Source: Anaerolineae bacterium (GTDB lineage Bacteria > Chloroflexota > Anaerolineae > Aggregatilineales > Phototrophicaceae). Taken from it: 64,000 nt of DNA. The notes below the pieces were generated by a model. That model was not told the DNA's origin, ran no database searches, and worked only from the letters and a program-made list of their open reading frames with translations. Positions 1-64,000 of this stretch are shown here, piece after piece. How positions within the stretch are numbered: the first letter of the stretch is position 1; the number at the start of each line of letters is the position of its first letter. The translations under genes and the position numbers were made by a program. The stretch lies in contig JALHNB010000031.1 of the NCBI GenBank assembly GCA_022843745.1, forward strand, positions 21,120-85,119, read 5' to 3'.

Positions 1-106
1 GCGGAGAAAACAACGCCGCTTGATAGAGGGGATGTGATCGGCTTTTGCCCACCTCGACCTGTTCTCCCGTGAACATATCCCACTGCTGGTAGATTTCGAT
101 GCTCAT
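1..106 (-). CDS. 5' part of an unknown small gene, cut by the window edge
   Basis: An open frame starts at ATG 106-104 and runs off the left edge without a stop (35 codons; starts MSIEIYQQWDMFTGEQVEVG). It lies 7 bp downstream of the DUF2958 gene on the same strand, so the two are probably co-transcribed. No family is recognised from this short stretch. The Gln/Trp-rich start and its place beside DUF2958 fit a mobile-element accessory protein, but that is inference. Confidence 0.5.
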   Translation of the reverse strand, partial: MSIEIYQQWDMFTGEQVEVGKSRSHPLYQAALFSP

Positions 107-113
107 ATCCGTT

Positions 114-833
114 TTATCGGTTGTGTTCGGCCTGTAACGCCTCTAAGCTCTTGGGTTCAAAATACAGGTCGCGCTCAATAGGCAGTCCTAACGGGCCGCG
201 TGTGCTCTCTAGTTCAGATAACGTAAAATTGCCAAACTCAACTTCAAAACCCGACACTAATCCGAAAAACATATCCTTGCCGTCAAACTCGGAGGCATAC
301 CATGTCCAGTTGCTATCTGGCGTAAAGAACTTCACAGGTGCAATGGCCTTTAGCCCTACATTCTCCTGGCTGTAAAGCGGTGGCAAAACGGCGCGGCTCT
401 CCTCGTCCAAAAGCTCCATCGCCTCGGGTGGCAGATGCGTGATATTCATAAGCTTTTGGCTCTTGTTGTCGTAGGTGAGGCGATAGAGATGTGACAGGTT
501 GAAATTGGCAACGACCAGTTCCCGCTCCCCGCCTTTCATGAGGTGGTAGCGCTGCTCGTGGGCAATGGGCATGGCGGCATTAAACGCCGCGTCACGAGTG
601 CTGTGGTAGGGCAGCTTCAGGCTGCCCATGATGTGAACGGCGATCTCCCCGTTCTCGTCACGCCCAACGGCTTCACGCGCTAATTCGGAAGAAAAATGGA
701 TGATTGGATACTTCTTGCCCTTCAGCCATTCTTGGTGATACTGTTGTGCCAGCACATCGCCATGCAAAAACTGAAGTCCCTCAATCGGGGTCGCGTCAAA
801 CGGCGTGGGTTGTTCTTTGCTGTACCAGGGCAT
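114..833 (-). CDS. DUF2958 domain protein of a mobile element
   Basis: The 239-residue protein has a C-terminal part (about residues 165-230) with the DUF2958 pattern: FFTPDSNWTWYASEFDG, then FFGLVSGFEVEFGNFTLSEL, then RGPLGLPIERDLYFEPKSL. DUF2958 proteins are small, of unknown function, and found mostly on plasmids, phages and conjugative elements. The N-terminal 150 residues are not recognised and make this longer than a minimal DUF2958 protein, possibly a fusion. It is followed after 7 bp by another small frame and preceded by the toxin-antitoxin operon. The match rests on remembered family motifs. Confidence 0.7.
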   Translation of the reverse strand: MPWYSKEQPTPFDATPIEGLQFLHGDVLAQQYHQEWLKGKKYPIIHFSSELAREAVGRDENGEIAVHIMGSLKLPYHSTRDAAFNAAMPIAHEQRYHLMKGGERELVVANFNLSHLYRLTYDNKSQKLMNITHLPPEAMELLDEESRAVLPPLYSQENVGLKAIAPVKFFTPDSNWTWYASEFDGKDMFFGLVSGFEVEFGNFTLSELESTRGPLGLPIERDLYFEPKSLEALQAEHNR

Positions 834-886
834 TCCTCAGTGTAAAGGATTGGAAGGGATATGTCACATTCTCGCGGCTAATGCAC

Positions 887-1108
887 TTAAGAGGATGTCG
901 TCGATTTATAAAATTTAGCGGCTTCGGGTAGCTTCTCGTAAAGTTGAATGATCTCTTTGAGATTTCGGATGCTCTGTCTATCTGGCACAACGAGATTGGC
1001 ATGAGGCAGCAACATCCCGACCTCACCTGCGCGATTTGAAACCTGCACAACACGATAATTAGGATGCTTTTCGATAGTCGATAATCGCGGTCTCAGGTTG
1101 CTATTCAT
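887..1108 (-). CDS. Small protein, third gene of the RHH/PIN operon
   Basis: A 73-residue protein whose ATG overlaps the stop of the PIN toxin gene by four bases (ATGA), so it is probably translationally coupled to it. It is basic at the N-terminus (NSNLRPRLSTIEKHPNYRVVQ), followed by a beta-rich stretch and a helix (RNLKEIIQLYEKLPEAAKFY). No family is recognised. Type II toxin-antitoxin operons usually have two genes; a coupled third could be a regulator, a second antitoxin or an unrelated passenger. The coding call rests on the overlap and sensible composition. Confidence 0.6.
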   Translation of the reverse strand: MNSNLRPRLSTIEKHPNYRVVQVSNRAGEVGMLLPHANLVVPDRQSIRNLKEIIQLYEKLPEAAKFYKSTTSS

Positions 1109-1515
1109 GCGGTCTTCAAGTTCATCTTTTTGGCATAAAACCCGTCAAAAGTAAATATGCTTGGGATATCGAAATATTGAGCCACGACTGCATTTGCGCA
1201 ATCCACAAAACTCGTCCCTTTTTTCTCCTGCTCTTTGAAAAGCGCTAAGGCTGCTTGATGCAACTTTTCATCAATGTGGATAACGGGTATGGCACTGAAT
1301 TCAATTGCGGCTAAAAATTCACGGGCTGATTCCTGGCCGCTTCGATGACTTAAAACAGTGGCAGTCTCCCCTATCACAGCGCTGGTTGTAACAAGCTTCT
1401 TTTTCTGATTTCTCAGTCGAGAATAAATTGAGACAGCCTCCCGATGGAGCAGATCATCAGGGAGATAAACGGCAATCCAGCCGTCGCTATCGACTAAGGT
1501 TTCAAATTTACCCAT
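1105..1515 (-). CDS. PIN-domain ribonuclease toxin (VapC-like)
   Basis: A 136-residue PIN-domain protein, the usual length of a VapC toxin. The N-terminal acidic position is in TLVDSDGWIAVYLPDD (D9/D11), a conserved Glu is in TTSAVIGETATVL, and the C-terminal acidic pair is in GTSFVDCANAVVAQ with the following FTFDGFYAKK. PIN toxins are Mg-dependent RNases, often cutting tRNA or rRNA. The gene overlaps the ribbon-helix-helix gene upstream by 8 bases and a small gene downstream by 4 bases. The first motif reads VDSDGW rather than the common LDTNV, a variant seen in the COG2402/YqgF-distant PIN groups. The RNA target cannot be told from sequence. Confidence 0.85.
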   Translation of the reverse strand: MGKFETLVDSDGWIAVYLPDDLLHREAVSIYSRLRNQKKKLVTTSAVIGETATVLSHRSGQESAREFLAAIEFSAIPVIHIDEKLHQAALALFKEQEKKGTSFVDCANAVVAQYFDIPSIFTFDGFYAKKMNLKTA

Positions 1516-1789
1516 TGTGGTTTAGGGGCAATGTTCCTCTCCATGCGCCTTTCTCACCATACAAAACCTCATCAATGGTCGTGCTGGCATCTGTGATGTG
1601 AGGATCACCTGCGCCTTCCATTTCATCCAATACCTGATACATATGCCTTACCCGTTCTCGCTCCTGGTTTGCGAGAAGGTTGTCTAAAGCTTCGCGAACA
1701 AAATCAGACACATTCTTTTTTGCCATTTTGGAGGCAATCAAAAGGCGCTGGTCAAGTTGTTCGGGTAAAGTAAATGTTCGTCTAATCAT
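1508..1789 (-). CDS. Ribbon-helix-helix antitoxin
   Basis: Starting at ATG 1789, this is a 93-residue protein opening with the ribbon strand MIRRTFTLPEQLDQRL, then two helices (LLIASKMAKKNVSDFVREAL), the pattern of RHH/CopG DNA-binding domains. The C-terminal half (MYQVLDEMEGAGDPHITDAS) is acidic and probably wraps the PIN toxin. A longer frame begins at 1828, but its extra residues are hydrophobic and come from the AT-rich promoter region, so the inner ATG is preferred. It overlaps the toxin gene by 8 bases and probably represses its own operon. Confidence 0.8.
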   Translation of the reverse strand: MIRRTFTLPEQLDQRLLIASKMAKKNVSDFVREALDNLLANQERERVRHMYQVLDEMEGAGDPHITDASTTIDEVLYGEKGAWRGTLPLNHNG

Positions 1790-1830
1790 ATTAAGAATAA
1801 TATTAGCAAAAATATTACAAAATATCAAGC
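1790..1830 (-). promoter_or_regulatory. AT-rich promoter/operator region of the toxin-antitoxin operon
   Basis: Directly upstream of the antitoxin start there is a run of spaced TAATAT/AATATT motifs, three within about 35 bases. Repeated short motifs in front of an RHH antitoxin are the usual layout for autorepression. No clear -35/-10 pair is assigned. Inference from position and repetition only. Confidence 0.35.
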
Positions 1831-1849
1831 GCTTATAACCCTTGTCAAC

Positions 1850-3286
1850 TTAGAGGGTTCTGGGTGTATCTTTCTCCCAGAGTGGTGCTTTAGAAAAATC
1901 ATGCTTGGTTGCCGCTTGTCGCTCGGAAATGGTCTGATGTGCCTGTTGATAAGGCAGGCCATAACGGGCAAGGCTCTCGATCTTAATGGCTTCAATCTGA
2001 TCGTTGGTAGCTTCATATTGCGGGATAGTCAAAGTAACAATTTGTACTGCCGGACGGTTTTGGCTGACGACCCACGCTCTACGAGGGGGCTGTAAGCGGA
2101 GGGCGTCAATCCACTTTTCCCATTGTTCCGGCAAGGGATCATACTGTGAATGCTGTGTATCGGTTTTGGCTGCTTCCTTGATGGCTTGTGTGTCAACCCT
2201 GCCAATGACTTTCGCCAGCCATTCAGCGTCATAACGGCCTACACCAAAGACAATACGACTGTCGGTATTCGCAAGCGCTCCAAGCATGGTCGGCGTAAGC
2301 TGAGAAAGGGTCTGGTGGGCGGCACATAAACCAATCCCGTATTTGCGGGCTTCACTCAGCACATGAGCAAGGGTAGTTGCCGATCCCTCAGAGGCCATGA
2401 ACTGCGCGAACTCGTCTATGGTCAAAGGCCACAGTGTATTATTTCTGCGCTTTCGCATGATGAGTTCAATGAGCGTAACCATGAGGCTTCCAAGTAGTCG
2501 CCGCGTTTCAGGGTCTAGTTGCCCTAAGTCCAAAAACAAAACTTTCCCCTCATCCATCACGGCTCTCAAATCAAGCATCTCACGCTGACCAAGCATGATA
2601 GAAATGTACGGGTTCAAAATATACTCCGTGACCTTGTTAAGTGAACTCTCAAGCATCAGTCGTCCCTCTCTTCCCCAATTGTCCAGTCGGTTGTGGAAAA
2701 ACGCCGTCAAGTTTGGGTCTCCCGCTTCCGCCAGCAATTGATCGCGCCACTCGTTATCTTCAAACAAACGCGGAAAGTCAATCAAGGTCTTGTTGGTCTT
2801 AATGAGGAGCAGAAGCGAATTGCGCATGACATTTGTAAAGTTTGGGGCTTCGCCTAGCGAAGTCCACGTTCGTCGGAAGGCTTCAATCACCGCGCTTGCC
2901 ACCATATAAGGCTCGTCAGGGGTCGCCAGGACGTTAAAGCTGATAACGTAGTCCTTTCGGGTTGGCTCAATGTAAATCAGCCGTTCTCTGATAGCTGGAT
3001 CGTATAGTACACGACCTGTGATAAGGGAGCGAAACACGCTGTCAATCAGGCTTGAATGCGGGTCAATGAGTGATCCCCCTAAGCCATTTTTAATGTCCTG
3101 AAAGATAAAACTCTCCAGGGCTTTAGACTTACCCTGTCCAGTGCGTCCGATCAGGTGCAGGTGCTTGTTTCGCGCTGATGCAGGGATATAGTAACGTGGG
3201 GCTAGAAACCGTCCGGCACGGCCTACAATCAAGTCTCCCGGTTCTCGACGGCGACCCAGAAACGAAAGGGGCAGCATAAACCACAA
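1850..3286 (-). CDS. VirD4/TraD-like DNA-transfer ATPase (short form)
   Basis: A 478-residue P-loop ATPase. Walker A is GRTGQGKS at about residue 45, right after the N-terminus, so long membrane helices are missing. The second acidic motif is LTIDEFAQFM at about residue 287, with the LSEARKYGIGLCAAHQ stretch after it that is typical of type IV coupling proteins and related HerA/FtsK-like pumps. FNVLATPDEPY and GKVLFLDLGQLD also fit the family. It would bring DNA to a transfer channel or act as a DNA pump. The neighbours are a replication-relaxation protein and a second larger ATPase, as in conjugative elements of Actinobacteria and Chloroflexota. Substrate and partners are inferred. Confidence 0.8.
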   Translation of the reverse strand: MWFMLPLSFLGRRREPGDLIVGRAGRFLAPRYYIPASARNKHLHLIGRTGQGKSKALESFIFQDIKNGLGGSLIDPHSSLIDSVFRSLITGRVLYDPAIRERLIYIEPTRKDYVISFNVLATPDEPYMVASAVIEAFRRTWTSLGEAPNFTNVMRNSLLLLIKTNKTLIDFPRLFEDNEWRDQLLAEAGDPNLTAFFHNRLDNWGREGRLMLESSLNKVTEYILNPYISIMLGQREMLDLRAVMDEGKVLFLDLGQLDPETRRLLGSLMVTLIELIMRKRRNNTLWPLTIDEFAQFMASEGSATTLAHVLSEARKYGIGLCAAHQTLSQLTPTMLGALANTDSRIVFGVGRYDAEWLAKVIGRVDTQAIKEAAKTDTQHSQYDPLPEQWEKWIDALRLQPPRRAWVVSQNRPAVQIVTLTIPQYEATNDQIEAIKIESLARYGLPYQQAHQTISERQAATKHDFSKAPLWEKDTPRTL

Positions 3287-3316
3287 TTTACCAGATGAAA
3301 AGACATTCGTCCAACG

Positions 3317-4243
3317 TCATTCCTGTTGATCGGTTGGCAAAAGTGAACGGGGGTTTTCTCTCCCCGCTTGAAACCAGACGGTCTCCGTGAGGATCGTTCG
3401 GATGGAAAGTTGAGAATGTACCGCAAACCAGAATCGCTCTATGCCCTTAAAGGTGAGTTGTTCAGCCCATGACTTCAGGTTTGCCATGCGCTTACCGCCG
3501 TCCGTGACGAAGAGAACCCGAAAACTCTTCCGGTTATAAACCTCTGTATATCGCCCGCTTTCATAATACGCTTTGTAGGCTAATACCTTCTGTTTGATAA
3601 CGTCGCCTGCTTGGGTCGTTCCATCGTATTCCACAAAGCAGGGGTAAATCTGGCCTTTTGCTGCAATTTCAAAGTAGCTATCGGGTTGCAATGGAACCTT
3701 CGCGCGTTTGCCTTGAGGTGTCGAAGCAATAACACGCTCTTGAATCGCTTTCAATTGTGCCTGTGTGAACCATCGGCGAATTTCAAAGCCATACTCCCTG
3801 CAAGCGGCATAAACAAACACCATAACATCATTCAAGGGGAGGGCGTGTCGCAGATACATATCGCTCAATTCTTTGTATGAGGGATACCATGTGATCTCAA
3901 GTTCTGGAAACTCTGCTTTGAGTAAGTCTGCTCCCCTTTTGTCCAGAACGTAATGATTAGGGCTTTTGCCGCCGCGTGTTCTTGTAACAAATATCCGGTC
4001 AATATACGCATGGTTATAGAGTGGGCGTAGCCGCTTTTGGGTGCGTTCTTTTGATCCAAAAAACAGATTTTCGATATGGTCTTGTCGCAAGACCCGATGA
4101 AAATAGAGAGCCTTGAAGATATTCAGGTCGCGATCAGTAAGCGTAATGGGTGACGGTTCGATGTCTCTTTCATAGCGTTTAAGACGCTTGGCCTGTTCCT
4201 CGGACACGTTTTCTGCTCCATTTTCAGGGTTGGCAAATGGCAC
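3317..4243 (-). CDS. Replication-relaxation family protein
   Basis: A 308-residue protein with an N-terminal winged-helix region (about 30-115: ITLTDRDLNIFKALYFHRVL, then RTQKRLRPLYNHAYIDRI) followed by a mixed alpha/beta domain with EYDGTTQAGDVIKQKVLAYK and FRVLFVTDGGKRMANL. This pattern matches the Replic_Relax family, found beside VirD4-like ATPases in mobile elements and thought to act in DNA relaxation or replication of the element; the biochemistry is poorly known. It lies 30 bp upstream of the VirD4-like gene on the same strand. Start taken at ATG 4243. Confidence 0.75.
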   Translation of the reverse strand: MPFANPENGAENVSEEQAKRLKRYERDIEPSPITLTDRDLNIFKALYFHRVLRQDHIENLFFGSKERTQKRLRPLYNHAYIDRIFVTRTRGGKSPNHYVLDKRGADLLKAEFPELEITWYPSYKELSDMYLRHALPLNDVMVFVYAACREYGFEIRRWFTQAQLKAIQERVIASTPQGKRAKVPLQPDSYFEIAAKGQIYPCFVEYDGTTQAGDVIKQKVLAYKAYYESGRYTEVYNRKSFRVLFVTDGGKRMANLKSWAEQLTFKGIERFWFAVHSQLSIRTILTETVWFQAGRENPRSLLPTDQQE

Positions 4244-4330
4244 ACTTCCAAGTTTAGCACTTTGGATTTGTTATCAAACAGTGGGTCGCTCAAAATGCCC
4301 AACCGAGGTATAAATGTCCTGGGTTCGACG

Positions 4331-4369
4331 CCCCCTCAAGAACCGGACTGGTTCCGGTTTAGAAGGGGG
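4331..4369. repeat. Two-part hairpin (6 bp + 7 bp)
   Basis: CCCCCT (4331-4336) pairs with AGGGGG (4364-4369), and inside it AACCGGA (4341-4347) pairs with TCCGGTT (4353-4359) around a 5-nt loop. There is no T-run on either side, so an intrinsic terminator is unlikely. The right arm also forms the ribosome binding site of the small plus-strand frame at 4379, so folding could hide that site. Confidence 0.5.
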
Positions 4370-4378
4370 TGAGAAAAT

Positions 4379-4549
4379 ATGGTGTTAATGGACTGCATGG
4401 CCTACGAATTAGGTTTAAGCAGTGGCGATGTGTTAACCATAATGCTCTGGTCACTGTTTCTGAGCTTATTGGTGAACTACAGACCTTTGCGAAACTGGTG
4501 GTTAGGCCGTCGCAACAGTAAGCGAAATATAGGCTCATCAACCTACTAG
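4379..4549 (+). CDS. Possible small membrane protein (56 aa)
   Basis: ATG at 4379 is preceded by AGGGGGTGAG, a good ribosome binding site at normal spacing. The 56-residue product has one hydrophobic stretch (VLTIMLWSLFLSLLV, about residues 18-32) followed by a basic tail (RNWWLGRRNSKRN), which looks like a single-pass membrane peptide. It is the only plausible plus-strand gene in this part of the element. No family is recognised, and with this length a chance frame is possible. Confidence 0.4.
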   Translation: MVLMDCMAYELGLSSGDVLTIMLWSLFLSLLVNYRPLRNWWLGRRNSKRNIGSSTY

Positions 4550-4707
4550 CCGTCTAGTGGGTTCAGAGGGGGTGTCGATACCCGATCAATAGCTAATCCC
4601 CTACTTAGCCCAAGTGTTATTGTGCTATAATATCAAAGTTGGCTTCGCATTGTCAAATCTGACTGGCCTGTTTATCGTGCTACTTCGCCAATCATTCGCA
4701 CTTTGGA

Positions 4708-7071
4708 TCAATCCTCGTTCTCATCTGGTTCTGCGAATTCGTCATAATCATCTGCGGGCGCGTCGGTATTCGGCTTGACCTGGGCTGATGGATAAGAGCG
4801 TGGATAACGCTTCTGTTGCCATGCCTGAATATCATCTCGACAAAGAAATCCATTCTGTTCGAGCGATAGTTCACGCAATCGCGTTGCCTGTTCATCTGCT
4901 TCCGTTGGTTTGTCAGGCTCTGGCGCATCCAATGTTTTCAATAAGAACGGCCTCATTTGCTTGCCAGCATAGCGCATCCGAACGGCTGCATCGTGTACCT
5001 CAAGGTTTATTAAATCCTTAGCCTCAAACTCTGGCTCCATGCGCCTTTGCAGAATCCGCGCCGTGTCGTCTCCACACTGAAACGCTACAATCGCTCCCAC
5101 TGTCTCCATGACAGCATCGAAGGTCTGAGCGGGTAACTGTTTGGGATACTGCGTAGCCAGGGTCAAAGAAAGTTTACGCTGTCTTGCTAAAATAAAAATC
5201 TCATCCAGTGGTGCGGTCACGAACCGATGAGCTTCGTCAATATAGAGGTAAAATGGTTCTGGCAAGTCTACTGAACTTACGGCAAGCTGAAATTCACTTA
5301 CCAGTAGTGAGCCTAATAAATCCAACTTGTCACGAGTGAGATTGTAGGTGGAAGGTGAGGTAAGGGAGATGAGAACGATTTTCTTCTGCTCCATTAACTC
5401 TCGAACATTGAGCATCTTAGGCTGACAAAATATAGGGTATAGAACCTTGTCGCCGTAAAGTAATTCTAGGCGACGTAACACAGGATCAAACTGATCTTGT
5501 TGCGCCCGTTCCGACGCTGTTTCAAATCGAGACCAGAATTCTTCCGCTGCTGGATTGTCTAGCCTAGCAATGAGTTCACGGCGAAATGTAGGATCACGAA
5601 ACAGTTTAGATACGTCTCGCAGCGTTGGAGTTTCTGCTCCCATAATTGCTTGTAGTGAAAAGACTAACGTTTGCCCCATACGTGCGTAGGCAAAATCACT
5701 ACCGTATATTTTTGAGAAAACCGACATGACGGTGGCCGCTGCATCGTCCCTCGGAATACCCGATGCTTGCAGCAGAAAGTTCAACGGTGGTGGACATTCT
5801 GTGTCAGCTAAGTTCCATATCACTACATCTTTCACTCGACCTGGCAACACATCACTCCGAAGAATGTCATGAATTAAGTTGCCCTTCGGATCAATGACAG
5901 CTACACCATTACCTCTCTTTATGTCCTGCTGGACTAGGTTATGTATAAGCGTAGATTTGCCCATGCCAATCTCACCCGTAACGATCATGTGAGTGGCGCG
6001 ATCTTGAGGAAGGATGTATGCGGGATGTTTATTGCCGTCAGCGATACCATAACCAAGAAGCAAGCCCATCTTATTCTCCTGACGCATCTCGTTTGGCAAC
6101 GAAGCTCGAACTCCATCCGCCCAGTTAATTTTGGCGGCAGTAAAACCTTCATATGGTAAATGCCAGAGAGTGGCAATTTCATCGGCGGTTAAATGAAAGG
6201 AAATCTCGTCCGTAAGTTTGTCTTCATTTTCTGACCACTCATTCATAAGGTTAGATGGCTCATACTTTATCCAGTCTGCCTTAGAAGTAAGCACAACATC
6301 TTTTATTACCACATCCTCAAACTGTGAAAATGGTGCTTGAGCCGTTGCGAAAACGAATTGCTTTGCCGACGTTAGCAAATCAAGCCGATTTGGATCGGGA
6401 CTTTCACAATACAAACCGATTGTTACCCCATAAATTAGTTGTTCCAGCTTGGCGCGATACTTATGTTCTTCAGCTTTAGATAAACGAGGAACCCTTTTTC
6501 TACTTGGAAAAAGCAAATGGACAAACATCGACCCTAATGCTTCAAAAAAACCATTCGTACCCTGTGTCGCGAATTCTGGATCGGCTTTGTAAATAGACTG
6601 TGTAAGCTCTTCCTCTATCTCATTTCCGTCAAGCGTATACGTTCCCTGATCTGCAATAACCAAGCCTAGTCTTTCGCTAGTTTGAACTTTATCCATAATG
6701 CTTGTCAGCTTGATGAGTGGATCATTTCCTTTGATTTCTTGAACACCCACACGAGGTAAATAATGATCTTGTACTTTGTCTTTAAAAATTATCACACGTT
6801 GATGATAAGGGTAAGGCAACTGAGGCATACCATTGTATTTATAAATCTGAATGTGCGGGTATAAGGAACTAAGAACGGTCCGAACTTTTTTACCCTCAAC
6901 TGCGGCGGTAAGCGATTGAATACTCCAATAAATCTCTTTCCCATCTGTCTCAAGTCGCAGTTGCACCTGGGAATTTGGACATAACTCTTTTAATGACTTT
7001 ACCAGTGCTGAGGCGGATAAAGGATCAAAGTTTGAACCCTTAGCTACGTCTACTACATATCGGAAGCCCAT
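4708..7071 (-). CDS. TraG/VirB4-like conjugation ATPase with TraM-recognition-type domain
   Basis: A 787-residue protein. The N-terminal 350 residues have no clear motif. The ATPase part has Walker A GEIGMGKST at about residue 363, then the IDPKGNLIHDIL segment, and a Walker B-like YLYIDEAHRFV at about residue 607, followed by LARQRKLSLTLATQYPKQLP. That order is typical of type IV secretion/coupling ATPases with a TraM-recognition (TraD C-terminal) region. The C-terminus is very acidic (DAPADDYDEFAEPDENED), as in many coupling proteins. It probably works with the shorter VirD4-like ATPase. Start at ATG 7071; the 290 bp upstream carry no strong gene. Confidence 0.8.
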   Translation of the reverse strand: MGFRYVVDVAKGSNFDPLSASALVKSLKELCPNSQVQLRLETDGKEIYWSIQSLTAAVEGKKVRTVLSSLYPHIQIYKYNGMPQLPYPYHQRVIIFKDKVQDHYLPRVGVQEIKGNDPLIKLTSIMDKVQTSERLGLVIADQGTYTLDGNEIEEELTQSIYKADPEFATQGTNGFFEALGSMFVHLLFPSRKRVPRLSKAEEHKYRAKLEQLIYGVTIGLYCESPDPNRLDLLTSAKQFVFATAQAPFSQFEDVVIKDVVLTSKADWIKYEPSNLMNEWSENEDKLTDEISFHLTADEIATLWHLPYEGFTAAKINWADGVRASLPNEMRQENKMGLLLGYGIADGNKHPAYILPQDRATHMIVTGEIGMGKSTLIHNLVQQDIKRGNGVAVIDPKGNLIHDILRSDVLPGRVKDVVIWNLADTECPPPLNFLLQASGIPRDDAAATVMSVFSKIYGSDFAYARMGQTLVFSLQAIMGAETPTLRDVSKLFRDPTFRRELIARLDNPAAEEFWSRFETASERAQQDQFDPVLRRLELLYGDKVLYPIFCQPKMLNVRELMEQKKIVLISLTSPSTYNLTRDKLDLLGSLLVSEFQLAVSSVDLPEPFYLYIDEAHRFVTAPLDEIFILARQRKLSLTLATQYPKQLPAQTFDAVMETVGAIVAFQCGDDTARILQRRMEPEFEAKDLINLEVHDAAVRMRYAGKQMRPFLLKTLDAPEPDKPTEADEQATRLRELSLEQNGFLCRDDIQAWQQKRYPRSYPSAQVKPNTDAPADDYDEFAEPDENED

Positions 7072-7161
7072 AATTCACCTCAAGAGAATATCTATCGGGA
7101 TTAACCAGCTTATCTTTAAACCAATATTAGCTCCAGATATTGCCTGCGCGTAATTTTAGCC

Positions 7162-7179
7162 GTCCCGCTATAGCGGGAC
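7162..7179. repeat. Perfect 18-bp palindrome
   Basis: GTCCCGCTATAGCGGGAC is its own reverse complement. Outside it TTTAG and CTAAA can extend the arms after a small internal loop. It lies about 90 bp upstream of the TraG-like gene start. It could be a protein binding site or, in RNA, a terminator-like hairpin; there is no T-run. Confidence 0.55.
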
Positions 7180-7215
7180 ACTAAATAATAGCAGTCCAAA
7201 GCGCTGCGTCCTTGT

Positions 7216-7308
7216 TTATGCTCGAACCGAATTCCTTCGTCTGGCGTTATCAAATTCCTCATATCTACCCAACAACGCTTCGAACCAGACTTTAGTGAAT
7301 TTCTGCAT
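7216..7308 (-). CDS. Very short open frame after the Phd antitoxin, possible gene remnant
   Basis: A 30-codon frame (starts MQKFTKVWFEALLGRYEEFD) lies 54 bp downstream of the Phd-type antitoxin, where a toxin gene would be expected. It does not resemble a PIN, RelE, Doc or BrnT start. It may be a fragment of a lost gene or chance. Reported only because the stretch 7072-7362 otherwise carries no gene. Confidence 0.2.
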   Translation of the reverse strand: MQKFTKVWFEALLGRYEEFDNARRRNSVRA

Positions 7309-7362
7309 ACTTGAATAAAAGGTCTGGTTAGTGAAGAACGATGCAGCTATACAGTGGAGGCG

Positions 7363-7566
7363 CTACTTCGGGAGGTTTTTGCTATTGGTGGGAAGGTTTT
7401 TAATAAGCATCTCGAATTCATCTATCGGGATGATAGCTACAATGGGAAAGCCGTCGCGCTCAACTACGAGGTGTTCTCTGTTATTCGCTACCCGGCGAAG
7501 GATACTCCCTATTTCTCGTTGGAGCATAGTAGCGGTAACGACGTTCGTTTGCTTTGATGTGTCCAT
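7363..7566 (-). CDS. Phd/YefM-type antitoxin (orphan)
   Basis: A 67-residue protein with the Phd/YefM pattern: VVTATMLQREIGSILRRVAN, then REHLVVERDGFPIVAIIPI and DEFEMLIKNL. Such proteins repress their own promoter with the N-terminal fold and neutralise a RelE, Doc or PIN toxin with the C-terminal tail. No toxin of normal size follows on this strand, so it is either a solitary regulator or the remnant of a lost pair. A terminator-like hairpin at 7627-7652 separates it from the next upstream gene. Confidence 0.8.
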   Translation of the reverse strand: MDTSKQTNVVTATMLQREIGSILRRVANNREHLVVERDGFPIVAIIPIDEFEMLIKNLPTNSKNLPK

Positions 7567-7626
7567 AGAGATATGTGTAGTTATGTATTAGTTTAGCATA
7601 CAAAGTAAAATGGCGTTATAGAAGTG

Positions 7627-7652
7627 ACGGCGGTAAAGTTGTTTACCGCCGT
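7627..7652. terminator. 11-bp hairpin between two minus-strand genes
   Basis: ACGGCGGTAAA (7627-7637) and TTTACCGCCGT (7642-7652) pair perfectly around GTTG. It lies 20 bp downstream of the stop of the 110-residue gene. The T-rich stretch (ATTTTCT) is on the plus side only, so it may be a factor-assisted stop or a transcript-end stabiliser on the minus strand. Confidence 0.5.
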
Positions 7653-7671
7653 GATTTTCTATTGCAGGGTA

Positions 7672-8004
7672 TTACTTTTGCTTCGTATTAAGGTCAACCC
7701 GTTTTACCTGAGTGCCGTCTTTAGAAAGCATAAAAAAATGTTCGAAGTGCGGAGGTAAATTACCTACCCTCGACCAAGCAAGCCAAACTTGATGATTTCC
7801 GTCAGGATAAAAGTTGGGAAATACTCTGATGGTTGCCATATTTACTTCACCCCACACGTCCATATATGTTCCAATGTCGTAATCATCTTCACCAAACTCC
7901 GCCTTCGAGTAATCTATAGCTAAAAAATCGCTAATAGCTTGAATTTCTTGAGTTGTAGCCTCACGCGAGTTGTCACTCGTTTTATTTATATTTATCTGCG
8001 ACAT
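7672..8004 (-). CDS. Hypothetical protein (110 aa)
   Basis: A soluble, acidic 110-residue protein with a Ser/Thr/Asn-rich N-terminus (MSQININKTSDNSRE), a helix (TTQEIQAISDFLAIDYS) and then strands rich in aromatic residues (VWGEVNMATIRVFPNFYPDG, VWLAWSRVG). The family is not recognised. It has its own promoter (8046-8075) and a hairpin after the stop, so it is a single-gene unit. A GGGGGTG lies upstream but about 20 nt from the ATG, longer than usual. Confidence 0.6.
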   Translation of the reverse strand: MSQININKTSDNSREATTQEIQAISDFLAIDYSKAEFGEDDYDIGTYMDVWGEVNMATIRVFPNFYPDGNHQVWLAWSRVGNLPPHFEHFFMLSKDGTQVKRVDLNTKQK

Positions 8005-8045
8005 ATATATTGCTACTGTGCTAATTCACCCCCTCTATACTTAAT

Positions 8046-8075
8046 ATTATATAATATAGTATAACAATATGTAAA
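8046..8075 (-). promoter_or_regulatory. Sigma70-type promoter of the 110-aa gene
   Basis: On the minus strand TTTACA (8075-8070) is followed after 18 bp by TATAAT (8051-8046), about 40 bp upstream of the start codon. The -10 lies within an AT-rich imperfect palindrome (8036-8063), a possible operator. Confidence 0.55.
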
Positions 8076-8148
8076 GTGCCAAATCTTTGTCTATCCTCTT
8101 TTCTGAACCTCTGGAATGAATAGCCCAAATTCCACAGTACCAAAAAAC

Positions 8149-8429
8149 ACGGCGCGTAGCGCCGTAAGCCCGCCGAAGGCGGAACCCCCCGTCGAGCCGT
8201 AGGCCGACTACACCCGGCAAGGGTGCGGAGGGCGGGCTTGTCCCGTCCGACGCCACGCCCGCCGAAGTCCCGCAACGCGGGACGAGGGAACCAGCCTTGA
8301 AGCCCTCATAGCAAACCGCTAGGTTTGCCGATTTCACGAAGTGAAATCATGAGGGCAAAAGGCGGGCGGTGGCGGGTGTAGTCGGGCTTCACCGGAGCGT
8401 GAAACGCCAAGGGGAAGGCCGACGGGGGG
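8149..8429. other. Large self-complementary element: candidate structured RNA or single-strand origin
   Basis: This GC-rich stretch folds on itself over about 280 nt. Nested long-range helices: CCCCCCGTCG (8185-8194) with CGACGGGGGG (8420-8429), 10 bp; 8204-8216 with 8373-8385, 13 bp. Local helices: 8149-8155/8159-8165 (7 bp, loop GTA), 8170-8174/8178-8182 (5 bp, loop GAA), 8231-8237/8257-8263 (7 bp), 8267-8273/8277-8283 (7 bp, loop AAC), and a three-way junction at 8302-8356 closed by 8 bp with arms of 7 and 8 bp. Open frames across it on the minus strand are Pro/Arg/Gly-rich and not convincing proteins. It may be a structured RNA (strand unknown), a remnant of a retro-element, or an oriT/single-strand origin of the mobile element. 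Confidence 0.65.
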
Positions 8430-9059
8430 ATGGTTTGACGACGGGGTTGCAGCGAAGAAACGTGCCGAATATGCCCGCTTTTGGGGCAAAATGAGGCCGT
8501 TTGAGCAAGACCCTGTGAGGAAAGCCATTCTCTTAGCGCATTTCACGCTTTATGTGGGTATACGCGGAGGGACTTTATTAAGTAAAGTCTATGAAAAAGT
8601 CTCCCCTGTATGTCTTCAATTGCTTATTGTTACGCTAAATCCAATATTGTGCGACAATCAAATCTTGGTATTCAACCATAGCAAGGCCAAAATACATATT
8701 TATTTGCCTTCGGCAAATCGTTATTATAAAATCTAAGAGACTGAATTGTCTTGGTCTTAAACTTTATTAACAATGTATCTAAACGGCGCTTCGGAATTTT
8801 CGAGGCGCTGTTTTTTTGCGCCTCGTTTCCAGATAGCCTTTTTCGCTATCAGCACCGACCATCTACCTCTTTCGTTCGAGTTCCCTCTAGGTCGTGGTGG
8901 GTTGCCACTTCTCCCCTATTCTCTGTTGAGAATGGTTCGGATTTTTCCGACGACATCTCTACTTCAGTCGATGGGTTTGCATATAGATAAGCATGTCGAA
9001 AAGGGCGTCGTCAAGGGGTAAATCGCACCATGACATCATGGTAGATACCACGACACCAC
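8430..9059. other. Non-coding stretch with further hairpins
   Basis: No convincing gene is seen. Two more small hairpins lie here: GACTTTA/TAAAGTC (8571-8577/8583-8589) and ATTTGCC/GGCAAAT (8702-8708/8712-8718, loop TTC), before the plus-strand terminator at 8784-8817. A plus-strand frame of 81 codons at 8491-8736 has no family resemblance or clear ribosome site. Confidence 0.45.
8784..8817 (+). terminator. Rho-independent terminator, plus strand
   Basis: GCGCTTCG (8786-8793) pairs with CGAGGCGC (8801-8808; one G-U pair) around a 7-nt loop, followed by TG and seven T. No plus-strand gene precedes it, so it would end a transcript coming from the structured region at 8149-8720. That is an indirect hint that this region is transcribed on the plus strand. 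Confidence 0.6.
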
Positions 9060-9383
9060 GGTTGCATGGTATCACGGTATCATGTATTGAGGGCTTGGAT
9101 TGCTTTGTGAAGCACACTGTTTTCACCATTTTCCTCGTAATCACTGATGACGAAATTAATTGCAATACGCGCGATCTCATTCTCGCTAGTTTTGACACCC
9201 CGGCGTTTATAAGCATACAGAATGTCCGCAATGGCTTTTTTCTCGTCTAAGGTAAACCGATGGGTAGCCGCTTCTTTGCCAAGTTCTTTTACGGCTTTTC
9301 GGACGACTTCGATGATGGTGTCGTGGTATCGTGGTTGCATGGTATCACGGTTGGTAGCATGGTGTCGTGGTATCACGGTATCA
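9060..9383. repeat. Iteron-like repeats at and within the ParA-partner gene
   Basis: The 19-mer GGTTGCATGGTATCACGGT occurs twice (9060-9078 and 9333-9351), and GGTATCACGGTATCA occurs at 9068-9082 and 9369-9383. Related GGTRTCGTGG copies fill 9317-9370. One cluster lies at the 3' end of the ParA-partner gene and the other inside it, where it encodes the odd DTVIPRHHATNRDTMQPRYH segment. Position beside parA suggests a centromere-like (parS) or iteron site. Confidence 0.6.
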
Positions 9384-9541
9384 GGCTTGCTCAGTTTGGC
9401 AAGAGCCTTCTTCTTTCTATTTTCTGGCGGCTGTTGTGCATCTAAGTTCTGACGAGAAGGTGTTTCAGGCCATGTCGGAGTAACCGCTGTGAGCGGCGAG
9501 AGGCGAAAGAATGGGCTGTCGGCTAATCCACCTTTTTTCAT
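9080..9541 (-). CDS. Probable ParA partner / DNA-binding protein of the partition cassette
   Basis: A 153-residue protein whose ATG overlaps the parA stop by four bases. The N-terminal half is basic and Pro/Thr/His-rich and encoded by iteron-like repeats. The C-terminal half (TLDEKKAIADILYAYKRRGVKTSENEIARIAINFVISDYEENG) is helical and resembles small centromere-binding partners only in size and position; no ParB, RHH or ParG motif is certain. Downstream genes of parA in such cassettes usually encode the DNA adaptor. Function inferred from context. Confidence 0.55.
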   Translation of the reverse strand: MKKGGLADSPFFRLSPLTAVTPTWPETPSRQNLDAQQPPENRKKKALAKLSKPDTVIPRHHATNRDTMQPRYHDTIIEVVRKAVKELGKEAATHRFTLDEKKAIADILYAYKRRGVKTSENEIARIAINFVISDYEENGENSVLHKAIQALNT

Positions 9542-10299
9542 CGTTTAAGAACTTCTTTTACCAATGACCTGTAGGCGTTGGCTCCGGCACTGGTGGGGGA
9601 GTAGTGAAAGATATGGCTGTGATTGGAGTGGGCTTCTTCAAGGGCAATATTCTTGGGAATGGTGGTTTCAAATACCAATCCATTGAAGTATTCGCGTAGC
9701 TGCTTTTCGACATCGTTTGATACATTGGTTCGATCTGAAAACGTACAAATGACACCCAGAATGTCCAGGTTCGGATTAAGCTGCGTCTGCTTGACCATAC
9801 TGACTGTTTCCTGAAGCTGTACCAGACCGGATAAGGCGAAAAACGCAGTTGAAACGGGGATGATGAGTTTGTCACTGGCGACAAAAGAATTGATTGTCAT
9901 TAAACCGAGTGAAGGGGGATTATCTATAACAATGTAGTCGTATCTATCCCGCACCGCTTCAAGCGCTTTCGTCAATCGAGCGCTACGATTATCAAAAGCC
10001 TGCGCGAGTTCGAGGTCAACGCCTGAGAGACGTATGTGAGAGGGAACGACGTGCAGATTGGGGAATTGTGTCTCTAAAATGATGCCTGAGAGGGAAGCAA
10101 AGTTCACCATAACATTGTAAAGGGATTTGTCCGGGCTGATCTCGTTATCGGGGTGTATAAATACTTGGGTCGCGTTGGTTTGCGGATCGGCGTCAACCAA
10201 AAGCACCTTATAGCCTTCAAGTGAAAGGCCAGCGGAGAGGTTTATGGCAGTGGTCGTTTTCGCCACACCACCTTTCTGATTGGCAATTGAAATTATCAT
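9538..10299 (-). CDS. parA: ParA/Soj-like partition ATPase
   Basis: A 253-residue ATPase with the deviant Walker A KGGVAKTTTA at residues 9-18, VLLVDADPQTNATQVF (switch region) and YDYIVIDNPPSLGL (Walker B). The length fits the short ParA class (no N-terminal HTH). It uses ATP-dependent DNA binding to move or position DNA, here most likely the excised element. It sits between a small RHH gene upstream and a small gene downstream, each overlapping by ATGA, so it is a three-gene cassette. Confidence 0.92.
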   Translation of the reverse strand: MIISIANQKGGVAKTTTAINLSAGLSLEGYKVLLVDADPQTNATQVFIHPDNEISPDKSLYNVMVNFASLSGIILETQFPNLHVVPSHIRLSGVDLELAQAFDNRSARLTKALEAVRDRYDYIVIDNPPSLGLMTINSFVASDKLIIPVSTAFFALSGLVQLQETVSMVKQTQLNPNLDILGVICTFSDRTNVSNDVEKQLREYFNGLVFETTIPKNIALEEAHSNHSHIFHYSPTSAGANAYRSLVKEVLKR

Positions 10300-10469
10300 G
10301 AACTGAAATGACGTTTAACGTATTCCGATGTAATCAGACGCAAAAGAGAAGAGAGGCTAATATTGCGCTCGTCCGCCATGTTTTGGAGGTTGAGCTTTAG
10401 TTCACGAGGCAGGAGAAACTTTACGTGTTCTTCGTGAATAAGTTTCTTGTTATTGTTGTTATGGGTCAT
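10296..10469 (-). CDS. Small ribbon-helix-helix protein upstream of parA
   Basis: From ATG 10469 the product is 57 residues: MTHNNNNKKLIHEEH, then the strand VKFLLPRELKLNL and helices (QNMADERNISLSSLLRLITSEYVKRHF), the RHH pattern. It overlaps parA by four bases. A longer reading from TTG 10529 adds Cys-rich residues, and that TTG belongs to a TTGACA promoter-like box, so the inner start is preferred. RHH proteins next to ParA serve as autorepressor and centromere binder, so this could be the true partition partner. Confidence 0.65.
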   Translation of the reverse strand: MTHNNNNKKLIHEEHVKFLLPRELKLNLQNMADERNISLSSLLRLITSEYVKRHFSS

Positions 10470-10529
10470 GTTTGGTACTAGCATGGGACAGCTATGGCAT
10501 TTTAAGCATATAGTGGCGGCGCATGTCAA

Positions 10530-10725
10530 CTAGGAAAATGATGTAAAGGAATTGAGGTAGGGAATAGGAGAATACTCACCTTCGGGACGGGAAGCCCCTT
10601 AGAATGGCTCTGGTGAAGCCACAGCGCATATCTTGGAGGATGCTAGAAGGTGTATGATCTTGGACATAGATCACTGCATGATACAAGCGGCAGCGACAAA
10701 CCCTTCTGAGATAATTTAAAAGTGG
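10530..10725. other. Intergenic region between parA cassette and primase
   Basis: 196 bp with no gene. TTGACA at 10529-10524 (minus) is a -35 candidate for the parA cassette, with a weak -10 (TTAAAA) 18 bp on. Nothing else is recognised. Confidence 0.35.
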
Positions 10726-11697
10726 TCAGAGAAGCATCTGGGCAAGCTCGGTGATGGTATCGGTGAAATCAGAACTCTGACCGTGTTTTTCACGCCAGCA
10801 TGACCAAAAATCAATCACCGTCGCGCCTTTGCATCCGGCGAAACACTGCCAGTAGTTACCTTGTTTGTTGATGCTAAAGCTCTTGTGCTCATCGTCATGG
10901 AAGGGGCAATAGCCTCGACCTTGTGAATCAAGTTCAACGTACTGACTTACGAATTCATAGACACTCATTCGGCTCTTGATGCGCTCGGACGGTTTCTCGC
11001 AGGAGGGCGTTGTGAGTTGAGCCGAAAATGGAGGAGTGGGGTTAATCGTTATTGGCTCAGGTGCATATTTGAGCGTTTCGGTGATGAAAAACGAAGGGAC
11101 TTTTTGAGGATGGGCAAGAAGTGCTATCTGTTCTCGAACGGTTGGAGCAAGCGGTTCACCCTCAAGGGTAATGAAGTGATAGCGTCGGTTCGTAAGGCGA
11201 TGCACCCCCAGAGGCAACCGTACCAGTGAGCCGGGGCCACTGGCGAGTTGATCTTGTCTGGGATACAGTTCCACCTGCTCAAGATGGCGTCCGGCGATAA
11301 GTTGCTTGCCAAAGCGACGTGCATCAACGCCAGGAATTGGGTCAAAGAACAGCCACAGGTGTCCGCCTCGGCGCGAGGGTTCAATATAAGCCTCAACACG
11401 CTCACGCTGAAGATCAAAAGCCAAATCCAGAAGCGCGTCCCAATGAGCGTCATTATCAGCGTCAAAACAAATCCACGTGGCATGGCTCTTTTCATTAAGC
11501 CCATATGCACCGAGAGTAATTGAACCTATAAGATGTGCAGCGACGGCATCCATCGTCAATTGTCTCTTGACGGTTACATACGTGCCGTCTTTTAGCTGCT
11601 TGGGATACCGATCAAACCTGGGGATAAAGGTCGCGGTATAGGCTGCAACAAGGGCGTGATCTAGCTCAACCCTCGGCTGTTGTTCTGGCTGTGCCAT
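10726..11697 (-). CDS. AEP-type primase fused to a CHC2 zinc finger
   Basis: A 323-residue protein. Residues about 20-190 have archaeo-eukaryotic primase features: the DxD motif in ICFDADND (D79, D81), the SRRGGHLWLFFD motif (H113), and a basic LVRLPLGVHR stretch, as in primases of TOTE conflict systems and mobile elements. After a Pro-rich linker, residues 245-300 form a DnaG-type CHC2 zinc finger: YCPFHDDE (C264, H267) and CFAGCKGATVIDF (C285, C289). It would prime replication of the element. It is the first gene inside the comM junction. The pairing of an AEP core with a CHC2 finger on the C-terminal side is less usual than the DnaG order. Confidence 0.8.
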   Translation of the reverse strand: MAQPEQQPRVELDHALVAAYTATFIPRFDRYPKQLKDGTYVTVKRQLTMDAVAAHLIGSITLGAYGLNEKSHATWICFDADNDAHWDALLDLAFDLQRERVEAYIEPSRRGGHLWLFFDPIPGVDARRFGKQLIAGRHLEQVELYPRQDQLASGPGSLVRLPLGVHRLTNRRYHFITLEGEPLAPTVREQIALLAHPQKVPSFFITETLKYAPEPITINPTPPFSAQLTTPSCEKPSERIKSRMSVYEFVSQYVELDSQGRGYCPFHDDEHKSFSINKQGNYWQCFAGCKGATVIDFWSCWREKHGQSSDFTDTITELAQMLL

Positions 11698-11763
11698 GTC
11701 CTATTATAGCCAATTCCAACGAGGCGGCAGGTGGGAGGGCAAAAGAATATTCGCCGGAAGAAA

Positions 11764-11789
11764 AAGAGCGAGACTTTCTGCTCGCTCTT
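11764..11789 (-). terminator. Intrinsic terminator at the element boundary
   Basis: AAGAGCGAG and CTCGCTCTT pair over 9 bp around an 8-nt loop. On the minus strand the stem is followed by TTTTTC. It sits between the comM junction and the primase start, so it would shield the element from transcription entering from the chromosome. Confidence 0.65.
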
Positions 11790-11891
11790 CGATGGTCTAA
11801 TCTGAATAACATTATCTAACTGAGAATGTTGTTGTCTCTTCAACCTGCCTAGAAAGGCCAACTTTGAGTGTAAAGGGAATTGCAGATTTAG

Positions 11892-12596
11892 GAGCATACC
11901 AATAGTCAGGCTGGTTTGGTCGGCGGCGGGGCGATTCCTGGGCCGGGAGAAATTTCGCTTGCCCATCGCGGGGTCTTATTTTTAGATGAGCTTCCCGAAT
12001 TCGGCCCACGAACTTTAGAAGTGCTGCGCCAACCCATCGAGGACAAAATTGTCACGATCAGCCGTGCCAGTGGGACGCTGACATTTCCGGCGAATTTTGT
12101 TTTGATCGCCGCCATGAATCCTTGTCCCTGTGGTTTTTATGGTGATCCTGTGAAAGCCTGCACCTGTACGCCTTCGAAAATCTCGCATTATCAGAGTCGG
12201 ATTTCCGGGCCATTGATGGATCGCATCGACATTCATCTCGATGTGCCGCGCGTGGACTACGATAAGCTCATGAGCGTGGATCGTGGCGAATCATCAACTC
12301 TGGTGCGAGAACGGGTGGAACATGCGCGGACACATCAGCGCAAACGCTTCAGCAATCAACGGGGGTTATATGCCAATGCGGATATGCGAACGGGCGATAT
12401 TCAAAAATTTTGCATCCTCACCGACGATGCGCGTCAGGTATTGGAGCTTTCGGTGCGGCGGATGCAGTTAAGCGCCCGCGCCTATCATCGCGTGTTAAAA
12501 TTGAGCCGCACGATTGCTGATCTGGCGGATAGCACCCTCATCGAAGTTCAGCATGTGGCTGAAGCGATCCAGTATCGACCATCGCAGACGAATTAA
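11892..12596 (+). pseudogene. comM: 3' half of comM (YifB-type Mg-chelatase-like AAA+ ATPase), disrupted
   Basis: The frame encodes the C-terminal part of ComM: AGLVGGGAIPGPGEISLAHR, Walker B GVLFLDELPEF, the AAMNPCPCGFYGD zinc-like segment, the sensor region SGPLMDRIDIHLDVPRV, and the C-terminal helices ending in LIEVQHVAEAIQYRPS. Full ComM proteins are about 500 residues; roughly the first 270, with Walker A, are absent, and an in-frame TAG lies just upstream. The only start is a TTG at 11916. ComM is a branch-migration helicase for natural transformation; this copy should be inactive unless the other half is supplied. Confidence 0.88.
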
Positions 12597-12703
12597 TACT
12601 ATCGCGGCGTTGGCATTTTAAACAAAGGCGCATTACCATAACAATGTTCGAGTTGTAACCCTATTCTAAATGTCGCCCATTTTTGCAAAGGACATTCTCT
12701 TCA

Positions 12704-13591
12704 ATGACTTCACCTAAAATTGTTCTCATTACAGGTACGAGCAGTGGTCTTGGACGCGCGACTGCCCAAAAGCTTGCACAAAAGGGCTATACTGTTTTTG
12801 CTACCATGCGTCAGATTGAAAGCAGAAACGCCACCGCAGCAGCAGACTTACGCACTTGGGCGACGAGTGAAGGATTGAACCTGCATGTTGTTGAGCTTGA
12901 TGTGACCGACAACGCCAGCGTACAAACAGCAGTGCATCAAGTGATCGACACTGCTGGACGCATTGACGTACTCATTAACAACGCCGGTTCGGGCATTTTC
13001 GGTCTGGTAGAATCTTTTACCGATGAACAATTTCGTAGACTTTTCGAAACGAATGTTTTTGGCCCTCTGCAAGTCACGCAAACCGTATTGCCGCACATGC
13101 GCCGGCAGCAAGAAGGCCTCTTGATTTACCTTTCGAGCACTGCGGCGACGCTCCCTTATCCATTTATGTCTGCATATGGTGCCAGTAAAGCTGCCCTGGA
13201 AGTAATGGCGTTGGCGATCAATAGTGAAGTCTACAGCCTGGGGATCGACACGGTTGTTATTCAGGCTGGCTCGCACAGCACCGAATTTGGCGCGAAGGTT
13301 GAAACCAGCGCACGGGAAGAAATCTGGGAAAGCTATGGGCCTCTTGGTCAGGCAGGGAAAGCCATGATTTCCACCCTCACACAATATTTTGCATCGGACA
13401 TGCTCAGTACATCTGAGTCTCTCGCTGAGAAAGTCGCTGAATATATTGCCATGCCATCGGGTCAACGCCCCTTAAAAGTCGGAGTAGGGCTTGGTAGCGA
13501 AGGTTTCGATGTATTGAACGATGCACTGATCTCCCTTCAAACAAATGCAATCAATGCAGCTGGATTCGGCTCATTCTTAACCCGTCCGTAA
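12704..13591 (+). CDS. Short-chain dehydrogenase/reductase (SDR)
   Basis: A 295-residue classical SDR: cofactor motif TGTSSGLG near residue 12, NNAGSG, the catalytic Ser in YLSSTAATLPYPF and YGASK (Tyr-x-x-x-Lys). The substrate is not clear; NADP use is suggested by the Arg after the nucleotide-binding strand (ATMRQIESR) but not proven. ATG 12704 is preferred over TTG 12683 because AAAGGA (12687-12692) is placed as a ribosome site for it. It stands alone between comM and the lacI-type gene. Confidence 0.85.
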   Translation: MTSPKIVLITGTSSGLGRATAQKLAQKGYTVFATMRQIESRNATAAADLRTWATSEGLNLHVVELDVTDNASVQTAVHQVIDTAGRIDVLINNAGSGIFGLVESFTDEQFRRLFETNVFGPLQVTQTVLPHMRRQQEGLLIYLSSTAATLPYPFMSAYGASKAALEVMALAINSEVYSLGIDTVVIQAGSHSTEFGAKVETSAREEIWESYGPLGQAGKAMISTLTQYFASDMLSTSESLAEKVAEYIAMPSGQRPLKVGVGLGSEGFDVLNDALISLQTNAINAAGFGSFLTRP

Positions 13592-13777
13592 ATCACTTCA
13601 TCACCTGATTAGCTGCAATCGGGTGCGGCACAACTTTCTCTTATCACAGGGGATGTTGTGTCGCTAATCTTGTTAGCTTTCTTCTTCAGGTCGCATAACC
13701 TGTCAATCGCTGTAATCGCCACTATTTCAGGTTTTTAGTGTTATTTTGAGGCTCTACTAGCTCAATCTGAAGCCTTG
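13592..13777. other. Spacer after the SDR gene
   Basis: An imperfect 10-bp inverted repeat (GCGGCACAAC near 13622, GTTGTGTCGC near 13654, 20-nt loop) may mark the transcript end. Nothing else is seen before the LacI promoter. Confidence 0.3.
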
Positions 13778-13835
13778 TTGACAGTTTTGCGCTTCTGTGT
13801 TATTTTCTTTTTAATGTAAACTACACGTGTAGTTT
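13778..13835 (+). promoter_or_regulatory. Consensus promoter with 18-bp palindromic operator of the LacI-type gene
   Basis: TTGACA (13778-13783) is followed after 17 bp by TATTTT (13801-13806). Just downstream AAACTACACGTGTAGTTT (13818-13835) is a perfect palindrome with a central CG, the form of LacI-family operators. It covers the expected transcription start, so binding would block initiation: autorepression of the regulator is likely. No second copy is seen before the transporter genes. Confidence 0.8.
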
Positions 13836-13870
13836 TATGATAAATATTAGCTTTTGCATAACCTTTAAGA

Positions 13871-14887
13871 ATGAAAAATTTGCGGAAAAGTCATAAGCCA
13901 AGCATGAGTGATGTGGCACGCCTCGCCGGGGTAAATCGCGTCACTGCTTCCGTCGCGCTCAATGGGTCATCACGTGCAGGTACACGTGTCTCTGATGCAA
14001 CCAGGTTGCGTGTGATCGAAGCCGCCAAAGAACTCGGTTACACGCCGAATGCGATTGCACTTGCCCTGCGTGGACAGCGCACGAATATTATCGGTTATTA
14101 CTCCGGTTACGAATTTCTGGATGCACACGATCCCTTTAACGCGACGATTTTGAACGGTCTGCAACGTCGCTGCCAGATGCATCGTCAGGATTTGTTGATA
14201 TTCGGCAGTTATCAGCGAAACTCGGTTGAAGAAGTTTACGCCTCGCTGGTCAACGGCAAAATTGACGGTCTAATACTTTTACCGACTCCCCACAGCCCGG
14301 TTCTTGACGAACTCCTGCAATCTCATCTGCCCGTTATCGCGGTTGCTAACCCTGTGCCAAATATTGCCTCTGTAACCGTTGATGACATCACCGGATCGCG
14401 TTTGCTGGCGGAATATCTTGCGCAGAAAAAGCATCAGAGAATTTTGTATCGTGCTGATCCCGGCGAGCACACCTCAACGACTCGCCGTCTGGAGGCATTT
14501 CTGGAAGCTGCTGCCTCTTTTGATATGGATGTGCAGGTTTCGCGAGGGGAGAAAAATGGGCGGCTGCGGGCGGAGGAAATCGACATTCTGAGAACACCGC
14601 AGGAGTTGCGCCCAACCGTTATTGTCTCGTGGGTTGATTCACATGCTTATATGCTGTTAGAAGAACTTCGCGAATTAAATATCCGTGTCCCGGATGACAT
14701 CGCTGTTGTCGGTTTTGATGGCATTCGGCTAACGCCGCGACCATTTTGCGCCCTGACCTCCATACGCGCACCCTGGAATGAAGTCGCAGAAACGGCTGTT
14801 GATCTGTTAATGATGCTGATCGACGGTGAGAAGGTTGAACAGGAAACCATGCTGCCCGTCGAATTAGCGATTGGAGATACAGCTTGA
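13871..14887 (+). CDS. LacI/GalR-family transcriptional regulator
   Basis: A 338-residue regulator: the N-terminal HTH (MSDVARLAGVNRVTASVALNG) with the hinge sequence RLRVIEAAKELGYTPNAIALAL, then a periplasmic-binding-like effector domain (NIIGYYSGY through VAVVGFDGIRLTPRP). It directly precedes the sugar transport operon in the same direction, so it most likely senses the imported sugar or a derivative. A perfect 18-bp operator lies in its own promoter. Confidence 0.92.
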   Translation: MKNLRKSHKPSMSDVARLAGVNRVTASVALNGSSRAGTRVSDATRLRVIEAAKELGYTPNAIALALRGQRTNIIGYYSGYEFLDAHDPFNATILNGLQRRCQMHRQDLLIFGSYQRNSVEEVYASLVNGKIDGLILLPTPHSPVLDELLQSHLPVIAVANPVPNIASVTVDDITGSRLLAEYLAQKKHQRILYRADPGEHTSTTRRLEAFLEAAASFDMDVQVSRGEKNGRLRAEEIDILRTPQELRPTVIVSWVDSHAYMLLEELRELNIRVPDDIAVVGFDGIRLTPRPFCALTSIRAPWNEVAETAVDLLMMLIDGEKVEQETMLPVELAIGDTA

Positions 14888-15040
14888 TTATTTTGAATCC
14901 ACAAACGATTGGCTGATTTTGGGTCAACGATCATGGAGAATGTATACAATATTCAAAAAATAAAGGAGTGTCTATGGCGTGACGATTGGTTGTTGGATGA
15001 ACTCACTCTTTGGAAAACTTAGAATTTGAGGGACAACTTC
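14888..15040 (+). promoter_or_regulatory. Leader of the sugar-transport operon
   Basis: A possible promoter is TTGGGT then 18 bp then TATACA (around 14918-14947). A ribosome site GAGGGA (15028-15033) precedes the ATG at 15041. The LacI palindrome is not repeated here. Confidence 0.3.
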
Positions 15041-16669
15041 ATGAATAAACAGAACTTGATGTCTCGTCGCCAATTTTTAAAGACCGCTCTCGCAACAAGC
15101 GCAGCAGTGCTCCCGGTAACTTCGGTTCTGGCAAGCAGCGCCAGTGCGCCCGCACGTGTGCAAAGTGAAATTACGATTATAACGAGTGGATGGCCGCTCA
15201 CGCCTATGCCGACTGCCGAGGAGATCGAAGCGGACAAGGCACGGGCGGGTTATGCCGAAGCTTTACAAACCTGGCTTGATGAAAACCCCGGCGTTACATT
15301 CCAGCAAGTAGAGGTCAATATCTGGGATCAACAGGCGATTGTCACGGCCATTTCCGGTGGAACTGCACCAACCTATGTTTTCCCAACCTCAATTGGTGGA
15401 TGGACCAACGCGGGTGCGCGAAATGCCTTTGTTCAGGGCTTGATGGCAGATGTTGGGCCAGCTATTGAGAAATATGGCTTGATTGGAAAATTGACCCCCG
15501 GCGCACTTTCAGGCTGGCAGCCGATCAACGAGATTGGCGATGCTTATATGAGCTTCCCAATTGACTCGGGTATGGATGTTTTCCACTATCGGCGCGACCT
15601 GCTCAACGAACTGGGTATTGAAGAACCGCCGCTGGATTGGACATGGGATGACCTGATTGCTTTGGCGAAAGCGCTGACTGCTGAAGGCCGTCAGGGACTT
15701 GCCGCACCGACCTGGATGGCTGAAGCAATCCTCAGCGATCATGGATTTGATATACTCTCGCAAGTACCCTCGCCGCAAAACGGCTGGAATTGGATGCGCG
15801 ATACCAGCGATCCAAAATGGGTGGAACTGCTGACGGAATATCGCAAGCTGGTCTTTGAGGATAAAGCAGTCTATTCCGATGTATCTTACACGACGGATAA
15901 CTTTACCAACGCTTTTGTGAACGGCGCTGTTGGCCTGATGCGGACGAACGTACTCGGCGCTTTTGGGTCGGCGGCACAGGAAAACAGCATGGCGGCGATG
16001 GCGAATCGTATCGGCAAGCCCTATGAAGAAGTGATCGGCTTCCGGGGAATTCCACGTGGCGATAACGGCTATTTCAGCAATCCGATTTACGTCGGCGGCG
16101 TGGCTATCGGGCCGGACACGAATGACGAAACGCTCGATAAAGCATTGGGTGCGGTGGATTATATGTTCCTCGGCGCTGGCTGGGATTTGCAAAAGGCCGG
16201 ACAGTATGCCGCCACGCAAGACCTCCAGGCGGTCTTCAACTACCCCATACCGATTGATGGAAAATATACCTATGAGGGTGTACCTGGCGCGTTTGAAGAT
16301 GCCTGGGGACAGCGCACAAAAGATGACATTCTCTACTATGCGGGTCTGCCAAAAGCGCCTGATGAAGCGCTCTATATGCCTGTGGAGCAAAATCCAGGCC
16401 CTGATAATCAGGCGTTCGAAGATGCCTGGTCAACCATAAACTACGTTGCTGATGAGGTTGACCCTGCTGCGGTGCTGAAACAAGCGCAGGATACCTGGAA
16501 CAGCCAGGCTGCCGGTTTCTCGTCAAGCGTGGATGATGCTGCATTCATTGATGGGGCGAAGACATACTACGAAGCACTCGACGCTTTCTGGAAAGATGCT
16601 TCGCCAGAATTCTATGAAAGCACCTTCAAGCCCTGGTATGACAGCAAAGTTCTGCCCGCATTGGGTTAG
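15041..16669 (+). CDS. Tat-exported sugar ABC substrate-binding protein
   Basis: A 542-residue solute-binding protein of the family 1 (MalE/UgpB-like) fold. The N-terminus has a twin-arginine signal (SRRQFLKTALATSAAVLPV), so export is by Tat. The body has YEEVIGFRGIPRGDNGYF and repeated Trp/aromatic residues typical of carbohydrate binding. The ATG at 15041 is chosen over TTG 15026 because GAGGGA lies at the right distance and the Tat motif then sits near the N-terminus. It is the first structural gene of the operon; a hairpin repeat follows the stop. The sugar is unknown. Confidence 0.85.
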   Translation: MNKQNLMSRRQFLKTALATSAAVLPVTSVLASSASAPARVQSEITIITSGWPLTPMPTAEEIEADKARAGYAEALQTWLDENPGVTFQQVEVNIWDQQAIVTAISGGTAPTYVFPTSIGGWTNAGARNAFVQGLMADVGPAIEKYGLIGKLTPGALSGWQPINEIGDAYMSFPIDSGMDVFHYRRDLLNELGIEEPPLDWTWDDLIALAKALTAEGRQGLAAPTWMAEAILSDHGFDILSQVPSPQNGWNWMRDTSDPKWVELLTEYRKLVFEDKAVYSDVSYTTDNFTNAFVNGAVGLMRTNVLGAFGSAAQENSMAAMANRIGKPYEEVIGFRGIPRGDNGYFSNPIYVGGVAIGPDTNDETLDKALGAVDYMFLGAGWDLQKAGQYAATQDLQAVFNYPIPIDGKYTYEGVPGAFEDAWGQRTKDDILYYAGLPKAPDEALYMPVEQNPGPDNQAFEDAWSTINYVADEVDPAAVLKQAQDTWNSQAAGFSSSVDDAAFIDGAKTYYEALDAFWKDASPEFYESTFKPWYDSKVLPALG

Positions 16670-16687
16670 CACTTCGCGTTATGTTTT

Positions 16688-16715
16688 GTGGGGGCGCATC
16701 ACGATGCGCCCCTAC
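16688..16715. repeat. Dispersed hairpin repeat, copy 1
   Basis: GGGGCGCATC (16691-16700) pairs with GATGCGCCCC (16703-16712), followed by TAC. Same core as copies at 19861, 40807 and 62717: a GGGCGCA...TGCGCCCCTAC hairpin. It lies between the binding protein and permease genes, where it may cap the 5' transcript part. Confidence 0.75.
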
Positions 16716-16734
16716 GGACACAGGAGGCAATTGA

Positions 16735-17667
16735 ATGGCAGAACGAACGATTCCAGGCGGACAAACTGAGGAAGCTATACAAGCTGCACCTGTTGAGTCC
16801 GCGCCCCTGCGCCTCAGCCGCCGCAGCCGGATTGAAAAATGGATGTTTATCATCCCCGCAGCGCTGTTTCAGCTTGTCTGGGGATGGTTTCCCCTTGTGT
16901 TTGCGTTTGCCCTTAGTTTTACCGATGCGCGTGTGCGCGGGCCGATTTCGTTTATCGGTTTACAGAGTTATACCCGCATGTGGGGCGATCCTCTCCTGGG
17001 GGAAGCTTTTCGTGTGACCTTTATCTACGCGGCGATGTCGATTGTATTGACGTTTGTGATCCCCATTCTGGTAGCAGTCTTATTGATGGAAATGCCGCCG
17101 CGCGTCATGCGTTGGATGATGCTGCTCTGGTTTTTGCCATTAAGCGGGATTGCCAGCACGATCCTGTGGAAATATATGTATAACCCGGAATATGGGCTGA
17201 TGCAGGGCATTGTCCGTCTTTTGGGACTGCCGGAGCAGCGTTTTCTCAATGACCCGAATCTGGTGTTGTTCTGGCTGATCTTTCCCGGAATTCTGCTTTT
17301 TGGGCCGGGGTTGATCTATATGGCGGCGCTGCAAGGCATTCCCAGTTCCTACTATGAAGCGGCGGAGGTCGAAGGCGCGGGTTTCTGGCGAAAAATCTGG
17401 ACGATTTCGCTGCCACGCCTGCGTCCGGTGATTTCGATGATGCTCACATTCGCCATCATCGGCTCATTGCAGGAATTTTATTGGCCGCAGATCATGAGTG
17501 GCGGTGGGCCAGGCTCGGCTAGCCGCACTGTCGTGATGTATCTGTATAACTTGTGGGGAAATTTGCGATTTGGCGATTCGACCACAGTCGCGATTTTCCT
17601 GTTTGCCATCATTATGGTGATTACCGTCATTTATCGAACCTTCTATAAGGAAGACCCTGATGCCTGA
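16735..17667 (+). CDS. Sugar ABC transporter permease (MalF/UgpA type)
   Basis: A 310-residue inner-membrane protein with six hydrophobic segments and the cytoplasmic EAA loop YYEAAEVEGAGFWRKIWTIS (about residues 205-224), which docks the ATPase. The N-terminal 35 residues are hydrophilic. It pairs with the following permease, 21 bp on. GGAGG (16723-16727) precedes the start. Confidence 0.9.
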   Translation: MAERTIPGGQTEEAIQAAPVESAPLRLSRRSRIEKWMFIIPAALFQLVWGWFPLVFAFALSFTDARVRGPISFIGLQSYTRMWGDPLLGEAFRVTFIYAAMSIVLTFVIPILVAVLLMEMPPRVMRWMMLLWFLPLSGIASTILWKYMYNPEYGLMQGIVRLLGLPEQRFLNDPNLVLFWLIFPGILLFGPGLIYMAALQGIPSSYYEAAEVEGAGFWRKIWTISLPRLRPVISMMLTFAIIGSLQEFYWPQIMSGGGPGSASRTVVMYLYNLWGNLRFGDSTTVAIFLFAIIMVITVIYRTFYKEDPDA

Positions 17668-17688
17668 TGGCAGTCACGGAGGAAATTA

Positions 17689-18720
17689 ATGGCTCTTTTT
17701 CCAAAGGTTGGACGCAATCAGCCCCGGATGCGGGCGGCGTGGTGGGTATTAGTCATTTTTTTGTGTGGGGGAGTCGCCCTGCATTTATTTCCGTTTTTTT
17801 ACATGATCGCGCTTTCGGTGACACCCGCGCATGAAGCCTTATCACCCACACCCGTCATCTGGCCGAAAGAACCTACGCTAGCAGCATGGCGGTTGGTATT
17901 TGAATTGACGACGCGCACGTCAATGGACACTGCTGTGCGTGACCTGATGAGCTTTCCATTTTATGTTTATCTCAGCAATTCACTTTTCATGGCGCTGATG
18001 ACCCTGTTAATCTCGCTGCCTGTCACATCGCTGGCGGCCTATGCCAACAGCAAATTGCAGCGCGGGCCGATGGCACGATGGTCATTTCTGTTTTTCATCG
18101 GCACGTTGATGGTTCCCGGCGTTGTGACGCTTATCCCGTCATTTTTGATGACGCGCAATTTTCCATTTCCACTGCCGTCCGCGCCGCTGATTCCAGGGAC
18201 GGACGATCCATTTCCGATCCTTCGAATCTGGGATACACCCTGGGCAGTCATCATCCCCGGCGTGTTTAATGCCTTCAATTTCCTGCTCTTTAAGGGCTTT
18301 TTTGATACGATTCCTGACTCGATTATCCAGGCGGCGCGTGTCGATGGCGGCTCGGAATTTAACATTTTCCGGCGCATCGTCTTCCCGATGAGCATCCCGG
18401 TCTACGCCGTTGCTTCGTGGTTGCAATTCGGCTCGGTGTGGGATAGTTACCTGTGGCCGCTGGTTGTATTTCAGACTCCTGACAGAATCCCGACATCCGT
18501 CGCGATCTCGAACCTGATGAATCGCTTCATTCAAGCCGGATCGACCAGCGCACAGCAGGCCGCCGCGCAAACTGCCTCCATGCGCGAGATTCTGGAAGCC
18601 GGGTTGTCCTGGAACGGCCTGATGGTATTGGGTTTGCTGCAAACGATCCCGATTTTCATCATGTTTATCATTTGCCGTGAATATCTGATGCGTGGGATTC
18701 GTCTGCGCGGGTTGAAATAA
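17689..18720 (+). CDS. Sugar ABC transporter permease (MalG/UgpE type)
   Basis: A 343-residue inner-membrane protein, slightly longer than usual because of an extended first periplasmic loop (residues about 40-95). EAA loop: IIQAARVDGGSEFNIFRRIV. The last helix ends in the typical REYLMRGIRLRGLK tail. Its stop overlaps the start of the ATPase gene by one base (TAATG), so translation is coupled. Confidence 0.9.
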   Translation: MALFPKVGRNQPRMRAAWWVLVIFLCGGVALHLFPFFYMIALSVTPAHEALSPTPVIWPKEPTLAAWRLVFELTTRTSMDTAVRDLMSFPFYVYLSNSLFMALMTLLISLPVTSLAAYANSKLQRGPMARWSFLFFIGTLMVPGVVTLIPSFLMTRNFPFPLPSAPLIPGTDDPFPILRIWDTPWAVIIPGVFNAFNFLLFKGFFDTIPDSIIQAARVDGGSEFNIFRRIVFPMSIPVYAVASWLQFGSVWDSYLWPLVVFQTPDRIPTSVAISNLMNRFIQAGSTSAQQAAAQTASMREILEAGLSWNGLMVLGLLQTIPIFIMFIICREYLMRGIRLRGLK

Positions 18721-19835
18721 TGACGCAAATCGAACTCCGCAACATCGTCAAGCAGTACGACAGCCAGGACCAGGTGACGCTGACGGGCTATAAAGGTGAA
18801 CCCGCGCTGAATCGCATCAATCTGACGATTAATGATGGCGAAACCTTGAGTGTGGTTGGGCCGTCCGGTTGTGGCAAAAGTACGCTGCTCAAGGTGATCG
18901 CCGGACTGGAATACCCCAACAGTGGGCAGGTGATCTACAGCGGTCACGATTTTACCGAGATCAAGCCGCAGGATCGCGGTGTCGGCATGGTGTTTCAGGA
19001 CTACGCGCTGTACCCAACCCGCAAAGGACGCGGAAACCTGTCGTATTTTTTCGAAGTTCACCAGCGCACCGAGGAAGAAGAACAAGCACGCATCAAGGCG
19101 ACTGCTGATCTGATGGGTGTTGATTTTGACCTGCTCCTGGGGCAGATACCCGACACACTCTCCGGCGGGCAAAAGCAGCGCGTGGCTATCGCCCGCTGCA
19201 TCGTGCGTGACCCCAATATTTTCCTGATGGACGAGCCGATTGTGAATCTGGATGCCAAGCTGCGCGAACGGACACGTATCGAGATCAAAAAGCTGCTGCG
19301 CCAATTTGGAATCACGACGATCTACGTGACGCACGACCAGCAGGAAGCTATTTTTATGGGAGATCGCATCGTCGTCATGCGCAAGGGCAATATCGAGCAG
19401 GTCGGTACATTTGACGATTTGTATTATTCGCCCGCAAATCTGTTTGTCGCGCAGTTCATCGGCACACCGCCGATTGCGGTTATCCCGGCTGTTATTGAAA
19501 ATGGGCAGATTGCGATTGAAACGACACGCTGGATGCTGCCACCTGACATCGCGCTGCCGAACGGCGCTGTCCGAGTCGGCGTGCGACCTGAAGGCTGGCG
19601 GCTGGATACGGACGACGGCATTTCGATGGCAGTGCGGCATATTGAGCGCATCCCAACCGAACGTGCGGCTTTCGTCATTGGCGCGGTAGCCGGAGCGCAC
19701 ACTTCGATTGTCGCGCCGGTTGATTACCCCATGCGAGAAGTGACGCGGGTAACGCCGGATTGGGAGCAGGCGCTGTTTTTTGAGGCCGAAGGCGAAACTG
19801 TTCTGCATACACCGGGCGTGCCGGATTTATTCTAG
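18720..19835 (+). CDS. Sugar ABC transporter ATPase 1 (MalK/UgpC type)
   Basis: A 371-residue ATPase: Walker A GPSGCGKST, Q-loop VFQDYALYP, signature LSGGQKQRVAIAR, Walker B IFLMDEPIVNLD, H-loop IYVTHDQQEA, then a C-terminal OB-like regulatory part (VRVGVRPEGWRLD). The D-loop reads VNLD instead of the usual SNLD, and the stretch after the Q-loop (TRKGRGNLSYFFEVHQRTEEEE) differs from the common pattern. It is coupled to the permease gene. Two more ATPase genes follow in the operon. Confidence 0.92.
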   Translation: MTQIELRNIVKQYDSQDQVTLTGYKGEPALNRINLTINDGETLSVVGPSGCGKSTLLKVIAGLEYPNSGQVIYSGHDFTEIKPQDRGVGMVFQDYALYPTRKGRGNLSYFFEVHQRTEEEEQARIKATADLMGVDFDLLLGQIPDTLSGGQKQRVAIARCIVRDPNIFLMDEPIVNLDAKLRERTRIEIKKLLRQFGITTIYVTHDQQEAIFMGDRIVVMRKGNIEQVGTFDDLYYSPANLFVAQFIGTPPIAVIPAVIENGQIAIETTRWMLPPDIALPNGAVRVGVRPEGWRLDTDDGISMAVRHIERIPTERAAFVIGAVAGAHTSIVAPVDYPMREVTRVTPDWEQALFFEAEGETVLHTPGVPDLF

Positions 19836-19860
19836 TCGATTAAACCGTGGTTGCGGGTTT

Positions 19861-19887
19861 GTAGGGCGCATGGCGATGCGCCCCTAC
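19861..19887. repeat. Dispersed hairpin repeat, copy 2
   Basis: GTAGGGCGCAT (19861-19871) pairs with ATGCGCCCCTAC (19876-19887) with one bulged C. It lies in the 106-bp gap between ATPase 1 and ATPase 2. The rest of the gap is AT-rich and carries no gene. Confidence 0.75.
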
Positions 19888-19941
19888 AGATGCGGGGATG
19901 ATTATCCAATATTAAGTAAATTTATTTGAGGAATTTAGCGT

Positions 19942-21060
19942 ATGGAAATCACGGTTAATAATCTCACCAAGCGGTTTGAAGACAAGCTGGCGGTGAATGA
20001 CATCAGCTTCTCGATTGGTGAACATGAATTTCTGGTGCTGGTCGGGCCATCCGGCTGTGGCAAAACGACCACACTGCGCCTGCTGGCGGGTCTGGAAATG
20101 ACCAGCGCGGGGGAGATTTACTTTGGTGAGCGCCGCGTGAATGACATCCGCCCAAAAGATCGCAACGTGGCAATGGTGTTTCAGGATTACGCGGTCTTCC
20201 CGCATTTGACCGTGTTCGAAAATATCGCTTACGGGCTGCGTTCACGGCGGGTCGCACGGAATATCATTCAGGAAAGCGTTCCGGCGGCGGCGAAAACTTT
20301 CCGCATTGACCATTTGCTCAAGCGTAAACCACGCCAGCTTTCCGGCGGTGAGCGTCAGCGGGTCGCCTTAGCACGGGCGTTGGTGCGCGATGCCGATATT
20401 TACCTGTATGACGAGCCACTTTCCAATCTGGACGCGCAGCTTCGACATCAGGCGCGGGAAGATATTCTGGCGCTGCACCAACGTAAACTGCGCCCCAGCA
20501 TTTATGTCACGCACGATCAATCCGAAGCGATGGCATTGGGAGATCGGATCGCGGTGATGCGTGGCGGAAAAATCGAACAGATCGGAACGGGGACGGAACT
20601 TTACGAACGCCCTAATAATCAATTCGTCGCTTTTTTCATTGGTACGCCGAGCATCAACTTGTTTCAGGTAACACTGCGTGGGGAAGGCGAAGTGATTTGG
20701 GCGGATTCGTCGGCGTTTTCGATCCGCCTGCCAGAGGAGCTTTACCCCAAAATCCGCAGTCATGTCGGCAAAAAAGTTCAGTTTGGCATCCGTCCAGAAG
20801 ATTTGCATGTGCCGAAACGTGCGCCGTTTCCAGTGGATGCCGATACCATGATCGGCGGTGTCGTCAATGTCATCGAGCCGTCCTCAACCGGAAGTTCGGT
20901 CTATATGAGTACATTAGGTGAGAAAAGCCAGGATTTTGTCGCTACCTTCAACCTGCGCTTGCCGGCGACTTATCTGAACAAAGAAATCGAGTTGGCGATG
21001 AATCTGCGCCGCGCACATGTATTTGATCTTGAAACGGAAAAATCATTGTTGTATTCATAA
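19942..21060 (+). CDS. Sugar ABC transporter ATPase 2 (MalK/UgpC type)
   Basis: A 372-residue ATPase with GPSGCGKTT, VFQDYAVFP, LSGGERQRVALARAL, IYLYDEPLSNLDAQLR and IYVTHDQSEA, and a C-terminal regulatory domain (VQFGIRPEDLHVPKRAP). All catalytic motifs are intact. It is closer in sequence to ATPase 3 than to ATPase 1: both share the DxQLRHQAR/DPKLRHQAR and HQRK/HRQK stretches, so the two may form a heterodimer or be duplicates. Confidence 0.92.
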   Translation: MEITVNNLTKRFEDKLAVNDISFSIGEHEFLVLVGPSGCGKTTTLRLLAGLEMTSAGEIYFGERRVNDIRPKDRNVAMVFQDYAVFPHLTVFENIAYGLRSRRVARNIIQESVPAAAKTFRIDHLLKRKPRQLSGGERQRVALARALVRDADIYLYDEPLSNLDAQLRHQAREDILALHQRKLRPSIYVTHDQSEAMALGDRIAVMRGGKIEQIGTGTELYERPNNQFVAFFIGTPSINLFQVTLRGEGEVIWADSSAFSIRLPEELYPKIRSHVGKKVQFGIRPEDLHVPKRAPFPVDADTMIGGVVNVIEPSSTGSSVYMSTLGEKSQDFVATFNLRLPATYLNKEIELAMNLRRAHVFDLETEKSLLYS

Positions 21061-21108
21061 ATCGGGTCGTAAAAATGTTTTGTTGTGTTCGTAAATCGAG
21101 ACATAAAA

Positions 21109-21792
21109 ATGCCTTTTTTTGAAAATACAGGCCTTGATCCAAATGTCGAGCGTGGGCCGCTGTGGGGCGCGTTCGCGACGCTGTTTGAGCAATTAGAGCG
21201 ATTCATCGTCGTGAACATCGCCTGGGCGGGTCAGTCGATCCCGTTGATTCTGGCGCTGATGTTTCCCGATTGGTCGCTGTGGATTCGGATTCCGCTGATG
21301 CTGTACAGCGGATTGGCGCTGGCGGCGGCTACCGCGACGGCTTATGGCCTCATCTACGCGGCTGTTGATCATGAAACGTTAAATGTTGATCTGGTGCGCG
21401 ATTATTTTGCGAAACTGGCGCTGCCGGGGATTCTCACACTTGCGCCGCTTTATGGTTTATTCGGCCTGCTGCTGGGGTTAGCCGCATGGACGGCAAGCAG
21501 TCCATCGCTGTTTATTCTGGATGTGCTGGTTCGCTTGCTTCTCATAGTCATATTGGTGTGCAGCATGTACTGGGGGCCGCTGTTGGCGGAATCGCCGTCG
21601 GACTCATTCGTCAGCATCGCGCGGCGTTCGCTGGTGCTGGTGTGGCGCGACCCCGGACGCACACTGCTCCTGCTGGGTGTGGTCCTTGTGGCGTTGATTA
21701 TCGGCGCGATCTCGATAGGCGGCGTATTTCTAGCCGTGCCTGTGATGGTTGCGCTGCTGCAAACGCATATGTTTCTCGCCGTTCGTCGATAA
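21109..21792 (+). CDS. Membrane protein, DUF624/YesL-like
   Basis: A 227-residue protein with about five hydrophobic segments. It starts FFENTGLDPNVERGPLWGAF, then FVVNIAWAGQSIPLIL; such GPL...N..W..Q..P patterns occur in DUF624 proteins, which are often encoded in sugar-ABC operons of Firmicutes and Chloroflexota with unknown role. ATG 21109 is taken; TTG 21085 in frame has no better ribosome site. It is placed between two ATPase genes. The family assignment is from memory and moderate. Confidence 0.65.
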   Translation: MPFFENTGLDPNVERGPLWGAFATLFEQLERFIVVNIAWAGQSIPLILALMFPDWSLWIRIPLMLYSGLALAAATATAYGLIYAAVDHETLNVDLVRDYFAKLALPGILTLAPLYGLFGLLLGLAAWTASSPSLFILDVLVRLLLIVILVCSMYWGPLLAESPSDSFVSIARRSLVLVWRDPGRTLLLLGVVLVALIIGAISIGGVFLAVPVMVALLQTHMFLAVRR

Positions 21793-21826
21793 TTTTTGAA
21801 GAATATTTTTTGGAGATCATTATTTT

Positions 21827-22945
21827 ATGAGTTCGCTGGAAGTACGCGGCCTGGTGAAACGTCTTGGCGGTAATCTGGTCGTCAATGACATCAATTTTAG
21901 CATCGAAGAAGGTGAATTTTTTGTACTCCTGGGCGCTTCTGGCGGGGGTAAAAGCACGATTCTGCGTTTGATTTGTGGCCTGGAACAGCCCGATCAGGGT
22001 CAGGTCATCATCGGTGGTCGCGACGTGACTCGCCTGCCGCCGCGTGATCGCAATCTGGGAATGGTGTTTCAGGATTACGGCCTGTATCCCAACATGAACG
22101 TTTTTCAGAATGTTGCCTATGGGTTGGAAGCGCGTCGGATGAATCGCGATGAGATTCAGCAGCGTGTAACGACTGCCGCCAAAATGGTCGGCCTGAGCGA
22201 TATGATCGAGCGTTCGATTGTCGATCTTTCGGGTGGCGAACAGCAGCGTGTGGCTTTGGCGCGGGCGTTGGCGAAGGATGCCGATGCTTATCTGTTTGAT
22301 GAGCCGCTTTCGAACCTCGACCCCAAGCTGCGTCATCAAGCGCGGCGCGACATCATGAATCTGCATCGCCAGAAGCGTAAGCCGAGTTTATACGTTACGC
22401 ATGACCAGACCGAAGCTTTTGCGATGGCTGACCGAATCGCGATTATGTCACACGGCAAATTGCAGCAAATTGGCACAACGGACGAACTGCTGCAAGCGCC
22501 CACCAATATTTTCGTGGCACAGTTTATCGGTTCACCACCCATGAATCTGATGGACGGCGAGGTGCGGCGCACGAGTGATGCTTTTCAGATCTCTATCAGT
22601 GACAATTTAACGGTCACGCTGCCGGATCGCTGGAAACCGATTTTGAATCGGTATGGCAAATCCAGAGTCGTCATCGGCTTTCGCCCGCAAGCGGTGATGC
22701 CTTCGTCGGATGTGATCGAAGCCGATCAGCAGCAGGTCGAATCCTTCATGGGAGAGGTCGAAAATGTCGAAGCCTTAATCGGTGAGATGGTCGTCATCAT
22801 CAAGTTGGGCGAAAAGCGAAGCATCGCGGCAGTGTTTCAGGACAGCGGTCAGGTTGAGCCAAATCCTGGCGACCATGTGTCATTCGCGCTCGATGTCAAT
22901 CAGGTTTGCCTGTTTGACCCGGACAGCCAGCAGGCGATTACCTAA
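21827..22945 (+). CDS. Sugar ABC transporter ATPase 3 (MalK/UgpC type)
   Basis: A 372-residue ATPase with Walker A GASGGGKST, VFQDYGLYP, LSGGEQQRVALARAL, AYLFDEPLSNLDPKLR and LYVTHDQTEAF, and a C-terminal regulatory domain (VVIGFRPQAVMPSS). All catalytic motifs are intact. Its TAA is followed immediately by the ATG of the GroEL-like gene (TAAATG), which implies coupled translation. Confidence 0.92.
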   Translation: MSSLEVRGLVKRLGGNLVVNDINFSIEEGEFFVLLGASGGGKSTILRLICGLEQPDQGQVIIGGRDVTRLPPRDRNLGMVFQDYGLYPNMNVFQNVAYGLEARRMNRDEIQQRVTTAAKMVGLSDMIERSIVDLSGGEQQRVALARALAKDADAYLFDEPLSNLDPKLRHQARRDIMNLHRQKRKPSLYVTHDQTEAFAMADRIAIMSHGKLQQIGTTDELLQAPTNIFVAQFIGSPPMNLMDGEVRRTSDAFQISISDNLTVTLPDRWKPILNRYGKSRVVIGFRPQAVMPSSDVIEADQQQVESFMGEVENVEALIGEMVVIIKLGEKRSIAAVFQDSGQVEPNPGDHVSFALDVNQVCLFDPDSQQAIT

Positions 22946-24523
22946 ATGATTTCATCACGCGATTCTTTAAGACATCTGCGGCGCGGATTTGACGAGTTAG
23001 CTGCTTTACTGGCGCTGACTCTGGGGCCGACGCAGGGAACAATATTTTGTACCGGGTCAGCCCGTAATACCGTCGAGATTTTGACCGACTCCGGCACGAT
23101 TGCCCGCCGTGTGATCGCGCTGCCAGATCGTCAGGCCGATGTCGGCGCGATGCTGCTGCGGAATATGGTGTGGGGTGTGCATGAGCAGTACGGGGATGGC
23201 GCGGCGACGGCGGCTGTGCTGGCGCAGGCAATCGTGCGCGAGTCCGCGCGGATGATCGCCGCTGGTGCGAATCCAATGCTGCTGCGCCGAGGAATCGAGC
23301 GTGGAGTCGAGGCTGCGGTTACGGCGCTGAACACACAAGCTGTGTCGATCAGCGGGCAGGCGGCGCTCACACGGATTGCGCAAAGTGTCACGGGCGACCA
23401 CGAACTCAGCAAGATTTTGGGCGAGATGTTCGACATGCTCGGTGCGGATGCCGCCATCGAAATCGAGGAATACGCCGCGCCCTATCTGAATCACGATTAT
23501 CTCGATGGTGGACGCTGGCGAGCGCGTCCGGCAGCGCGTGTCTTTTTGCCCGAAGGTAAGCCGGAACTCATCCTCGAAAATCCACTTGTGCTGGTCGCCG
23601 ACGAAAAAATCGAACGTGTTGACATGATTCGGCGGCTGTTGGAGAGGGTTGTCGGCGAATTTAAAAAGCGACCTTTGCTGATCGTCGCGCCAGGGATCAG
23701 CGGCGAGGCGTTGAACGCGCTTTCGATGAATCACGCGCGTGGCACTTTGACGATTGGCGCGGCAGTTATCACGACCTCCGGCGCGAATCAGGATGATGAT
23801 TTGCAGGACTTAGCGGTTTTGACTGGCAGTGTTCTGCTTTCGAGGCAGCGGGGGCAGCACGGGGATTTTGGGCAGGCACGGCGTGTGATTCTGACGCGCG
23901 ATACGTTGACGATTATCGGCGGCGCAGGCGATTCCCCCGCGAAACAGGCGCGAATTACGGCGCTGCATGGGCAAATGATGCGAATCAAGCAGGATAGGGA
24001 ACGTCTGCGAATGCGCATTGGGCGGCTTACAGGCGGGGTCGGCATCGTCAGAATCGGCGCACATACCAAACGCGAACGGGATATGCGTAAAGAACAGGCG
24101 AAAAAAGCGCTGCTTGTGCTGGAATCGGCGCTGACAGAAGGCGTTTTACCCGGCGGGGGGACGGCCTATCTGGACTGTATCCCGGCGGTGCTGGCGGCAC
24201 ACAAAGGCTGCGATGGTGATATTGCGTTTGGTATCGGTGCTGTGGCCTCGGCTCTGGAAGCGCCATTTTGCCAGCTTGTCCACAATCACGGCCATGTTGC
24301 GCCGCAGGTAGCGCTCAACGCCGTCAAAAAAATGGGTGTGGGACATGGCTTTGATACCCTGACTGGAAATTATGCTTGTATGGCTGAGGTCGGCGTGATG
24401 GATAGCGTTCGAGTGCTGCGTGGTGTGCTGACCGCCGCCGCTAGCACCGCGATTATGGCGATCACGACAGAAGTGATAATCCTCCATGCCGATCACAATC
24501 GCCCCGCACAAGTCAAACCCTGA
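22946..24523 (+). CDS. Divergent GroEL-like (Hsp60) protein, catalytic Asp replaced
   Basis: A 525-residue group I chaperonin homologue. Recognisable: TLGP (25-28), TDSGTIAR (GroEL D52 region), GDGAATAAVLAQAI (83-96; GroEL has GDGTTTATVLAQAI), GGG (403-405), and GVMDS (D486, GroEL D495 region). GroEL D398, needed for ATP hydrolysis, lies in ARVEDAL; here the same position is K387 (AKKAL). Two of three Thr of the phosphate-binding GDGTTT are Ala. The GGM tail is absent. It probably binds but hardly hydrolyses ATP, or not at all. The gene follows ATPase 3 with no gap and precedes an Asp-box protein, so it is part of the sugar operon. No groES lies nearby. Confidence 0.85.
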   Translation: MISSRDSLRHLRRGFDELAALLALTLGPTQGTIFCTGSARNTVEILTDSGTIARRVIALPDRQADVGAMLLRNMVWGVHEQYGDGAATAAVLAQAIVRESARMIAAGANPMLLRRGIERGVEAAVTALNTQAVSISGQAALTRIAQSVTGDHELSKILGEMFDMLGADAAIEIEEYAAPYLNHDYLDGGRWRARPAARVFLPEGKPELILENPLVLVADEKIERVDMIRRLLERVVGEFKKRPLLIVAPGISGEALNALSMNHARGTLTIGAAVITTSGANQDDDLQDLAVLTGSVLLSRQRGQHGDFGQARRVILTRDTLTIIGGAGDSPAKQARITALHGQMMRIKQDRERLRMRIGRLTGGVGIVRIGAHTKRERDMRKEQAKKALLVLESALTEGVLPGGGTAYLDCIPAVLAAHKGCDGDIAFGIGAVASALEAPFCQLVHNHGHVAPQVALNAVKKMGVGHGFDTLTGNYACMAEVGVMDSVRVLRGVLTAAASTAIMAITTEVIILHADHNRPAQVKP

Positions 24524-24533
24524 GCGAACACTG

Positions 24534-26258
24534 ATGACTGACACGACTGATATGACTAAAGTGACTGACCAATGGCATTTTTACCCTCAAATCGAACAAC
24601 CTTGTCCGGTAATGGCCTTGACAGCCGACACGGATTCGCTCTGGGCGGGTGGATATGGCGGGGTTGCGCACTATGTTCACGAATCCTGGCAGCCACAAAC
24701 TGCCGGATTACATCTGACATCCGTCGCGGCACTGGCACGGGTAGAGAATTGGTTATTTGCGGGTGGGGCAGGCGGGATCGCGCGTTCGGGAGATGATGGC
24801 GCAAGCTGGCAAGCAGCCGGAATTCAGGGTGATGTCGGGGCAGTCACGGCAATCGCCGCATCGACCAATTTTAAGCAGGATTCGACGGCGCTTGCGGCAA
24901 CACTCTCTGGCGGAATTCTGCGAACAACGAACAGCGGGGCATCATGGATACCTGCGAATTTCGGGATCATGTCGTTCGAGATAACGGCCTTAGCATGGCT
25001 GAACGCGGATATTGTTCTAGCCGCAACCATTGACGGCATCTATCGTTCGCCGAATGGTGGGCGAGCCTGGAGGATTTGCGAAGGAACATCAGGCGGGCCA
25101 TTTACGGTGCTGGCGGTTCTGCCAGATGGCGCGATGCTGGCGGCTGTGGAATTTGGCGGCCTTTTGCGTTCAGACGATGACGGCCTGACCTGGACGCATC
25201 GCGGCGATCTTCCGCCAGATATTCAGGTCACAACGATCCTCGCGATAGGCGACACGATTTTTGTCGGCAGTTTTTCGCACGGGATCCTATCTTCAACCGA
25301 TAACGGTCAAACGTGGCAAGCGCTGGTGGAAGGCACGGTCTTCGTGATGGCTGCTGTTGGCGACACGATTTACGCCGGAACTGATGAAGGCATTCTGGTT
25401 GGCACGGGTCAGGATTGGCATTTGCTGTCCACGCCACTGAACGATCTTCGCCGATTGCTGGTCGTGAATGGTTGTCCGTTAGCCTACGGAACCCATTCAA
25501 CACCCGTAATTGACCAGAACGATTGGATAACGCTGGATGCTGTCCCGCTGCCAGTCACGATTCTTGCGTCTGCGCCGGATGGAGCGCTGCTGGCTTCGAG
25601 TCCGTCAGGCCTAGTGTGTTCGCGGGATGGCGGTAAAACCTGGGTAAGCGCGATATCAGGTATGTCAGGCTGCTTACATTTCATCACATTTCGGGCAGAC
25701 GGTACGGGTTTCGCGGGCAGCGCAGATGGTTCGCGACTGCTCCGAACGCATGATTTTGGCGTAACGTGGGAAAACCTGTCGCCACCTTTTGGCGTTTTGC
25801 CGCTGACCGCACTCCAATTATTCGATGCTCAAATCGGGATGCCTGCGATGCTCATCGCCGCGACTTTCGACCCCCGCCGCAACATCGCACAGTTGTGGCG
25901 TTCGCTGACTGATGGGAACACGTGGGAGTGTGGGGCGGAAATCAAAGTCAATTGGCCGCTTGTTTTGACACTCGCAAATCCATCGCTGTTCACTATTGGC
26001 GGGCAGGCGCTTTTATGGCAGCCAGATGGTCAATGGGATACGCGCAAGGTAGGGGACGGCAGTGGCATCCGGCGCATGGTTGGTAATGTGCATGTGCTGT
26101 TTGCGTTGACAACAAGCGGGATTTTTCGCTCTGGCGATTCAGGATTGGGTTGGGAGCTTCAGGATACGCCGTCAACCCAGGTTGTTGACCTCGCGCTTGA
26201 TGGTGAGACCCTTTATATCTTATTGGCTGGCGGACAGGTGTGCCGCCGTGAAATATAA
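24534..26258 (+). CDS. Asp-box (BNR) beta-propeller protein, cytoplasmic
   Basis: A 574-residue protein with at least nine Asp-box motifs of the S-x-D-x-G-x-x-W type: RSGDDGASW, RTTNSGASW, RSPNGGRAW, RSDDDGLTW, SSTDNGQTW, CSRDGGKTW, RTHDFGVTW, RSLTDGNTW, RSGDSGLGW. These mark beta-propeller blades as in sialidases and photosystem-assembly factors, but sialidase catalytic residues are not recognised. No signal peptide or lipobox is present, so it should be cytoplasmic. ATG 24534 is chosen; ATG 24486 lies inside the GroEL-like gene. Its function in a sugar operon is unknown; a scaffold or sugar-binding role is a guess. Confidence 0.75.
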   Translation: MTDTTDMTKVTDQWHFYPQIEQPCPVMALTADTDSLWAGGYGGVAHYVHESWQPQTAGLHLTSVAALARVENWLFAGGAGGIARSGDDGASWQAAGIQGDVGAVTAIAASTNFKQDSTALAATLSGGILRTTNSGASWIPANFGIMSFEITALAWLNADIVLAATIDGIYRSPNGGRAWRICEGTSGGPFTVLAVLPDGAMLAAVEFGGLLRSDDDGLTWTHRGDLPPDIQVTTILAIGDTIFVGSFSHGILSSTDNGQTWQALVEGTVFVMAAVGDTIYAGTDEGILVGTGQDWHLLSTPLNDLRRLLVVNGCPLAYGTHSTPVIDQNDWITLDAVPLPVTILASAPDGALLASSPSGLVCSRDGGKTWVSAISGMSGCLHFITFRADGTGFAGSADGSRLLRTHDFGVTWENLSPPFGVLPLTALQLFDAQIGMPAMLIAATFDPRRNIAQLWRSLTDGNTWECGAEIKVNWPLVLTLANPSLFTIGGQALLWQPDGQWDTRKVGDGSGIRRMVGNVHVLFALTTSGIFRSGDSGLGWELQDTPSTQVVDLALDGETLYILLAGGQVCRREI

Positions 26259-26272
26259 GCGAGGATTATTTT

Positions 26273-27115
26273 ATGCTTTGGGGCTATGCGCTGGTGTGGA
26301 TGCCGCAGTACGCGCGGCAAGACGCGAATCCATTGATCGCAAAATTGAAGTTTTTAAATGATTACGGGCTGAAAGTGACTGGAATCGGGATCGAGCAAGT
26401 CGCGAAAATGCCCGACTCCGAGCGCGAATTGATCGGTCAATTTCTCGCCGATCATGATATGTCGCTGCATATTTATGCGGGTACGGATTTTTTCAACGCT
26501 GAGTTGAACATGGTAAAGCGGAAAGTTGATGAGATTGTTCAGCAGATTGGCTTTTATCACAGCCTCTTGCGTTCGCAACTGGTGACAATCGGTGGGAGTG
26601 CTTATCATCGTTTTACCCGTGAACCTTCACTGGCACAGCAAATGGAACGGTTGGGGGCGACTCTCCCCGCACTGGCAGCAGGTTGTCACGATCTGGGGTT
26701 GCCGTTTGGGATCGAAAATCATGGCGATTATTATTGCAGTGATCTCGTCGCATTGTGTCAGCAAGTGCCACATCTCGGCATTTTTCTCGATACAGGCAAC
26801 ACCTATCTGATTGGGGAAGCGCCGCTGCCTGCGTTCGAGGCCGCTGCGCCGTATGTGGTGGGCAGCCATTTTAAGGATCATCATGTGCGTCCATGCCTAG
26901 ACGCACGTCCGCTGCATTTTGAGGTCGCACCGTCGATTATCGGCGATGGCGATGTGCCTTTACGGGAATGTTATCAAATCCTGCTGGAAAAAACGCCGAA
27001 TCCTGACAAGCTTGTCATGGAAATTGAACTTATTCCACCGTCAGGCGTTGACCCAATTGTGTCGTTCGAGCGCAGTGTCGCCTTTGTGAAAAGTCTCCCG
27101 GAGGTGCAGCAATGA
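26273..27115 (+). CDS. Sugar phosphate isomerase/epimerase-like TIM barrel protein 1
   Basis: A 280-residue protein of the xylose-isomerase-like TIM-barrel family (AP_endonuc_2). Metal-ligand candidates: GIENHGDYY (Glu), FLDTGNTYL (Asp), SHFKDHHV (His/Asp), MEIELIPPSG (Glu). Members isomerise or epimerise sugars, inosose or keto acids. It overlaps the dehydrogenase gene by four bases (ATGA). Confidence 0.82.
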   Translation: MLWGYALVWMPQYARQDANPLIAKLKFLNDYGLKVTGIGIEQVAKMPDSERELIGQFLADHDMSLHIYAGTDFFNAELNMVKRKVDEIVQQIGFYHSLLRSQLVTIGGSAYHRFTREPSLAQQMERLGATLPALAAGCHDLGLPFGIENHGDYYCSDLVALCQQVPHLGIFLDTGNTYLIGEAPLPAFEAAAPYVVGSHFKDHHVRPCLDARPLHFEVAPSIIGDGDVPLRECYQILLEKTPNPDKLVMEIELIPPSGVDPIVSFERSVAFVKSLPEVQQ

Positions 27116-28176
27116 GTGACTCAACGGGTGTTTTACGAGCGGCACTGGTCGGCTGCGGCGGGATGGGCAAGGGACTCGCGCAAAGATTAGAATCGCTGTC
27201 GGAATTTGAACTGGTCGCGGGTTGTGATGTGGCGGACGTGGCGGTGCAGGATTTTACAAAGATGTTCCCGAAAACCAGTGGTTATGTGGACTATGCTCGA
27301 ATGTTAGCAGAAGCAAAGCCTGATGTCGTCGTGATCGCCACAAATAATACCAGCCATGCGTCGTTGACGATTCAGGCGGCTGAAGCGGGTGTGCACGGTG
27401 TTTATTGCGAAAAGCCGATGACAACCTGTATGGCGGATGGTCAGGCGATGGTGGATGCCTGTCGCAAACACGGTACGGCGCTAGTGGTCAATCATCAGCG
27501 GCGATTGCTTCCGGTATTCGTAACCTTGCGAAAATTGATTGACTCCGGCGCGATTGGCAAAATCGAGTTGATTCGCGCGGGGTGCGCGGGTGACATCCTG
27601 AGCGATGGTACGCATCTGGTCGATACCGTCCGGCATTTGGCAGGTGACGCAAAATGGGTGTTCGGACAAATTTATCGCCAGCGCCCAAATCCCGGTGAGC
27701 CGCACAGCCAGGGCTATCCGGTTTCCGGCGGTTGGCGTTATGGGCATCCCGTAGAAGATGGCGCGATGGCGATCATCGAATTTGAAAACGGAATGCGTGC
27801 GGAATTATTCACAGGCAGGATGCAGGCAAAAGGGCGGCGTTATCAGGATTACGAAATTTTCGGTACGGAAGGTCGAATTTACCGCGCGGGCGATGCTGCT
27901 GATCCACCGTTGATGATGCAAACGGCTCAAAACCCGAATTGGCATCCATCTCCGATTGAGTCGGGTGATGAAGATGCGATTGCCACCAGTATGCGCCAAT
28001 TTGCGCGGATGATCTGGCATGGCGAAGATCATCCACTTTCCGGCGACTCGGCGCTCAAAGACCTGGAAATTTGCATGGCGATTTACGAATCCGCCCGCCT
28101 GCGCGAAAAAATTGAGCTTCCGCTGAATCAGCCACGTTTCCCGCTGGAAATGCTCATCGAGCAAGGGGAGATGTAG
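27112..28176 (+). CDS. Gfo/Idh/MocA-family oxidoreductase
   Basis: A 354-residue dehydrogenase with N-terminal Rossmann motif ALVGCGGMGKG, the CEKPMTT motif (catalytic Lys in EKP) and DGTHLVDTVRHLAG (catalytic His region) of the C-terminal domain. Such enzymes oxidise sugars, inositol or their derivatives with NAD(P). With the two TIM-barrel isomerases it probably forms the catabolic part of the island (an inositol- or keto-sugar-like route); the exact sugar is unknown. Confidence 0.9.
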   Translation: MSDSTGVLRAALVGCGGMGKGLAQRLESLSEFELVAGCDVADVAVQDFTKMFPKTSGYVDYARMLAEAKPDVVVIATNNTSHASLTIQAAEAGVHGVYCEKPMTTCMADGQAMVDACRKHGTALVVNHQRRLLPVFVTLRKLIDSGAIGKIELIRAGCAGDILSDGTHLVDTVRHLAGDAKWVFGQIYRQRPNPGEPHSQGYPVSGGWRYGHPVEDGAMAIIEFENGMRAELFTGRMQAKGRRYQDYEIFGTEGRIYRAGDAADPPLMMQTAQNPNWHPSPIESGDEDAIATSMRQFARMIWHGEDHPLSGDSALKDLEICMAIYESARLREKIELPLNQPRFPLEMLIEQGEM

Positions 28177-28213
28177 CTGTAGATATAATTATTAAGTAAC
28201 GGAGATGTAGGAT

Positions 28214-29026
28214 ATGGCAATCGCGATTTCGACCTCGGTTCGCTGCAATTCGCCGCTGGAAAAGGCCTTAACCGACATCGAAAAGGCCGATTTTTCGTTG
28301 ATTGATCTGCTGGTGATTGATGGTTGGGTACATATCAACACGCGCGATCTGGTCGGCAATTATGATGACACGGTGAGCCGACTCGACGCACTTTTGCAGC
28401 AGCATCATCTCAAGCCGATCATTTTGAATACAGGCGTTGGCGCTCAACTCCATCAGCGCAGCGAGGCGATCAATGCTCAGCGGATGCGCGAAATTGATGG
28501 GTTAACCCGGCTGATGCATCACTACAACATCCAGATTGCTGCCATCCAGCCGCGCAATACTGATCCGCAGCGACCCTACGATGAGGTGTTTCGAGATTGT
28601 GTGGCAACATTACAAGAGCAAATTGCGGCGGGCAAGAAAGCCGGTGTCACATTTGCGCTGGAACTGCATACTCGCTCACCATTTGAAACATTTGAGCAGT
28701 CCCGACGGCTTCTGGAGGCGATTCCCGATCTGCCATTGATTTATGACCCTTCCCATATTGTCATGCAGAGGATCGACCTGCGCGAAACGGAATGGCTGAT
28801 GGCGAACGCCCGACATGCCCACCTGCGGGATGCCGCGCTTAATCAGATGCAAGTGCCATTTGGATCGGGAGATGTCGATTTCGACTGGGTGCTGCGGGCG
28901 CTAAAAGATCAAGGTTACGCCGGAAATTTTTCGATTGAATATCTGGAAACTGAGGAATTTGATGTGTTGGACAGCAGTCGCAGGCTCTACGACAAAATTG
29001 CTCAATACTTCCCCGATGCTTTGTGA
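28214..29026 (+). CDS. Sugar phosphate isomerase/epimerase-like TIM barrel protein 2
   Basis: A 270-residue TIM-barrel protein of the AP_endonuc_2 family: FALELHTRSPFE (Glu), LIYDPSHIVM (Asp/His), ARHAHLRDAAL (His/Asp) and FSIEYLETEEF (Glu) give the four metal-ligand positions. It is only weakly like isomerase 1. Its stop TGA (29024-29026) overlaps the first bases of a second comM-tail copy, so its 3' end coincides with a recombination junction; the C-terminus still has normal length. Confidence 0.82.
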   Translation: MAIAISTSVRCNSPLEKALTDIEKADFSLIDLLVIDGWVHINTRDLVGNYDDTVSRLDALLQQHHLKPIILNTGVGAQLHQRSEAINAQRMREIDGLTRLMHHYNIQIAAIQPRNTDPQRPYDEVFRDCVATLQEQIAAGKKAGVTFALELHTRSPFETFEQSRRLLEAIPDLPLIYDPSHIVMQRIDLRETEWLMANARHAHLRDAALNQMQVPFGSGDVDFDWVLRALKDQGYAGNFSIEYLETEEFDVLDSSRRLYDKIAQYFPDAL

Positions 29027-29062
29027 AGTTCAGCATTTAGCTGAAGCGATACAGTATAGCCC
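29025..29062 (+). repeat. Second copy of the comM 3' tail
   Basis: This 38-bp stretch matches the comM end (12543-12580) at 33 of 38 bases and reads EVQHLAEAIQYSP in the same frame as comM EVQHVAEAIQYRP. It lies 16.5 kb away in the same direction, at the far edge of the carbohydrate island. It has no open gene of its own. It could be a displaced gene end left by integration, like an att direct repeat. Confidence 0.7.
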
Positions 29063-29301
29063 CTTGTTGCTTAATGCCTGCTTCATTCTGTTGTGAAGCT
29101 TCTTCTTGAAAATATCGCTTGTACAGAGCGTCCTACTTGAATTCCCCCATATGGCCCATACCTACAACGAATAAATGGCTTATTCTTGTTTAGTTGTGGG
29201 GTATCTCTATTCAGCAGGTTTTCTGCGCAATAACCAATGCAATTTCTCATCCTATCTATCGTATCGTTGATGGTCAATTTTTATTAGAGGCGGGGTAAAT
29301 C
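29063..29301. other. Intergenic region upstream of the stress protein gene
   Basis: About 240 bp, AT-richer than the surrounding DNA, without a gene, a strong hairpin or a clear promoter consensus. A GGCGGGG ribosome site precedes the ATG at 29302. Confidence 0.4.
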
Positions 29302-30225
29302 ATGTTAGAAACGATTGTTGTTGCAATTGATGATCTAAAAAGAGGCGAAGAGGCCATTGCTCATGCGGCAATGCTGGCTACTCCATTTTCTGCTCGTGTA
29401 TTGGTGGCAGGCATAACGGAGCAAATCGGTGGCTCAAGGGGCGAAAAATTCACTGACCCGGTAATTTGGGGCATGAGGAAATCCGAAACGCAGGCAACAT
29501 TAAATCAACATGTGCGCCACCTTGAGGAACAAGGGATTGAGACAAGCGTCGATATTATCGAGGTTTCGACAGTCGAGTCGCTGCTTCAGTATGCTGAAGA
29601 TGTCGAGAGCGATCTGCTCGTAGTGGCCTATGATCCCGACACATCAGCACCCATGATTCGGTCTATTTTGAAACACTCAAAAACGCCGGTTTTTCTCACC
29701 CGCGCTGGCTGGACAAAACCAGCTTTTACTAACATTCTCTTACCACTCGACGGCTCTCAACGTGCGGAAAGCGGCTTGACACTCGCAACGATGCTTGCAA
29801 GGTCGATGAATGCCGAACTGCACCTCGCGCATGTCATTCCACCCTTGGAAATGCCGGGACAGCCGATTCTCTCAAGTGAAATGTCGGAAATTGCTCGACA
29901 GCTTATTGAGAAAGGTTCGAATGAAGCAAAACGATACCTGGAACAAACGGCATCCCGACTTCCAGTGCCAGCCAAAACACACGTTATTGTAAATGGAAGC
30001 GTGACGACTTCACTGCATAACCTGGTTTTCAGCGAAGACATCGACTTGATGATTTTGAGCGCACATGGATATTCTGGCGAACCACAGTGGCCTTTTGGGA
30101 CGGTTGCCGAAAATGTCGTGAACTATTGCAAAGTTCCAACTATTCTCGTACAAGACCTTCCTGCATATTTTTCCCACTCGGAAGCCGAGCCAACACGCAT
30201 CGTAAACGGAACCTACCAGGAGTAG
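29302..30225 (+). CDS. Tandem universal stress protein (UspA)
   Basis: A 307-residue protein made of two Usp domains (about 1-140 and 150-285). The first starts ETIVVAIDDLKRGEEAIAHA, the second TNILLPLDGSQRAESGLTLA and ends with the nucleotide-binding-like LSAHGYSGEPQWPFGTVAENVV (G-x2-G-x9-G-S/T-type). ATP binding is likely in the second domain. It lies 34 bp upstream of the glucan synthase gene, so the two may be one operon for envelope or osmotic stress. Confidence 0.85.
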   Translation: MLETIVVAIDDLKRGEEAIAHAAMLATPFSARVLVAGITEQIGGSRGEKFTDPVIWGMRKSETQATLNQHVRHLEEQGIETSVDIIEVSTVESLLQYAEDVESDLLVVAYDPDTSAPMIRSILKHSKTPVFLTRAGWTKPAFTNILLPLDGSQRAESGLTLATMLARSMNAELHLAHVIPPLEMPGQPILSSEMSEIARQLIEKGSNEAKRYLEQTASRLPVPAKTHVIVNGSVTTSLHNLVFSEDIDLMILSAHGYSGEPQWPFGTVAENVVNYCKVPTILVQDLPAYFSHSEAEPTRIVNGTYQE

Positions 30226-30259
30226 GCCAGTCTCATTTTTACAAACGGATACACGCTTT

Positions 30260-33200
30260 ATGCTTGATGATTTAGTGGCCGAGTTGGCGGGGTCATTACC
30301 TGATGTTTCAAAAACTAAAGGTAAATCCCTGCCAATTTTTGAACAAATTGAAGATTTGGATGCGCGGTTAAAGCAAGCGCATACGGATTTCACCCAAATT
30401 GCGCAAAAAGAACTCGTCATTCCCTATGCTGGCGAATGGTTTCTGGATAACTTCTACATTGTGCAGCAGGCGGTACGTCAAATATCTGAGGATATGCCGT
30501 CTGAATACTATTACGAGCTGCCAAAATTAACTTCTGGCCCGCTGGAGGGTTATCCCCGTGTTTACGCGCTGGCACACAAATATGGGCGTTATGTTCATGC
30601 GCGTGTGACCCAGGAAGACCAACTCGAATTTATCCAGGCTTATCAACAGCACGCCACATTGACAACGGGTGAATTATGGGCCTGGCCGATCATGCTGCGT
30701 GTCATGGTGCTGGAAAATCTAGTCATGGCTTTGGATCATATCGAGGACATCACGACGCCAGAGCTGATTCCAGATGCCATTCGAAGCGATCAGGATGCCG
30801 ACCTTGACCCTGATGCGATTGTCTCAAACTGCATTATTGGCTTACGAGCCATCAATATTCAGAATTGGCGTACATTTTTTGAGGATGCGAGTCGGGTTGA
30901 ACTCATTTTGCAGAATGACCCTTCCGGCGTGTACGAGAATATAGATTTTGCCACACGCGATTGCTATCGTCGCAAAATCGAGGAATTAGCCAATCATTCC
31001 CCGAAAAGTGAGGAAGAAATCGCGCAGGTCGTTTTGCAATTGGCACAACGGGCTGAAGCGTCTCACGGTGACAAGGATGAAGTTTCATTTAACCGTACCA
31101 CGCATGTTGGCTATTATCTGATTGCTGCTGGGTTGCAGGATGTCGAAGCAGCAATCGGATACCAGAAGCCATTTCTTGAGCGTTTAGGGCGCTGGGCAAA
31201 ACGTCGCGCTCTACTGCTCTACGTTAGTGCGACTCTGCTTTTGAGCATCGCGATCATCGCAGCCGGAATGCATTATGCCACACTCACACGTGGAACTACC
31301 GCGCAAATCCTCACCGTTCTACTGCTCCTGGTGATTCCAGCTTCAACAGTTGCGACTCACTTTGTGAACTGGATCGCCAATAAGTTAGCTACACCGAGTG
31401 TGCTGCCAAAGATGGATTTTAAGGCAGGCATCCCGGCTGCTTATCCGACGATGGTTGTCATTCCGGCGCTGCTCACAGATTCGGATGAAATTGATTCGCT
31501 GGCAGATCAGCTCGAACAGCATTACTTGAGAAATACCGACCCACAACTCTATTTTGCGATTCTGGCGGATTATCTTGACGCGGATGAAGAACATGTTCCA
31601 GGGGATGAAACCCTGCTGGAACACGCGAAATTGCGTTTGCACGAACTCAATACGAAATATCAGACGGAAGACCATCAGCCTTTTTATTTCTTTTTGCGGA
31701 GTCGGCAGTGGAACCCCTCCGAAGGCAAGTGGATGGGGCATGAGCGTAAACGTGGCAAGCTCATGGAATTTAACCATATCCTGCTCGATGCACACGCCGA
31801 AACATCCTATATCCTCAAATTAGGCAAGCTCAGTGTCCTAAGCAAAATTGTCTATGTCATTTCGCTTGATGCCGATACAGTATTGCCGCGTGATGCCGCA
31901 CATCGTCTGGTTGGTACGTTCGCGCATCCCTTAAATAAAGCACAATTTGACTCGAATGATCGCATTGAAGCAGGCTTCACGATTTTACAGCCGCGCGTCG
32001 AAGTGATGCCTACCGCCGCCAATCAAACGCCTTTCACCCGCATTTTCGCTGGTGAGCGAGGGTTAGACCTCTATACGCTGGCGGTATCCGACGTTTATCA
32101 GGACTTGTTCGGCGAGGGTATTTACGTCGGCAAGGGTATTTACGATGTTGCCGCTTTCGAAAGAAGCCTGAAGAATCGCAGCCCGGAAAACGCACTCTTA
32201 AGCCACGACCTTTTCGAGGGTTTACATGGACGCGCGGCGCTTGTCACCGATATTGTCCTTCTGGAAGATTACCCCTCCAATTATCTGGCATCCATGAATC
32301 GCCTGCACCGCTGGATACGCGGTGATTGGCAGTTACTACCCTGGCTGCTTCCGCGTGTGCCTGATGCGAAGGGTGGTTACGTCGCCAATATTTTTTCCGC
32401 GCTCGATATCTGGAAGATTGTTGATAACTTGCGCCGCAGTCTGCTTCAACCATCTCTGTTGTTTTTGATACTTGCCGGTTGGCTGTGGCTGCCAGGGTCA
32501 GCTTTTGTGTGGACAGCGCTGGCGACACTGGTGCTGATGACACCATTTCTGATTGGCATCGCTGGTCAGCTTGATCGGAAGATTTTTTCCGTTTTCAGCG
32601 ATAGCTCGCAGCGAGAACGATTGCTCGTCATTCTCCTGCGCTGGGGATTATCATTTGCCTTTTTACCTTATGAAGCTATCGTCCGCCTGGATGCCATTTT
32701 CACGACCCTTATCCGCTTGCGACAACGTAAACACCTGCTCCAGTGGACAACCGCCGCAAGCGCAGCCCGAATGTTTCAACAGGGGTCATTGGAGGCGGTA
32801 TGGCGGCGTATGTCGTCTGCGCTCATTTTTGTTGTGGTCGTTGCTGTCATCGCCGCATTCATTCATCCGCAAAGCCTGTTCATCTCGATTCCGTTGGTCA
32901 TCCTCTGGTTGAGCAGCCCGATTCTTGCAAATCGAATCAGCCAACAGCCGGAGGAAAAACCCCGCGAGATTACCGATGATCGGGAACTGCGGACTCTGGC
33001 ACGTCGGACATGGCTCTATTTTGAGGAATTTGTAGGCCCAGGCGATCATTGGCTGCCCCCCGATCATTATCAGCAGTCACCTAATGGGAAGGTCGGGCAT
33101 TACACCTCGCCCACGAATATTGGCCTTATGCTGCTTTCAACATTGGGTGCGTATGATCTGGGATATATTGGCTTACTTGAATCGCTGCTGCGTTTGCGTT

Positions 33201-36200
33201 TTGCCTTCGAAAGTATTAAACGGCTGGAACATTATCGTGGACATCTGCTGAATTGGCATAATACCCAGACCCTTCAACCGTTACCGCCACGTTATGTTTC
33301 TACTGTCGATAGTGGTAATTTCGCTGGCACTTTATTGGTGCTGAAGCAGGGCTTTAACGATTTGCTGAATGCCTCACTGCTACGGCCTCAGCGCTGGCAG
33401 GGGATTATTGACACGCTCGATGTCATTAGCGAAATTCTCGATGATATTAACAGCCCCGCGCCGGATGTTCGACGTCAGTTGAAGGAAATGCGCGGTCAGG
33501 TGCTTGCTGCTCAACAAAGGCCGGAGTCCAGATCGGCTGAATTGAGTGGGATTATGACTGACCACTGGAAACCCCTGAGTGAAGCGATTCTCGCTTTTGT
33601 CGAAGGTGCGGCGGATGTTTCTCATCTGAAGGATTTGCGTATTTATGTCGCGCGACTGCACGCACATCTGAGTGGTATGCGCCGTGATATGGAACTCCTG
33701 CTGCCTTGGCAGATTCTTTTGGAGGATGTTCCTGTTTACTTGTCCAACCCCAGTGCTGAAATTGACGGCGCCTGGCGTGCCTTGAATCGTGAATTCGCGA
33801 TCCCACCTCACCTCGGCGATATGAAACAGATGTATGACCGGGTTGAGGCGCGGGTGAAGGCGCTCATCCATATACTGGGTTCGGATGCTGCTGCTGACGA
33901 AGCGCGTGCATGGTGTCAGCAGTTGCATGAAGCGATCAGCACGGCAAAAAGCGCGGCTCATGATCTGTTGGCCGATTTCCACTACATACAGGATCAAATA
34001 GAGGCCGAATTTCAGGGCATGGACTTCAGCTTCCTTTACAGTGAGGAGCGTCATTTTTTCCATATCGGCTACAACGTCGATGCGGAACGTCTGGATAACA
34101 GCTATTACGATCTCCTGGCTTCAGAGGCGCGTCTTGCCAGCTTCCTCGCCATTGCAAAGCGCGATGTCCCACAAAATCATTGGCTGCAATTGAGCCGCCC
34201 CGTCACTCTGGTCAACAACGTGCAATCCCTGCTCTCGTGGAGTGGCACGATGTTTGAATATCTGATGCCACTTTTGCTGATGCGCAATTATTCCGGCACA
34301 CTTCTGCATCAAAGTTATGAAGCTGTTGTCAATCATCAAATTCAGTATGGAAAGCAGCACGACATTCCCTGGGGAATCTCTGAATCGGGATATTATGCTT
34401 TCGATGGCAGCCAGAATTATCAGTATCATGCTTTTGGAATTCCGTCGCTGGCACTCAAGCGCGGGCAGGATCGCGACCTCGTGATTACCCCTTATGCCTC
34501 GGTGTTGGCTCTGCCCATTAAGCCGCAGGCCGTATTGGAGAATATCCGTGCTTTAAAAGCACATGGCGCATTGAGCACACACGGACTTATTGAAGCTATA
34601 GACTACACACCTTCGCGTTTGCCGGTTGGTCAGGAACATGCCGCTGTGAGGGAATACATGGCGCATCACCAGTGCATGATTTTCCTAACGCTGACAAATT
34701 TCCTGAACGATAACATCATGGTTAATCGTTTCCACAGTGACCCGCGTGTAAAAAGTGTCGAACTGCTTTTAATGGAGCAAGTTCCGCATGAGATGACGGC
34801 TGAGGAAAAACCTGCGCAGGAGATTGAACAGAATATTCCGGTTCCATTTTTGTCACTGAACCCCTGGGAAGTGTCGATAAATTCACCATTGCCGGACGTG
34901 CATTATCTCTCAAATGGTCAATACGCCGTAATGATAACGAACGCAGGCGGGGGTTATAGTCAATGGAAGTCGCGGGCAATCACCCGATGGCGTGCGGATA
35001 CGACCCTGGATGACAGCGGCACGTGGATTTATCTCCGCGATGAGGATACAGGCGCGGTCTGGTCGCCAACTTTTCAGCCTATTGGCGGCAGTGCTGATGC
35101 GATAAAGGCCGTGTTTCATCCGCATAAAGCCGAATTTTTGAATCGCAGGCATGATGTTTCGTCACGGATGGAAATTCTCGTTCCGCCGGATGATAACCTT
35201 GAGATTCGCCGCTTATGGCTGACGAATCACACCCCGGATGTACGCCGTTTGCTTGTGGCGAGTTATGGTGAGGTGGTTCTTGCCACGCAAAACAGCGATC
35301 AACGTCATCCAGCGTTTAACAAGATGTTTATCGAAAGTGAGTATGTGCCGGAACTGCAAGCTTTAGTATTCCGGCGGCGACCACGTTCGGAAAACGAAGA
35401 ATCGCTCTATGCGCTGCACATGCTCGTATCGCCTTCTGGCAAATCAGACATCCAGTATGAAACGGATCGGGCGCGTTTCCTGGGGCGTAATCGAATCTCT
35501 CGTAACCCGATCATTTTGGATGCGCAAACTCAACTCAGCGGGACAACGGGTTCGACGCTCGATCCGATTATGGCACTGGCGCAGACCTTAGAAATTCCTG
35601 GTCATTCAACAGTTGAAATGGCCTATATCACATTGGCCGGAAATTCACGCGAAGAGGTGTTAGCGCTGGCGCGGCTTTATCGCCAGTTTGCAAAAATTGA
35701 GCAGGCATTCGATCAATCCCGTTATCGCAGCGAACGAGAATTGCGTCGTCTCAAGCTGGATACCCAACATATTGCTGCTTTCCAAAAACTGCTCTCGGCG
35801 ATGCACTATCCACACGCACTGTTTCGCGCAGAGCCTCATATCCTGGCCTCGAATACCAAGTCGCAATCTGGCTTGTGGGCTTATGGGATTTCGGGCGATC
35901 ATCCCATTGTGCTGGTACAGGTCAAAGACGAAGAAGAACTTGCGCTAGTCGGCGATTTGCTTCAAGCGCACCGTTTCTGGCGAAATCGAGGCTTTGCCAG
36001 TACGTTGGTTATCCTGAATCAACGCGATACGGGCTACATGCAGGAACTTTATAACCAGATTCACCGATTGATTGTGCGGGCAGGCAGCGAGACCTGGATC
36101 AATCGGCACGATGGCATTTTCATTCTGCGGGCTGAGCAAATGAATGATGCGGATCGGATTCTGCTTCAGACATCCGCGCGTGTTTACCTGAAAGGCGAGG

Positions 36201-38731
36201 CAGGCGACATTGAAAAACAGGTCGCTGCACGTCAATGGAACGCCGTTGTATTACCGCTCTTGATGCCCACGCTTACGGCAGGTGAGGTTGTAGACTCGGC
36301 AACTCCTCTGCAACGCCCTGAAAATTTGCTGTTTGATAATGAATTTGGTGGCTTTACGCCAGATGGTCGGGAATATGTGATTTATACCGATCCAGAGATG
36401 AGGACACCTGCTCCCTGGATCAACGTAATCGCCAATGAAAGCGCAGGATTCACCCTCTCAGAAGCAGGCGGGGGATTTTCATGGTCGCAAAACAGCAGCG
36501 AAAATCGACTCTCCGTTTGGCGCAACGATCCTGTCACCGATATGCCGGGCGAAGCGATTTATCTGCGCGACGAGGAAACGGCTGCCGTCTGGTCGCCAAT
36601 GCCGATGCCTGCTGGGACAGATTTGCCTTATCTGGTACGGCACGGCGCCGGATACTCGGTTATCGAACACCAGAGTCATGGTCTGCACCAAACGGTGCGC
36701 TACTATATGTCGCCAGAATCGCCTGTAAAATTCGTGCGTATCAAGCTCAAAAACACCGCTGCACGCGCACGCCGAATCACAATAACGTATTATGTCGAGT
36801 GGGTGCTTGGCCCGCTGCGTGATATGACACAGCAATATCTGGTACCAGAATTTGATACTGATAGCCAAACGCTCATGGTGCATAACCCATACAGCCTTGA
36901 ATTTGGTCAATCTTATGCTTTTGTTACAGCAAATCAGCCATTTCACAGCCTGACGACAGACCGAGCTGAATTTTTGGGACGTATGGGGAATTATGGACAG
37001 CCTGCCGCATTGAATCGGATCGGTTTTAGCAACGCAGTCAGTGCAGGATTCGACCCCTGCGCAGCGGTTCAGCTTCATATGGATTTGCCGATTGATGGCG
37101 AGGACGAAATTTGTTTCATCCTGGGTGCGGGCGCAGAGAAAGAAGCGGCTCGACAATTCAGCCAGAATTACCGCACTCAGGAAGCGATTGAGAAAGCCTG
37201 GAATGACACGCTTGCAAGCTGGCGAAATATTCTCGACAGTGTTGTCGTGCGGACACCCGATTCCGCGATGAATATTCTAACCCCCTGGTTGTTGTATCAG
37301 GCGCTTTCATGCCGTATCTGGGGGCGTTCAGCACTTTATCAATCCGGCGGAGCGTATGGTTTCAGAGATCAGTTGCAGGATGTAATGGCGCTGATCCACG
37401 TGCGGCCTGATCTGGCACGTGAACAGATTCTTGATGCAGCACACCATCAATTTGAGGCAGGCGATGTGCTGCATTGGTGGCATCCACCATCAGGACGTGG
37501 CGTTCGCACTCGATTCTCCGATGATCTGGTGTGGCTGCCCTATGTCGTCGCGCATTATGTAACCACGACAGGCGACGAATCTATCCTGACGGCGAAACAG
37601 CCGTTCTTAAAAGGTGAACCGCTGCGTCCCGAAGAAGAAGAACGCTATGGATTTTATGAGTCCACTGCCGAAACTTATACGATCTATGAACACTGCTGCC
37701 GTGCCTTGAAGCAAGCCGATACATCGGGTCGCCATCGGCTGCCTTTGATGAAAGCGGGTGATTGGAATGACGGCATGAGTCGCGTGGGCATTAAAGGACG
37801 CGGCGAAAGTGTGTGGATGGGATGGTTTTTGTACACAACTTTCGATCAGTTCCGCCAGATTTGTGCGCTGATGAACGATTCGACGCGCGCTGAGACCTAT
37901 CAGCGGCGCATGGGTGAACTTCAGGATGCGCTCGAAAATTCAGCCTGGGATGGCGACTGGTACCTGCGGGCCTATTACGACAACGGCGCGCCAATGGGGT
38001 CAAAGGAAAGCGAAGAGTGCCAGATTGACTCGCTCACACAATCCTGGGCGGTACTTTCCGGCGCGGCCATGCTTGAACGGGCGCAGCGGGGTATGGAGTC
38101 GGTATTGGAAAAACTGGTTCGCAAAGGCGATCGGTTGATCCAACTTTTTACGCCGCCGTTTGACCACACCCAGCTTGACCCCGGCTATATCAAGGGCTAT
38201 CCACCCGGCATTCGCGAAAATGGCGGACAATACACCCATGCTGCGTTGTGGGTCGTCTGGGCGCTTGCGAAAATGGGCAAGGGGACTCAGGCTGAAGCAC
38301 TTTTCCATTTGCTCAACCCCATTCATCACAGCGATTCGGCGGACAAAGCGAAACTTTATCGCGTCGAACCTTACGTGATCGCCGCTGATGTTTATGGCGT
38401 ACCGCCGCATACCGGACGCGGTGGCTGGACATGGTATACCGGATCGTCCGGTTGGATGTACCGCCTCGGCGTTGAAGCGATGCTCGGACTCAACCGTGAA
38501 GGCGCAAAATTACGGATCGACCCACGTATCTCGCAGGAGTGGCCGAGCTATGAGGTGGATTACCGCTACGGCAATACCACCTATGCGATTGAGGTCAAAA
38601 ACCCAGATGGTGCCGAACAGGGGGTGCGTGAAATTCGGCTGGACGGCGAAGTTCTGACATCGAATGTCGTGCCGCTTGTGGACGATAGCGAATCTCATAA
38701 GGTAATCGTCGTGTTGGGGAAATCGGAGTAA
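30260..38731 (+). CDS. ndvB: Cyclic beta-1,2-glucan synthase (NdvB/ChvB-like)
   Basis: A 2823-residue protein, the usual size of NdvB/ChvB. Order: N-terminal soluble part; membrane helices near 310-380; a GT84 glycosyltransferase domain with ISLDADTVLPRD (about residue 534) and the RLHRWIRGDWQLLPW motif; more membrane helices (about 730-900); a glycoamylase-like domain (ISESGYYAFDGSQNYQYHAF, about 1372); and GH94/GT36 phosphorylase-like domains with the catalytic KAGDWNDGM (about 2500) and SGGAYGFRDQLQDVMAL. It initiates, elongates and cyclises beta-1,2-glucan from UDP-glucose at the inner membrane. No frameshift is seen. The ribosome site is weak. Confidence 0.93.
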   Translation: MLDDLVAELAGSLPDVSKTKGKSLPIFEQIEDLDARLKQAHTDFTQIAQKELVIPYAGEWFLDNFYIVQQAVRQISEDMPSEYYYELPKLTSGPLEGYPRVYALAHKYGRYVHARVTQEDQLEFIQAYQQHATLTTGELWAWPIMLRVMVLENLVMALDHIEDITTPELIPDAIRSDQDADLDPDAIVSNCIIGLRAINIQNWRTFFEDASRVELILQNDPSGVYENIDFATRDCYRRKIEELANHSPKSEEEIAQVVLQLAQRAEASHGDKDEVSFNRTTHVGYYLIAAGLQDVEAAIGYQKPFLERLGRWAKRRALLLYVSATLLLSIAIIAAGMHYATLTRGTTAQILTVLLLLVIPASTVATHFVNWIANKLATPSVLPKMDFKAGIPAAYPTMVVIPALLTDSDEIDSLADQLEQHYLRNTDPQLYFAILADYLDADEEHVPGDETLLEHAKLRLHELNTKYQTEDHQPFYFFLRSRQWNPSEGKWMGHERKRGKLMEFNHILLDAHAETSYILKLGKLSVLSKIVYVISLDADTVLPRDAAHRLVGTFAHPLNKAQFDSNDRIEAGFTILQPRVEVMPTAANQTPFTRIFAGERGLDLYTLAVSDVYQDLFGEGIYVGKGIYDVAAFERSLKNRSPENALLSHDLFEGLHGRAALVTDIVLLEDYPSNYLASMNRLHRWIRGDWQLLPWLLPRVPDAKGGYVANIFSALDIWKIVDNLRRSLLQPSLLFLILAGWLWLPGSAFVWTALATLVLMTPFLIGIAGQLDRKIFSVFSDSSQRERLLVILLRWGLSFAFLPYEAIVRLDAIFTTLIRLRQRKHLLQWTTAASAARMFQQGSLEAVWRRMSSALIFVVVVAVIAAFIHPQSLFISIPLVILWLSSPILANRISQQPEEKPREITDDRELRTLARRTWLYFEEFVGPGDHWLPPDHYQQSPNGKVGHYTSPTNIGLMLLSTLGAYDLGYIGLLESLLRLRFAFESIKRLEHYRGHLLNWHNTQTLQPLPPRYVSTVDSGNFAGTLLVLKQGFNDLLNASLLRPQRWQGIIDTLDVISEILDDINSPAPDVRRQLKEMRGQVLAAQQRPESRSAELSGIMTDHWKPLSEAILAFVEGAADVSHLKDLRIYVARLHAHLSGMRRDMELLLPWQILLEDVPVYLSNPSAEIDGAWRALNREFAIPPHLGDMKQMYDRVEARVKALIHILGSDAAADEARAWCQQLHEAISTAKSAAHDLLADFHYIQDQIEAEFQGMDFSFLYSEERHFFHIGYNVDAERLDNSYYDLLASEARLASFLAIAKRDVPQNHWLQLSRPVTLVNNVQSLLSWSGTMFEYLMPLLLMRNYSGTLLHQSYEAVVNHQIQYGKQHDIPWGISESGYYAFDGSQNYQYHAFGIPSLALKRGQDRDLVITPYASVLALPIKPQAVLENIRALKAHGALSTHGLIEAIDYTPSRLPVGQEHAAVREYMAHHQCMIFLTLTNFLNDNIMVNRFHSDPRVKSVELLLMEQVPHEMTAEEKPAQEIEQNIPVPFLSLNPWEVSINSPLPDVHYLSNGQYAVMITNAGGGYSQWKSRAITRWRADTTLDDSGTWIYLRDEDTGAVWSPTFQPIGGSADAIKAVFHPHKAEFLNRRHDVSSRMEILVPPDDNLEIRRLWLTNHTPDVRRLLVASYGEVVLATQNSDQRHPAFNKMFIESEYVPELQALVFRRRPRSENEESLYALHMLVSPSGKSDIQYETDRARFLGRNRISRNPIILDAQTQLSGTTGSTLDPIMALAQTLEIPGHSTVEMAYITLAGNSREEVLALARLYRQFAKIEQAFDQSRYRSERELRRLKLDTQHIAAFQKLLSAMHYPHALFRAEPHILASNTKSQSGLWAYGISGDHPIVLVQVKDEEELALVGDLLQAHRFWRNRGFASTLVILNQRDTGYMQELYNQIHRLIVRAGSETWINRHDGIFILRAEQMNDADRILLQTSARVYLKGEAGDIEKQVAARQWNAVVLPLLMPTLTAGEVVDSATPLQRPENLLFDNEFGGFTPDGREYVIYTDPEMRTPAPWINVIANESAGFTLSEAGGGFSWSQNSSENRLSVWRNDPVTDMPGEAIYLRDEETAAVWSPMPMPAGTDLPYLVRHGAGYSVIEHQSHGLHQTVRYYMSPESPVKFVRIKLKNTAARARRITITYYVEWVLGPLRDMTQQYLVPEFDTDSQTLMVHNPYSLEFGQSYAFVTANQPFHSLTTDRAEFLGRMGNYGQPAALNRIGFSNAVSAGFDPCAAVQLHMDLPIDGEDEICFILGAGAEKEAARQFSQNYRTQEAIEKAWNDTLASWRNILDSVVVRTPDSAMNILTPWLLYQALSCRIWGRSALYQSGGAYGFRDQLQDVMALIHVRPDLAREQILDAAHHQFEAGDVLHWWHPPSGRGVRTRFSDDLVWLPYVVAHYVTTTGDESILTAKQPFLKGEPLRPEEEERYGFYESTAETYTIYEHCCRALKQADTSGRHRLPLMKAGDWNDGMSRVGIKGRGESVWMGWFLYTTFDQFRQICALMNDSTRAETYQRRMGELQDALENSAWDGDWYLRAYYDNGAPMGSKESEECQIDSLTQSWAVLSGAAMLERAQRGMESVLEKLVRKGDRLIQLFTPPFDHTQLDPGYIKGYPPGIRENGGQYTHAALWVVWALAKMGKGTQAEALFHLLNPIHHSDSADKAKLYRVEPYVIAADVYGVPPHTGRGGWTWYTGSSGWMYRLGVEAMLGLNREGAKLRIDPRISQEWPSYEVDYRYGNTTYAIEVKNPDGAEQGVREIRLDGEVLTSNVVPLVDDSESHKVIVVLGKSE

Positions 38732-38765
38732 AATATCGAATATAAATAGATTTTGAAGGCGCGGA

Positions 38766-39755
38766 ATGGTTAAGCCTGTTCACTCAATCAAAAATCAATA
38801 TCTTGGGATCAACGCTCATTTGCAAAGTAAGCTGCAAACGGATGGTGGATGGGATAGCTTCCATGCGATTCATCTCGGCCATCTCACTACAGCTATTCAG
38901 GTTCAATTGCGCCCAATGGGCTATGAAGCAGATATTGAACAATCCCTACAGATAAAGCATTCCGTTGACCCTGCCCGTTACCCTAAAGCTGACGTAATGA
39001 TCTATGACCCTGACCCGGGGCGGGCATTTCAGCCAGTGACAGCCCTGTCGTCTGCAAATACACAAGAAATCGTCATGCCGATTCCTTCACTGCTGAACAT
39101 TACGGACGAGCAAGTGGAATTTTATCGAGCAATTGCTATCTACAAAGTATCTGCCAGCCGTCAGGATCGTGGCGAACCGATTGTCTGGATCGAACTGCTC
39201 TCTCCTTCAAACAAGCCAACAGGTCGCGATTTTGAGAGCTACCGCGAAAAACGAACGCAAATTTTGCAAGCCGGGATCGTCTTTGTGGAAATTGATTATC
39301 TGCATCAATATCCGCCGACGCTTGCAGGTGTCGCGAATTATCACCCATATGGTAAAAACTCAAAACCTCAACTCGGCTCACACCCTTATCGCATTACGGT
39401 CATTGACCCGCGTCCTGATTTTCTGGAAGGGCAGGGCCGTTCGCGCCAGTTTGATGTCGATGACCGGATTCCCGTGATCGTCATTCCGTTAAGTGCGAGC
39501 GATAAGCTGGATTTCGACTTTGGTGCGCCCTATCGCAAGACATTTGAGGAAATGTTCTATGGCGATAAGGTAGATTACAGCCAACTTCCCGTCAATTTTG
39601 AGCTTTACAGCGAATTCGATCAGACACGCATTGCTTCACGTATGTTAGCGGTGGTGAACGCCGCGCAAAATGACGTTGATTTGGAGCGTGAACCGCAGGC
39701 GGTTGAGACCATACATCTAGGTAAAGCTTTGGAGCAAATTCAAGCCATCAGCTAA
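38766..39755 (+). CDS. DUF4058 family protein
   Basis: A 329-residue protein with the DUF4058 pattern: GGWDSFHAIHLGHLTTAIQ, then QLRPMGYEADIEQSLQI near the N-terminus, EIVMPIPS, and PIVWIELLSPSNKP in the middle, which resembles restriction-endonuclease-like folds (E-x-L-SP-x-NK). The family is common in Chloroflexota and Cyanobacteria and of unknown function. It is 34 bp downstream of the glucan synthase gene and ends 8 bases inside the end of the convergent lysK gene. Confidence 0.75.
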   Translation: MVKPVHSIKNQYLGINAHLQSKLQTDGGWDSFHAIHLGHLTTAIQVQLRPMGYEADIEQSLQIKHSVDPARYPKADVMIYDPDPGRAFQPVTALSSANTQEIVMPIPSLLNITDEQVEFYRAIAIYKVSASRQDRGEPIVWIELLSPSNKPTGRDFESYREKRTQILQAGIVFVEIDYLHQYPPTLAGVANYHPYGKNSKPQLGSHPYRITVIDPRPDFLEGQGRSRQFDVDDRIPVIVIPLSASDKLDFDFGAPYRKTFEEMFYGDKVDYSQLPVNFELYSEFDQTRIASRMLAVVNAAQNDVDLEREPQAVETIHLGKALEQIQAIS

Positions 39756-40848
39756 AATTCAGCCGTCCCAGCGCCTCCGCCAGCACATCAATCGCCCGCA
39801 AATATTCGTCTAGGTCGATATGCTCATCCGGTGTGTGATCGAGCGTCGAGTCGCCGGGGCCGTAAGCGATAATCGGGCAATTCCAGCGCGGGCCGACCAC
39901 ATTCATATCGGCTGTCCCAGTTTTGTACAAAAATTTTGGCTGCCCATTTTGTGACCGGATCGCGCCGCGCATCACCCTGCTGAGAATCGTATCGCGCTCG
40001 GCAACAAAGGCCTGCTCCGCGCCATAAGTTCGCACGGTTGCGCCGTCTTCTGGTTGGAGCACCGCCGCTACAGTTTCCGGCGAAATATCCGGCGGCAGGC
40101 GAAAGCTCATCGTCAGATTCGCGTGACCGTAAGCGCCATCCTGACCGCTGTGAATCTCGCGCAGCGAAACGTCAAGCTGCTCAAAGAGTGACGTGCGGCC
40201 TTCGTTGAATTTTGCCGCGTAATCACGAGCGCGATCCCAATAAGCGACGGCCTGTTCCGCTGGACTGAGGGATGGGCCTGCACTGTGCGCCATGCCGCCC
40301 GACCAGCGCCACTCGATCAGCAAACGGCCTTTATAGCCAAGCGTGATGCGATCCCACTGGGACGGCTCGCCGATGACGCAGACACGCGGCTGAAATTGGG
40401 TTGCGGCAAAATGCGCTCCCTTGCTGCTGGCGGCTTCCTCTTCGACTGCGCCAACGACGATAACGCGCACGTTTTCCGGCAGATTTGCACGTAAAGCAGC
40501 GGCGGCGAATGTACACAGCGGCCCTTTAGCATCGACAGCACCGCGCCCGTAAAGCAAACGGCCTTCAATTTTGACAGGCGGCTGACCGGGGAAGGTGTCG
40601 ATATGTCCCAACAAAACGACATCCTGATCGCCTTGCCCGATGATGCCGACGGCATTCCCGGCCTCGTCTATATAGGTTTTGTCGTAGCCGTGTGCGCTCA
40701 TCCAATCGACCAGTACGCGAACGGCATCTCCTTCGTGGTGAGAGAGGCTCGGCGTGGCGACCAGATCGTGTAGAAGCTGTTCGGCATCGGCGTTTGTCAA
40801 CGAAAAGGGCGCACCACTGTGCGCCCCTACAATTGGCTCATCATTCAT
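39748..40848 (-). CDS. lysK: LysW-lysine/ornithine hydrolase (M20 peptidase family)
   Basis: A 366-residue M20-type metallopeptidase: VVLLGHIDTFPG (His, Asp), GRGAVDAKGPL (bridging Asp), VGAVEEEAASSKGA (catalytic Glu pair), and a terminal His region (SRNGQ-type is replaced by PRWNCPIIAYGPGDS). It releases the finished amino acid from the LysW carrier protein. Last gene of the lysW operon. Its start overlaps lysJ by 8 bases. Residues about 6-16 (IVGAHSGAPFS) are encoded by a copy of the dispersed hairpin repeat, so the N-terminus has been altered by it. Confidence 0.88.
   Translation of the reverse strand: MNDEPIVGAHSGAPFSLTNADAEQLLHDLVATPSLSHHEGDAVRVLVDWMSAHGYDKTYIDEAGNAVGIIGQGDQDVVLLGHIDTFPGQPPVKIEGRLLYGRGAVDAKGPLCTFAAAALRANLPENVRVIVVGAVEEEAASSKGAHFAATQFQPRVCVIGEPSQWDRITLGYKGRLLIEWRWSGGMAHSAGPSLSPAEQAVAYWDRARDYAAKFNEGRTSLFEQLDVSLREIHSGQDGAYGHANLTMSFRLPPDISPETVAAVLQPEDGATVRTYGAEQAFVAERDTILSRVMRGAIRSQNGQPKFLYKTGTADMNVVGPRWNCPIIAYGPGDSTLDHTPDEHIDLDEYLRAIDVLAEALGRLNFS
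40807..40830. repeat. Dispersed hairpin repeat, copy 3, inside the start of lysK
   Basis: GGGCGCAC (40807-40814) pairs with GTGCGCCC (40819-40826), followed by CTAC. It starts some 18 bases after the lysK ATG, in the coding sequence, and keeps the reading frame. Confidence 0.75.
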
Positions 40849-42019
40849 CCAGCGAATCCCTTACAGCGTCGATCACCCGACGCAGTTCGTCGCGTGTGAT
40901 AATCAGCGGCGGCAGCAAACGCAGGACATTCAATCCGGCGGGGAGTGCCAACACGCCGCGTTCCTGCAATCTTTTGAGCGCAGGCGTGACCCGTCCGCGC
41001 AGTTCCAGGCCGACGATCAGGCCGAGGCCGCGCACTTCACGCACCTGGGGGTGATTCAATGCGCGTAATTCTTCCACCAGCCATGTTCCGATTTCGGCGG
41101 CGCGTTCTGGCAGATTTTCATCGCGCAATGCACTCAGGCTGGCAATCGCTGCCGCACACGCCAGCGGATTGCCGCCAAATGTGCTGCCATGTGAACTGGC
41201 GGGGATCGTGCCGAGCGATTCACGCCAGCAGACCGCGCCCATCGGCAGGCCGCCCGCGAGTCCTTTACCGAGCGCGATGGTGTCCGGCAAAATATCAGCG
41301 TGCTGGAAGGCGAACCAGCGCCCGGTACGCCCCAGGCCAGTTTGAATTTCGTCGATCACGAGCAGTGCGCCGTGTTCATCACACAAACTGCGCAGACCGC
41401 GCAAATATTCAAAATCGATGGGGTAAACGCCACCCTCACCCTGGACGACTTCGACGACAACCGCCGCCGTATTTTCGCTGATGGCTGCCTGTGCCGCTGT
41501 CAAATCGTTAAATGGGACGTGTTTCACCGTGTCCATTGTCCACGACTGGAACGGCTCACGATATTTTGGATTCCACGTTAGCGCCAGCGCACCGAGCGTT
41601 CGCCCATGAAAACCGCGCATCGTCGCGACGATTCCTGAGCGATTGGTCAGGAGGGAGGCGATTTTGAGCGCACCTTCGATGGCCTCCGCGCCGCTGTTGC
41701 ACAGGAAAAAGCGATTCAAGTCGCCGGGAGTCAGATCGGAAAGCAGAGTATAGAGTTCGGAGCGTCGATCATTATAGAAAATTTCCGGACAGGTGATGAG
41801 CGTTTGAGCCTGATGCGCAATGGCTTCCGCGACTGCCGGGTGGCTGTGACCGAGGAGCGCCACACCTTGTCCGCTGGTCGCGTCGATGTAGCTGTTTCCT
41901 GCATCATCCCATACGGTGCTGCCCAACCCGCGTACCAGTGCTAATGGTCGTTTTGGGTATGCGCCGGAAGTATGGGCATCTTCAATGGTCGTAATGGTTT
42001 CGTTGATTGCGTCTGTCAT
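40841..42019 (-). CDS. lysJ: LysW-aminoadipate/glutamate semialdehyde aminotransferase
   Basis: A 392-residue class III aminotransferase (ArgD/LysJ): SGAEAIEGALKIA, FHGRTLGALALTWNPKYREP, VVVEVVQGEGGVYPID, LLVIDEIQTGLGRTG and the PLP-lysine motif DTIALGKGLAGGLPMGAV. It transaminates the LysW-bound semialdehyde. Overlaps lysZ by four bases. Confidence 0.9.
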   Translation of the reverse strand: MTDAINETITTIEDAHTSGAYPKRPLALVRGLGSTVWDDAGNSYIDATSGQGVALLGHSHPAVAEAIAHQAQTLITCPEIFYNDRRSELYTLLSDLTPGDLNRFFLCNSGAEAIEGALKIASLLTNRSGIVATMRGFHGRTLGALALTWNPKYREPFQSWTMDTVKHVPFNDLTAAQAAISENTAAVVVEVVQGEGGVYPIDFEYLRGLRSLCDEHGALLVIDEIQTGLGRTGRWFAFQHADILPDTIALGKGLAGGLPMGAVCWRESLGTIPASSHGSTFGGNPLACAAAIASLSALRDENLPERAAEIGTWLVEELRALNHPQVREVRGLGLIVGLELRGRVTPALKRLQERGVLALPAGLNVLRLLPPLIITRDELRRVIDAVRDSLDE

Positions 42020-42837
42020 GATTGAAAAACCGTTCCTTCTCCGGCTAATGCTTGCTGTACAGGGCTGCTGACACGCCCATCACCGATAATCACGCGCCGG
42101 ACACCGCCGTTAAGCGCTTCCTGTGCGCCGATTACTTTGCGTTTCATGCGTCCCTGCGCCCAATTGAGCGCCATTTCCATCTGGCTCGACGGCACATTGC
42201 GCACGAAGCTGGTTTCGTCGGGGAAATTGCGATACAGGCCGCGCACGTTGCTGAGGATGACCAATTCCTGCGCACCGAGCGAACGCGCTGCGGCTGCGGC
42301 TGCGCGATCTCCGTCGATATTCAAAAGGCCATCATTGATGCTCATCGCCATTGGTGATACCACAGGCACACAGCCGAGTTCTAGCAAATAGCGCAGATAT
42401 TCGCCATCGACTCCGGTGATCGAGCCGCTGTAATCGTCGCGGATCATGCGTACACGCCCATCGACTACCGCGCGGATCGCGTCCTTGCGTTCACCTTTGA
42501 TAACCGTGTCCTGCCCGGTCAGCCCAACGGTGTTGATGCCGCGTTCGCGCAGGAGATCAACCAGTTCCGTGTTGACCATCTCGGCGGCGCGGACAAAAAT
42601 TTCGCGCGTTTGCGGGTCGGTGTAGCGGGATGTGTGGCCGGTAGGGGAGGTGATCGTCCGAACAGGTTGTCCTGCTTCTTCGCACAGGCGGTTTGCCAGG
42701 GCGCTAACGCCATGTACCACGACCAGCGGACGGCATCGCGCCAGGTTTGCCAGGTCTTCGCAGCTTGTACGCATATCCAGCCCTTCGCCACCGCCGAGTT
42801 TGACGACCAGAATGTTTTCAACGACTGTCGTAATCAT
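42016..42837 (-). CDS. lysZ: LysW-aminoadipate/glutamate kinase (ArgB-like)
   Basis: A 273-residue amino-acid kinase starting MITTVVENILVVKLGGGEGL, with VVVHGVSALANRL, ERKDAIRAVVDGRVRMI and LNIDGDRAAAAAARSLGAQELVILSNVRGLYRN. It phosphorylates the side-chain carboxyl of the LysW-bound substrate. ATG 42837 is preferred because AGGGGAC lies 7-10 bases before it; the longer frame from 42891 adds 18 hydrophilic residues and starts inside the spacer after lysY. Confidence 0.9.
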   Translation of the reverse strand: MITTVVENILVVKLGGGEGLDMRTSCEDLANLARCRPLVVVHGVSALANRLCEEAGQPVRTITSPTGHTSRYTDPQTREIFVRAAEMVNTELVDLLRERGINTVGLTGQDTVIKGERKDAIRAVVDGRVRMIRDDYSGSITGVDGEYLRYLLELGCVPVVSPMAMSINDGLLNIDGDRAAAAAARSLGAQELVILSNVRGLYRNFPDETSFVRNVPSSQMEMALNWAQGRMKRKVIGAQEALNGGVRRVIIGDGRVSSPVQQALAGEGTVFQS

Positions 42838-42894
42838 GTTGTCTTGTCCCCTGTGCCTTTGTGCGTTAGTGTCTTTGTATTTTTCGGTCAATTT

Positions 42895-43920
42895 TTAAGG
42901 ATAAATGCCGGGAAATTGCAGTCCGGTGGACTCCTCAAAACCCAGCATCAAATTCATGCACTGTAGGGCTGATCCCGCCGCGCCTTTGCCCAGATTATCC
43001 AGGGCAGCGATGACGACCAGATGATCGCCGGAAGCGTCCATTTCAAAACCAATGTCGCAGTAATTCGTCCCAGCGACGATACGCGGCTCCGGGAAGCGAT
43101 GCAGCCCAGTTTTTCCGCTGACCAGCCGGATAAACGGCTCGGTGTTATATGCGCCGCGATAAAGTTTCCAGATATCTTTTTCGGCTTTAACTTCGTTCAG
43201 GTAGCAGTGCGCCAATAAGTGAATGCCGCGCACCATCTCAATCGCTGTGACTGAAAAGTCAATTTTGACATCCGCGCCCAGCATCATCTGTACTTCGGCC
43301 ATGTGGCGGTGTCCGGTGGGGCTGTAGGTGCGCACCGCGCCGCTGCGGATCGGGTGGTGCGACCCGGCATTATGTTCATTGCCGCCTTCCGACGAGCCGA
43401 CTTTGATTTCAATCGCTGCCCGTTCCAGCCATCCCGCTTGTACCAGCGGCCACAGTGCCAGATTGACGGTGGTCGCGTTGCAGCCGACACCACTGGCATA
43501 ATGCGCCCCGCGTAAAGATTCGCGATTGCGCTCCGGCAGGCCGTAGACGAAGCGTTCCAGCCACTGCGGAGCAGGGTGAGCCTCGCCATAAAATTTTTGA
43601 TAAACGGCGGTGTCTTTCAGACGGAAATCAGCGGAAAGATCGATAATTGTGGGTGCGAGTGCGGCGTAGCGCTCGATTTCTTTAGACGCTGTGCCGTGTG
43701 GCAGCCCCAAAAATAACACATCGCACGGCTGCAAAGCGTCTGGATGGATAAATTGAAGCTGCGTCACGCCGCGCAAATTCGGGTGAACGGTGTAGACATA
43801 GCGCCCGGCCTGGCTGCGACTGGTCACTTGTGTCACTTCAACCTGGGGATGAAACAGCAGCAGGCGTAGCAAATCGCCGCCTGTGTAACCGCTTCCGCCG
43901 ACGATTCCGACCCGAATCAC
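42895..43920 (-). CDS. lysY: LysW-aminoadipyl/glutamyl phosphate reductase (ArgC-like)
   Basis: A 341-residue ArgC-type reductase: N-terminal [17 protein letters not shown] (NADP binding), [13 protein letters not shown], and the catalytic Cys in [19 protein letters not shown]. It reduces the LysW-bound acyl phosphate to the semialdehyde. ATGA overlap with lysX. Confidence 0.9.
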
Positions 43921-44795
43921 GCTGTCACCTCGATCATGCTGAGCGCGTGGCTCACGATTTCGTTAGGGATGTCCACGCCTGTGGGGGCGCTGCTGTTGCG
44001 GAATTCCATTGTGTGGTTGATTTCGTTAATCAAAAGCTGACCATCGGCATCTTCCAGAACGTCAATCGCCAGGATGCCGCCGCCGACAGCCTGTGCCGCC
44101 CGCATACACAGATCATTCAGTTCCGGCGTGACCGGGCAGTTTGAAGCCTGTCCGCCACGTGCTGTATTGGTGATCCAGTGTGGTGACGTGCGATAAATCG
44201 CGCAGATCGTGCGATCACCGACGACGAACGCACGAATATCGCGTCCGGGTTTGTTGATGTAGCTCTGTACATAAAAAGTGTGATGATTGTAATCACCCAA
44301 TGTCTGGCGATGTTCGATAATCGCCTCGGCGCTGTCGCTGTCATTCACACGCGCCAGCAAACGACCCCATGAGCCGGTAACGGGTTTGAGGACTGCCGGA
44401 TAGCCCAGGTCGTTGATGGCCTGCATCGCGCTGTCCGTATCGAACGCGACACGAGTCTGGGGTTGAGGAACACCTGCCTGCGCCAGCGCAATCGTCGTGC
44501 GCAGTTTATCGGCGCAAATGGACGCGGTATCATAGCGATTGATGGTCGCGATGCCCCAGCTATTGAGGATGGCAAGCGCATATAGGCCACGCGATGTGCT
44601 GACGGAACGTTCCATCACAATATCATAATCGCCCCAGGCCACGCCCGATGGTGCAAGCTGTCCTCGTCCGGCGGTCACGTCAAAATTCAAATCGCGATCC
44701 AGGATAATGTCCGGCTCGATGCCCCGTGCCTGAAAGGCGCTGATGAGCAGTTTTTCCTCGGCGCGGATGTGGGTAATGAGAATGCCGATACGCAT
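43917..44795 (-). CDS. lysX: LysW ligase (ATP-grasp, LysX/ArgX)
   Basis: A 292-residue ATP-grasp ligase: [17 protein letters not shown] (ATP binding), [23 protein letters not shown], and [37 protein letters not shown] (metal binding, RimK/LysX type). It joins the alpha-amino group of aminoadipate or glutamate to the C-terminal Glu of LysW. Whether it is for lysine, arginine or both cannot be read from this gene alone. It starts at the base before the lysW stop. Confidence 0.92.
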
Positions 44796-44966
44796 TTATT
44801 CGCCCCAATCCTCTTCGACTTCCGGCGCGAGGTCGAGTGTAATCGGGTTCAGGCTGATAATTTCGAGTTCCGTGCCGCAGTCCGGGCAAGAAATTAATTC
44901 GTTTTCCATCGCGTTGTTTGGAATGCTGACTTCGGCATCGCATTCGGGGCAGTGGGGTGCAGTCAT
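44796..44966 (-). CDS. lysW: LysW carrier protein
   Basis: A 56-residue carrier with a zinc ribbon (CPEC at 6-9, CPDC at 27-30) and the conserved acidic C-terminus ending EDWGE; the last Glu takes the substrate. Intermediates stay bound to it through the LysX-Z-Y-J-K route. It is the first gene of the operon and the ribosome site GGAGA lies upstream of ATG 44966. An attenuator-like leader lies immediately before it. Confidence 0.93.
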   Translation of the reverse strand: MTAPHCPECDAEVSIPNNAMENELISCPDCGTELEIISLNPITLDLAPEVEEDWGE

Positions 44967-45038
44967 CTTTTTGCGTTCTCCATTAGATTTTGCGTTGACA
45001 TCAACAAATAGGTGTTGCGTTATCGACCAAAAATAAAA

Positions 45039-45065
45039 CGCCGTCCAGGTCAGGTCTGGACGGCG
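45039..45065 (-). terminator. Terminator hairpin in the lysW leader
   Basis: On the minus strand CGCCGTCCAG pairs with CTGGACGGCG (10 bp, 7-nt loop) and is followed by TTTTATTTTT. It lies 73 bp upstream of the lysW start, so it would stop transcription before the operon unless prevented. Confidence 0.85.
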
Positions 45066-45096
45066 GCTGTTCTCACATCATCAGGGCGCAGCGCAA

Positions 45097-45162
45097 CTAT
45101 CCAGACCTTGTATTTGGCTTCTTGCTCTGCTTTTGTTTGCTGTCGGCTACTTCAAAAAACAT
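45097..45162 (-). CDS. Lys-rich leader peptide before lysW (21 aa)
   Basis: ATG 45162, 21 codons and stop TAG at 45099-45097. It starts MFFEVADSKQKQSKK, with four Lys at positions 9, 11, 14 and 15 and one Arg near the end. AAGG is a weak ribosome site about 9 bases before. The peptide itself need not have a function. Confidence 0.6.
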   Translation of the reverse strand: MFFEVADSKQKQSKKPNTRSG

Positions 45163-45213
45163 GATTCTTGCCTTGGTCTTATCCCGGTCTTGCTCTGTTC
45201 TCTTCCGGGTGAA

Positions 45214-45247
45214 TAAAAAAACCTGCGCGGAAAGTCCGGGCAGGTTT
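45214..45247 (-). terminator. Strong terminator upstream of the second leader
   Basis: AAACCTGC and GCAGGTTT pair (45219-45226/45240-45247) around a 13-nt loop; on the minus strand seven T follow. It may end transcription of the glycosyltransferase or serve as a first attenuator. Confidence 0.75.
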
Positions 45248-45277
45248 GCTTTGCTGGTTTATATTCCCATCCAAGCG

Positions 45278-45300
45278 AAAAACCCGAACTACTGGTTCGG
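45278..45300 (-). terminator. Short terminator overlapping the end of the upstream leader ORF
   Basis: CCGAAC pairs with GTTCGG around 5 nt on the minus strand, followed by GTTTTTC. The left arm holds the last codons of the upstream leader frame, so a ribosome ending translation there would prevent folding. Confidence 0.5.
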
Positions 45301-45357
45301 TTGGGTGCGCTTCGCCTTCTTGGTATGGGTTTTCAACATGATTTTTTGCTCACTCAT
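45289..45357 (-). CDS. Upstream Lys-rich short ORF (22 aa), possible first leader
   Basis: ATG 45357 to TAG 45289; starts MSEQKIMLKTHTKKAKR with five Lys in 22 residues. No good ribosome site. Its end lies in the short terminator. A weak promoter (TTGCAG, 17 bp, TATGCT; 45399-45371) precedes it on the minus strand. Confidence 0.4.
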   Translation of the reverse strand: MSEQKIMLKTHTKKAKRTQPNQ

Positions 45358-45445
45358 AAATACTCATGATAGCATAACGATGAAATGCGATCTCTGCAAG
45401 TGACGAATTTGCATGAACTTCTTTGTGCAAAATGCAAAAACTCGC

Positions 45446-45482
45446 TTGCGCTGAACGATCACTCATTTGCGCTGAACGATCA
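45446..45482. repeat. 16-bp direct repeat at the 3' end of the glycosyltransferase gene
   Basis: TTGCGCTGAACGATCA occurs at 45446-45461 (outside) and 45467-45482 (inside the gene, last codons and stop). A small tandem duplication of the gene end. Confidence 0.75.
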
Positions 45483-46788
45483 TTTCGTACTGGGAAAAAA
45501 TCTGCTCAACTTCTTCATCCGCTGTGCTGATGCGCGGTATGCCAGTTTGTAGGCGAGCGAGTAATTCAGGATCGGTCAGTAAGCGCTCAAGCTGGCGACG
45601 CAGGTCATCCACATTATTGAGTTCGAACACCAGACCGCTTTTTTCATGTTTTACGAGTTCGGCCATGCCGCCGAGATTGGTAGTTACAACGGGCAGCCCA
45701 ACACTAAAGGCCTCCAGGATAACCGTCGGACTGTTTTCGTACCAGCGCGATGGGACAACCAGCACGTCAAAAGAGTTGAGAATGTCCCAGACCTGCGACC
45801 CGGCATATCGACCATTCCAGCGAATCTGAGGATAGCTAACGGTGCTTTTTTTTAATTCAGCCGTATATTGTGGTGCTTGATTTTCCGGCCCCCAAATTTC
45901 GAATTTCAGGTCGTAACCCGTATCAATGAGTTGTTTGACAGCGCTCACCACCAGATCAATACCTTTGTGAGGCTGAAGCTGTCCCGCATAGCCGATCACG
46001 AGAGGATGTGCTGGCTCTTCTTCTAAATTTGGCTTGGGCTTGGGCTGCGGTCTCACCAGACCGTGCCGAATGTGCGCAAAGCGTGAAGTGTTGAAGCCAA
46101 ATTCGGCATATTTGCTAATCAGGAATTGCGATGGGCTGATAACGAGGTCGGCTTGATTGAGCGCCTCGCTTAATGTGATGCGGCGCTGCGCCACATCGTT
46201 GGTCTGATGTTGCAGCATCGATAGCCCATCAATGGTTGACCAGAATGCGTTAATAAGGCCGGGAGCATAGCGGGCTGGCAGACGATAACGCCGTTGTTCT
46301 TCCATCAGGCAGCGCGTACATTTGGCATCGCTTTCAGGTCCTACACAAAGCTCCCCATTGGGTTGAAGCAGATTAAGACGGGCGCACATGAACCAGAATT
46401 CCGTCAGGGTGATGACAACAGGTACGCCAAATTTATGCGCGATATGGATAACCTGCCCACCAAGTAGATAGCCGCTAATCATATGCACCAGGTCAAAAGG
46501 CTGCCCCGCCATGACTTGGCGGAGAGCATCACCAAGTGGTGGATAATCATATGAATTCTCGAAGTGCTTTTTTCCTTCTTTGGTAATGCGGTAGTAGACA
46601 CGGTGAATTTTGTACCCGTTTTCGGTAGTCGTTTCGACCCGAAAATTAGGATCATTAGCCTTTTCAATCGCGAACACTTCCACATCATGGTTATGGGCGA
46701 CTAACCAGTTCACAATACGTTCCGCAGCTCGTTCAGCGCCTGCGATATGGGTGGGTGGATAGCCATGAACTGCAATTAAAACGCGCAT
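45463..46788 (-). CDS. Glycosyltransferase family 4
   Basis: A 441-residue GT-B enzyme: N-terminal VHGYPPTHIAGAERAAERI, YLLGGQVIHIAHKFGVPVVI, a Cys-rich insert (CVGPESDAKCTRCLMEEQRRYR, C-x-R-C) seen in some bacterial GT4 proteins, and the C-terminal donor site VIGYAGQLQPHKGIDLVV with ENSPTVILEAFSVGLPVVTTNLGG (E-x7-E). It transfers a sugar from a nucleotide donor in polysaccharide or glycolipid synthesis. The partner gene upstream is a flippase, separated by 81 bp without obvious signals. Confidence 0.9.
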   Translation of the reverse strand: MRVLIAVHGYPPTHIAGAERAAERIVNWLVAHNHDVEVFAIEKANDPNFRVETTTENGYKIHRVYYRITKEGKKHFENSYDYPPLGDALRQVMAGQPFDLVHMISGYLLGGQVIHIAHKFGVPVVITLTEFWFMCARLNLLQPNGELCVGPESDAKCTRCLMEEQRRYRLPARYAPGLINAFWSTIDGLSMLQHQTNDVAQRRITLSEALNQADLVISPSQFLISKYAEFGFNTSRFAHIRHGLVRPQPKPKPNLEEEPAHPLVIGYAGQLQPHKGIDLVVSAVKQLIDTGYDLKFEIWGPENQAPQYTAELKKSTVSYPQIRWNGRYAGSQVWDILNSFDVLVVPSRWYENSPTVILEAFSVGLPVVTTNLGGMAELVKHEKSGLVFELNNVDDLRRQLERLLTDPELLARLQTGIPRISTADEEVEQIFSQYEMIVQRK

Positions 46789-46869
46789 ATCATACTCTGG
46801 TCAAGCACTGGATAACCCCTTAAGAGTGGTATTAGAGTCTGTTCTGGATTATACATACCTTTCTTGAGT

Positions 46870-48345
46870 TCAACGAGCCAACTGTAACCGCCGAGTGAAA
46901 AAACCCAGCAACCGTTCACTTTCCTCCGACGTAAATGCGCCTAAGAGCCAGACTGCTGCCAGATAAACTCCCGCTCCCACAGCGGCGACAATGAAGAAAT
47001 TCAGGTCTCGCAGCACGAACACCACAATTCCCATAATACCAGCAGCCATTAACAGCCGTATCAACCGCTTAAAGCCCAGCCCTGTACCGAAAGCGTGACG
47101 GAACAGAAAGTAAAACTGAGAGGCACCGAAGATATCGGTCAGGAGGGTGGTGAAAACGGCTCCGATGACTCCAAAACGCGGAATGAGAAACAGGTTAAGC
47201 GCTAGGTTGAGAATGCCCATTGAGGCGTAAATGCGGGCTGCTGCGCCCTCGCGTTTGATCGAGATCGCGATATTGCCGCAGTAGGAGTGATACAGAACCA
47301 GTGGAATATCCCAGACCAGAATCGCCAGAAGCAGCGCTGCCGGAGCAATTTCACTTTGATAAAGCACGATAATTTTATCGGCAGTGAGCATTCCACCAAC
47401 GGCAATCGGCAGACCCAAAAACATCATCATTTTGACTGCCTGAAAATACCAGGGCATGATTGCGTCGGGATTTTGGGCATATTCGCGTGAGAGGGTAGGC
47501 GTGATTGCCTGATTAAAACTCGTCGCCAGAACGATGAGGGTCAATGTCAGATTGATGTAAGCCACATTGTAGAGGCCGATATCATATTCGCTCACATAGC
47601 TGCTCAGTATAATTGTGTCCACGCGGAACGCCAAAGACAGCGATAACTGGGTAATGCCAAACGGGATACCATAACGAATAACGCTGAACCAAAGCGCAGG
47701 GTTGATTTTAAAGCGAGGCGGTTGCAGTCGGTTGCGCCGGATCGACCAGAAGTGCAGGGCAATCATGATCGGCAGATTGAGTACCGAAGCGATCACGAGC
47801 CAGACGAAATCAAATCCCGCATACAGGAAAAGCCCGCCTAGAATCATAAACAACACCTGACTGATGACGCCGAAAATCGCCAGAATATCCAGGCGCTCAT
47901 TGCCACGAAGGATGCTGTCCATTGGTGCGAGGATGATCTGGAGAAAGTAGCTGGACGTATAAACCGCCACAGCAATGATAATCTCTCTTGAATAATCGGT
48001 GAAGGCAATTGCGCTGCCAACCGTGACGATGGCGCATAAGATCGCCAGGAAAAAGCGCAGCACAACCGTATCCCAGAATAATTCATCAGACTTACTCGGA
48101 TCGCGGGCGATCTCGCGAGCGAGATACTGGTTGATGCCCAGATCGCCGATTACTGAAAATAAACCAGCCCACGCAATCACGATGGTATATTGCCCATATT
48201 CGTGTCCGCCCAATGCCCGCACGACGAGGACTTGAAAAATAAAACTTACGCCTCGAAGCGCAATCTGCGCTCCCATTCCGAAAAGCGTATTGCGGGCGAT
48301 TGTCCCACCGACACTGCGTCGAGGGGTATTTGTTGCTTCAGACAT
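46870..48345 (-). CDS. Polysaccharide/lipid-linked oligosaccharide flippase (Wzx-like)
   Basis: A 491-residue membrane protein with about 12-14 helices of the MATE/RfbX superfamily: GGTIARNTLFGMGAQIALRG, then RALGGHEYGQYTIVIAWAGLF and GDLGINQYLAREIARD, the typical N-terminal pattern of Wzx proteins. It flips lipid-linked oligosaccharides across the membrane. ATG 48345 is used, since GGAGGTG (48355-48349) fits it; four extra codons upstream are unlikely. Confidence 0.88.
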   Translation of the reverse strand: MSEATNTPRRSVGGTIARNTLFGMGAQIALRGVSFIFQVLVVRALGGHEYGQYTIVIAWAGLFSVIGDLGINQYLAREIARDPSKSDELFWDTVVLRFFLAILCAIVTVGSAIAFTDYSREIIIAVAVYTSSYFLQIILAPMDSILRGNERLDILAIFGVISQVLFMILGGLFLYAGFDFVWLVIASVLNLPIMIALHFWSIRRNRLQPPRFKINPALWFSVIRYGIPFGITQLSLSLAFRVDTIILSSYVSEYDIGLYNVAYINLTLTLIVLATSFNQAITPTLSREYAQNPDAIMPWYFQAVKMMMFLGLPIAVGGMLTADKIIVLYQSEIAPAALLLAILVWDIPLVLYHSYCGNIAISIKREGAAARIYASMGILNLALNLFLIPRFGVIGAVFTTLLTDIFGASQFYFLFRHAFGTGLGFKRLIRLLMAAGIMGIVVFVLRDLNFFIVAAVGAGVYLAAVWLLGAFTSEESERLLGFFTRRLQLAR

Positions 48346-48471
48346 GCTCACCTCCAAGCTTACAGGATCACGATAGCGCTAAATCCTTAACCATAAATTG
48401 CATATAGCATTAATCTCAAACCTGTAAGGTATGTGCAAGGTCGAGTTTTAGGGAGATCGATCAACGCTGCC

Positions 48472-48501
48472 TTGACACTTCTCTATTATGACCGATATAA
48501 T
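48472..48501 (+). promoter_or_regulatory. Consensus promoter of rpmF
   Basis: TTGACA (48472-48477), 18-bp spacer, TATAAT (48496-48501), 71 bp before the GTG start. Confidence 0.85.
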
Positions 48502-48572
48502 TCCATACGCTCGGTCCCTGTATCGCCGGGCTTTTCTTGAATGAATAAGTAGCATTTTAAGGAGCAAGCCCC

Positions 48573-48758
48573 GTGGGTCCGCTGCCAAAACGTAAAGTAT
48601 CTCGCAGCCGTCGTAACCGGCGTCGTGCGCATGACAGCCTGACACTTAATCATCTGATTGTGTGTGAAGGTTGTGGTGAATATCATCTAGCACATCATGT
48701 CTGCGCCAAATGTGGCACGTATCGTGGCGAAACTGTCGTCGAAGTCGAAGAAGCATAG
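48573..48758 (+). CDS. rpmF: 50S ribosomal protein L32
   Basis: A 61-residue L32: GPLPKRKVSRSRRNRRRAHD at the N-terminus and the zinc-ribbon CEGC...CAKC (C-x2-C pairs at about residues 31-34 and 44-47). The start is GTG with GGAG 8-11 bases before. L32 lies near the peptide exit region of the large subunit. It has its own promoter and terminator and is followed by fabD, a common bacterial arrangement. Confidence 0.95.
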   Translation: MGPLPKRKVSRSRRNRRRAHDSLTLNHLIVCEGCGEYHLAHHVCAKCGTYRGETVVEVEEA

Positions 48759-48781
48759 CCTCGGTTCTGAAATGATGCCGG

Positions 48782-48806
48782 AGAGCCTTTTTAGAGGCTC
48801 TTTTTT
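48782..48806 (+). terminator. Terminator of rpmF
   Basis: AGAGCC (48782-48787) pairs with GGCTCT (48796-48801), followed by a T-run. Confidence 0.85.
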
Positions 48807-48899
48807 ATTGTATCATCTGCTTTGTAGCACTTTTACGGCAATCTTTGCTGTGTTTCTTGTATATTCTGGCTGTACATTTTTAAGGAACAAAATTTCATA

Positions 48900-49862
48900 A
48901 TGGTTAATTGGTCAAAAACGGCTTTTGTATTCCCTGGACAGGGTTCGCAGGAAGTCGGTATGGGCAAGGATTTCGTGTCGGAATATCCGGCTGCCCGTGC
49001 GATTTTCGAGCAGGCAGATGAGATTTTGGGGTTCAAAATTTCTGTACTCTGTTTTGATGGGCCGGACGATGAACTGAACGACACGATCAATACTCAACCA
49101 GCGCTTTACACATGCGGCGTAGCCATCCTGCGGGCGCTGGAATCCATTCTGCCCGATGCACGACCTCTGCTGGTTGCGGGGCATAGTCTCGGAGAGTTTA
49201 CAGCGCTGGCAGCAGCGGGTGTCGTATCTTTTGAGGATGGCCTGCGGTTAGTACGTGAGCGTGGTCGTCTGATGAAGGCTGCTGATGAACAAAGTCCAGG
49301 CGCTATGGCCGCTTTGCTAGGGTTGAACGCCGATGTCGTCGGCGAAATCTGCGCACGCGCCAGCCAGGAAACAGGCGGTATTCTGGTGCTGGCAAATGAT
49401 AATTGCCCTGGTCAGGTCGTAATTTCCGGCGATGATGTGACGCTGCAACTGGCGATAACGTTGGCAAAAGAAGCAAAAGTCAAAAAAGCGGTTAAGCTGC
49501 CCATCAGTATTGCGGCGCATTCGCCATTAATGGAGCCAGCAGCAGCGCTGTTTCGGCAAACGCTTTCAGAAGTGAATTTTCAACCGCCGCAGGTGCCGCT
49601 TTACGGCAATCTGACTGCCGCGCCGCTGGTGACTGTTGATGATATTCGACATGAACTGGATGCTCAACTGACTGGGGGCGTTCGGTGGACAGAATCGGTT
49701 CAGGCGATGGTGGCAGCAGGTGTCGAACAATTTGCTGAATTCGGTCCAAAAGATGTTTTAGTGAGTTTATTAAAGCGTATTGATCGCAGTGTAAGCGGTG
49801 TCGCGCTCAACAGCACCGAAAATTTGCGACAGTTTTTGGATGCGCCTGGTGAGAATCATTAA
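48900..49862 (+). CDS. fabD: Malonyl-CoA:ACP transacylase
   Basis: A 320-residue FabD: FVFPGQGSQEVGMGKD at the N-terminus, the nucleophile elbow GHSLGEFTAL (Ser), the Arg in RERGRLM, and ISIAAHSPLM (catalytic His). It loads malonate from CoA to ACP for fatty-acid synthesis. AAGGA lies 10-14 bases before ATG. No other fab gene is adjacent. Confidence 0.94.
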   Translation: MVNWSKTAFVFPGQGSQEVGMGKDFVSEYPAARAIFEQADEILGFKISVLCFDGPDDELNDTINTQPALYTCGVAILRALESILPDARPLLVAGHSLGEFTALAAAGVVSFEDGLRLVRERGRLMKAADEQSPGAMAALLGLNADVVGEICARASQETGGILVLANDNCPGQVVISGDDVTLQLAITLAKEAKVKKAVKLPISIAAHSPLMEPAAALFRQTLSEVNFQPPQVPLYGNLTAAPLVTVDDIRHELDAQLTGGVRWTESVQAMVAAGVEQFAEFGPKDVLVSLLKRIDRSVSGVALNSTENLRQFLDAPGENH

Positions 49863-50056
49863 TAGGTCATGTGGATTAGGGCAATTAAGCCATATGGTGC
49901 TTGCGTGAAAATTTGCGCAAACAGATAATATCTAGTAGCATTCTAAATACATCCAATATTAAGAGTTTGACAATTTTTTAAAGATATTTCTCATTTAGTG
50001 TGATATATCATGCTTTGTTTTGTTTATTGACGCTTTCTCACTGGAGGAGAACTCAT
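49863..50056. other. AT-rich upstream region of the fasciclin gene
   Basis: 194 bp, AT-rich. TTGACA at 49967-49972 is a -35 candidate but no good -10 is spaced from it. GGAGGAGA (50043-50050) is a strong ribosome site. Confidence 0.35.
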
Positions 50057-51196
50057 ATGTCGAAAACTTGGTTGGGAAGATTTTTTGTTTTGATCGTTGT
50101 TCTGTCTATGGCGTTAGCCGCTTGCGCCCAGGCAACGCCGACTCCAACACCGCGCCCCACAGAAGCACCACCTACTGATGCACCAACGGAAGAAGTAACG
50201 GAAGCTGTTGCCGAAGCCGCCACCGAGGAAGCCACAGAAGCCGCCACTGAGGAAATTACCGAAGAAGCGACAGAAGAAGCTACCGAAATTGCCGCCCTGC
50301 CGACAGACATGCCGACAGAAGAAGTGACGGAAGCCGCCACAATCGAAGTGACGGAAGCCGTTGAAATGATGACGGAAGAGCCAACAGAAGAAGCTACTCT
50401 CGAAGTCACCGAAGAAGCAACAGAGGTTGCCACTGAAGAAGCTACCGAAGTTGTGACCGAAGAGCCGACGGAAGAAATGACTGAAGAAGCTACCGAAGTC
50501 GTCACCGATGAACCAACGGAAACCCCAACGGATGAGCCGACAGAAACTCCGACTGATGAACCTACCGAAGAAGCTACAATCGAAGCGACTGAAGTTGTGA
50601 CCGAAGAAGCGACTGAAGAGGCCACAGAAGTTGTCACCGATGAGCCAACAGAAGAAGCTACTCTCGAAGTCACCGAAGAAGCGACTGAAATGGCTACCGA
50701 AGAAGCTACCGAAATTGCGACTGAAGAACCAACTGAAGAAGCGACAGTCGAGGCTACCGAAGCACCAGTTAGCGGCTCAACAATCGCTGATATTGTCTCC
50801 GGCGATCCTCAGTTCTCAACGCTGCTTGCGGCTGTGAGCGCTGCTGATTTGGCCGAAACACTGGCTGGCCCAGGGCCGTTCACCGTTTTCGCGCCAACCA
50901 ATGACGCATTTGAAGCGGCTTTGACAGCGCTGGGTGTGACCGAAGAAGAACTGCTTGCCAACACCGAACTGCTGACCAGTATTCTGACCTATCATGTCCG
51001 CAGCGGTGTGATCCTCGATACAACGATTGCCCGTCTGCCGACCATCTCGACACTCAACGGCCAGAAAATTACCGTGACTGTCAATGATGCGGGTGAAGTT
51101 CTGCTCAACGGTACTGTGAAGATCACCGCCACCAACATCGAAGCATCGAATGGTATCATTCATGTGATCGACGCAGTATTGGTGCCTGCGGAATAA
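50057..51196 (+). CDS. Fasciclin-domain lipoprotein with long Thr/Glu repeat linker
   Basis: A 379-residue secreted protein. Signal peptide with lipobox LAAC (Cys23), a Pro/Thr stretch, then about 220 residues of degenerate [16 protein letters not shown] repeats, and a C-terminal FAS1 domain (about 247-379) with [32 protein letters not shown] and [31 protein letters not shown]1 proteins mediate surface adhesion. The acidic linker would hold the domain away from the membrane. ATG 50057 fits the ribosome site; ATG 50000 adds 19 residues that break the signal peptide. Confidence 0.9.
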
Positions 51197-51291
51197 ACAG
51201 TTCGCAGAAACCATTTCAATTTGAACTCGATGGGGTAGGTCGCTGACCTGCCCTATGGCAACAATCCTGAAGTGGCTAATTAAGAATGAAT

Positions 51292-51330
51292 AAGCAGAGG
51301 CGAGCCTTAAAACTCACCTCTGCTTTTTTT
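51292..51330 (+). terminator. Terminator between convergent genes
   Basis: AAGCAGAGGCGAG (51292-51304) pairs with CTCACCTCTGCTT (51313-51325; one mismatch), followed by T-run on the plus strand. It ends the fasciclin gene. Confidence 0.85.
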
Positions 51331-51338
51331 GTGAGGAT

Positions 51339-52640
51339 TTAGAGAAGCGCGTTCAGACCTTCAAACATGCGCTTGACGGCCTTTTCTGTGGTTTCTGGCG
51401 CAAGTGCGTATGAGAAGCGAATCCAATTCATGCCAGCGTCGGAGAAATACATACCCGGCACAACTGCCACGCCGAATTTTTCTCCCAGGTGCTTCAGCAG
51501 TTCTTCCGAATTTTTCAAGCCGCCACCCTCGATAAAGCGCGTGCAGTCAATGAAGGCGTAATAACCGTCGCCCATAATGAATGGAACGCCGATACGCTCC
51601 AACTCGCGTCGGAGAATTTTGCGGCTCTCGCTGGTCGGTCTGATAATGCTTTCGGCAGCTTCGGCAAAGCCCATTTGGTAGGCAGCAATGGCGACAGCCT
51701 GACCATAAAAACTGGGTACAACGCCGTGTGATGCCTGACTGGTGATAAATTTGACGACATTTTTGCCCGCCAGCAGATGGGCGCTGCGGACATTCGATGC
51801 GCCCAGACTCTTGGTGATGCCATCCAGGAAAATCAGCCGTTCGCGTTCTTCCGGCGTGAAGGCTTGCAGTACGATGTTAATGTCCGATGGGCCGCTGTCT
51901 GTCACCCAATGATAAATCCAATCGAAGAGGACGTAAGCATAGTTGTTTTCCAACGCCGTTTTCGCCAGCATGATCTGTTCGCTCAGGGGAATGGTGCGCC
52001 CTGTGGGATTGTCCGGTGACGTGATGACGATCCCGGCAATTTTGCGGCCTTCACGTGCGGCATATTCGGCTGAGGCTTTGATGCCTTCCGGGGTGAAGCG
52101 CCAGCCTTCTGCTGGGTCGCCGGGAGCAAGAAGCACATTCAAGCCGACAGCATATGGCCCCCAATTGTAGCTGATCCAGGGAACGCGCGAGACAACCAGT
52201 GCGTCGCCGATCTCTTTGTGGCCGAGACTGAGCATCGCCCCGTAAGCCTTCTGAAGTCCGTCGCGCCCACCCTGTGTAAAGACGATATTTTCGGTTCCCC
52301 AGCCGGATGCGGCATCGAGTTTCCAATAATTTTCGGCAGCCATTTTACGGAAAAGCGGCGTTCCCCAGGGTTGATCGTAAGCCGTGCCATGTTCGACTTG
52401 CAGCTTGAAGGCGCGTTCCAGAATTTCGTAGGGGACACCGGGCAGGCTCGCGCCACCATCCCCCTGTGAACCGTCATAAGTTGGCGCGTCTTCACCCTCT
52501 TTTGACTTATAAACTTTCAGCGCGTCGCGAATGAGGAACATGCGCGATGGTGGAATATCCATCATATTTGCAGGATACCGGTCAACTGCGATTCGATTCT
52601 CTTCTGGTACGGCGAATTGTGGTGTATCTGATGTAGCCAA
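51339..52640 (-). CDS. PLP-dependent aminotransferase, class I/II
   Basis: A 433-residue fold-type I aminotransferase: ENIVFTQGGRDGLQKAYGAM, SPDNPTGRTIPLSEQ, YVLFDWIYHW and the PLP-lysine in FLDGITKSLGASNVRSAHL (the Ala-Ser/Arg segment after it binds phosphate), and the C-terminal WIRFSYALAPE (substrate carboxylate Arg). The substrate is not clear. The start is TTG 52640 with GGAGG 8 bases before. A leader ORF, a terminator and a promoter lie upstream, so it has its own regulated unit. Confidence 0.85.
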   Translation of the reverse strand: MATSDTPQFAVPEENRIAVDRYPANMMDIPPSRMFLIRDALKVYKSKEGEDAPTYDGSQGDGGASLPGVPYEILERAFKLQVEHGTAYDQPWGTPLFRKMAAENYWKLDAASGWGTENIVFTQGGRDGLQKAYGAMLSLGHKEIGDALVVSRVPWISYNWGPYAVGLNVLLAPGDPAEGWRFTPEGIKASAEYAAREGRKIAGIVITSPDNPTGRTIPLSEQIMLAKTALENNYAYVLFDWIYHWVTDSGPSDINIVLQAFTPEERERLIFLDGITKSLGASNVRSAHLLAGKNVVKFITSQASHGVVPSFYGQAVAIAAYQMGFAEAAESIIRPTSESRKILRRELERIGVPFIMGDGYYAFIDCTRFIEGGGLKNSEELLKHLGEKFGVAVVPGMYFSDAGMNWIRFSYALAPETTEKAVKRMFEGLNALL

Positions 52641-52669
52641 GCGTAATGCCTCCTAATCGAAAATAAAAA

Positions 52670-52686
52670 CACCCCAAACTGGGGTG
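52670..52686 (-). terminator. Terminator hairpin 30 bp upstream of the aminotransferase
   Basis: CACCCCA and TGGGGTG pair around 3 nt; on the minus strand TTTTTATTTT follows. It would end transcription before the gene. Confidence 0.8.
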
Positions 52687-52725
52687 CTGTGTGTTACAAG
52701 CTGACAAAACAGAGCAGTCCCCAGG

Positions 52726-52773
52726 CTACGGCGTATCCCAATTAGTATTATCAGTAGTCATATGGGTATCCAT
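52726..52773 (-). CDS. Possible leader peptide MDTHMTTDNTNWDTP
   Basis: ATG 52773 to TAG 52726; 15 residues with five Thr, three Asp, two Asn and one Trp. The ribosome site is weak (GAAAG at a distance of about 10 bases). It ends just before the antiterminator arm. Confidence 0.45.
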   Translation of the reverse strand: MDTHMTTDNTNWDTP

Positions 52774-52810
52774 GGTGGGAGACTTTCTTTCAGAAAAATA
52801 TCTGCTAGAG

Positions 52811-52839
52811 ATTGTGATATATTAACAAATGCACGTCAA
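52811..52839 (-). promoter_or_regulatory. Promoter of the aminotransferase unit
   Basis: On the minus strand TTGACG (52839-52834), 17 bp, CACAAT (52816-52811). An alternative is TTGCCT with TAATAT after 16 bp in the same stretch. It lies downstream of the phyH stop, so the aminotransferase need not depend on the ABC operon. Confidence 0.5.
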
Positions 52840-52892
52840 TAGGCAAGCCAATCGAAATCAATTGGCGGATGTTCGTGCAGAATGCCGAGATT

Positions 52893-53846
52893 TTATGCGC
52901 AATCTGGTTGTTTGACTCCATTCCAGCGACTTCCAAACGGCATTTCACCCCGCGCAGCCAATTTCGCACGTGCCTCATGCCATAGCTTTCCCCATGCGCG
53001 ATGATCGGGCAGAACGCTTTCGGGATTCTTGCGACTACGTGCCACAAAGCCGGGAAATTCATCGCGTCCGGTAGGTTGCCCAATCGGCGAATAGCGCAAA
53101 TCGAAGCTGAAGCGAATATCATCGCTCAGGTTTGGCAGCGAACAATGCTTGACCAAACGGTGAAACATCAGAATGCTGCCTGCCTTCATGGGCATGGGGG
53201 TTACATTCAGCTCACGGAATCGTTCGGGAATTTCGAAACAATGCGGTGCTAACCCCTCTCGATGGCTGCCGGGGATGATCGCCAGACAACCATTTTCAAC
53301 GGTGGCATCCGTGATCGGTATCCAGACGCTCAAGACATCCGTATTATCGGCTTCCGCTGTGATAACCCCTTGATCCTGATGCCAGGGAGTCGCCGCGAGA
53401 TAGGCGTTGCGTGGTTTTGCACCGACATTCATAAACTCCGGCGGTTTGATTCGCGCGTGCTGAATTGGATTCGAGAGAATTTCAGGGCCGATCAGTTTTT
53501 CTACCTGATCCAGTAATCGAGGGTTGGTCAGCAGATTAAACGTTGCTTCACTGGTATAAACCGGCGTTTCCTCGGTATAAATCGCCGCTTTCGGCAGTGA
53601 AATGTCGAGATAATAAACCTCTTCGTCGCTAAGCTGGCTGACAATCTGGCCTGCCCGCTGGTTGAACGGCAAATCCGCATAAGTGGATGGAATTTTGCCT
53701 TCACTGTACCAGCGGTGCGCCAGTTCATCCAGAAGCATCGAATAATCATCGATGACGGGCTGCAAATCCGTTTCAGGGTCGAGGACGTTCTCGATTAAAA
53801 CGTAACCCTCTTCTGCGAACTGCTTTTGCATAATTGATTGTTCCAT
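52893..53846 (-). CDS. Phytanoyl-CoA dioxygenase (PhyH) family protein
   Basis: A 317-residue Fe(II)/2-oxoglutarate oxygenase: the HxD motif in TPWHQDQG (H156, D158), the distal His in FHRLVKHCSLPN, and the 2-oxoglutarate Arg in IRFSFDLRYSP. The substrate is unknown. It is the last gene of the second sugar-ABC operon, 14 bp after the permease, so it probably acts on the imported compound. Confidence 0.85.
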   Translation of the reverse strand: MEQSIMQKQFAEEGYVLIENVLDPETDLQPVIDDYSMLLDELAHRWYSEGKIPSTYADLPFNQRAGQIVSQLSDEEVYYLDISLPKAAIYTEETPVYTSEATFNLLTNPRLLDQVEKLIGPEILSNPIQHARIKPPEFMNVGAKPRNAYLAATPWHQDQGVITAEADNTDVLSVWIPITDATVENGCLAIIPGSHREGLAPHCFEIPERFRELNVTPMPMKAGSILMFHRLVKHCSLPNLSDDIRFSFDLRYSPIGQPTGRDEFPGFVARSRKNPESVLPDHRAWGKLWHEARAKLAARGEMPFGSRWNGVKQPDCA

Positions 53847-53860
53847 AAGTAGCCTCGCTT

Positions 53861-54769
53861 TTATGCTTTAATCGCGCCGGACATAATGCCGCCGATGAGC
53901 CAGCGCTGGAAAACGAAGAAAACGATAATCAAGGGTATTGTAGCAATGACGCTGCCTGCTGCCATGACACCATATTCCGGTACGGTCAGGGTCGCGCCTT
54001 TAAAGAGATTCAACAGGAGCGGTACTGTGACCATATTGGGGTCATTCATGACAATGTTGGAATAGATAAAATCATTCCAGGCGTTCATAAAATTTAAGAT
54101 ACCCAACACAGCCGTGATTGGCCCAATTAAAGGCAGTACGATACGCCAATACATTCCCAATAAGGATGCACCATCAATTGCTGCTGCGTCGATCAATTCA
54201 TCAGGGATCGTCGCCGCGATAAATTGGCGCATCAGAAATACGCCCCATGCTGGCGCCCACCAGGGTATCCACAGCGGCCAGAAGGTGTTGATCCAGCCGA
54301 GCCGAGACATCAACAGGAAAAACGGCACAATCGTGCTTTGGTAGGGCAGCATCATCGTGACCAGAACGCAGTAAAAGAGAATGTTTCTTCCGGGAAAGCG
54401 CCGTTTGGCGAAAACAAATCCGACCAGTGACGTGAAAAGCAGCGCTGGAACGGTTTGGCCGATTGCTACCGCCAGGCTGTTAAATAATGCTCGGATAAAC
54501 GGTGTTTTGACAATCAGGTCAGGATTGATTTCGCCTGAGAATAGTGCCGTGTAGTTGCTGGTGATAAATGGATTCGGCCATAAAGTTGGGGTGATCGAGT
54601 TGAGTGCGTTGCGCGGCATAAATGAGGCGATGACCATCGCATAGAACGGAAACATGAAAAAAATCCCCAACATAATCAGCACGAGGTAAACCAGGATGCG
54701 GCTGAAAGCTGGCATCCGGCTTTGACCGACGACTTGCGATTGGGGAATAGCTGCGGACATTTCGGCCAT
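53861..54769 (-). CDS. Sugar ABC transporter permease (MalG type)
   Basis: A 302-residue inner-membrane protein with six helices and the EAA loop LIDAAAIDGASLLGMYWRIVLP, and N-terminal RILVYLVLIMLGIFFMFPFYAMVIASF. It pairs with the upstream permease (12-bp gap). No ATPase gene is in this operon, so a shared ATPase from elsewhere, possibly one of the three in the first island, must drive it. Confidence 0.9.
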   Translation of the reverse strand: MAEMSAAIPQSQVVGQSRMPAFSRILVYLVLIMLGIFFMFPFYAMVIASFMPRNALNSITPTLWPNPFITSNYTALFSGEINPDLIVKTPFIRALFNSLAVAIGQTVPALLFTSLVGFVFAKRRFPGRNILFYCVLVTMMLPYQSTIVPFFLLMSRLGWINTFWPLWIPWWAPAWGVFLMRQFIAATIPDELIDAAAIDGASLLGMYWRIVLPLIGPITAVLGILNFMNAWNDFIYSNIVMNDPNMVTVPLLLNLFKGATLTVPEYGVMAAGSVIATIPLIIVFFVFQRWLIGGIMSGAIKA

Positions 54770-54781
54770 AATATTTTTCCT

Positions 54782-55738
54782 TTATGCCTCGGCAGTACGC
54801 ACGAGCCGGAGTTGAATGAGAGTGGCGAAAATTACCAGAATAGCGATGATGAAACCTAACGCGGCTGCCTCACCATAGCGTGATGCCTGAAACGCTGTCG
54901 AATATTGAATGGTATTGAGAGTCGCCGTCGCATCATCTGGCCCAGAGCCACTTGAACTCGAAAATAACAGCCAGGGTTGTGTAAACAGATTCAGGAGGCC
55001 GATAGTGGTGGTAATACCCACGAACAGGATTACCCCGCGCATCATCGGGACAGTTACGAAGAAAAATTTCTGAATGGTATCCGCGCCATCAACACTGGCC
55101 GCATCATATAATTCTGCTGGGATACCCTGAAGGCCGCCAAGCATAATCAGAACGTTATAACCTGTCGCTCCCCATAAAACCATCAGGATAACCGAAATCC
55201 GTGCGGGCCAGGCCTCGATCAGCCATCCAACCCGCCCGATGCCAACTGCCTCCAGGATGCCGTTGATCCAGCCGGAGTTATTATTCAGCAGGAGTTGGAA
55301 AATGATGGCAACGATGACCGCAGAGGTAATGTAGGGCAGAAAATAAAGGACACGCAAAACCTTGCGCCCTTTTATCTGAGGGCTGTTAAGGATAGTAGCG
55401 AGAACCAGTGTGAGGCCGATGATAATGGGCAGCAAAATGATCAGGAAAATGATCGTGTTGCCCAAAGCGCCAATAATCCGTTCACTTTTCAATAAGCGTT
55501 CGTAGTTTCCAAGCCCGAACCAGCGCGGCTCACCAATACCTTGCCATCTTTGAAAACTTAGCCAGATCGAAAATGCAAGCGGATAGCCGTGAAAGATACC
55601 AAAAATAATAAAGAAAGGTGAAATAAGAAGATATTCGATGCGATGTTTCCAGATTTGATGCCAGATAGATGATCGTCTGCCGACCTGAGGAGCGGACATC
55701 AGCCCTGGCGTGCCAGAGATTTGATTTTGGGTGGTCAT
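54782..55738 (-). CDS. Sugar ABC transporter permease (MalF type)
   Basis: A 318-residue inner-membrane protein with six helices. N-terminal 30 residues hydrophilic; EAA loop ELYDAASVDGADTIQKFFFVTVP. Partner of the MalG-type permease. A hairpin lies between it and the binding-protein gene. Confidence 0.9.
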   Translation of the reverse strand: MTTQNQISGTPGLMSAPQVGRRSSIWHQIWKHRIEYLLISPFFIIFGIFHGYPLAFSIWLSFQRWQGIGEPRWFGLGNYERLLKSERIIGALGNTIIFLIILLPIIIGLTLVLATILNSPQIKGRKVLRVLYFLPYITSAVIVAIIFQLLLNNNSGWINGILEAVGIGRVGWLIEAWPARISVILMVLWGATGYNVLIMLGGLQGIPAELYDAASVDGADTIQKFFFVTVPMMRGVILFVGITTTIGLLNLFTQPWLLFSSSSGSGPDDATATLNTIQYSTAFQASRYGEAAALGFIIAILVIFATLIQLRLVRTAEA

Positions 55739-55759
55739 CTTGCGCCTTTCAGTTGATCA

Positions 55760-55784
55760 CAGGGGCAAAGATTTCTTGCCCCTG
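55760..55784. repeat. 9-bp intercistronic hairpin after the binding-protein gene
   Basis: CAGGGGCAA and TTGCCCCTG pair around 7 nt, without a T-run. Such hairpins after binding-protein genes often protect the upstream transcript and lower downstream expression. It is not a copy of the four-member repeat. Confidence 0.65.
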
Positions 55785-55815
55785 CGATGCGATTCACATG
55801 AATTCAGCGAATTGA

Positions 55816-57162
55816 CTACACCTGATAGTCTGGCAGAATTTCAGCCAGCCTGTCGGCTACATCCTGCATTCCGGTCTCAATATCGACTTCACCCTTAATC
55901 ATTCCGTCAATGGAGGATTCCAGGACATCCGCTCCGGTAGCTGCGCCATAAGCGGCAGTACGGCAGTAATCGAGGCTCAGATTTTGTGCCATATCCAGCC
56001 AGATAGGGCCAATCACCTGCTCACCGAATAAATCGGTTGTCAATTCCTGGAATGGGCCTTCCAGATAGGGAAGATAGGGCGGGATAATGCCCCAATTGCC
56101 AGCAGCCGTCGCGCCTTCCATCGAGCCAAACGCGAACTGCATGAAAATTTTTGCCAGATCTGGGTTTTGCGTTGTGGCGGGTGATACTAAGGTCGCGCCA
56201 CCCCAGACACCTGTGTTTGGGCCACCGGGAATTGCGCGTGGGAGAGGAGCGACGCGCCAGACACCTTTGACATCCTCATTGATATTGCTTTCCCAGAAGC
56301 CACGCGCCCAGGCTGGGCATAGGTCGAGTACGAGCTGACCGCTGTTGATTGCTGCCCAATACTCCGGCGTCCAGAAATCAGCTTGCAATGTAGCACCTGT
56401 TTCATAAATCTTTTTCATGAGATTGACGGCGTTGATGCTGGCTTCGTCATTAATCGTGACTTCGGCATTATCACAGGTTGTCGGGCCGGAGCCTCCGAAT
56501 TGGGCATCGAACCACGACCACTGAGCTGTGGCAACAAAGCCACCACCGGCGGGATACAACACAGCGTTTTTGCCTGCTTCAGCAATTTGGGAGAGGATCG
56601 CGAGGAAATCCGGCTCATACATCATGTTGTCGGAAATTTCGATGCCCAATTCTTCCATGATGTCGGCGCGGTAGAAAATACCGCTGACCGAGAGATCGCC
56701 GGGCATCCCAAAATAGCCACCCATCGAGGCGACATAAGCTTCGTTCAGCTTTCCAGGGATGAGTGTATCCTTGATCTGCTCGATCATATCAGTCGTTTCC
56801 AGCAGCGCACCCTGCGCACCATATAATGCAACGTCAGTCGCTTCCATCCAGTACAAATCGGGCGCACCCGTTCCAGCGGCCATCGCCGTCTTGAACTTAG
56901 CGGCATGATCTTCGATTTGCTGCCAATCGAGGGTGACATTCGGATATTTTTTCAAAAATTCAACGCGGATATAGTCTAGTGGATGGTCGCCGTGACCCCA
57001 GAAAACGAGCGTGCCGGTCAGCGATTCATCAACTTCTTGTTGAGCGGGCGCAGCGAATGCTGATCCCATTCCAGTGGTTGCGGCTAATCCGGCGGCGGAA
57101 ACCCCCGCCATCTTCAAAAAGCTGCGTCGAGAAATACTTTTATTGAAATTCTTTTTAGCCAC
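55816..57162 (-). CDS. Tat-exported sugar ABC substrate-binding protein
   Basis: A 448-residue family 1 solute-binding protein with twin-arginine signal SRRSFLKMAGVSAAGLAATTG. The body has GTLVFWGHGDHPLDYIRVEF and WEWxx-type aromatic stretches (TPEYWAAINSGQLVLDLCPAW). Start GTG 57162 with AAGGAG 9-14 bases before. First gene of the second sugar-ABC operon. Confidence 0.88.
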   Translation of the reverse strand: MAKKNFNKSISRRSFLKMAGVSAAGLAATTGMGSAFAAPAQQEVDESLTGTLVFWGHGDHPLDYIRVEFLKKYPNVTLDWQQIEDHAAKFKTAMAAGTGAPDLYWMEATDVALYGAQGALLETTDMIEQIKDTLIPGKLNEAYVASMGGYFGMPGDLSVSGIFYRADIMEELGIEISDNMMYEPDFLAILSQIAEAGKNAVLYPAGGGFVATAQWSWFDAQFGGSGPTTCDNAEVTINDEASINAVNLMKKIYETGATLQADFWTPEYWAAINSGQLVLDLCPAWARGFWESNINEDVKGVWRVAPLPRAIPGGPNTGVWGGATLVSPATTQNPDLAKIFMQFAFGSMEGATAAGNWGIIPPYLPYLEGPFQELTTDLFGEQVIGPIWLDMAQNLSLDYCRTAAYGAATGADVLESSIDGMIKGEVDIETGMQDVADRLAEILPDYQV

Positions 57163-57280
57163 GATTGTTGCTCCTTAAAAGTGATACAGAATTATCTTTA
57201 GCGAAGTGTACTGCATGAGTCATTATAGTGCATTCGACTGGAATTATAATTTATAGTCCGTAATCCTCCAAATTGCGATT

Positions 57281-57359
57281 TTATGGCATGGCAACAAAGC
57301 TGACTATGTTACTCTACCGCGAAATTATGGCATGACAACAAAGCTGTCTGGGCTACTCC
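57281..57359. repeat. Imperfect direct repeat at the 3' end of the beta-helix gene
   Basis: TTATGGCATGRCAACAAAGCTG is present at 57281-57302 and 57325-57346 (one difference); weaker similarity continues for 13 bases. The inside copy encodes the final SFVVMP and stop; the outside copy reads as a decayed duplicate. Confidence 0.7.
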
Positions 57360-60300
57360 AGCTACGCCATATGTTGTTCTGATCTTTAGCCCGCACCCGC
57401 CAGTAATGTTCTCCGCTGTTGGGCGCTGTCCAATTATACGAAAGCTGATCAAGCGGTATATCGATTGGCGGCTGAGCGTTATCGAACTGTGCGTCCGTCG
57501 CGATCTCGATCTGATAGCCTGTCGCCCAGGAAATGCGATTCCAGGTAAGCGTCACATCAGCGGCGGGGAAAGCGTTGCGTTCCGGCACATCGTTTGCTGA
57601 ACTGCCGAGGACAACCGTTCGACACCGCGAAAATTCGGACGTGTTGTTGTTGGAATCGGTGGCTGTCGCCGTAAGGTATTGGCCGGATGCTGCGGTAAAC
57701 ACGAATTCCACATTAAAATTTACGTTGCCACTGCTATTGGTCGTGACATTGGTCGCCCCGACAAAGATTTGGCCTTCACCATAGCCGGATGGATCGCAGG
57801 CATCGTTGGCAAAAAACTCCACCCGATAAGTCGTGTTTGCTGTGCTGTTCAGCGTGCCCTTTATCATAATCGCGCTGCTGGTGGCTGAGGCGCTGGTCAA
57901 TACCGGGAAATTTTGCAGGTTATTCCCGCCCTCATCGCTGTCACCAGCGTCATTAGGCGTGATGCCATCATTTGTATATATGTCTCTATCCAAATCAAGA
58001 TCAATACCTAAATCCCCATTGCTGTGAGTGATGTTATTGGAGATTTTATTTCCCGTACCTGCGAGGACAAGAATCCCATCCTCACCATTAAAGCGTATGA
58101 TGTTACCTGCATTCGTCGTTGTGCCACCGATTGTGTTATTGTTTGCAGGCTCGTAGATAAGAATCCCATAATGACCGTTCCCTAGATTTTGAGTGCCAGT
58201 TACATCTGTACCAATATAATTTCCCTGGATTTGATTTCCCATCGCGCCAGAATAAAGTGCCATACCAGCTATACCAGCGCCAGAAATAATATTTCTCGAT
58301 ACAGATGTTATTCCACCAATGATGTTACTAGATGCGTTGTCATGAAGCATGATGCCATAAACTGACTCGATGCCTGGGATACCTGTGCCAATAGCTGCCG
58401 TTCCAGCCGAATTCGTGCCAATATAGTTGCCGGCTATGAGATTGTTAGTTGCTCCTGAACCCGTAATATGGATACCTGTATTCCCAAAAGCAATAATGTT
58501 GCGTTCAAGCGAATCATTTTGATTGTCTGCATTAGTACCGATTGTGTTATTGGGCGAATTCGTAATGCTGATACCATAATTAAGGTTTATAAAAGGAGTT
58601 GTGCCCACCACATTTATGCCGAGATAATTACCCTGAACATAGTTGCCACCATTGGTTTGAATATCTACCGCACTATTCTTGAAGCGATTGATTACTAATC
58701 CGCGCACCGTGCTGTTTCCGGCAGTGATGGTCAAACCATTTTCGTTGGTTAAAAGGCTTCCATCCAGCTCGATAATTGGTGTTCCAGAAAAGTCCGGCTC
58801 ACTCCAGCCGTCGATAATGACCGGATCAGTGATGGTTGGCAGCGCGGAAGTCGGCTGAATCGTGTAGGGTGCAGAGCCGGGGATATTAAACAGAATAATC
58901 TGTTGACCGCTCGTGCTGTTCGAAAGTGTGATCGCCTCACGTAGGCTGCATTGGGTGTCGCACACGCCATCGTTTGTATCATCGGTTGTAGTGACGGTAT
59001 ACGAGGGTGGATTCGGCACATTAATCGTGACGATAATCTCATCTTCGTCGGTTGCGCCTTTATTATCGTAGACTGTCAGAACGACTGTGTATGTCCCTGG
59101 CCCAAGCTGAAGGGACACCCTACCGGCAGTAACATCATCACCATCAGCATACGTTATACCAGCGATTGTCCAGAGATAGCGGACAATCTCACCATCCGGG
59201 TCATGGGTATTGGTGACACCCTCCCTGCCATCCAAAGTCACAAAAATCATGGTTCCGGCTGCGTCTGTCATTCGTACAATAGTTTGGTTTTCACCCATCA
59301 AAACGCCATTTGCATCGACTCCACGTGCGTCGGCGATAGGAGGGCGATTACGGTCAATACAGGTAATATCAAACCATGTCCCGTTCAGATCGGATGGTGC
59401 TGCGCCAAAAGCAGCCGGAAGTGTTGTGCTCGTACCGCCAAAATCGAGATAAAGAGGCGTGACACTATTGGGTGGGAAAACATAATCGTCGAGCCAATTC
59501 CCTTCGGACTCTGTGGGATCGGCGCTGGCGATAGTAGGAGGATTAGCATCTTGGGCGGGGCTGCCGGATTGCCAGATCATTTTTCCTGATGGGTCGCTGG
59601 GGCCAGTGCCACCCAACGTAACCTGATCGAGCGTTAAAACACCGGGGGCGCGTTGTACCCAATGAATGCCAAATGACCGTAATTGAGCGTAGTCTGCGCC
59701 AGTGTTCGTAACCTCAAGCTGTACAACACCAAAAATCATCCAATTTTTAAAATTGACTGTTATAGACTGACCAGCCGAGCAGCCTATCGGTGGATTGCCG
59801 CCAATTTTGTAGCACGGTGAAAATTCGGATGTGCTGTTATTCGGGCGAGTTGCCGTCGCTGATAGACGAGTGCCATACGCAACGTCATAATCAAAGTTCG
59901 CATTAAAACTGGCCTGACCACTTCCGTCAGTAGTCGCATTTGCAAAACCCAGATAAATTTTACCCTCACCATAACCCGATTTGTCACAATCCTGGTAGGC
60001 GAAAAATTCTAAACGAAATGTCGTGTTAGGCGCACTGGTTAGCGTGCCTGTGATATTCACCATGCTATTGGATACGGTTGCGCCTGTCAAAATCGGGAAA
60101 TTTTGCAGGCTATTCGCGCCTGTATCCGCGTCGTCGGCATCGTTTGCTGTCACCCCATCACCACCCAGGTCGATTCCCAGGCCATTGTTCGCAAAAATGC
60201 TGTTCGACGAGATCAAATTCCCTGTGCCTGTCGTGACATTTACGCCTGCAAAGTCATTATAGGCGATCACATTACCCGCCCCGGATGCTGTCCCGCCGAT

Positions 60301-61263
60301 TGAGTTATTCGTCGCGTCCTCGACAAAAACGCCGTGCAAGCGGTTGCCGAGGTTGAGCGCTCCGGTCACATCAGCGCCGATGACATTGCCCTGGATAAGA
60401 TTATTGGAGGTCGTCGCGCCTTTGAGAATCACGCCATTATGCAGGCTGTCGGCAATAATGTTGCGTTCAGCGGCGGTTGTCCCGCCAACTCGGTTATTGG
60501 TAGAGTCTTCAATTTTTACGCCATCGTCGCCGTTACCAAGTGCCAGTGTTCCGGTCACATCTGTGCCGATATAGTTGCCGATGACAAGATTGTTGGTCGC
60601 GCTCTGGCCGTAAATATTTACGCCGTCGTCATTGTTGCCGGAGATGATATTACGCGCGGCGGTGGTTGTCCCTCCAATCGTATTGTTCGCAGAACTTGCG
60701 ATAATGACACCGTACAAATTGGGGACGGCGCTTGTCCCGGAGGCATCCGTGCCAATATAATTGCCCTCAATCGTGTTGCCATTACCAGTCGGCATTCCGA
60801 CTCCGCCATATTTCCAGCCGTTCAGAACTAAACCACGTACTGTTGAGCCGCCGCTGAGAATGTTAATGCCGACAGCAGTAATTTCCTGCCCGGCTGGTGC
60901 TGTGTAATTGTTGCCATTCAGGACAATCAGAGGTACGCCGGAGAATCCGGGTTGTGTTGTTCCATCAATGATGACTGCGTTAAAAATCAGAGGTAGTGGT
61001 GTCGCTGGCTGGATCGTGAATGGTGGCGTACCGGAAATATTAAATGCAATCGTGTCTTTATCAGGATTGGCGTTGGAAGCGTTAATCGCCTCGCGCAGGC
61101 TGCAATGGGTTGCGTTGCAAGTCCCGTCGTTTGTATCATTTGCGCTGGTGACAGTGAATGTCATAACGGCCTGGCTTCCGCCCGGATCGTCTGATTCTTG
61201 CGCAAGTGCTGTGTTGATAGCCAGAATGAAGATTAAAAATATTGAAATCCGCCGAAACGACAT
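57325..61263 (-). CDS. Large secreted CSLREA / parallel beta-helix protein
   Basis: A 1312-residue extracellular protein: signal peptide (residues 1-21, ending ALAQ), first CSLREA domain (NATHCSLREAINASN, about 45-60), a right-handed beta-helix of NxIGG/GNYIGTDxxG repeats (to about 390), an Ig-like stretch, a PKD-like region (about 690-760), a second CSLREA domain (CDTQCSLREAITLSN), a second beta-helix, and a C-terminal fibronectin-like domain (WRVRAKDQNNIWRSWSSPDSF). The two halves are a tandem duplication of the same architecture. Likely surface adhesion or polysaccharide binding; NosD-type beta-helices rarely act as enzymes without clear catalytic Asp. Confidence 0.88.
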   Translation of the reverse strand: MSFRRISIFLIFILAINTALAQESDDPGGSQAVMTFTVTSANDTNDGTCNATHCSLREAINASNANPDKDTIAFNISGTPPFTIQPATPLPLIFNAVIIDGTTQPGFSGVPLIVLNGNNYTAPAGQEITAVGINILSGGSTVRGLVLNGWKYGGVGMPTGNGNTIEGNYIGTDASGTSAVPNLYGVIIASSANNTIGGTTTAARNIISGNNDDGVNIYGQSATNNLVIGNYIGTDVTGTLALGNGDDGVKIEDSTNNRVGGTTAAERNIIADSLHNGVILKGATTSNNLIQGNVIGADVTGALNLGNRLHGVFVEDATNNSIGGTASGAGNVIAYNDFAGVNVTTGTGNLISSNSIFANNGLGIDLGGDGVTANDADDADTGANSLQNFPILTGATVSNSMVNITGTLTSAPNTTFRLEFFAYQDCDKSGYGEGKIYLGFANATTDGSGQASFNANFDYDVAYGTRLSATATRPNNSTSEFSPCYKIGGNPPIGCSAGQSITVNFKNWMIFGVVQLEVTNTGADYAQLRSFGIHWVQRAPGVLTLDQVTLGGTGPSDPSGKMIWQSGSPAQDANPPTIASADPTESEGNWLDDYVFPPNSVTPLYLDFGGTSTTLPAAFGAAPSDLNGTWFDITCIDRNRPPIADARGVDANGVLMGENQTIVRMTDAAGTMIFVTLDGREGVTNTHDPDGEIVRYLWTIAGITYADGDDVTAGRVSLQLGPGTYTVVLTVYDNKGATDEDEIIVTINVPNPPSYTVTTTDDTNDGVCDTQCSLREAITLSNSTSGQQIILFNIPGSAPYTIQPTSALPTITDPVIIDGWSEPDFSGTPIIELDGSLLTNENGLTITAGNSTVRGLVINRFKNSAVDIQTNGGNYVQGNYLGINVVGTTPFINLNYGISITNSPNNTIGTNADNQNDSLERNIIAFGNTGIHITGSGATNNLIAGNYIGTNSAGTAAIGTGIPGIESVYGIMLHDNASSNIIGGITSVSRNIISGAGIAGMALYSGAMGNQIQGNYIGTDVTGTQNLGNGHYGILIYEPANNNTIGGTTTNAGNIIRFNGEDGILVLAGTGNKISNNITHSNGDLGIDLDLDRDIYTNDGITPNDAGDSDEGGNNLQNFPVLTSASATSSAIMIKGTLNSTANTTYRVEFFANDACDPSGYGEGQIFVGATNVTTNSSGNVNFNVEFVFTAASGQYLTATATDSNNNTSEFSRCRTVVLGSSANDVPERNAFPAADVTLTWNRISWATGYQIEIATDAQFDNAQPPIDIPLDQLSYNWTAPNSGEHYWRVRAKDQNNIWRSWSSPDSFVVMP

Positions 61264-61370
61264 AAAAGCGCTCTCTTAATCTGCTTTGCACCATTTATCA
61301 TTATACGGCTTCTGGATAGGGGTTGCTGGACGCTTATCCTGAATGTTCTGTAAAAAATCGGGCGTTTGGA
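61264..61370. other. Gap upstream of the beta-helix gene
   Basis: 107 bp between the LLM oxidoreductase end and the beta-helix start; no hairpin or consensus promoter is seen. Confidence 0.3.
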
Positions 61371-62366
61371 CTACGATTTCAGCGCAGGAATGACTTTTTC
61401 GCCGATGATTCGAATGCCATTTTGCGGGATCAGACCGTGCGGAGTGCCAAATTCGATGCGCTGTGCGCCCGCCGCAAATATATGTTCGGCGTGCTGGATG
61501 AGGTCATGCGCATTTCCCGCGAAGGCAAAGCGGTTCAGCAAATCATCGGAGATGAGGCTTGCCGCAAGATCATATTCGTTGAGGCTGGCATGTTGGCGCA
61601 AACGCTCGATGAGTTCCGGTTCGACCTGAACGGTTGAGTCGAGTGGGGCGACAACAGGTAGATAGAGAGCTACCGAGCGCCGAGCTGCTGCCCGCGCCTG
61701 TTCGCGATCATCATCCACGACTGTGACCGCGCCCAGGGCAATGCCAACTGCGCCGATTTCGCGTTTAGCATTACGCTCACCTTCGGCAATATAGCTTCGA
61801 ATAACAGGCACAATATCCGGGTTTGCGGAGCCGCCGACCTTCACTTCATCAGCGATTTCCCCGGCTATGGCGCACAATTTACGCCCCCATGTGCCGATCA
61901 TGATGGGAATAGGGGAATCTGGAAGGGGATACGGCGCTCGAACGTGCGGCGCAATCTGAAAAATTTGGCCTGTATAGCCGCTGCTTTCACCGGAGAGCAT
62001 GTAGCGTACAATCTCGACAGATTCACGGATCGCCTGAAGCGGCAATTCTGTCATGCCGTGATCGCGCAGCCATGCCCCGCGTGAAATGCCGAGATAAACA
62101 CCCGCCTTTGCGACTTGTGATAACAGAGCCGTCTCCGCCGCCATGTCGATGGGCGTGATACGCGAGGGCGAGACTGCCGCCGGGCCGATTCGCGCTCTTG
62201 AGAGATGCGGAGCCATCAGCAGCAGCGGGCCGTAGCTGGGATGAAAGGGCGCATCGCAATAAACACTCACCGCGTCAAAATCATATTGATCGACGAGCTG
62301 CGCCAGCGCGATATATTGTGAAGGGGTTTTATCGGTCTGGAAGGCGATGCTGATTTCGCGCTTCAT
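61371..62366 (-). CDS. LLM-class (F420/flavin) oxidoreductase
   Basis: From ATG 62366, a 331-residue luciferase-like TIM barrel: SIAFQTDKTPSQYIALAQLV, DAVSVYCDAPFHPSYGP, VYLGISRGAWL, PIPIMIGTWGRKLCAIAGEIADEVKVGGSANPD. It resembles F420-dependent methylene-H4MPT-reductase-like enzymes; FMN use is also possible. The ATG overlaps the stop of the upstream TIGR04076-like gene (ATGA); the extra 35 residues of the longer frame are out-of-frame coding from that gene. Confidence 0.85.
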   Translation of the reverse strand: MKREISIAFQTDKTPSQYIALAQLVDQYDFDAVSVYCDAPFHPSYGPLLLMAPHLSRARIGPAAVSPSRITPIDMAAETALLSQVAKAGVYLGISRGAWLRDHGMTELPLQAIRESVEIVRYMLSGESSGYTGQIFQIAPHVRAPYPLPDSPIPIMIGTWGRKLCAIAGEIADEVKVGGSANPDIVPVIRSYIAEGERNAKREIGAVGIALGAVTVVDDDREQARAAARRSVALYLPVVAPLDSTVQVEPELIERLRQHASLNEYDLAASLISDDLLNRFAFAGNAHDLIQHAEHIFAAGAQRIEFGTPHGLIPQNGIRIIGEKVIPALKS

Positions 62367-62680
62367 GTGAGATCGTCGCTGTTCATGGCGCGTTTCTGGA
62401 TGCGCTCGATTTTCATGATGAGGCGTTCTTCGGGGTCGGGGCAGGCGATCAGCGAATCCCGTTCCAGCCAATCATTGGCGGCGAGTTGGCGCTGCTTGGC
62501 AGCCAAGAGTGGCAAAACCGCGCTCAACGCATAGACGCAAAAATGCTTGCCATCGGGGATGCGCAGTTTGCTGCTTTCGGTCAGTTCAAAATAATCACCC
62601 ACCTGCATACTGCACACCGAGCGACCTTCAATCGCAGTCACGGTCACGCGCAGGTCGTAAAGTTCAAAATCGTGCGCCAT
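62363..62680 (-). CDS. TIGR04076-like small protein
   Basis: A 105-residue protein: YDLRVTVTAIEGRSVCSMQVGDYFEL, then FCVYALSAVLPLLAAKQRQL and LIACPDPEERLIMKIERI. The order (one Cys near the N-terminus, Cys/Ala-Leu-Ser in the middle, CPDP near the end) follows the TIGR04076 family of unknown function, often beside redox enzymes. Here it overlaps the LLM oxidoreductase by four bases and is probably its partner. Confidence 0.65.
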   Translation of the reverse strand: MAHDFELYDLRVTVTAIEGRSVCSMQVGDYFELTESSKLRIPDGKHFCVYALSAVLPLLAAKQRQLAANDWLERDSLIACPDPEERLIMKIERIQKRAMNSDDLT

Positions 62681-62716
62681 TGGTCAATTAACCCTTTTAA
62701 ATGTGCAATCACGGGA

Positions 62717-62740
62717 GGGCGCAAGGCCTTGCGCCCCTAC
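62717..62740. repeat. Dispersed hairpin repeat, copy 4
   Basis: GGGCGCAAGGCCTTGCGCCC (62717-62736) is a perfect palindrome, followed by CTAC. It lies in the 121-bp gap between the epimerase and the TIGR04076-like gene. Confidence 0.8.
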
Positions 62741-62801
62741 ATGGCATCGCCTGTCATAAATTTTGGGATTTAGCTAAGGACTAACAGCTAACAGCTAATC
62801 G

Positions 62802-63506
62802 CTATTTCGGCCTCGCCAGTGGCTCCCAACCCAACACCCGCTTCGCCTTTTCCATGTTCATCATTTTTTGCGGGTAATCGCCGCTGACGATGAACGCCTG
62901 GAATCCATCGCGATAATCAATCGCTTTCATCATCGCAGCCGAGAGATCGGTGGCGGTTGTCGAGCAATTCGGGTCGCTCAACATAAACGTCTCGTGCCAC
63001 TTTTCATCGGTCATCGGGTGGCACAGACGCAAGGCGTTGACGCTCATGCCCCATTCGTTGACGGCGTTGCGGCAGACTTCTTCGCCCAGGCGCTTGGTGA
63101 AGCCGTAAACATGGCGTGTATCCGGCGGCATTTCTTCGCCTGTAATGTAGCGCGTCCCAAGGTCTTCGTAAACCGAAAGCGTACTGGTGTAAACGGCGTG
63201 TTTGATTCCGGCGAGGTGGGCAGCGCGTAATGCCAGATAGACCCCTTTGACATTCACATCAAAATTGGTGATGACACCGACCTCATTGTCATAAATTTTG
63301 TTGCCCATCGCCATGAAAATGAGCAGTTCCATACCCTTCATGGCTTGTTCCAATGTCTCTGGATCGGTGAGGTTGCCTTCAATGTATTCGCAATCCTTCC
63401 AGACAGGCGGGCGCAAATCCAGCACACGCAGTTGATGCTGTGTCGCCAGATGAGGAAGGGTCAACGTGCCAATATCTCCTGAGCCGCCAATCACTAAAAT
63501 TCGCAT
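62802..63506 (-). CDS. NAD(P)-dependent epimerase/dehydratase
   Basis: A 234-residue extended-SDR protein: GGSGDIGTL (Rossmann), LDLRPPVW, YTSTLSVYED, and RHVYGFTKRLGEE (catalytic Tyr-x-x-x-Lys). It is shorter than most sugar epimerases (about 300), so it belongs to the small NAD-dependent epimerases. It is 17 bp downstream of the creatininase gene. Confidence 0.85.
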   Translation of the reverse strand: MRILVIGGSGDIGTLTLPHLATQHQLRVLDLRPPVWKDCEYIEGNLTDPETLEQAMKGMELLIFMAMGNKIYDNEVGVITNFDVNVKGVYLALRAAHLAGIKHAVYTSTLSVYEDLGTRYITGEEMPPDTRHVYGFTKRLGEEVCRNAVNEWGMSVNALRLCHPMTDEKWHETFMLSDPNCSTTATDLSAAMMKAIDYRDGFQAFIVSGDYPQKMMNMEKAKRVLGWEPLARPK

Positions 63507-63523
63507 GATTTATTCTCCAAAAG

Positions 63524-63987
63524 TTATTGCGGTCTGATCAGAGGCCACGACGCAAATTCACGTACCAGGGCGACGATTTCACCCGTAGCAGCCTGATAGA
63601 GCGCCTCGCCTTTTTCAGCCGTCGCCGTTTCAGGATGACCGAGCGCACCTGTTTCGGTGATGTGATCGAACGTAAAGCGCACATCAATCCGGCTGGTGCG
63701 ACTCGAATCCGGGCAATAAAATGCTGACTCGAACGGGATGTTTGCGCCACGTGCAGCTTCCAGTTTCACGAGTTCTGGTCGCAAACGCAGAATCATGCTG
63801 GTTTCCAGTTCGCAGGCATGGGTGACGTGCTTTTGTTCGAGTGTGTCAATCGCCGCAATCGCTTTGCCTGCGGTGACGAACCATGTACTCATCACGATCC
63901 ATAAGTCAGGTTTGTCCTTATGCCGAAGCTGAACATCGTACATCGCCATATTGCCAGGGAGGATATTGCCGCCATGCGCGTTGACCA
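63524..63987 (-). CDS. Creatininase-family amidohydrolase, 5' end cut
   Basis: The 154 residues available are the C-terminal half: VNAHGGNI (metal-binding motif), THACELETSMIL (Glu ligand) and GALGHPETATAEKGEAL. Creatininase/mycofactocin MftE-like proteins are about 240-260 residues and hydrolyse cyclic amides or cleave peptides. The N-terminal part is absent because the contig ends in adapter sequence at 63988; the TTG at the edge is not a true start. Confidence 0.85.
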
Positions 63988-64000
63988 AGATCGGAAGAGC
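63988..64000. other. Illumina adapter sequence at the contig end
   Basis: AGATCGGAAGAGC is the common TruSeq adapter start. It follows directly on the VNAHGGN codons of the creatininase gene, so these 13 bases are a sequencing artefact and not genomic. Confidence 0.93.

Follow-up and report, generated by a model that had tools for sequence, protein, structure and literature searches.

The lysW operon and its upstream region

The window, as the whole stretch of 64,000 nucleotides analysed here is called, carries on its minus strand a run of genes in the order lysW-lysX-lysY-lysZ-lysJ-lysK, from position 44966 down to 39748 (Table 1). All six were assigned by protein family models above cut-off, lysJ barely so; its best-scoring model is that of LysJ itself (NF042418), but this match lies below the cut-off of the model. 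A glycosyltransferase gene on the same strand ends upstream at 45463, leaving a gap of about 500 nt to lysW. Within this gap two modules with Lys codons are found in series ahead of lysWXYZJK, module A upstream and module B nearest to lysW. Elsewhere in the window, at 50000-51196 on the plus strand, inspection by eye revealed an ORF encoding a long Thr-Glu-rich repeat followed by an apparent fasciclin-type domain.

Table 1. Genes of the lysW operon and putative regulatory elements upstream of it (window coordinates)
Feature	Position	Strand	Basis
lysW, amino-group carrier protein	44796..44966	-	NCBIfam TIGR01206 and NF041070 above cut-off
lysX	43917..44795	-	TIGR02144 above cut-off
lysY (argC-like)	42895..43920	-	TIGR01850 above cut-off
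lysZ, [LysW]-aminoadipate kinase	42016..42891	-	NF010659 above cut-off
lysJ (argD-like aminotransferase)	40841..42019	-	TIGR00707 barely above cut-off
lysK, [LysW]-lysine hydrolase	39748..40848	-	NF003367 above cut-off
Candidate leader promoter, TTGCAG, 17 nt, TATGCT	45371..45399	-	by eye, weak
Leader ORF A, MLKTHTKKAKRTQPNQ, from ATG 45339, stop TAG 45291-45289	45289..45339	-	ORF translation
Module A hairpin 1:2, CCGAAC / GTTCGG, leader codons with post-stop stretch	45284..45300	-	inverted repeat
Module A segment 2, antiterminator left arm AGTTCGGGT	45282..45290	-	pairs with 45241-45233
Module A terminator-like hairpin, AAACCTGCCCGGA / TCCGCGCAGGTTT, T-run 45221-45215	45219..45247	-	inverted repeat, 13 nt, 92% complementary
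Leader ORF B, MFFEVADSKQKQSKKPNTRSG, ATG 45162, TAG to 45097, 21 codons	45097..45162	-	ORF translation
Module B antiterminator left arm AGGTCTGGA, last three leader codons	45100..45108	-	inverted repeat, pairing
Module B antiterminator right arm TCCAGACCT, within terminator 5' arm and loop	45052..45060	-	inverted repeat, pairing
Module B terminator-like hairpin, 10 pairs, then TTTTATTTTT (45038-45029)	45039..45065	-	terminator scan and covariation

The first-pass annotation of this DNA had described a single attenuator in front of lysW, made up of a 21-codon leader with four Lys codons in seven positions, a 10-bp terminator with a T-run, and a perfect 9-bp alternative helix whose left arm consists of the last leader codons. 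All of these elements of module B are present. The Lys codons lie at 45138-36, 45132-30, 45123-21 and 45120-18, that is four within codons 9-15, and the nine residues of the left arm pair with those of the right arm without a mismatch. The description was incomplete in that module A, directly upstream, had been missed, so that lysW is preceded by a tandem of two.

Leader A could alternatively start at ATG 45357, six codons further upstream (MSEQKIMLKTHTKKAKRTQPNQ), and the module as a whole extends from 45357 or 45339 to 45215. Its antiterminator (45290-45282 with 45241-45233) comprises 9 pairs, two of them G-U. The terminator-like hairpin of module A is absent from the consensus scan because it lies outside the rules of that scan, which call for an unbroken stem and a short loop. 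A consensus scan for promoters upstream of the leaders yielded nothing above threshold; by eye, a sequence similar to the candidate promoter of Table 1, TATGCTAT, is found ahead of leader A in three other loci (L018, L160 and L161). Taken alone, the elements of module B are within chance: ten inverted-repeat pairs are found in the 511 nt examined, and the consensus scan of the lysW upstream region found 2 terminator-like sites as compared to a shuffle mean of 1.5. The evidence that goes beyond chance is comparative.

Conservation of the lysine leaders at lysW loci

Two sets of lysW loci were compiled, one of 79 loci with one genome per species from the best 80 of 386 relatives (75 being Chloroflexota by title), the other of 30 loci, own copy included, from 61 genomes around the window's own. 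After removal of 14 duplicates (identical over 350 nt) and of the own-genome copy, 95 upstream regions including that of the window were analysed. A unit was defined as a Lys-rich short ORF followed by a hairpin (-8 kcal/mol or lower) with a T-run behind it, and the rule was applied identically throughout. At least one such unit was found in 77 of the 95 loci and two in 34, as compared to 12 and 0 of 950 dinucleotide shuffles and to 4 and 0 of the 95 regions read on the reverse strand. The tandem count includes the locus L003, in which leader B is frame-shifted, and nine loci in which the second module has another peptide end (L013, L028, L079, L080, L096, L098, L100, L108 and L110); these ten lie outside the 21-row module B sets used below. 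A single module, mostly A-like by its peptide, is present in 43 loci. Moreover, Lys-rich short ORFs occur in 59 of 78 lysW upstream regions (counted without L019 and L059, which have short upstream sequence), whereas shuffles would yield 0.6 and the reverse strand gave 2. Lys is far ahead among the 20 amino acids in this count, the next by ratio being Glu with 8 versus 0.8.

In the 34 tandem loci the distance between the start of the T-run of terminator A and the first Lys codon of leader B is 44-97 nt, which seems to leave little room for a separate promoter between the modules. The usual ending of leader A across loci is KKAKKTQPD, that of leader B KKKQSKKPDxRSG. The KKxKK core starts 48 of 53 module A rows, the KKAKR of the window being among the five exceptions. 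Module B is alignable in 21 non-redundant loci, and in this alignment a stretch resembling TTGCGCTGCGCC is conserved directly 3' of the stop codon (45096-45085 in the window).

Eighteen of the 95 loci have no Lys leader unit, and 15 of these belong to one Chloroflexus/Oscillochloris clade, including L059, whose upstream sequence spans a mere 78 nt. A quick LysX tree of 94 rows served solely to see how the trait clusters; on it the labels tandem, single and none required 12 changes versus 41.4 in shuffles, and one clade of 32 rows is single throughout with one exception. We read this as an old tandem in the Anaerolineae-type lineage with loss of module B in one clade; the tree gives no proof of direction. 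Loss of the leader ORF in close relatives, which the first-pass annotation would have taken as evidence against attenuation, is seen in one near relative, L003, where the frame-shifted leader B (2845-2960) reads KKKQSKSR instead of the KKKQSKKP of relatives; L018 and L010, likewise near on the tree, retain both leaders. In L003 the TCTGGA arm and the terminator are still readable, and the shift could be either real decay or an assembly error.

Pairing and covariation of the alternative helices

For the following comparisons near-copies were thinned, from 74 to 58 modules A and from 23 to 21 modules B for the pairing test, and from 74 to 53 and from 23 to 21 for the geometry set; the module A alignment comprises 51 of the 53 rows, leaving aside L080 and L105 as divergent or of unsure type, and the row of L002 was retained even though the hairpin picker took a wrong, longer hairpin there.

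The fit of the two antiterminator arms was compared within and between loci. The mean duplex energy of the module A antiterminator is -18.0 kcal/mol within the locus versus -13.8 kcal/mol for permuted loci (58 non-redundant modules), and that of module B -16.8 versus -14.1 kcal/mol (21 modules); none of 5000 permutations matched the within-locus pairing in either case. Examples from module A illustrate the co-variation: the post-stop stretches GTCCGGGC, GTATGGGC, GTTCGGGC and GTGCGGGC are complementary to the 5' arms of the terminators of their own loci, GCCCGGAC, GCCCATAC, GCCCGAAC and GCCCGCAC, respectively. Furthermore, RNAalifold chose four antiterminator helix pairs when applied unguided to the 51 module A rows.

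In module B both helices covary. The score of the terminator helix over 21 loci is 0.357 versus 0.218 in shuffled alignments, with 0 of 500 shuffles as high, and that of the antiterminator was equalled in 1 of 500, scores that are to be read with the caveat that rows of kin can beat shuffles without any structure. Two cruder counts were less clear and near the shuffles: pairs changed on both sides were equalled by 49 of 500 shuffles for the terminator and 34 of 500 for the antiterminator, and further pair types by 56 and 162 of 500, respectively. Single folds had also raised the idea of a protector helix in module B, in which the Lys-Gln-Ser-Lys codons would pair with TTGCGCTGC past the stop and the Pro-Asp codons with TCTGG; pair counts gave no support, its covariation being 0.122 versus 0.125 in shuffles, and this helix was rejected.

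Ribosome geometry and leader codons

In 33 of 53 A leaders 12 nt separate the last Lys codon from the stop codon; in 17 of 21 B leaders the same spacing is found between the last Lys codon and the TCTGG arm. A ribosome extends beyond its A site by about this distance in the downstream direction. To predict how a ribosome would influence the choice between the helices, the transcript up to the terminator loop was folded with the ribosome footprint masked. Stalling at the Lys codons gave the antiterminator in 50 of 53 modules A and 21 of 21 modules B. When the ribosome was placed at the stop codon, the counts were 11 of 53 and 0 of 21, and the ribosome-free transcript gave 18 of 53 and 15 of 21; in three of the 53 modules A this masked folding gave an antiterminator in no ribosome state. 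Judged from these counts, the modules seem to differ in their untranslated default, A being mostly closed and B mostly open, a pattern that the two modules of the window follow in their own masked folds. When the complete modules of the window are folded, the lowest-energy structure contains the terminator in both ribosome states examined, including the stalled one. Antitermination would thus have to be kinetic, as is the choice between folds in known attenuators.

The leaders were also examined for signs of translation, with a mixed outcome. On the negative side, Shine-Dalgarno-like motifs precede only 17 of 52 A leaders and 13 of 21 B leaders, as compared to 13% of background ATGs. The middle codon of KKxKK encodes Ala in 31 of 48 module A rows and uses all four Ala codons, and Lys is encoded by AAG or AAA; of these positions the middle codon alone is unbiased, since the rows were selected for Lys. 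Overall 90% of the leader Lys codons are AAG (191 of 212 in A, 86 of 96 in B), as compared to an AAG share of 49% and 38% in the ORFs of the lysX region at A and B loci, respectively, and of 53 in 165 in eleven genes of the window, whereby the rows are related and the counts hence not independent. The preference for AAG suggests a chosen regulatory codon, and the codon-level pattern together with this choice point to leaders that may be translated. Elf and Ehrenberg tie the use of one synonymous regulatory codon to sensitive attenuation (PMC1183508).

Lysine leaders at homocitrate synthase

Covariance models of both modules were run against the 61 genomes, whereupon A matched in 36 and B in 19. 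The module A model had no match in any of the 12 relatives without LysW and none in 13 of the 49 LysW-bearing relatives, 12 of these 13 belonging to other families of the order. In the 33 genomes of the family that have LysW, 40 matches of the A model (E up to 0.001) are spread over 32 genomes, and every one is situated no more than 274 nt ahead of lysW (34) or of a homocitrate synthase gene (6); many lysW leaders had gone into the model, the homocitrate synthase leaders had not. Phylum-wide, the A model matched in 2 of 400 genomes, a figure that with 9 candidates scored per genome is no measure of absence; 20 of the 22 genomes listed in that search belong to families other than that of the window.

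In the window's own genome both models match on a separate contig ahead of homocitrate synthase, which is above its curated cut-off and is followed by genes for homoaconitase-type subunits. The two leaders end SKKDKKNKPD and KQIKQTKQTEHTSG. Both models also match before homocitrate synthase in three relatives, G008, G026 and G023. In G023 leader A reaches the contig edge, and in G008 and G026 leader B ends short of the TCTGGA arm. In a further genome, G007, two Lys leaders precede homocitrate synthase, both matched by the A model only. Altogether 28 homocitrate synthase loci were inspected. In fifteen, the gene follows lysW on the same strand at a distance of about 3.9-5.4 kb, and none of these has a Lys leader in the 450 nt upstream of the gene. 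The other 13 lack such linkage to a lysW of the same contig and strand; Lys leaders precede 5 of them and are absent from 8, including two partial matches whose true upstream region is outside the view. Where the pathway is split, putative attenuators therefore sit, in part of the lineage, on both pieces.

These leaders also bear on the question of which amino acid is made. The first-pass annotation had argued for lysine rather than arginine from the dominance of Lys codons, and this is strengthened by the Lys leaders of homocitrate synthase and by a separate ArgJ above cut-off in the same genome. Lys leaders at both lysW and an unlinked homocitrate synthase operon indicate a lysine regulon, not an arginine one. 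Two further observations were made in this genome. Between the genes for the large and small homoaconitase-type subunits of the lysine operon with the leaders stands a gene for a TMEM175-family potassium channel (L117, contig 41, 7158-7823; PF06736, E 4.6e-31). On contig 7 (L118, 24016-25251) a diaminopimelate decarboxylase (LysA) above cut-off is encoded alongside the aminoadipate pathway; it may serve a second lysine route or the diaminopimelate of peptidoglycan.

Proposed mechanism and alternative explanations

How could two short Lys-rich ORFs control the lysW operon? The region upstream of lysW very probably acts as two ribosome-mediated, lysine-sensing transcription attenuators in series, a prediction from sequence that extends the attenuation by Lys codons proposed earlier for module B and agrees with conservation, covariation, geometry and the recurrence of the same elements before homocitrate synthase. 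The region combines short Lys-rich ORFs, a terminator-like hairpin before the first gene, a covarying antiterminator that is mutually exclusive with it, lysine as product amino acid according to the family models, and a spacing that in the masked-folding prediction suits control by a ribosome. The leader ORFs would be translated, the hairpins would terminate transcription, a single promoter upstream of leader A would serve both modules, and the signal would be the charging of tRNA-Lys. Transcription would then proceed into the lysine genes only under a shortage of charged lysyl-tRNA.

Module A would operate in a trp-like manner, with segment 1, the last leader codons, pairing with segment 2, segment 2 with 3, and 3 with 4. 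Stalling of the ribosome on the Lys codons would make segment 1 unavailable, whereupon 2:3 would form in place of 3:4. In the untranslated leader 1:2 is predicted to form and the terminator would win. Module B would be simpler. Its last leader codons, usually TCTGGA, would constitute the antiterminator arm about 12 nt past the last Lys codon; a ribosome stalled at Lys would leave this arm free, one that has reached the stop codon would mask it, and in the untranslated leader the antiterminator is predicted to form. Since polymerase would have to clear both gates, the dynamic range would be wider. It could also be imagined, though we would sooner bet against this idea than on it, that the opposite untranslated defaults (A closed, B open) create a two-stage gate, which would check both for ongoing translation and for a shortage of lysine before polymerase is admitted to the aminoadipate pathway, with one A+B unit placed before each piece in that part of the lineage where the pathway is split.

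Alternatively, one module could be active and the other a relic or spare copy without regulatory function. The 43 loci with a single module, where one seems to be enough, and the frame-shifted leader B of L003 would fit such a scenario. However, module B retains its helices and Lys codons over 21 non-redundant loci, and A and B recur before homocitrate synthase in four genomes according to both models, with G007 having two leaders of the A model, which makes a relic unlikely. That the leader governs arginine supply as well as lysine was also considered, as bifunctional LysW systems are known from archaea. Against such a dual role, which is very unlikely, speak the codons, which are Lys and not Arg, the leaders at homocitrate synthase, the separate ArgJ, and the matches of LysZ and LysK to lysine-specific NCBIfam models above cut-off.

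Less probable still is that the Lys-rich ORFs encode small functional proteins and that the hairpins are ordinary terminators of upstream genes. Terminators after genes are commonplace and the glycosyltransferase gene ends upstream on the same strand, but what is conserved in the peptides is the Lys cluster and the structure-forming codons, the remainder being variable; moreover, each terminator has as its counterpart an alternative helix with the best fit in its own locus, and matches of the A model in the 33 genomes searched are confined to lysW and homocitrate synthase. Least probable of all, a lysine riboswitch (L-box) or T-box sensing lysine or tRNA-Lys directly, with incidental Lys ORFs, was rejected, since although both classes control amino-acid genes via terminators elsewhere, here Lys is kept as codons that vary between AAA and AAG at a common spacing of 12 nt, no Rfam family, lysine riboswitch and T-box included, reached its gathering score in the window, in the homocitrate synthase locus L117 or in the 18 leaderless loci, and under permissive settings 44700-45700 gave two hits, both to eukaryotic families that are unrelated and both far under the gathering scores.

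Relation to known attenuators

Ribosome-mediated attenuators control the trp, his, thr, leu and ilv operons of enteric bacteria. The mechanism predicted here is of this known kind: in both cases a short ORF with codons for the product is followed by a terminator-like hairpin and by an antiterminator that depends on ribosome position, and the four-segment layout of trp (1:2, 2:3, 3:4) is that of module A as well. In contrast to the enteric examples, the amino acid is lysine made by the aminoadipate pathway, the organisms are Chloroflexota, two attenuators stand in a row for one amino acid, and the last leader codons of module B themselves form the antiterminator arm. The first-pass annotation named no attenuator described earlier for LysW operons, but a study by Tsubouchi et al. 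of 2005 is said to describe the aminoadipate lysine cluster of Thermus thermophilus, including the LysW gene, as being under attenuation by a Lys leader peptide. The Thermus case is reportedly a single attenuator and belongs to another phylum than Chloroflexota. Searches of open-licence papers turned up neither a recognisable description of a leader-peptide attenuator for a LysW or lysine operon nor one of paired ribosome-mediated attenuators that serve a single amino acid in series. New is the conserved tandem for one amino acid, with modules predicted to differ in their untranslated default.

Related arrangements have been described. The mgtCBR leader of Salmonella has two leader ORFs in one transcript leader, as found here, each part of an attenuator, sensing ATP and proline; there the signals are different and the stem-loops unlike intrinsic terminators, whereas here both leaders carry Lys codons and terminator-like hairpins (PMC3641672). 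According to the same paper, Bacillus clausii metE is preceded by tandem riboswitches with two terminators, likewise two successive terminator gates before one gene, the RNAs of which, unlike the Lys leaders, bind two ligands directly (PMC3641672). In Sinorhizobium meliloti the short ORF SEP5, which is translated and lies in the 5' UTR of an amino-acid gene, contains three Lys codons, and its authors suggest an involvement linked to threonine and lysine biosynthesis; six Thr codons dominate in this ORF and the gene behind is an aspartate dehydrogenase, not a LysW operon (PMC10117765).

If the modules work as predicted, leader-peptide attenuation would be widespread and conserved among Anaerolineae-type Chloroflexota as a means of controlling lysine synthesis, and nature would have supplied a replicated example of serial attenuators that respond to one signal. 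Do tandem ribosome-mediated gates multiply the dynamic range or sharpen sensitivity, and why does one lineage have two modules and its relatives one? Since its matches in the 33 genomes are restricted to lysW and homocitrate synthase, the model of the Lys leader may also serve as a cheap genomic marker to assign LysW operons to lysine versus arginine.

Lys leaders were also observed at loci that stand apart by tree position or by title. Four loci outside the main LysX clade (L079, L080, L108 and L110) have two or three Lys leaders with terminators, which implies that the tandem is either very old or has arisen more than once. L045, titled a Bacteroidetes bacterium, has a lysW tandem of the Anaerolineae type and clusters with L043 and L055 in the LysX tree; it is possibly mislabelled or a mixed metagenome bin. 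In L072, a member of the Planctomycetota by title, a Lys/Ala leader (MQFVNKAKAVKAKGPPGSG) and a strong terminator lie ahead of lysW, a possible single Lys attenuator in another phylum.
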